From Physocladia obscura (Eukaryota; Chytridiomycota; Chytridiomycetes; Chytridiales; Chytriomycetaceae): a stretch of 30,004 bases of DNA. The stretch spans positions 1,869 to 31,872 of the forward strand of contig JADGJH010000089.1 of the NCBI GenBank assembly GCA_027596945.1, given 5' to 3'. The notes under the pieces are model-generated. The model searched no databases. It was not told the origin of the DNA and saw only the letters and a program-made list of their open reading frames with translations. Position numbers and translations under genes: made by a program. This document shows positions 1-30,004 of the stretch, one piece after another. How positions within the stretch are numbered: the first letter of the stretch is position 1; every line of letters begins with the position of its first letter.

Positions 1-102
1 CTTTGTCGCGGCCTTCAACTTTTTTTTGCTTAATTTGCCCGTAAACCACAAAATACATTATAAATTATCGCCTTATCGCATAAAAAAAAAAAAAAAAAAA
101 AG
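1..102 (+). other. 5' edge of window: probable end of an intron of the phosphofructokinase gene
   Basis: No complete gene lies here. The stretch ends in a run of about 20 A (about 81-101) followed by AG at 101-102, after which the phosphofructokinase frame opens. I read it as the 3' part of an intron. Bases 2-39 are open in another frame and could be the tail of an upstream exon before a possible GTAAAC donor at about 40, but I cannot match them to the family, so this is left open. Confidence 0.45.
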
Positions 103-3100
103 GGGATTTCCGATCGGCTCACGGCATGTGGATTTGAAAGTGTAGTTTATCCAACAACTGGAGGATCGACGCTGACGCTGGTGGCGTTCGACCCAGTGGG
201 TAATCTTGTATCTATAACTGATAATGTGACTACATCACCGTTTTTTGCCCTTGCTGCGCCAAAATCGCCGGCAGCTAACGGCGGACTGAATGTCAACATC
301 AACAACAAACACGCGCCGCCAAATACATATGAAGCGGTGCCGGCACTGTCGCTGGACGCACTGAGCCTCAACACTAACACACAGCTGGACGCGTATCTGC
401 CGCTAGATCACGTGCCAATTGTGCACGACGCGTCAGCATCATTAGTGTCACTGACGGCAGTAACACGCAAGAAGATTGGTGTGCTGACCAGCGGTGGCGA
501 CTCGTCGGGTATGAACGCGGCCGTGCGCGCCGTGGCCCGTATTGCCCTGCAGCGCGGCTGTGTGCCGTTCGCCATTCACGAGGGCTACGAGGGCTTGGTT
601 GAGGGTGGCGCGTTGATCCGGCGCCTCGGCTGGGATGATGTTCGTGGTTACCTTTCACTCGGCGGTACCGTGATTGGCACGGCCCGGTCAGCCCGCTTCC
701 GCACGCGCGAGGGCCGCTTGCTTGCGGCTTTCAACATGATCAAGAACGGCATCGACGCTCTTGTTGTCTGCGGTGGTGACGGTTCGCTAACAGGCGCTGA
801 CTTACTAAGATCTGAGTGGACTGGCCTTGTAGATGAGCTGATTGAGACGGGCAGGTTGGTCACATCCGAGTGCCAACATTTACGAACAAATCTGACTATT
901 GTTGGTCTCGTTGGCTCCATCGACAATGACATGTCTTCAACTGGTGAGAAGAACACCCGCTTAAATCAGCAAATCTTAATCTGAAATTTTTTTTTCTCGT
1001 AATAACCAGATATTACTATCGGCGCTTATACGTCTCTGCACCGAATTTGCGAGTCTCTTGACTCATTGACCTCCACCGCAATGTCACATCAGCGTGCCTT
1101 TGTTGTCGAAGTTATGGGACGGCATTGCGGATGGCTGGCGCTAATGGCTGCCATTTCTGTTGGTGCCGATTGGGTCTTTTTGCCAGAGAGACCACCACCA
1201 CTCGATTCTGCTAAATATGGCGCTAATTGGGAAGATGAAATGTGCGAAAGATTGTCGCAGGTAATAAATTTATTGTGAAATACAACAAAAACATTACTAA
1301 CGAACGACACATGAAAATGTAGAATCGTAAACTAGGCTCTCGAATAACTCTTGTTATTATTTGTGAAGGTGCTATAGATCAAAACTTGAACCCCATCAAG
1401 CCAGATTATGTGAAATCTGTGCTTGACTCGCGACTTGGCTTTGACACGCGTGTTACAAACTTGGGTCACGTCCAAAGAGGAGGTGCTCCATGTGCTTATG
1501 ACCGTTATTTGGTAAATGAAGAATGAAAAAAAAAAAACTGGTTTTTTCTCATCAGTTTTACTTTAATAAAATTAGGCAACTGTTCAAGGAGTTGAAGCTG
1601 TTGAGGCGGTTCTTCGATCCACCCCAGAAACTCCAGCTCCAATGATTGGAATGAGCCAACACAGAATTACTGCCGGCCCGCTTATGGATGCAGTGAAATT
1701 GGTAATGTTTTATTTATCTAGCCCATCCAAATTGTGTTGACAGTAAATACAGACTCACGAAGTTGCGGAAGCCATTAGCAAAAAGGACTTTAAGAAAGCC
1801 ATGGATCTTCGAGACCCGGACTTCACACGTGCATACGATGCTTACATCGAATCACATCTCATTGGTGACAACCACCTTCCAGAATCCCGTCGTCTCCGCA
1901 TTGGAATTATCCACACTGGTGCTCCTGCCGGCGGTATGAACACAGCCACACGAATTGCTGCTCGTCTTTGCTTAAACAGAGGCCACACTCCTCTGGCTAT
2001 CAAGAACGGTTTCTCTGGTCTCTGTCGTGGAGAAATCTCTGCACTGTCGTGGCACCAAGTGATTGGGTGGCAAACGAAGGGAGGATCAGAACTTGGAACA
2101 AACCGTGACCATCCGCTTCCAGTTCCCGGAACATATGCCGCAAATTTAGATATTAGCGACGCGTACGCCACCTCATTTATCGACTGTGGACGTATTGCGT
2201 TTTTCCTACAGAAATACGACATTGAAGCGTTGATGATTATCGGTGGTTTTGAAGCGTACACGTCGCTTATTACTCTCGATGCCGCGCGATCTATTTACCC
2301 GGCTTTTTGCATTCCAATGATCAATTTGCCTGCGACTGTGAGTAATAATGTGCCGGGAACAGACTTTTCGTTGGGAAGTGATACTGCGCTCAACACTATT
2401 GTCGAGTGTACTGACAGAATCAAGCAAAGCGCAACCTCCTCGCAGAAAAGAGTTTTTATTATTGAAGTTCAAGGAGGAAACTGCGGGTATGTACTGTAAA
2501 CAGGCAATATCTGAAGAAGAAAAAAACACTCACAATTTTTTTTTGTTTTTTTAACCAACAGATACCTGGCAGTCCTTGGAGGTCTTGCGTCAGGTGCCAC
2601 AACAGCCTACATTCCAGAAGAAGGAATCTCTCTAGACATGCTGCAGCGAGACGTAAAGCATCTGAATGCACGCTACGAACGCGAACTGACTCATTCAGCA
2701 CGCAACGAAGGACGCGTGATAATCCGTGCAGAGGCAGCTTGCAGTACATACACAACGAACGTAATATCCGACATATTTCGGCACGAAGGCAAAGGGCTGT
2801 TTGACAGCCGTACGGCGGTGCTGGGGCACTTACAGCAAGGTGGAGTGCCAAGTCCGTTGGACCGAGTCCGCGCCACGCGATTGTCTGTAGAATGCATTGA
2901 TTGGATTGAACGATCGTTTCTTGAAGCGCAGGCCGCGAGAAGTAAAGATGAGAATTCGTCAAAAGATGGCGTGTTTTACTCGAATCTGAGATCATACACA
3001 AATAAATCGACCCATGCATGCGTGATTGGTATTCAAGGTGCCGAAGTTTTGTTTACACCCGTGCAGGTGCTGTTGGATGAAACTGACATGAACAAGAGGA

Positions 3101-3183
3101 GAGGAACCAAGGCCTGGTGGATGGGATTGACAAGATTGATTAAGGTGTTGTCAAAGTATCATTATGAAGATCCAGTGGAGTGA
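103..3183 (+). CDS. ATP-dependent 6-phosphofructokinase, eukaryotic two-half type (5' partial)
   Basis: Phosphorylates fructose 6-phosphate to fructose 1,6-bisphosphate, the committed step of glycolysis in the cytosol. Exons: 103-943, 1010-1260, 1323-1511, 1576-1701, 1753-2486, 2562-3183 (920 residues in the window). The first part ([16 protein letters not shown]) aligns with the end of the fungal N-terminal extension of Pfk1/Pfk2, so at least one upstream exon is missing. The catalytic half shows [14 protein letters not shown] (ATP loop), [23 protein letters not shown] with the catalytic Asp, [10 protein letters not shown] and LGHVQRGG. The second, regulatory-type half repeats the fold: [43 protein letters not shown] and HLQQGGVPS. 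The stop is TGA. The last intron (2487-2561) ends in a long pyrimidine tract. Which of the paired fungal subunits (alpha or beta) it represents cannot be told from the sequence. Confidence 0.96.
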
Positions 3184-3583
3184 GAGAAGAAGCCTATTTT
3201 TTTTTCTTCCTGCGCTTGTGTTTGTTTTTTGGTGTTTGTGTGGGTTTTTCTGAATTTTTTTTGGGAGGATGGTGTTGAGTAATACAATCTTTGATTCTTT
3301 ATGCTACTTGCTATTTCTCCGATGAAATTGTATGCCCTGTTATATTCAACTATGCCTTGCTTGTAACCGTGTCTTCAGTCTGGCTTCATCTTTTTCTTTT
3401 TCTCCATCCCTGTAAACGCTATTGCCCCTATTAATATATCCAACTGACTTGTGTAGGACCTATTATTGAAGACTATGCTTCTATTATGGGAAGTTGAAGC
3501 TTCTGCTTCTGCTGAAAAACGGTTGTTCAATTTTCCCGTAACAAGAGAGAAATGGTGGTATACAATAACAAAAAAATCTTCAT
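3184..3583. other. Convergent 3' spacer between phosphofructokinase and the BSD gene
   Basis: About 400 bp between two converging stop codons. It begins with a T- and GT-rich stretch (about 3195-3262), typical of a fungal 3' untranslated region. I see no RNA gene, repeat or convincing coding frame. An open frame from 3466 crosses into the antisense of the BSD gene's last exon and looks accidental. The two 3' ends probably share this space. Confidence 0.7.
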
Positions 3584-4810
3584 TTAAGCTTCATCCAATT
3601 CATTTTGCAGTTCTTGTTCCCAATCAGCACCAAATGATTCTCCAGCTGCATATTCACCTTTGACCAATCTGATAAAATAAAAGAAAATAAAAGAAAGATA
3701 AAAATTAAACAATCATGAATTCCATACCCTTCATCATCCAAAGAATCGGGAATATCAACAATAGATACAGACGAGGCGACTGGTGACAGACCAGAAAGGC
3801 TCAAAGTTGCAGAAGGAGCAGGAGCAGCAGCAGACAATGTGCTCAGCTGTTTTTGATCAACAAAAGCAGAGGTTACTGGTAATAGCCCCTCATCATCTTT
3901 GTTAGAAGAAGACAGTGTTGAATCAGTATTAAAGTAACTATTATTCGAAACAGCGGTAGTATTAAGGGAATTAGAACTATTATTAGTATCTACAGCTTCG
4001 GTACTGGCACTGGTGGTGGTCGAATTATTTGGATGAAGGAGAAGGAATGATTGCTGCAACCGTGTGACTCTGTAAAAATAGTTTTCCCAAAATACACTAT
4101 CCTTGATCACTTTAGGGACGAGAGCAAAGCGCATTTTATCGAGATTGGCGTCTACTTTTAAGATAGCCTGTGTTTTCGGGGGCAATAAATATAAAAAATA
4201 AAACTAATAAATAAATAAAATAAAAGGGCACGCACTAGTGCTGTGGGAAGATAAGTGTGCAAATTAAACACAAAATCTGTCCCTTCTGGCGGACTTGCTG
4301 TAAAGTTTCGTTTTTCCTGAAATTGTGAGTTGTCACTTTGTGTTTCGGCAAAAAAGAATTGGACAGTTACTTCCAACAAACACATACAAGCGATAAGGCC
4401 AAGATCTGAGTGCGCAACTCATCACCTGGTGCACTATCGGTAACAAGATTCCACGGAAGAACAGGATCCTTATAGGTTGAGTAATCAGTGTTATTCGTCG
4501 AATTGTTGTTGAGCAAGAAGTTCGAGTCGGGGTTATCGCCCTCATTCAGATTGTTGCTGCTGCTGATTGCCAAACTCTTAAGTCCCGTGACAAAACTCGT
4601 GCTCACAATACGCGGGACGCTGACGCTGACGAGCTTTGCCTCTTCGTTCGCATCACCGGTTTCACGCTTTGCTTCAACAGTCAGTCGGTGCTGTTGCGCC
4701 AAGTCGGACGCGGCATTCTTTGCCGCTGCTTCGAGCTGCGCAACTTGTGCACCAACAGCCGTCGCCGCAGCCGTTGCGAGTTGAGTAAGTCGATTCCAGT
4801 AATCAGTCAT
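3584..4810 (-). CDS. BSD-domain protein (SYAP1/Dos2-like)
   Basis: Four exons in transcript order: 4810-4388, 4316-4236, 4167-3728, 3668-3584, giving 342 residues. The BSD domain (about residues 135-205) spans exons 1-3. It has LRTQILALS, then FTASPPEGTDFVFNLHTYLP, then NLDKMRFALVPKVIKDSVFW and the hallmark FW..Y in FWENYFYRV. Before it lies an Ala/Gln-rich helical stretch and a Ser/Asn-rich linker. After it comes about 100 residues of Ser/Thr/Asn-rich disorder and an acidic tail (ESFGADWEQELQNELDEA). BSD domains occur in TFIIH p62, synapse-associated protein 1 and plant and fungal relatives; this one resembles the SYAP1-type rather than p62, which needs a PH domain. The cellular role is not known from the sequence. 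The ATG lies only 41 bp after the GH92 stop on the same strand. Confidence 0.88.
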
Positions 4811-4851
4811 CAAAGTTGTGCCGCTTGAAACTCAACAAAAAAAATTTTTTG

Positions 4852-7800
4852 TCAATCAAAGGAAGGTGGTCGCGTGTTTTTTCCCCACCCATTCCAGTTT
4901 TCTCCCATATCAAGTACAAGTTCTGCCCCATTTGCTATCTCTGAGTGTCTGATCCAAGTCCGTTCAAGTGGTTTCCCATCCAGCCAAGCCCGCTGCACCT
5001 GCCGCCTCTCGTTGGTCAGATACCTAGTTTTTATTCGGAAGTGTTTGTCACTGCCGATATCCAATCTTATTGACGATTCTTGAAAAGCGGGTGACAATAT
5101 CAGATCTACAATTATTGAATTTTTAATTAGACACATAAAAGATAAAAACAAGCACTTAACAAATATCCTGCCCTGCAACTGGAAATAGTCCGAGTGACCA
5201 GAAAATGTGCTGTGCCGCCATTGTTCCGGCGTCATCATTTCCTGGAAGTCCAAGGGGTGTAGGCAAGTACAAATGATCCATTATCGAAATCATGCGCTCG
5301 ACAGATAAATCAGGTCTTATCAAATATTAATATTACAGGCATAACGCAAATACACTTGCCCTCTAAACTCAAATATTTACCTTCCAACATAGTGGTACAA
5401 GAATGGAACCAAAAATCCAGGCTCATTTCCAGGATTATAGATCTTCAAGTCAAAAAACGCATTTACTCGTTCAACAAACATTTCATCCCCACCCATTAAT
5501 TCAATCACACGTTTCATATTATGCGGAGCATAGAAACTGTATGTCCAAGAACAGTCTTCGTAAAATTCAGCATTTCCACCTCTTTTTGGCTGAATCGTTT
5601 CAAATTAAATTCGGCAAAGGGATAAAGATCACTCACAATGCATCCATTTGCCGGATCCAAGGTAGTGAAATTACCCATGTATTTTGGCATCAAAAAACCT
5701 TTAAATCCATGGCTTTCCGTATCTGGATTCCACAAATTTTCCCAATTTCGGCTTCTGTTGCGGAAAATGTCAGCTTCAGCCTCATGTTGTGGTAATAATC
5801 GCGCCATTTCGCCGACAGTGAAATCATCATATGCATATTCAACAGTTCGGCTGCCGCTGCTACGCCGAAAATGTGACGCAATTCCGTAGTTGCTTGTAGC
5901 AGGTATGTATCCGAATTCTATCCATTCTTTCATATTGCCCCGTCCTTGGAAGAGAAAATCCGTCTTTTCATTCGGGTTCATTTCATTCATAATAAGTTTG
6001 TAGGCGCCTTCATAGTCTACGCCTTTAATTCCTTTTTGTAGAGCCTCAGAAAATAAAATATCGGCATTTGAACCCGATTGTACAATTGCCCAAGAGCTTG
6101 CAGTTGTACAGTCTTTAAACAACGATTTTATACAAATAATAAAAAAATCGGCAAACACAATCTAACCTCCTAACAGCCCGCCAGTATGCTGGGCCATAGT
6201 TACCAAAGAATTCAGCAAGTCTGCTGTTAAAGAAGGGGCAATCAAGGTCAACAATGGATTCAATGTTCGAAATGTATCCCAAATGCAATAATAATCATCA
6301 TAAAACGGCTTCGTGCTACGCTCGCTGGCATTCCAGCTGGGGTTTTCGCCAGTTTTGTTTGCAGGCATTAAAAAAACGCGGTACAAGTTTGAATATAATA
6401 GGGTCATATCAACGTCGTCAAGTGGCCCACTGACTTTTATTCCGTTTATGCGATCTTCCCATGCATCGTGTGAGTTTTTATGCATTGAGTCAAACGAATC
6501 ATTGCCATGATTGTCCAAGTTATTGCAAGCTTGATCGATGGAAATGTAAGATAGGCCAATACGATATTCCAACGGAGGCGGCATAATTGAGACATTTAAT
6601 TTCAAATCAAATTTATACGACAAATATGCTCCCATTGCTTGTCCGCCTTCATTAAAAATAAAAATGGCAAAAGATTAATGTGAAAATAAATAACAAATAG
6701 CCCTACGTGCAGAGCTTGTCGTTGAGACTTGCAATAAAGATTCGTTTGAAAACCCATTCTCGAAACCAGACGCGTTAAACTTGTAAAATCCAGTCTGGCT
6801 GTATTCACTTGAAACAAGCTGACCTTGGATAAAATCATAACCAATGAATCTGTTTTGATCCCCCCATATTCCAATTGCAGAAGGCCTTTTGACAAATTCG
6901 AAGCAGGAAAATAATGAATAAATTCCGCGTTGATTGCCAAGTCCAAGACCATTTGCCCAAGCATCCTGATATTTTGAACGCATCACAATACGTGACGTAT
7001 TTTGAATAGAAATCGATGCATCCAAAAATTGCATCGAATCATGTGAGGGGCGTAAGAAAGTGTGAAAAGTAGCTGATTGTACGGATGAGTTCTTGGATTG
7101 ATCTGAAGGTAACGAAAAGGAGGGAAACACGTTCCAGCGGTGAATTGCGGCTTTGTTAGCAGCTGTAAAAGACACATTGACAGAAGAATTAAGAAGAAGC
7201 GCAGAATAGAATCCAGGAGCAGCAACCTCGCTCTGTGGGAGTGACGCCAAGACTTTGGAAATAGGCGGTAGATCAACTGCCGTGTCGCTGAGGTTTTTTG
7301 AATAAGAATGTGTCCAATGCATGCTCATGTGTGTGTTTTGGTATGAACGGCCGCCGCCCGTACCAGAAACGTGAGTATGAGCAATACCATAAACAACTCC
7401 CCCTACATCAAAAATTTTCAAATTTTCAAATTTTGCTTACGCAAGCCTCACCAGCAAGGTAACCAGTTTCGCTGTGATCTGTGTCAACACCAACTTTTAC
7501 CATACCGTTCGGCGCAGTAGCGCCAACCCATACATGGCCACTACCTTCGCTGCCAATCCGTGGCATAACAAGCGACATAACATCGAAATCACCATTATTG
7601 TCGTTGGGGTCAGGGGTGGGTGGAACAAGAGCATCTAAAATTATGGCTAAATTTATCAAATTAACTATGTCATCTGTTCGCGTACCGCCAAATTCGATTG
7701 TCTGGCGCGTGCCGTTCAGATTCGTATCCAAATCGACTTTGATTGTATTCGCGTTGTGGTTGTTAAAACCAGAATATTGAGCATTGTCGTCGTCCGGTAT

Positions 7801-7884
7801 CCATCGCCACGTTGTCAATGTTGCTAAACTAGCAAAGAGCACTAGCGCCACTGGGAGCCACAATCTTTTGACTCCGATTCGCAT
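4852..7884 (-). CDS. Glycoside hydrolase family 92 alpha-mannosidase with N-terminal membrane anchor or signal
   Basis: Calcium-dependent exo-alpha-mannosidase family acting on alpha-linked mannose of N-glycans or mannan. Exons: 7884-7452, 7402-6707, 6646-6167, 6112-5637, 5589-5381, 5315-5161, 5105-4852 (900 residues, TGA stop). The start chosen (MRIGVKRLWLPVALVLFAS) puts a hydrophobic anchor or signal at residues 8-22. Family signatures in order: GHVWVGATAPNGMVKVG, AHTHVSGTGGG, RIGLSYISIDQACNNL, GGNAEFYEDCSWTYSF (catalytic acid Glu in the YxE...W block), MGGDEMFVERV, YNPGNEPGFLVPFLYHY, PGNDDAGTMAAQHIFWSLG (GNDD with the catalytic-base Asp residues) and LDGKPLERTWIRHSEI. All key blocks are present, so the enzyme is probably active, in the secretory path or outside the cell. 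A 51-nt AT-rich stretch (7635-7685) inside exon 1 looks like an intron but keeps the frame either way; without it the protein has 883 residues. Confidence 0.93.
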
Positions 7885-7967
7885 TGTGTCTCGAAACAAT
7901 GAGAAGATTAAAAAAAATTTCTCAGGTTTTTTTTTCAATTCAAAGCCAAAATCTTTATTGTAATCCC

Positions 7968-9599
7968 TCATCTGGAGAACCTGTTAAACACTTTGAAACT
8001 GAACTGCAGAACATTATTCAGTAACCCCACAGTTACATATATTCCTCCTGTAATTCCGCAAAGCCGAGTGAGAAAGTGCATGAAACTAGCACGTGATTCA
8101 GTGATTCGGACAGATATGGGCTCAATGTCATACTTGATGAAAATTCCTAAGAAACGACTGGTATGAAAACAAAAAAAAAGAATACCCTACTTTTCATACC
8201 TGGAATTCCAGCCTCCTTCGTCTCAGCACCTACTATCTTTTTGTAATCAGTCACAGCATATTGATTTGTCAAAATAATGCTTCCAAATGTTTTTCGTTTG
8301 TCAACGAAAATTGTTGGCACAATACTGACGAAGTATTGAAACATTTCAAAGTATCCATCTGCAATCTCGAGAGACGAGTCAAGCGGGTTTACAAGGCCAG
8401 GGTAGTCGATTCCAAATGACAGTTTGTCTACACGGTGAGTAAAATTCATCGCTAAATAATTCAAAAAGGGGTGGTTAAAAGGTTAAACGGATTTTATATA
8501 GCTTTTTTTACTCACATTCATGCGGAACGTGCTTTCCATCCATATAGCCGTGTCCCAATGCAGTAATATGAAACATTCCAGCAACCTTGTTCACACTGAT
8601 ATGGCCTTTGACACGACACGCATCCAGCTCTAAGAAAGAATATGAATAACTTATACAGAAAAAAATACTCCACACAAACACATAAAATCAAAGTAAAAGT
8701 GAGTAAAAACAATGTCACTAGACTCACTTCCAAACCGATCAACGATATCCCGTTGTTTTCTTTGCGCTTCGACAACGATCCTATGTACATCCAATTTCGA
8801 TTTTGATTTGCGAGCGCTGGAAAAAATAATTAAAAATGACTTTAATTTAATACATCCAAAAATAAAAATAAAAACAAAGAGAAGACGGTACCCAACAGAA
8901 ACGAGTCCCTCGGTATGAAATTTAACCTGAAGCCGTCGCAATATTTTAACGTCCAGTATGCCATCATAATAAACAGAGTTTTCCACAAACCGGCGTTTTA
9001 GTAAATTCGTTGTTTCTCGCATGCAAAGATGTTCCTGCGACATCCAAAACATCAATTCGAAGATCTGAATGCACCATAGAAAAAAAAAAAATCAATGTTG
9101 ATAGGTATAGAAAACAATAGAAAACAAACTTTCGCAGGCCATAGCAACAGTAATATCAGCATTGATGTTAATATGGGCACCAAGATTGCCTGTCGGTCTG
9201 TCCACGAGAAATTCGTATTTTTGAGAGATTGTAACGTATTGTATAAACTCGGACAGTGTTAGGAAAGATAGAAGGACGGCGACGAGAAGCGTCAGAAGGC
9301 CTACATGTTGACGTTTTATTTTATTTCATTTAATTTTACATTTGCGTATAACTAGCACGATAGGATATGGATGCGATCATGTAGTACGGTGGTGTAAAGA
9401 AGATTTGAAACGACTGATTATCGGCGCAGTTCGAAACGAGTTTGTTGATCTTCATTCTAGCTGTAACGACATGTCGCAACGATGCGTGCGCACGGAATAT
9501 CAAATCTCGGACTGGTAAATTACCTCCAAGACTCGACGTCTTCTGAATGTTTTTCTCAATCTTGGGAAATGCATTGAAGCTTGTCAAACTTTTGAGCAT
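7968..9599 (-). CDS. ERV41: ER-Golgi cargo receptor subunit, Erv41/ERGIC2 family
   Basis: Erv41 pairs with Erv46 and cycles between ER and Golgi in COPII/COPI vesicles, retrieving leaked ER proteins. Exons: 9599-9524, 9300-9130, 9064-8991, 8926-8892, 8816-8728, 8629-8516, 8451-8200, 8146-7968, giving 329 residues, close to the family's usual size. Seen: N-terminal MLKSLTSFNAFPKIEKN; first membrane helix (TLLVAVLLSFLTLSEF, residues 28-43); LRIDVLDVAGTSL; DACRVKGHISVNKVAGMFHI; MNFTHRVDKLSFG then NPLDSS; MFQYFVSIVPT; and a C-terminal IFIKYDIEPISVRITE followed by a second membrane helix (LCGITGGIYVTVGLL). The luminal loop between the helices matches ERGIC2 more closely than ERGIC3/Erv46, which has a Cys-rich loop. 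Exon 4 is only 35 nt, and the first intron (223 nt) is the longest in this gene. The TGA ends 83 bp before the chosen GH92 ATG. Confidence 0.94.
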
Positions 9600-9681
9600 T
9601 GCTTTGATGCTGCTTTTCTTTCATTGGCTCAGAAATGAGCAAACCCCTAAAAAAATCAAAATTCAACATTCAATTCAATAT

Positions 9682-12600
9682 TCAAAACTTGAAGAACGGA
9701 TTGCGTGAATCTCCTTCATCTACAATCCATATTTCGTCAAGTGGCACTTGCCACCACTGCACACTGGTCCCTATACTCGAAGGTGCAACTCCATTTTTTT
9801 TCGCTGCATGGACGAAAAATCAAAATTAGAATACTTCAAAGACTTTCATTCGATATCACCCACCAGGTACGCTGTCCCAGACTGTATTTTCGTCAGAAAA
9901 ATCAATAAGTGATGGTTGTTCATTTGAGAGATTGTGTAGAACAGATTGCTCTGAAAAAGCCACAGTTTTCCCTTTTGAAGAAGAGCTGCCACCGCCAACA
10001 ACATTATCTGACTGTTCGTAATCAAATAACAATGCGCTTGCTGGTGTGTTTCTTTTACTGATAGCTTGTTTCAACGCGTTTCGTGCGTTCACGTCAATGA
10101 GCTCGACCTAGAACAATAATTTGAGATAAAAAAATACATTTAAACGAGGAGTTAATACCTGGCAACTAAAAGCCGCACGAACAGGCCTGTGATCAGACAT
10201 TAACAGATTGTCACCTAATGCAAAACACAATTAATAAGAAAAATAAAATAAACAGCAACATAAATACTCACTGTGCGTGTATTCCAAGCACTGAATTCCT
10301 TTACCAGCAAACAAAATGCGATCAGTCCAAGATGGACATCTACCTTTTTCACTACTGTCATAAACAGTGGTTCCATTGTCATACTTGTAGGTGGGAGGGA
10401 AATGTATTGGCGCCTCAGTGAAACCGTCGAACGCATATCCTCGAGCTTTTGAAAGTGATAATTGATCATGCGATAATAAAGGCCCTATTTCACCTCGATC
10501 AAGAAACGAACGTGCCTGTATCGTTTAATATGGCAATGAATAAAGCATGGGAAAGAATAAGAATAAAAATAATAACACACAAACATCATTGTTGGGTAAA
10601 TTGACTCTGTAGTTGAAATCACCAAACCAGAATTTGAGACTGTTCACAAAAGCCGTTGAGAAACAAAAAAGAGAGAAAAAATTTAACAAACTCATGTTCT
10701 TTAAGCGCCTTCCTTTTAAAGTTCAATCCGTCAGTAATTGTATTATAGTCTCTATTGCGTTCTTCTTCGGATTTTTCGCCTTGAATATTCCATGATTTCA
10801 TGTTACCAAAAAAAAAAAAATCAAATCAAATTAAATTTCTCAAAAATACCAGCAGCAAGATGTGCCGTGATAAACGCGATTGAAGTATCGTGAAACTGTA
10901 AACTCAATCCAATACCGCCTAATGAAAAAAAAGCCTTGTAAGTATATACCTAAGAAACTCCCTAATAAACAAACCCTTATTCGCTGCCATTCCACCCAAC
11001 CCAGTCTTACAATACGCCAGTTCCACAAACCTCACATTTTCAACACAATCGCGCCTCAAGTATCCAAAAAGACCCGACGACAACAAACTTGCACTGCGCA
11101 GGGATACATATTGTCCACCGCCATAGTTGCTGTGATCGTTCAGCACTCGCATTAAATGTGTGTCCCACATGATTCGGAGTTTTTCTGTGTCTCCGCCCAC
11201 TTGCACAATTTGTTGTGCATTCAGTTCAATCAGTTCTTGGATTCCAATTAGTACTAAATGCGGTGGTGTTGATACTAAAAATTTCGACAAAAAAACGGTG
11301 CAATTATATAAATATGCAAAAAATAAAAAAAATAAATTTAATAGTCTGGATTTTTTTTTTTTGGGTTTGATTTTTTGTTGATCTTACAGGCTCGAGATTG
11401 CAGCCAAGCTTCAATAGGCTCTCCGTGTGGACTTTTTCCATTAACATTCCAGGTTCCCACAAACACACTAATTTGTTGCGTAGAAACAAATTCAGCCTTG
11501 CGGTTAAGCAAGTCGTTCTCAACAGTAGATGAACTAGAGCTGATAAGCAGACGGGATTTGGCGGAATGCGCACTTTGTTTCCCAAGAACAACATCTATGG
11601 CTTGTTGTCTAATTTAATTTAATTTTTTTTGTTTTGCATTAAGATTCATCAAACAAAATTCCACCCGAACCGATGTTTGTCCAGAACATTATTGACATAG
11701 AGACGGTTGACGCTTTTGGCAGCATCATCAATTAAACCTGTATGTTAGTTTTAGAATATATATATAGCCTAAAAATATAAATACCCATAATAGTTTGTTT
11801 TCCCCTCCGCGTTAAACTCGTTTTCAAAGCACCAGTTCCAGTATAGATTTTACTCAACCAGTCGCCATTATCAGCCCACAAGTTTTGATACAGATCCTGA
11901 AAAACGTCTTTGGCTTCAGAATTGTATGAAAACAAATCCCTCAGCTCCATTTCCTTCAAAATCTTGTCAACCATCAACCGTGCAACAATATATTGAATGT
12001 GATTCGTTCGGTCTAAGCAATCAAGGCAATTTACTCGCAGCACACCCTGCTGCTTGATGACAGCATGCGCCATTGCGGGATTTACTCCTTCAGACTTGTC
12101 CTTGTTTGTTTCAATCAGCGTATAAGACCAGTTATCAAGATGGGCCTTGATTCGATCTTGATCAAGAACCAAATTTGCTCTTTCGTGTCCCCCAGCTTTC
12201 ACTTGACCGTGATAGTCAAAATGGGAGTAATATAGCTTTTTATCCCTGTCATTGTTGTATTGCTGGACTTGCTTCGCATATTCACTGGCCAGCGTAGCTT
12301 CAGCGCCACCATTTCCGAGTAAATTTACAATATGTATTTGACCGTATTGATTTTCAAGCGTCTATTTACATGTGCATATTTAGGATTCTTTTCAAACCGT
12401 CTAGATTGTATCAAGAATAATGTTCCGCGATTGACTAATAAGATATTTTTTTGTTTTGACTCCTTTCCTTCAAATTGATCCGTTTTATACTTCGATTATG
12501 TCACTTCATTTTTTCTTCTTCTTCTTCCTATTGTCTACCTGTTCTAATTCGCTCTGTTATTTCGTCATACCTCAAAATGCTTTTTAAAAGCAAGTGCAGA

Positions 12601-13885
12601 AGCCTCAAATCCGCGCGAGAGTTCAACACGGTGCTGAAATTGAATCCCTTGTCCTTGCTGTTCCCAAAATACAGGAATACTGCCGCGAATCAACACAAAG
12701 CTAGCCAAGAAGGCAAGGTTAGTGGGGTCAATGATAATTTCAGTCTCGACAAAGTTTGACACAAAACCGTCGTCATTGATACCACGAGCATTGAAGCGGG
12801 TTCCAGCATTTCGGCATGAGAGACGCGACACGATACACAGCTTAATTGGAGATGGTGCTGGATGGATAGTGGTAATACCAACGAAGCCTTGAATAGCCAG
12901 AATAAGCATTCCGCTTCGGTCAAGCGAAGCGCGTGGCCCTGTGGAGAGATCGTTTGCACGCATATTGAGGATTGGGGCAAGCATATTTGCATTCCAAAAG
13001 AAATCCGAGTTTGCACGATCAAAAAAATCAGTGGTTGATGCATCGACCCAAGAAGCACAACGAGAAGTCAGATCATACTCTTCGGAATAGTAAAAAGAAC
13101 CAGCTGAAAACAGCTTCATGATAGCAACACAAGGATGTTTGTCAGACGAATTCAGATTATTTGTCGCATCATCGGCGATCGAGGCAGATTCGTCATCGTA
13201 TCCATTGGCGTTGGGAGATGGTGAATTATCGACGGTCGGCGACAGGGCATTTGACTTTGCAGCATTTGAAATGGCACTGGAGGCTAGTTTGAACATGTTC
13301 TGGACGGCAGCGGCGGCATTTGCAGCAGCTGGTTGCAGATCTGAAACAATTGCAGGAGAATTCGGCGTGGCAGCATAAGGGGACGAGGTATTTGATGACG
13401 CAACACCCAATACAGAGTCAATATATGTGTGACGCGTATAGTCGTAATCATCATGCTCGTCAGTTGTCAGCGAGAAGAATCCGACACGCGTAATGCGGAA
13501 AACGGGTGCGCCACGCAGCACGCCGACGTGTTGGCGATCGAGCACAACGCCCAGAAACACGTCTGAAGAGCAGAGTAATTAGTAATTCGGTTTGACGGTT
13601 AGCAGATTTGCAATGGCGAGTATTGGGGGAGGAAGTACGCGAAAGGCACACACCGTCTTTCACTGTTACGGTGCCCAGCACGCCGAAGCAAGTGCGCGCG
13701 TCGCCGTACTGGCGGACGGGGGCGGTGTTTTCGAAGGCCAGCGACGCACCCAGTTCGCCGGTGGGCGTCAGACCGATGGTCGACACGAGCCGCACCGTGT
13801 TTGCGGCACTGGTGCTGGCACTCGTGGGCGCCACCGCCACCGCCACTCCGCGCGGTTGTCCCGGCGCAGTAAAGCCAATTATCAT
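9682..13885 (-). CDS. Synaptojanin-like Sac plus inositol-polyphosphate 5-phosphatase (Inp51/52/53 family)
   Basis: Removes phosphates from phosphoinositides (PI(4,5)P2, PI4P, PI3P) at plasma membrane and endosomes; needed for endocytosis and actin control in yeast. Thirteen exons: 13885-13654, 13562-12571, 12361-11785, 11737-11665, 11608-11388, 11274-10975, 10918-10850, 10779-10692, 10639-10585, 10515-10272, 10214-10159, 10107-9864, 9803-9682 (1090 residues). Sac domain, residues about 1-560, with intact CX5RT (NCLDCLDRTN, Cys520, Arg526), so unlike yeast Inp51 the Sac site should work. The 5-phosphatase domain starts near residue 670: FVGTWNVNGKSP, LVLIGIQELIEL, GLGGMAANKG, AHLAAG, FWFGDFNYRV, FPPTYKYD, PSWTDRI, SDHRPV. 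The short tail ends QWWQVPLDEIW...SRNPFFKF, with an NPF motif as used for EH-domain binding. A Ser/Ala-rich insert lies at about residues 115-180. The ATG (MIIGFTAPGQPRG) is 13 bp from the divergent neighbour's ATG. Confidence 0.94.
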
Positions 13886-13898
13886 TTGTTTCAATAAA
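13886..13898. promoter_or_regulatory. 13-bp spacer between head-to-head start codons
   Basis: The ATG of the minus-strand phosphatase (13883-13885) and the ATG of the plus-strand FAM192A homologue (13899-13901) are separated by TTTGTTTCAATAA-like sequence only. A normal promoter cannot fit here. If both starts are right, each transcript must begin inside the other gene's first exon, and the core promoters overlap coding DNA. The surroundings (13600-13900) are clearly more GC-rich than the rest of the window. Confidence 0.6.
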
Positions 13899-14744
13899 AT
13901 GAACACAAATGCCAACAATGCCAATGCCCGCTTTGTTTCCAGTGGCGCCGTGCAGGGCGGGTTTGGCGAAGAGATTGCGGGCTCGGCTTCAGAACACGCA
14001 CCGACACCCGCATCTGCACCGGAACCAGTCGACAAAAGAACCCTCTACGAGAAACTGCAGACAAACAAACTCAAGAAGGAGGAGGAGTTTGCCGAAAAGA
14101 CGCGTCTCGGCAAGTGCTTGCTCCAACCAACAACTTACTTATACTAACTCACACACGCACATACGCACATACACGTGCGCATTCAAACATACCCAGCCAA
14201 TCTCATAAAAAAACTCGATCCAGACGAAATCTCATTCCTCAACGACCAACAGAACGCTCGTCGCGCACAACTCCTCGATCATGAAAAGCAAGTACGCCAA
14301 GAGCTGGCGCTTTTCCGCAATCTTGAAAACAACAACAACAACAACCCCAGTGACGCCGATGCTGCAGATGAATCCTTGGCGGCTGAATCGGAACACGTCA
14401 GATTGCTGGCTTCGAAAAACGCTGCTGCCTTTTCCACATCTCTCAAACGCAAAAAACCCAAACCGGACGTTTTGTCGCTGTCTTCTTCTTCTTCTTCCAA
14501 AAAACTGCATTTATCTGTCACTCCATCCAAATCATCCTCTTTAAGCGCGAATATACGCGCATCAAATACTGCTCATTCTGGTAAACAATCCGCGAACAGT
14601 AAATCGAATAAACCAAAATCAATTGAACCAATTGAATCAATCGAATCAATCAATTCAAAAAGTGTAAAAGCAAAAGCAATTGTTGATCAGACCACAAGTG
14701 CATTGCCGGGTATAGTTTCAGGTTATGACAGTGATAGTGAATAG
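13899..14744 (+). CDS. FAM192A/Fyv6 (PIP30/NIP30) family protein
   Basis: The family includes human FAM192A (PIP30), which binds the proteasome activator PA28-gamma, and yeast Fyv6, a second-step splicing factor. Two exons, 13899-14109 and 14197-14744, giving 252 residues. The domain begins ARFVSSG near residue 9, continues RTLYEKLQTNKLKKEEEF and, across the intron, RLANLIKKLDPDEISFLND, matching the family pattern (SLYE+L, then GLDEDETNFLDE). Downstream is a Ser/Lys-rich disordered tail with a KRKKPK basic cluster and a final acidic DSDSE. The intron uses a GC donor (GCAAGT) and is the only clear non-GT donor in the window. The joint is forced: GT alternatives give the wrong phase. A poly(A) signal-like hexamer follows the stop almost at once. 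Confidence 0.88.
14110..14196 (+). other. GC-AG intron in the FAM192A/Fyv6-family gene
   Basis: 87 nt. The donor is GCAAGT after exon base 14109, the textbook GC-AG form. A perfect TACTAAC branch site lies near 14142-14148, followed by a CA-rich tract and the acceptor ACCCAG. Splicing joins ...EKTRL to ANLIKKLDPDE, restoring the family's conserved block. Confidence 0.85.
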
Positions 14745-14745
14745 C

Positions 14746-14751
14746 AATAAA
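14746..14751 (+). promoter_or_regulatory. Probable poly(A) signal AATAAA of the FAM192A-family gene
   Basis: An exact AATAAA begins one base after the TAG stop (14742-14744). With the next gene's ATG at 14824, the transcript must end within the 79-bp gap or inside the next gene. Confidence 0.45.
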
Positions 14752-14823
14752 GCAAAATAACGTATTCTGTTGTTTCTGTTGCCAAAGAGCTGATGTTGGT
14801 TTTTATTTTTATTTTTGGATGAG

Positions 14824-17800
14824 ATGGAATCTGAACAAGCACAACAGCGCCAACTCGAGTTACAAAACAGCTTGAAGCCTGTATTGTACCAATTGCTGGG
14901 CGGATCAATACCGGTAGCAGATATTGCACGAGTTCAAACTGTTGTCGCCCCAAGTCTCAATAACTTGATGGAAACCTGTGCTTCGCCGGCCGCGTCTCCA
15001 TCGGCATTACTTGGGGTAAAGCTCAAAAACTTCGTATTTTTTTTGGATGTTGCAGTGCAAGATTAAACTGATTAATCCTTACGCATGAACCGCATAAATA
15101 AAACATAAAGTGGTGCATTCCTCTTATTCAACTTCTTCCAAGTAAGCCCAATATTTTCGATAACGCTTCCACTGGAATCAATAAATCCTTTTCGTCACCA
15201 CGCAATATCAAAAAAACTCAGTTCCGGCAACCCCTTTTCAATCGTACAAGGACATGATCACTTTCAGATTGACCGACCCTATAGTGCGCATTCTCGTCGA
15301 TTTAATTATTTTGTCGCTCAAACATCCTTCTCAACAAACTTCAGGCCTTTCTTCCGTCTTTATTCAGGTTTTCTTTTATTTTTTATAATTTTTTTTTTAT
15401 ACAAATTTAATTTAATTTTTTTAAAAAAAGGCAGTTTATAATATTGCGAAGCTTCGATGGCTTCTTTATTGCGTTATCGAAAATAGTTCCGATATTTGTT
15501 TGCCACAAATGCACATGTATTCTATAGAACGCGTTTTCGAAGTTGGTTCTTTTGTGTTTTCGCCAGGAGTTTCCCCTGGTGTTATCACGGCGCAAAACCA
15601 GACTGAAGCAACGTGAGTTTATTGTTTCGTTTTTTCTTTTTTTGTTCCGTAACATTAAACTTTTCGAATTGTAGCCAGAGAATACTTGAGTATACTGGAT
15701 ATTTTTTGGCAAATAGACGTGACCAGTATATAGACAGGTTGAATTTCCAAATTTTATCATGTTTCTGGCATGGTGTAATGGAGAAAACAAAAACAGTATC
15801 TGCGATCTTTTCTATTCATATTTGGATGGTCTTTTTCATGCTGGAAAAGGTATTTCGAAAGGTAAGTTTATATAAAAATATACATATATATATAGATTCT
15901 TAAATTGCATCGCGTATTCCCAGAACCGGCCAAAACCAAAATTCTTGCCTACTTGATGACAATAATGCATTTATCTCCACAACTTGTACCCGGTATGTTC
16001 AAGGCTCCATTAATAAAATAGTTCGTATAGACGAAGATTTTAATTATACCCAGCAACCACACCGAAAATCATTGCGGCGCTAAAATCCAGTATATCACAG
16101 ATTGTGAGTCTTGAGGAAAAGTATCAATATTCACAATTTCGTATCCCAAATAGCCAGCAGCAAACATCTATTTCGCCAAAATCAATATCGACAGTCTTTA
16201 CAAAATTTTTCATTGATTATCTATCTAGCGAAACTGGATTGCTTGTCAGCACTCCTGTTTTGTTTGATTTTGTTGTATTAGCAGAAACTATTTATCATGA
16301 TAGTTTTGTGAACGGAAATGGTGCTGATTCAGCGGCATGGAAACGTATGCGAGAAGGAAGTGGAATGATTCTTTCGAAAATTGTTTCTGCGGTAGGGCGG
16401 AAAAAACCCAATTTTTTTATTGCGCGCTTTTTATATAGCCAGTGTTAATAAGACGCCATCCATAGATTCAAGATGCGGTTTTAAAGTTTCAAATGATTGA
16501 TTCACAGCAAATGCCAACAATTTCATTGATAAATTCCTTCGCACCGCAGATTGCCTTTCTTTGCTCACTTCTAGTGAAACGATCTGAAGTAGTTTCACAG
16601 CAAATATTGAAAAATGATTATTCGGGACAACCAGAAATCGAATCAAACTATTTGATTTATATTCTTGAGTTTTGCGGATTATGTTTGGGAAAAACTGTTG
16701 CTGTTGATATTTTTATGCGTATTATTCAAAGTTGTAATTGGCCTGTTGTTGCAGTTCCCTTGGATAGTATTCCTGTTACTGATGGGCATCTTGGAGAATG
16801 GAATAGTGTCTATCTGTGTGGATCATTACGATTGGCCTGGAAGCGGCAAGAGGAATTATCTGATGCATATCGGTAAATTTATTTATTTTTAAGTGCAATG
16901 TTTGACTTCTTTTCTATAGAATCGCTCTTGAAACAATTCTAACGAATTTGCTCCACCAACAACTATCCCAAAATGCTCCGCCAAACACGACTGCTGCAAG
17001 CACAACAATAACTATCACGAACCTCTACTATCTTGCAACGCATCCTGACTCCAGACTCCTTCATATGGTTCCCGAATCGCGTACTTCATATTTACTGAGC
17101 ACAAACTGGAAAATAATACTTGCCCTCGCTGTGTCAACAGCACCATCCGCTCCATCTCCTGCTTCACAAGCCACGTTACTTCGCTTGCTTGCATCTCCAG
17201 GTCTTATGGACGCGGCTGCAGTCTCGACGGTGCCAGATTCAGCAGCAATATTGAGTTCAAACCTCGTTGCCGCGTTTTTTTCCTGTGTGCGCTTTGCAAT
17301 CCGCAAGAGTCGTGAATACCGACCAATGGGTGGCGGTGGATCAAATTGCGAAGACGAAGAAGCACGGAATGCGCGCGGAAAGGTGCATACACTGGCGCGG
17401 ATATGTGCGCGAGTGTGTGCCGCCCCTACTGGTGGTGATTTCCGGGCCGCGGACGGTAACGATGTGGTTGATGGTGGGGATCGAAAACAAGGCGCCGGTG
17501 TGATATTTGGCGTCAGGGCTGTGGAATTTTTCGATTTGGTTGTCAATGCATGTTTGGAATTTGGAATAGATGACGGGAGTGATGAAATTATGGCTGTTGG
17601 GACTATTGACTCTGACACAAAAGAAAAAAATAATGTGAAAGATGAAGCTGTACCAAAAACAGAGAAAGTCGGTCTGTTGAATGTCATTAGAGGAGAGAAC
17701 GGCAGTTGCGTGATTGGAAAAATCGGAAATGGGGCAACAGATTTGAGTGAAATTTTGATTGAAAAGAAGCCATTTCTGAAGCGAAATGGTGATGTTTTAT

Positions 17801-18745
17801 CTCGAATTCAGAAGGAAAAACGAACTGCAGCCGAACGAGAAGAGTGGCAAGTGTTTCAAAATGGTTTTTTCGCATTACAAAATAATTAATTTATATTATT
17901 TTCGCAGGGAACCGTTCTTTCAAAGCTTGACTCTGCATCTGATTGAAACTTGTATTTATGGTAAGCTAGAAATACTATCTGATGTAACTGATGCTGCCAA
18001 CAGAAACTCCTCAAAGGATAGGGTTTACTGCATTAGGTGAAGCATTGCAAAGAGCTGTCATGATCAACCAAACTTCGATAAACAAGTACAGACCGCATAT
18101 TATTTTTTGGTATCAGCTAACAGCGTTATTTTTACGTACTCAGCGATAACATCATTTTCTCCAAATTAAAGACGCATAATATTCTATGGAGTATGGCAAA
18201 AATTGTTGCTCAAGGTGAGAAATATCTGGATTGTTTGATACTTTTTGAATAACAAAATTTTGAATAGACCAAAACGCATTCGAAAAAATCCGGGATATAG
18301 TGCGCATCAGTTATAATCATTTGTTCTTATTTTGGAATCGAATTGCGACAAGTTTAGCTTTAAGTGACCAAGGAAAAACGGGAATTGGCTCCCCTACCGA
18401 GATTTTAATGACAAAAAATCTGATAGAATTGATTTGCATTGTGAGTTTCTTGCTATAATCCCTTTAAGTTCCATCTACTAATACCTGTTCTTTCATATGA
18501 AGATGGAAAATTTGTCATATATTGCACGCGACAGTCAACAGTTAATTGGTATTATTCCAAGCAAAGACGTCACAATGCTTCTTGAAGGATTTTGGCATGC
18601 TAGTGAAGCTGGTGGTGTTGCAAAAAAAAAGGAGATAGCCGCATTTCATGCAACTGCAAGCCAAAAAGTTTATGAAATAGTAAGGGAAATAGTTTGCAGG
18701 AATGTGGAGGAGATTGGGGCTACATTGTCATGTTTGTTTTTCTGA
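14824..18745 (+). CDS. Unrecognised 997-residue helical-repeat-like protein
   Basis: I do not recognise this protein. Proposed exons: 14824-15015, 15251-15367, 15431-15612, 15675-15689, 15734-15861, 15924-15992, 16054-16391, 16466-16872, 16920-17843, 17908-17960, 18004-18085, 18144-18214, 18268-18440, 18503-18745; phases close exactly. It is mostly amphipathic and hydrophobic helices (for example FIMFLAWCNGENKNSICDLF, GLLVSTPVLFDFVVLAETIY, LIYILEFCGLCLGKTVAVDI) in the manner of HEAT/ARM scaffolds. A Gly/Asp/Lys-rich, probably disordered segment lies near residues 620-780, and there is a helical C-terminus (HNILWSMAKIVAQ, KVYEIVREIVCRNVEEIG). No signal peptide, no catalytic motif and no clear membrane segment is seen. 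The joint of exons 1-2 is weak: 15016-15250 could hide another exon. The 15-nt exon 4 is inferred from phase. The gene lies 79 bp after its upstream neighbour and 41 bp before the Rmd1-family gene. Confidence 0.72.
15675..15689 (+). other. Predicted 15-nt microexon of the unrecognised gene
   Basis: It lies between a TGTAG acceptor (ending 15674) and a GTATAC donor (15690). It joins the exon ending 15612 (phase 2) to the exon starting 15734. Skipping it, by splicing 15612 directly to 15734, also keeps the frame because its length is a multiple of three, so it could be an alternative exon or absent. Confidence 0.4.
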
Positions 18746-18786
18746 AAATGATGCTTTAATGAATTTGGAAAAAAAGTGAAATCGCC

Positions 18787-20844
18787 ATGTCCCATACATA
18801 TGCCCGGGTCCCTACCCACGACGCGACGATTGCAATTCCGACGAGCGGCGGACCAAGTAGTAATCCGGCTTCAGCGTCAGCCGTTCCTGGCGCGGCACCT
18901 TTAAGCTCGAATACCGCACTCAACAATCCGATCAACAGGCAGCCAAAAAGGTTAATTGTTACCCTTCCCATTATCCCATTGCTTCAAGAATATTATACTT
19001 GCAGTGGTTTATGTTGCAAATTGATCATAACTAATCGTTTCTCCTTATCCATCCAGAACAACAAAGACAAGTCAGAAGCAAGTTCTGTTTCCTGCTGACG
19101 CTGATGCTGCTGATGATGATGTGCTTGCTTCCGGAATTGGTACAGGCGATATCCCTCCTCGTCATTCTGCTCCATTCTCTCAGCAACAGCAACAACAGCA
19201 GCAGCAGCAACAAGCTTCCTACAAAACTACTCAGAAGGAAGAGTTTTTGAGGTGATGAAAAATAGGGTTGAGTTTTTAACTCACGTTCAACCACAGGCGT
19301 GTCAATAAGGAGAGTTTGCCGCGTGCGACAGCTTACTGTACTTGTAGTAGATATAATATGGATGCTTTGATGGAGTATTTGTTTTCTCGTAAAGTTACAA
19401 ACGGAACAGCTCCTCGCCGTTATGACGAAGGTTTCTTTATCTCATTCTTTGAAATTCTTTTAAAATCCCATTTTACACACAGCCCTGTACACTCCGTATA
19501 GTTTTTCTCCTTTTGGATTTTCGCCATACGATTTCAACGACTCGTCAAACACTGCAGTTGAAGACGCGAACTTATCGAGTTCTTTATCGAACAAACCATT
19601 GATTCAAACCGACCCAGCTTCATTCAAAATGCAAATGCCGATTGAAAACCAGGCGAATTTTTCGAACGGAATTTCTGAACGCTCCGACTCTTCGCCGGAT
19701 GGCTTCATTGTTTCAAACGGATTGTCTTCACACTCAACTACTGTTCACGGCCACACGCCTCCTGCCGCTGTCGCTTTTGCTGCATCTGCATCTGCAACCG
19801 GTTCATCATCTGCCTCTTTTTCCGCTGCTGCGCCCGGCGTGAATGGAGGCAATAACAATGCCGCTGGAAGTCTGCTCTCTGGCGGAACATCATTTGGAGA
19901 TTTCAGCGATACTATCGAAGCTGTTGGTGCCGGTTCTTATAAAGATTTAGTCCGCCGTACCACTGTTCCTGAACTCATTTTCTTTGATTTTGGCGTTGTT
20001 GTTATGTGGGGATTGACCGAAGAAGAGGAATACGAAATTCTCGACGACATCCGTCCATTTGAAGAAGAAAGCATAAGTAAGTGTGTATGTGTGTGTGTAT
20101 GAGTAAATATATCGTTTTTTTGATGGCTAACACGTGTATAAAGATCACAATGACTTGGAATCAGAAAAGTTCCATTACTTATATTCTCGTCAGCAACAAG
20201 CTCGAATTTATAATGATATTATTACGCTTATTTCTCCAACTAGTTCTGTGATGATAAAACTAACAATCTCGTATGCCTTTGCGCAAAGTGCGAAATTGAC
20301 TCTGTTTGAAGGGTTAATTGAGGAAACGATTGAAAGTACAAGAAGAATTCCGACGGTTATGGCGGAAACAGGAAAAATTCACATGCATCGTAAAGCCATC
20401 AACAAAAAGATTGGGCAGGTTTGTTTACAATTGAACAATTTTATTGGACATTTTTTCTAATAATTTTCAATGCAATATAGCTGTTTATAATGCGTATAAA
20501 TGTAAATCTAGTTTCCAATGTATTGGACACTCCGGAAATCTTCTGGTCAGAGCCAGCTTTTGAACCATTGTGAGTTAATTTTATTTGCTCCCAGAATGCA
20601 TCAGCTTGGCTTTAACTCTAATATTAGATATACTGCTATTCGAGGATATTTAGAAATCAACCAACGCGTGGATCTTGTAAATCAGCGCGTGGCTGTAATC
20701 TCGGATCTTTTAGCAATGTTGAAAGACAATCTAACTTCAACTCACGGAGAGCAGTTGGAATGGATTGTGATTTTTTTGATTTCATTGGAGATTGTGATTG
20801 GTCTTATTACCATTTTTGTTGATCTTTCCTCGTATCTGGGGTGA
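18787..20844 (+). CDS. Rmd1/RMND1-family (DUF155) membrane protein
   Basis: The family covers yeast Rmd1/Rmd8 (required for meiotic division; vacuolar or other membranes) and human RMND1 (mitochondrial translation). Exons: 18787-18950, 19057-19251, 19297-19430, 19483-20076, 20144-20418, 20481-20569, 20628-20844 (555 residues). Seen in order: a Ser/Pro/Ala-rich N-terminus; RTTKTSQKQVLFP; a Q run; LPRATAYCTCSRYNMDALME; PRRYDEALYTPY; a Ser/Ala-rich insert of roughly 130 residues; then the DUF155 core VPELIFFDFGVVVMWGLTEE, FHYLYS, AFAQSAKLTLFE, ALYTAIRGYLEINQRVDLVN; and a C-terminal membrane helix (IVIFLISLEIVIGLITIF). This order and the C-terminal helix are typical of the fungal Rmd1 branch. No obvious mitochondrial presequence is visible, so an Rmd1/Rmd8-type location seems likelier, but this is inference. 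Confidence 0.92.
19180..19212 (+). repeat. In-frame CAG/CAA repeat (polyglutamine) in the Rmd1-family gene
   Basis: A mixed CAG/CAA run coding about ten glutamines in exon 2, before the conserved core. Mixed codons suggest moderate stability. It is probably length-variable between strains and without effect on the conserved domain. Confidence 0.75.
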
Positions 20845-20870
20845 TTAAAGAATTTTGTTCAAACTGAAAA

Positions 20871-23800
20871 ATGGACCCAGCAGAAGATATTTCTGGTCAT
20901 GAACCTTCACCGCCATTGCGTGGAACAAAAACGGTGGCCACTGGATTCGGTGGAGCTATAATATCATCGAATTCATCACATGACGTAATTGCCGATGGTT
21001 CGTGGCTGGAGTACAGACTTTCTTAGCTAATACGAAAAATCAGCTTTCAAAAAAGACCCAAAGTACAAACGTTATGTGAATGCGATTGATAGTATTTTGA
21101 AATTATTTGATGCGGTTAATGAATGGGCGGATGTAATTGGGTTTCTCTCGAAACTTCTCAAGGTATGTGAAAGTCGAAGTTATTCGGAATCGATAATACA
21201 TAGCGGTTGATCAATGAATAAAATTGCGAACGAAACGATAAATGTAGACGCTCCAAATGTTTTCACAATATTCGAATGTACCGCGCAAATTAATTGTGTC
21301 AAAACGACTGGCCCAATGCTTGAATCCCGCTTTGCCGTCCGGAGTCCATCAGAAAACGTTGGAAGTGTATCAGGCTATTTTTGAAGCTGCAGGGGTAATT
21401 TCCTTATTTTCGACTCAACTCCTTTATACTTTAATGACATATGTCTTGGCTGGCAAAAATTAGCCTGCTCAGCTGGCAGAAGATCTTCCTCTTTGGTCAT
21501 ATGGGTTGTTTCCGTTTTTTCAAAACGCTGCCATGTCTGTAAAAGTGAGTTGATAAGATTTCTTCACTGGATTTAACCACTTGTTTTCAGCCCGTCATAC
21601 TTCAAATATATGATCGCCATTATTTGAATCTTGGAGTTAAATTAAAACCTTCACTGAAAGGTCTTATTCTAGCGCTGCTACCTGGCTTGGAGGAAGAAGG
21701 AAATGAATTTTTTGATCCCGTTTTGAGAATGCTCGACAAAATTTGCGAAACTGTTGGGACCGTTTATTTCTTTCATTGTATGTCTCTTGCTATTATCGCA
21801 GGACATCGGTTGCGTGGCGCTGGTACCAATTATTTGCTAAGGCGAATGCCAAAATTTTCTTCAAAAGCAGGTAAGCTAAATTTCCAAAGGTCTTCCATAA
21901 CCTTTATGAAACAAAGATATTGCTGCTGTGCTTGGAAACGATACATTGGTTATCAGTCGGGCATTGGCTGCTGCGCTAGAGGACAAACAAATTTTAGTCC
22001 AGCGAGGCGCTCTGGAGTTGTTGGTTGTGAATTTTCCAATTCAAAACAAGTATTTTCGCAAAATTTTTTTTGTTAAAGTTAGGATTAATTCGTTTGAATT
22101 CAGTCTTTTTCCCTTCGAAGAGTTGCAATCTATCATTCGCGCTGCAGTTAGTGTTGTATTGCGAAAGGATATGAGTTTGAACCGCAGATTATATTCTTGG
22201 ATTTTGGGTATGTTTATTTTGATTATTTTATAATAACTGATGTATAATATTTTTCAGGTTCTTCAGATAATCTTAATCAATATTCTTTGGAGTCTTTAAT
22301 TACAACTATTCGAAACATGCTATGGACATATTCGGACGACATACAAGAACTCGCCAAGCCATATCGAATAATTATATCGCTGATGGATAAAGATGAAATC
22401 GGAACTGTACTTTTAGATCGAATAATTTTGGACATTTTTAAATCCTTGAAACAACACAGTGAAACTTACCCAAATTATCGAGAGGTTAGGAAGAAAAATA
22501 TTCAGTTTTTAGCTAAATTTCTTACCAGCTCCTCCAATCTGCTGAAATGTTGCTCGACTCTGTAAATCCGTTCATTATTTGGAAGCATATTTACCTGATT
22601 GTGATTGAGACCCCTATTGAGTCTTTCAAAGCAGCGCAAGTAAGTTAATTGCTATTCGACGGTATTTAAACATTAATTATTTGTTAGGCCTATGAAATGC
22701 TGGATTATATGCTTGATATTTTGAGAATTGACGAGGAAGATGTCAAGCGTGTTCATTTACCAATTATTTTTTACTGGCTCAGCACCCGCTTGGAGGTTTG
22801 TTTGAAGTGTTATTACGTGAAATAATCATATCTTACGTGAACATTCAGATTTTCAAAACAGCTGAGCAATTTCATAAGAATATGCAAAAATTGCCTCTTT
22901 TTGTCCGAATTTGTTCGAAAGTTCTTGCAAAAATTCCGCGAGAGACAATTATGAAATCATGGAAATTGAAAAATCTTCAAGAAATGGCTCTTGAAGGGTT
23001 GCTGACAAGAAACGCCTCAAATTTACCGCTCGAAAAACTGGAATCTGTGAAAAACCAATCTGAAAATATCAGTATAGCGTCATTTTGCTCTATTCTGTAT
23101 GGTCCATCTCCTGATGACTCAATAAACAACGAAAACGACAAAAGCATTTCATATCTGTCTGATTTTGTTGTTGGTCGACCAGTTGCTGAGATGAGTTTTC
23201 AAAACTTTCAAATTTTCCTTCAGTCGCTTTTGGACGAAGTAGTTTCGAGATATTCCTTTGATAGTGTTGATGATGATGAGTCACTGCTGGAAACTGCATT
23301 ATTTGGCACTGCCAAAAACAGGAATTCCATAATTGCTGTCTTTGAGCTCACTGCATTAACGGTACAAAGACTTGCGTGTTTACACGTTGAAGTCCATCAA
23401 AATATTATTGCTGGATCAACGCCGAAAATTGATTGGGAGTGGTTTGGCTCTTTGAGTGATTGTGTTGCGCATGTACGTTCATTATGGAAATTGACTACCA
23501 TTAAAATAATTTTCAGACTTCCGAATTCAGCATCATAAATATTTGTCTTTCAGTAATTATCCAGATTATTGTTCAAGCTAACGCGGGTTCTTTTTATTTG
23601 AATTTCGAAATTGAGCAATTTATCCAGGCCGCCGTTCACAGGGTATGGGCTTTTCAAACCGAAAAAAAACTCCCAGAACAAAAAACAATAAAAATAACGT
23701 AAATATTTTATTCTCGTAGCTTTGGTTTTATCTGGATCCAGAACCTTTCGCAATTTATCATACTCGGGCTGTTGATCTAATTTGGCAACTGATTGGAATT

Positions 23801-26800
23801 ACCGGGTTTGGATCGTATATCGTCGAAAATGTGGTCGCCAATTTTTTGTCGTCAACAAACCTGGCAAAATTAGTTCATCATCAACAAAGATTTGGAATTT
23901 TGTGGCGACTAAGTGAAAATAACCAAAAAAAGGCTGGAATTACCTTTTCGAGACCGTTGTTCCTAGTTCTGGATTCTTTAAGGAGCTCTAATCCATCAAT
24001 TCGAAGAAACAGTGAAGCATGGCTGAAAACCTACGTCAAGTCGTATTCCAGGTTTTATTTTCCTTTTTTTTGCGTTTTATTTTTTGAAATAATAGTTCTA
24101 AAAAATAAATGTCGAAGGATTATTGAGCCAATTTTGGCAACTTTGCTGCATCGAGATATTCGAGTTTTCACCGAAACTACTCTTGTTGCAGAACGCGAAG
24201 AAATCATTTACTTTTACAAACGCGAGTTCAACATGGGCCAAGTTCTATACTCACTAGAGATGCTTAGTTTACTCATATCTGGATATATGCCATTATTACA
24301 AAATTTATGGACGGAAATGTTGTCAGATTCTAATTTTTTGGAAGCAGGAGACTGGCTTGAAGAAGGTGAAAACGATTCTTCAATGTAGTTGTAGAACAGC
24401 GTATAGTTAACTTTAAACTAGAGTTTCTTGTGTCAGCAAATTCTCTTACTTACTCTGAATTCTTGATATATATTTGCTTGCGGTATGTTAAAATCATGGA
24501 GAAAAAAATACGAGTTTTGATTTTGACGCATACTCATAATTTAAGGTTTGTCCGGACTGAAATACAAAAAAATCCCGAATCTAAGAACGAAAAACTCCAA
24601 GCCGTCAATGTATCCATTCAGTCGCAAGCTTGCGAATTTATCGCAAAGTACTTGGCCTTTGCTGAATTAGACAACAAGATTAGTTCAACAATCGCCAAAG
24701 TTTTTATTAAGAAAACAAGTTATTCGATATTTATGTCTGAACTTGATCTTCAGCCACGTCTCCTTCTTGTTTTAAGCTCCTTAAATCAAAATCAAGAGCG
24801 AGCATGGCGCACGCAAAGAAATCGATCAAACAGGCGAAGTTCTCTGACTGTCAGCGATGCATTAGACAGCTTAATTATTTCAGGACGAGAAGTATTTGGC
24901 CTCTCCTCTTCAGATTCGAAGTTTGATGAGCATTTCGAATCTTTTGGTCAGTACTGTTTTGGTGAAATTATTATTGTTTTAAATATGAAGCACAGAAACA
25001 ATTGAAGGATTTCTTTCGATGATTCTTGAAGCACTATCTCAGGCAACAAACCGACACGTTTTACAATCTTGGGTTGATTTTATTGTTTTGATGCTTCCGC
25101 GAATTCATATATCATTCAAAACATTTCTCAGGCCGATAATTTCCGAAATATGCGAAGAAATAACTCAGCAACACCAAGAAATTCACTTGTATGTTCAAAC
25201 ATGCAAGCAAAATTTTCAAAGTCAAAATGAATTGGGGGCGCCAGATAATACAGTTGTAATTTTTGTATCTGGGCTCGACAAGATTATTGAGTTTTGTTTG
25301 GAAAATGATACAAACTGGAATAGTGCTGTTTTGGAAAAGACGAAAAGTGGATCCAATTTGTGGGATTATAACATTACTGGGATTGTGACGAGTGTTTTTT
25401 CTGATTCTCCGTCGACAGACCAACCTCAAAACGAGCCTCAAAATTCGAAGTTGGTTTAAAATTTCAAACTGGCACCAATTTGCTAAATATTTTTTTCTAC
25501 TTTTAGAGATGCAATTCTCGAACTACTTCCAAGCATTTTAAATAACTTACGATTGTTATTTTCTCTCTTCAGGGCGGATCCGTTCATGGATAATTTTTCT
25601 TTGAATGATACCAAACCGAAGGTTGTCAATATTCAAGCGATATCTGGAGCTTCGTTAGAGTTCTTGTGTCTGACTGTTCAAAAGAATTTACGGCGCATAC
25701 TTGGACACATTTTCACCAAATATCCCGCGCATTTAATTGCCATGGCCGTTGAAATTTGGTTTGCATGCGAAGTTGGAGTGCCGGAAACTCAATGGGAAGA
25801 TGATCGCGAAAACATATTATCTATGCTTCATTTGGTTGAAGAATGTTCTCCTAAAATTGTGTTGTCGACGATTTTAGATGGGTTGAAAGTGAGATTTGCA
25901 TTTGCCACAAATAGCAACTCTTCAAAAGACCGATCAAATCCATTCTATTTGCACTCCAAAAATATGTATGTTCTTCTCTTTCCTTTTTATATTCTTTTTT
26001 TGAAGTGTAAACACAGATCAGATTCCCATCTACTCTTTTTTTTCGAAAAATACGTTCGATTTTGTGTTGGTCCTGAAGCTATGTATGAGGTTTGGCCAAG
26101 TCTTCATGGCTACGCAAAAGAGTGCTTTTCTCATGCGAATATACTGGGAGCAAATTATTTCTTACCTAATATGCTGCGGTAAGCGAACTATTATGAAAAA
26201 TTTTCTGGCTGACAAATCTGCAAACGGTTTATTGCGTAGTGTGGTTACAGCTGCGATAGAAAAACTGACCATGACGCGACATTTCGATGATAAACGCATG
26301 CGCTTTCACATGGATGAAATTTATCAAAAATTATTGGACCTCACAATTTCTGCATTGGCAAAATCTGCGGAAACTCAAGTGATGACGCCAACAGCAACGG
26401 CATTCAATAGTTTTGAAGCAAATAATATGCCAGGATTGAAACTTTTACCAAAGCCTTCGAATGCGTTAATATCTGGTGACATTCTTTTATACATCGCCTC
26501 CACAGTTGTGCCGCAATTGAGAAAGCTTTTACTGGATCAAGAAAAGATCATTGCAGTCTTGAACAATATAGTATATTATATTATTGGACCAAATCTAAAA
26601 ATCACCCCAAATTTGTTGGGAGGCAAATTCAGGCCTTCTCTAGAAACGTTGAATGCAATATCAAAACTTCCTTTTGCTGTTAAAACGTGGAAAAAGGAAA
26701 TTTGGGAGGCTTTTCTTGATAGTCGATTTTTTGATATGCATTTAGAGCCGTTTCGATTATGGAAAGGAATCATGAACAGTTTGGCGAATGCAGATAAGGA

Positions 26801-27813
26801 TCTTCGAATTTCAGAAATTGCAGGTTTTCTGTTTTCACATTTCTATCATTTGTTGCTCAGCCATTTATTGTTTTCAATCGTAACAGCAAAAATTTCTTCG
26901 GGTCCATCTTCAAGTATATTTATTTCAAGAGAACAAGAACAGCTACAGCGAATGTATTTCATAAGGCGCCTATCTTTCTTACTGTGGTGTGGCACTGTCG
27001 ATCAATATCTTGCACAACTTCCTTTGATCCAAGAAAAACTAGTGGAAATTCTAAAGACACCATCTGGCCCTATGCACATTGAAGCATATCTTTGCTTAAG
27101 GGTGTTAATGTGTCGAATGACGGCACATCATTTGTCAAATCTTTGGCCAATGGTTTTGACGGAGCTGGTGAGAAATAATATTCACATCATTGCTTCTAAA
27201 ATAATACCAGATTCAAATATTTGGAGTGTATTTGCGTAATCAGGGTACTAACGATGATTTGCAAGTCTTTCTTGCATGTTGCAAGCTACTAGAACTGCTG
27301 CTTCTTCTCGGAACAGAAGAATTCCAATGGTATTTATTTTTAACTGCTTATAAATTTATCCAATTCCAATTAGGCATCAGTGGATTTTTATTCGGGAAAC
27401 TTTTGATTTGAATGATGAATCTGACTTTGAAGAAAGCTCAACATCTCTTGCGGATAAATTGAGTGTAAATTGGGGAATTGCAACTGATAGAGTAAGTTTC
27501 AATTTTTTTTTCCCCTTTTTTTCTAATTTCCTGAACTTATTAACAGAAATCTATTCATGGAGATATTTCTTCAATGCGTACTTTTACAAACCAACCCTTG
27601 AGACGCCCTTTGCTGACAATGCGTACAGTTTTGGATAAGCGACAACTGGCGCCTTTTATTGCAACCTTGAGCCATCACACTTACTCTTCAATTTTTGCTG
27701 GTTCAAAACCTGATATTACTTTCATTGAAGAGGTGTTGGAAGCAGATTTAATGGCTGTTGATTCTGCGATTTCTTCCCCAATTGCAGGTCATTCTGCTGC
27801 TCTTGTGAAGTGA
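20871..27813 (+). CDS. DOP1: Dop1/DOPEY protein (endosome-to-Golgi recycling scaffold)
   Basis: Dop1 is a very large peripheral protein that works with Mon2 and the flippase Neo1 in Golgi-endosome traffic. Proposed 24 exons give 1890 residues: 20871-20997, 21044-21162, 21248-21394, 21464-21544, 21591-21870, 21917-22049, 22104-22207, 22258-22484, 22529-22639, 22688-22795, 22849-23472, 23517-23642, 23720-24051, 24118-24365, 24422-24482, 24546-24946, 24996-25449, 25507-25965, 26017-26178, 26240-26823, 26887-27167, 27211-27329, 27374-27491, 27547-27813. The N-terminal Dopey domain is unmistakable: NEWADVIGFLSKLLKTLQ, RLAQCLNPALPSGVHQKTLE, LPLWSYGLFPFFQNAAMSVK, LVQRGALELLVVNFP. The C-terminal conserved block has SSSIFISREQEQLQRM, VDQYLAQLPLIQEKLVEIL and FLACCKLLELLLLLGTEEFQ. 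Introns are 43-85 nt. The length fits between yeast (about 1.7 k) and human (about 2.4 k residues). The ATG is only 26 bp after the Rmd1-family stop. Confidence 0.95.
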
Positions 27814-27882
27814 AAGGCGCATGTCTGACAAATTTGACAAAAAAATTTTCAACGAAAAAAAAAAACAAACTTACAAGCTGAA

Positions 27883-30004
27883 ATGGAACGAAGTTCTATG
27901 GGGTTTCTGCTTAGTGGCGATAATACTAAACGAGACGGTAGCATCTCTCTTAGTATCAATGCGTCACCCGACCCAAGCAGTGTGTCAAGCGGGTGAGTCG
28001 TCAAATCTCTGAAAAAAGTTCAGTTTTGATTCAAGAGGCTGAGAGAAGTAACAGCTTTGCCAACGACACGCAGCTATTGCAACAATCGACCGTCTTTGGC
28101 ATCAGTACGAACGCTGCGGATCAAATCCAGCCGCAGTCTCAGCAGCAAACCCAGCAAACACAGCAAACACAGCAGAAGTCGCAAACAATCTGTGTAATCT
28201 GCGATGAGCCGCTGCCGTATCCGCTCGACTCTAGAACAGTCGAAATCAGTTCACTCAAGCCGCGTTTTTTGCGTGAGCTTAAAAAACTGTACCCGTTACG
28301 TCCTCTCCCCCCAAACTATCGAGTGTGCACTAAGGATTTGGCGCAACTAATGCAAAGCCGGATCGAAACTCTACTTGAACAGGACCAAAGAGAATTATCA
28401 CGGTTACAAAACGAAGCCATGAAGAACCTCGGGGAATATGAGCAGCGTGAGCAGAATTGGCAGAAGCAATTTGAACAGGGTTGGACTTTGTCAGAGAAAG
28501 CTGCTGATATTGTTGCACGATTTGGTGGTTCTTGGCGTTTTATCGGCGTTTTGATTGGATTTTTGGCATTTTGGGCTCTTACAAACATCCTACTCAGTCA
28601 ATCCTGGTCGACTGGCTCTGCTTGGGATCCTTATCCGTTCATTTTACTCAATTTGTTTCTTTCTATGATTGCCGCCCTGCAGGCTCCTGTTATTATGATG
28701 TCTCAAAATAGACAAGCGCAACTTGATCGTCTCCAAAGTGACTATGTCTCAACAATTATTTTACGGTCGGAGCATCAAGTGCGCCACGTGAATGCTAAAT
28801 TGGATCATTTGCTGAACGAACAATGGAGAAGGTTGTTAGAAATTCAACAAACGCAAACAGACCTTCTTCAGATGCTCCAATTCCGTCACTACTCTCATAT
28901 TCATCCCGAAGATGCTGCAAATGTTATGAAAACCCCGTCCAAACTTCAGCAATCTGAGCAGACAGAGATTGACGTTTCTTTGTTTACAAACCCGCTTGCG
29001 ACACCAAATCCATTTGGAATTGTTCGGAGCGAGAGTTTTTCTGTCATGGCAACAAGTAATCCAAGTCTTCCGCGACCGACCATCCCTGTTGGAGAAATTC
29101 ACTGGTGTGTTGAAACTCATCCTGATAATCATGTTAAAATGCTGCTCGCGGAATATTTTGGAATCCCACACAATTCTTCTCCATCATCAGAAGAGTTGTT
29201 ATTTGCCCATTGGCACACTGATGGGGACAATTTTATTGGTTTTGTAAGTGACGTTCAAGTTGAAGTGAAGCATTCGTCTCCTGTCGTGCGAAGAATTGTC
29301 TATGATATGACATTTAATGATCCATCTGCAACATTGGATGATATTCTTGCTGGTGAAGGAACAGTTGAACTTAGAAACGATTTTGATGTCAAGTGCATGG
29401 ATTTGGATGGTTGGCTAACATTATTATATTATTATTATTGATAACAATGCGTATAAAAGGGCGGTACTTGCGAGTAGAAATCCATCATAAAGACAAGTCC
29501 CCTGCCGCATTCCCCAACGGAGATCTTCCACCACGATATAAATCTACATTCGCGCATAAGCGAGAAGATAAAATCACCGATTTCTGGAAACAGCGTGTTT
29601 CACGACTCAATTTCACCTATTCTCCACCACATCAAGTCGCAGTTCTCTCACTATCTGATCGACAAATTTGTGAGCGTATGCGCGTTGACTTTTTCCCGGA
29701 AAACACCGTGAATCATGCGAAAGTATACATGCGGCGCTTGGATCTTTCAGTAATAGTATCTGCGGGTGACCAAGGTGTTGATGGTATGCTTTCTTATATG
29801 AAAGAAGTTGTTGGAAAGAGGCCGCTGAGCAAATCTTGGATTCCTGTTGCGTATGCATTATGGTTGGAAAAAAAAAAAAAAAAAAAAAATTCGCTGAAAA
29901 TTAATTACAAAAAAATATAGGCCCGAAAATTATGTTCATGGAAAAAATTTGTTTTCCGAAATTAATGGAAGCGACGGAAAAGATGGAACTGATAATGGCG
30001 AAAT
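27883..30004 (+). CDS. DUF1003 membrane protein with Cys-rich N-domain and long unassigned C-terminal region (3' partial)
   Basis: Exons: 27883-27992, about 28055-29409, 29460-29862, 29921 to the window edge. The first short exon (MERSSMGFLLSGDNTKRDGS) ends at a strong GTGAGT donor; the second acceptor could also be at 28045. After a Q/T-rich linker comes a Cys pair (ICVICDEPLP, Cys83 and Cys86) with RVCTKDLAQLMQSRIETLLE, then the DUF1003 core: ADIVARFGGSWRFIGVLIGF, one membrane helix (residues 198-217), DPYPFILLNLFLSMIAALQA, a second helix (230-252) and MMSQNRQAQLDRL, ending in a coiled coil. This whole order is that of bacterial DUF1003 proteins, whose function is unknown. Residues after about 320 (GEIHWCVETHPDNH, VYDMTFNDPSATLDDILAGE, RYLRVEIHHKDKSP) match nothing I know. 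Both later introns use GTTGG donors. Confidence 0.83.
28143..28183 (+). repeat. Q/T-rich codon repeat in the DUF1003 gene
   Basis: Tandem CAGCAAAC-like units code a QQT-type linker just before the Cys-pair domain. It is a low-complexity spacer not found in the bacterial-style core, and probably length-variable. Confidence 0.6.
29867..29889 (+). repeat. Poly-A tract inside the last visible DUF1003 intron
   Basis: More than 20 consecutive A directly after the GTTGG donor of intron 29863-29920. A similar A run precedes the acceptor of the first visible phosphofructokinase exon (about 81-101). Such homopolymers are prone to length error, but both sit in introns, so frames are not affected. Confidence 0.7.

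What the first reader, a model, noticed from the sequence alone, without database searches (positions are those of the whole stretch)
28191..30004. Bacterial-type DUF1003 protein in an intron-containing fungal gene, fused to an unassigned C-terminal region
Seen: residues 83 to about 290 carry the full bacterial DUF1003 order, namely Cys pair, a second Cys in a CTKDL motif, GGSWRF, two membrane helices around DPYPFILLNL, and MMSQNRQA. The gene also has at least three introns, a eukaryotic-style Q/T linker and over 300 further residues that resemble no family I know. Known: DUF1003 is mainly a bacterial family of unknown function. Inference: old transfer from bacteria followed by intron gain and fusion. 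The C-terminal region may be a new domain; recurring blocks such as WCVETHPDN and DMTFNDPSATLDD would define it.
Basis: partly seen in the sequence, partly recalled or inferred. Interest (0 to 1): 0.75.

Follow-up and report, generated by a model that had tools for sequence, protein, structure and literature searches.

The report
Bacterial-type membrane protein with eukaryotic tail
A chytrid fungus gene carries a membrane protein of bacterial type joined to a large extra domain that has no named family, was seen only in this eukaryotic protein family, and is predicted to fold like nucleoplasmin, which makes an unstudied protein family open to direct tests.

The parts
27883..27992 (+). exon 1 (residues 1-37, shared codon at the joint): MERSSMGFLL...SSG
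   Evidence: homologue P0003 reads SGSGFANDDAILQ across the joint. The public model of this gene (P0001) begins differently.
27993..28054 (+). intron 1, GTGAGT...ACAG, 62 bases
28055..29409 (+). exon 2: Q/T linker, Cys cluster, DUF1003 and first part of the C-terminal domain in one frame
28128..28187 (+). Q/T-rich low-complexity linker
28191..28337 (+). CxxC...C-x-x-D Cys cluster, possible metal site
   Evidence: CxxC...C in 37 of 39 eukaryotic proteins (39 of 53 were long enough) and 110 of 116 others (116 of P0075-P0192, 118)
28524..28835 (+). Pfam DUF1003 (PF06210) with two membrane helices (about 28536-28604 and 28635-28703) and MMSQNRQ
   Evidence: E 2.9e-31; hydropathy; helices in the model of P0002
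29094..29862 (+). C-terminal domain (CTD) up to the end of exon 3, interrupted by intron 2; its last part is beyond the window
29410..29459 (+). intron 2, GTTGGC...AAAAG, 50 bases
29460..29862 (+). exon 3, middle of the CTD
29863..29920 (+). intron 3 with a long run of A, GTTGG...ATATAG, 58 bases
29921..30004 (+). start of exon 4, badly read in this contig; the better copy and the end of the gene are on contig C615

Best explanation
The gene encodes a eukaryotic DUF1003 protein. In order it has a disordered Q/T-rich start, a CxxC...C cluster, a long helix, two membrane helices joined by a short DPYP loop, a long helix, and a C-terminal domain (CTD) of about 320 residues. The membrane part most likely came from bacteria and was joined to the CTD before the present chytrid lineages separated. 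Shown here: the architecture, the single eukaryotic clade, and the close pairing of CTD with DUF1003. Predicted: the CTD contains a nucleoplasmin-like jelly roll with large insertions. Inferred: both ends face the cytosol; the protein forms an oligomer, perhaps a pentamer, through the long helix and the CTD; the two membrane helices with their invariant polar residues form a small permeation or signalling unit; and the CTD, whose conserved residues are largely D, N, R, H, W and G, binds a polar ligand or partner that sets the state of the membrane part. It would thus play the role that cyclic-nucleotide-binding, PAS or MerR-type domains play in bacterial DUF1003 fusions, probably in a stress response. 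My separate estimates: identity and domain order 0.95; bacterial origin 0.85; nucleoplasmin-like fold 0.7; regulated oligomeric membrane unit 0.25.
Confidence: 0.55

Rival explanations
1. The CTD is a true (very diverged) nucleoplasmin-type pentamer domain that only assembles the protein or binds basic protein partners; there is no ligand and no gating.
For: Nucleoplasmin-type domains are the best rows of the structural aligner for both models; some titles there speak of pentamers and histone binding, the rest is established knowledge.
Against: The most conserved CTD stretches (HWHtDGDNF, LDDvfsGEG, LRNDFD, NGDLPpRYK) are rich in D, N, R and H, more than I would expect of an assembly domain; no sequence match to nucleoplasmin families.
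Confidence: 0.25
2. DUF1003 with its tail was present in an early eukaryote and was lost in most lineages, rather than arriving late in chytrids; or it went from a chytrid to Chromera.
For: Chromera velia and unnamed P0048 carry the same fusion (the last third of the profile is not matched in Chromera). Chromera is sister to the fungi in one tree and in an unresolved fork with them in two others.
Against: All 44 named family proteins other than that of Chromera are from fungi that I recognise as chytrid lineages, so early presence would need very many losses. But each search scored only about 8000 candidates, and one search listed 120 of 512 matches.
Confidence: 0.35
3. Two neighbouring genes wrongly joined: a DUF1003 gene and a separate downstream gene.
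For: The CTD has no bacterial counterpart in these searches and the gene has introns.
Against: One stop-free frame runs from before DUF1003 to residue 489, well inside the CTD, and the same order occurs in the family members that hold both parts.
Confidence: 0.01
4. Bacterial contamination of the assembly.
For: DUF1003 is mainly bacterial.
Against: The contig also carries a eukaryotic DOP1_C match at 26145-27176, the gene has introns, and relatives with the same tail are recorded from 30 named chytrid-lineage species.
Confidence: 0.01

Closest known systems
Bacterial DUF1003 proteins (PF06210), about 230-250 residues, e.g. P0130 of Acinetobacter bouvetii
   Same: CxxC...C start, helix, GGSW, two membrane helices, DPYPFILLNL, MMSQNRQ and the helix after it; about 40% identity over nearly the whole DUF1003 query
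   Different: No C-terminal domain, no Q/T linker
DUF1003 fused to cyclic-nucleotide-binding (PF00027), PAS/GGDEF or MerR-type domains (among P0055-P0065)
   Same: A DUF1003 membrane part joined to a soluble domain
   Different: Different soluble domain; none of them matched the CTD profile
Nucleoplasmin-like domains (plant HDT1/2/4, FKBP43/FKBP53 N-terminal domain, Drosophila NLP, NPM1, NPM2)
   Same: Predicted jelly-roll fold covering nearly the whole target
   Different: CTD is about three times longer, 8-14% identical in the structural alignments, matches no nucleoplasmin profile and is tied to a membrane protein
Peptidylglycine alpha-hydroxylating monooxygenase and other jelly rolls (Eph ligand-binding domain, small viral capsids)
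   Different: Lower scores than the nucleoplasmin group; no sequence match

Membership tests
DUF1003 (PF06210) | Profile score over the curated cut-off | tested here: met
   108.1 bits against 27.4
DUF1003 (PF06210) | Two membrane helices around a DPYP loop, GGSW before, MMSQNR after | tested here: met
DUF1003 (PF06210) | N-terminal CxxC...C of the bacterial long form | tested here: met
   This protein has it; so do 37 of 39 eukaryotic and 110 of 116 other proteins long enough to judge
Nucleoplasmin / nucleoplasmin-like domain | Sequence profile match in Pfam | tested here: not met
   No such family among matches of 51 members at E 0.05 or of 5 CTD-bearing proteins at E 10; HMMER's filters drop most very weak matches
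Nucleoplasmin / nucleoplasmin-like domain | Eight-stranded jelly-roll core | tested here: inconclusive
Nucleoplasmin / nucleoplasmin-like domain | Pentamer | not testable with these tools
   Only single chains could be modelled
Cyclic-nucleotide-binding DUF1003 proteins | PF00027 domain | tested here: not met
   Absent from the matches
Peptidylglycine monooxygenase-type copper enzymes | Copper ligands and paired domains | not tested

The most novel reading that the evidence does not exclude
A new kind of eukaryotic membrane sensor: a bacterial two-helix membrane module made pentameric and gated by a cytosolic nucleoplasmin-fold ring that binds a polar ligand, acquired once and kept in many chytrid-lineage fungi and in a chromerid alga.
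Probability: 0.12. Interest if true: 0.8.

Novelty: new variant of a known kind. Interest (0 to 1): 0.5.

Why it matters
DUF1003 is a widespread bacterial membrane family without a known function, and only 2 of 5.39 million held papers name it. A eukaryotic branch recorded from 30 named chytrid-lineage species, with the same unnamed soluble domain in 52 of 53 members, gives a handle on what the membrane part does: the CTD is confidently predicted for most of its length and can be expressed alone. If the nucleoplasmin-like fold is right, a fold known for histone chaperones has been put to use on a membrane protein. It is also a clean case of a bacterial gene that became intron-bearing and fused in an early fungal lineage.

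Tried and rejected
Functional clues from bacterial gene neighbours: 625 open frames at 80 DUF1003 loci were clustered. The largest cluster is DUF1003 itself (59 loci); one cluster of 9 loci looks like its antisense frames; no other cluster spans more than 9 of 80 loci (one of 9 looks by eye like ABC transporters), and none was scanned further. Solved relatives by sequence: none worth keeping for the window protein (two rows, E 0.28 and 0.49), none for the CTD profile, one V-ATPase row at E 0.1 for the DUF1003 profile, taken as noise. NCBIfam and PADLOC: no family. Viral structure library: phage tail, capsid and unnamed proteins with mostly low TM-scores. Foldseek's own top rows for the CTD model (insect toxin, calpain, neuropilin and others, E 4e-4 to 1e-2) have TM-scores of about 0.1-0.2 and were set aside as chance. 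Tc-toxin rows cover only the long helices. Peptidylglycine monooxygenase was considered and dropped on score. CTD in viruses: 56 stretches matched the pattern, 0 confirmed. Papers: COG4420 0 hits, PF06210 0 hits, DUF1003 2 hits, both on streptococci, Physocladia obscura 1 hit, seen in the listing only, nucleoplasmin with membrane helices, jelly roll and pentamer 0 hits. The papers were seen in the listing only and supplements could not be read, so a table entry for this family may exist there.

Rows dropped: in the trees, rows were cut at the MMSQNR motif (or a looser form of it); of 120 loci and proteins taken as bacterial 107 were kept, and of 21 fusion-type proteins 18 (derived). For one search I gave 34 of the 53 eukaryotic members, leaving out partial and near-duplicate models. 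In the CTD tree 46 rows were used, 7 of 53 left out as partial or odd.

Full report
WHAT WAS CHECKED. The window is bases 1869-31872 of contig C89 of a 21.8 Mb genome in 1222 contigs. The protein database holds this gene as HK100_012425, partial, of Physocladia obscura, on a contig of the same length, 31872 bases. That species belongs to Chytridiales, Chytridiomycota. The contig ends with the window.

GENE MODEL. Exons 27883-27992, 28055-29409, 29460-29862 and 29921-30004 give a 650-residue open protein. DUF1003 scores 108.1 bits (cut-off 27.4), and no Pfam family over its cut-off covers the rest. Homologues support the exon joints: at joint 1 P0003 reads SGSGFAND where the window gives SSGFAND, whereas the public model of the window's own gene starts MRHPTQ and joins differently; at joint 2 P0003 and P0004 read DGRYLRVEIHH; at joint 3 P0002 to P0007 read ALWPEN. 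Introns 2 and 3 start with GTTGG, which I regard as unusual, but the protein evidence leaves little choice.

THE END OF THE WINDOW. A search of the same genome with the Rhizoclosmatium protein P0002 found three places: two on C89 and the last 86 residues on contig C615. C615 reads PENSVPGSNLVSD... to the C-terminus GPAVYIFLCDETRVAFRGYIV. After the A-run the window matches C615 in 98 of 115 columns, with 14 of 17 mismatches being A in the window for C; before the run C615 in turn is the worse copy, with T for G in 6 of 10 mismatches. Both contigs seem to break at the A-run with one-sided read errors. The last exon in the window should not be taken letter by letter.

RELATIVES. A search with the whole protein returned 72 proteins. 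I count P0001-P0051 as the eukaryotic family, and P0073 and P0074: 53 in all. Of these, 45 carry an organism's name: 44 proteins from 30 fungi that I recognise as chytrid lineages (I looked up only Physocladia, Chytridiomycota, and Hyaloraphidium, Monoblepharomycota), and one of Chromera velia, an alveolate. One source marks P0008 as an unverified, possibly contaminated record. Eight are unnamed; I count them as eukaryotic because they carry the C-terminal domain. Each search scored about 8000 candidates, and the DUF1003 search listed 120 of 512 matches, so absence elsewhere is not proven.

THE C-TERMINAL DOMAIN. A profile from 9 members (A3) was run over all 192 proteins held: 52 matched, all among the 53; the missing one, P0038, is a partial model cut before the domain, and some of the 52 match in part only (P0045, P0073, P0074 and others). 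The other 139 DUF1003 proteins did not match; 8 of them carry a bacterial name and the rest are unnamed and only taken as bacterial. None of 625 open frames at 80 titled bacterial loci matched. Chromera (E 8.6e-55, last third of the profile not matched) and P0048 (7.4e-33) were not used to build it. A database search with the domain alone, for proteins of about 180-570 residues, found 6 proteins: 4 carry the precomputed DUF1003 mark; P0042 is a partial model without that part, and P0049 starts at the MMSQNRQ motif. In Pfam 50 of 51 members match DUF1003 at E 0.05, the exception in a wider scan being P0042. So the domain goes with DUF1003 wherever the model is not cut, as far as these searches see. 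A scan of IMG/VR confirmed none.

ORIGIN. In a tree of 159 rows (34 eukaryotic) the eukaryotic DUF1003 parts form one clade with SH-aLRT 99; in a slower tree of 80 rows (21 eukaryotic) support is 100/98 and all 200 bootstrap trees counted agree, though that bootstrap had not fully settled. Titled bacterial rows come from Pseudomonadota, Bacteroidota, Verrucomicrobiota, Planctomycetota, Thermodesulfobacteriota and others. The nearest other rows differ between the two trees, so no donor can be named. There is no outside root. P0048 branches first in both but is a long branch. Chromera, also long, is sister to the fungi and lies in an unresolved fork with chytrids. One acquisition from bacteria, then intron gain and fusion, is the simplest account; loss from an older eukaryote and chytrid-to-Chromera transfer stay open.

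HOW IT MAY WORK. In the membrane part and just around it W195, N199, D213, N221, Q231, P233, E261 and D272 (P0001 numbering) are the same in all 141 rows compared and S225 in 140; polar residues kept inside membrane helices suggest more than an anchor. DUF1003 is found fused to cyclic-nucleotide-binding, PAS/GGDEF and MerR-type domains, which are cytosolic regulators by established knowledge. A streptococcal DUF1003 gene was hit repeatedly, also by stop mutations, in laboratory evolution (PMC9163064, passages read), and another is the gene most reduced in a ciaR mutant; its authors liken it to an acid- and multistress-tolerance protein of Lactococcus (PMC4839699, passages read; the Lactococcus paper itself was not read). 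From this I infer a regulated membrane unit in stress physiology, with the CTD in the regulator's place. Pentamer and ligand are guesses from the fold and from the D/N/R/H-rich conserved motifs.

VERDICT. A true, well-conserved eukaryotic branch of a known bacterial family, not described in the papers I could search, with a domain that is new by sequence to Pfam and NCBIfam and probably not new by fold. Interest 0.5.

Noticed in passing
window 29890-30004; L086 1-260: The contig end after the A-run is an error-ridden copy of contig C615 (14 of 17 mismatches A for C), and the start of C615 before the run is a poor copy of the window.
   Followed up: yes
window 26145-27813: C-terminal part of a DOP1 gene (DOP1_C at 26145-27176, E 2.9e-41). 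The frame 27544-27813, which I take as its last exon although it has no Pfam match, ends 69 bases before the start codon of the DUF1003 gene, on the same strand.
   Followed up: partly
window 27883-28054: The public model of this gene (P0001) starts with MRHPTQAVCQA; homologues favour the exon 27883-27992 that starts MERSSMGFLL.
   Followed up: yes
window 29410-29415 and 29863-29868: Two introns of this gene share the rare-looking donor GTTGG; whether this is common in Physocladia was not tested.
   Followed up: partly
L087-L166: DUF1003 is frequent on contigs filed as viral: 248 of 260 pattern matches in IMG/VR encode a relative. They may be prophage flanks or true phage genes.
   Followed up: no
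P0052-P0072: DUF1003 is fused to many other domains outside the eukaryotic family, among them cyclic-nucleotide-binding, PAS/GGDEF, MerR-type and PDZ-peptidase domains.
   Followed up: partly
P0048: An unnamed 1005-residue protein with DUF1003 and a very diverged CTD full of low-complexity inserts branches first among eukaryotic copies; its organism is unknown.
   Followed up: partly
P0013/P0015, P0014/P0017/P0020, P0022/P0027: Several chytrids (Dinochytrium, Phlyctochytrium, Synchytrium) list two or more family members, in Dinochytrium with consecutive locus numbers on contigs of the same length, while searches of the Physocladia genome showed only one gene.
   Followed up: no
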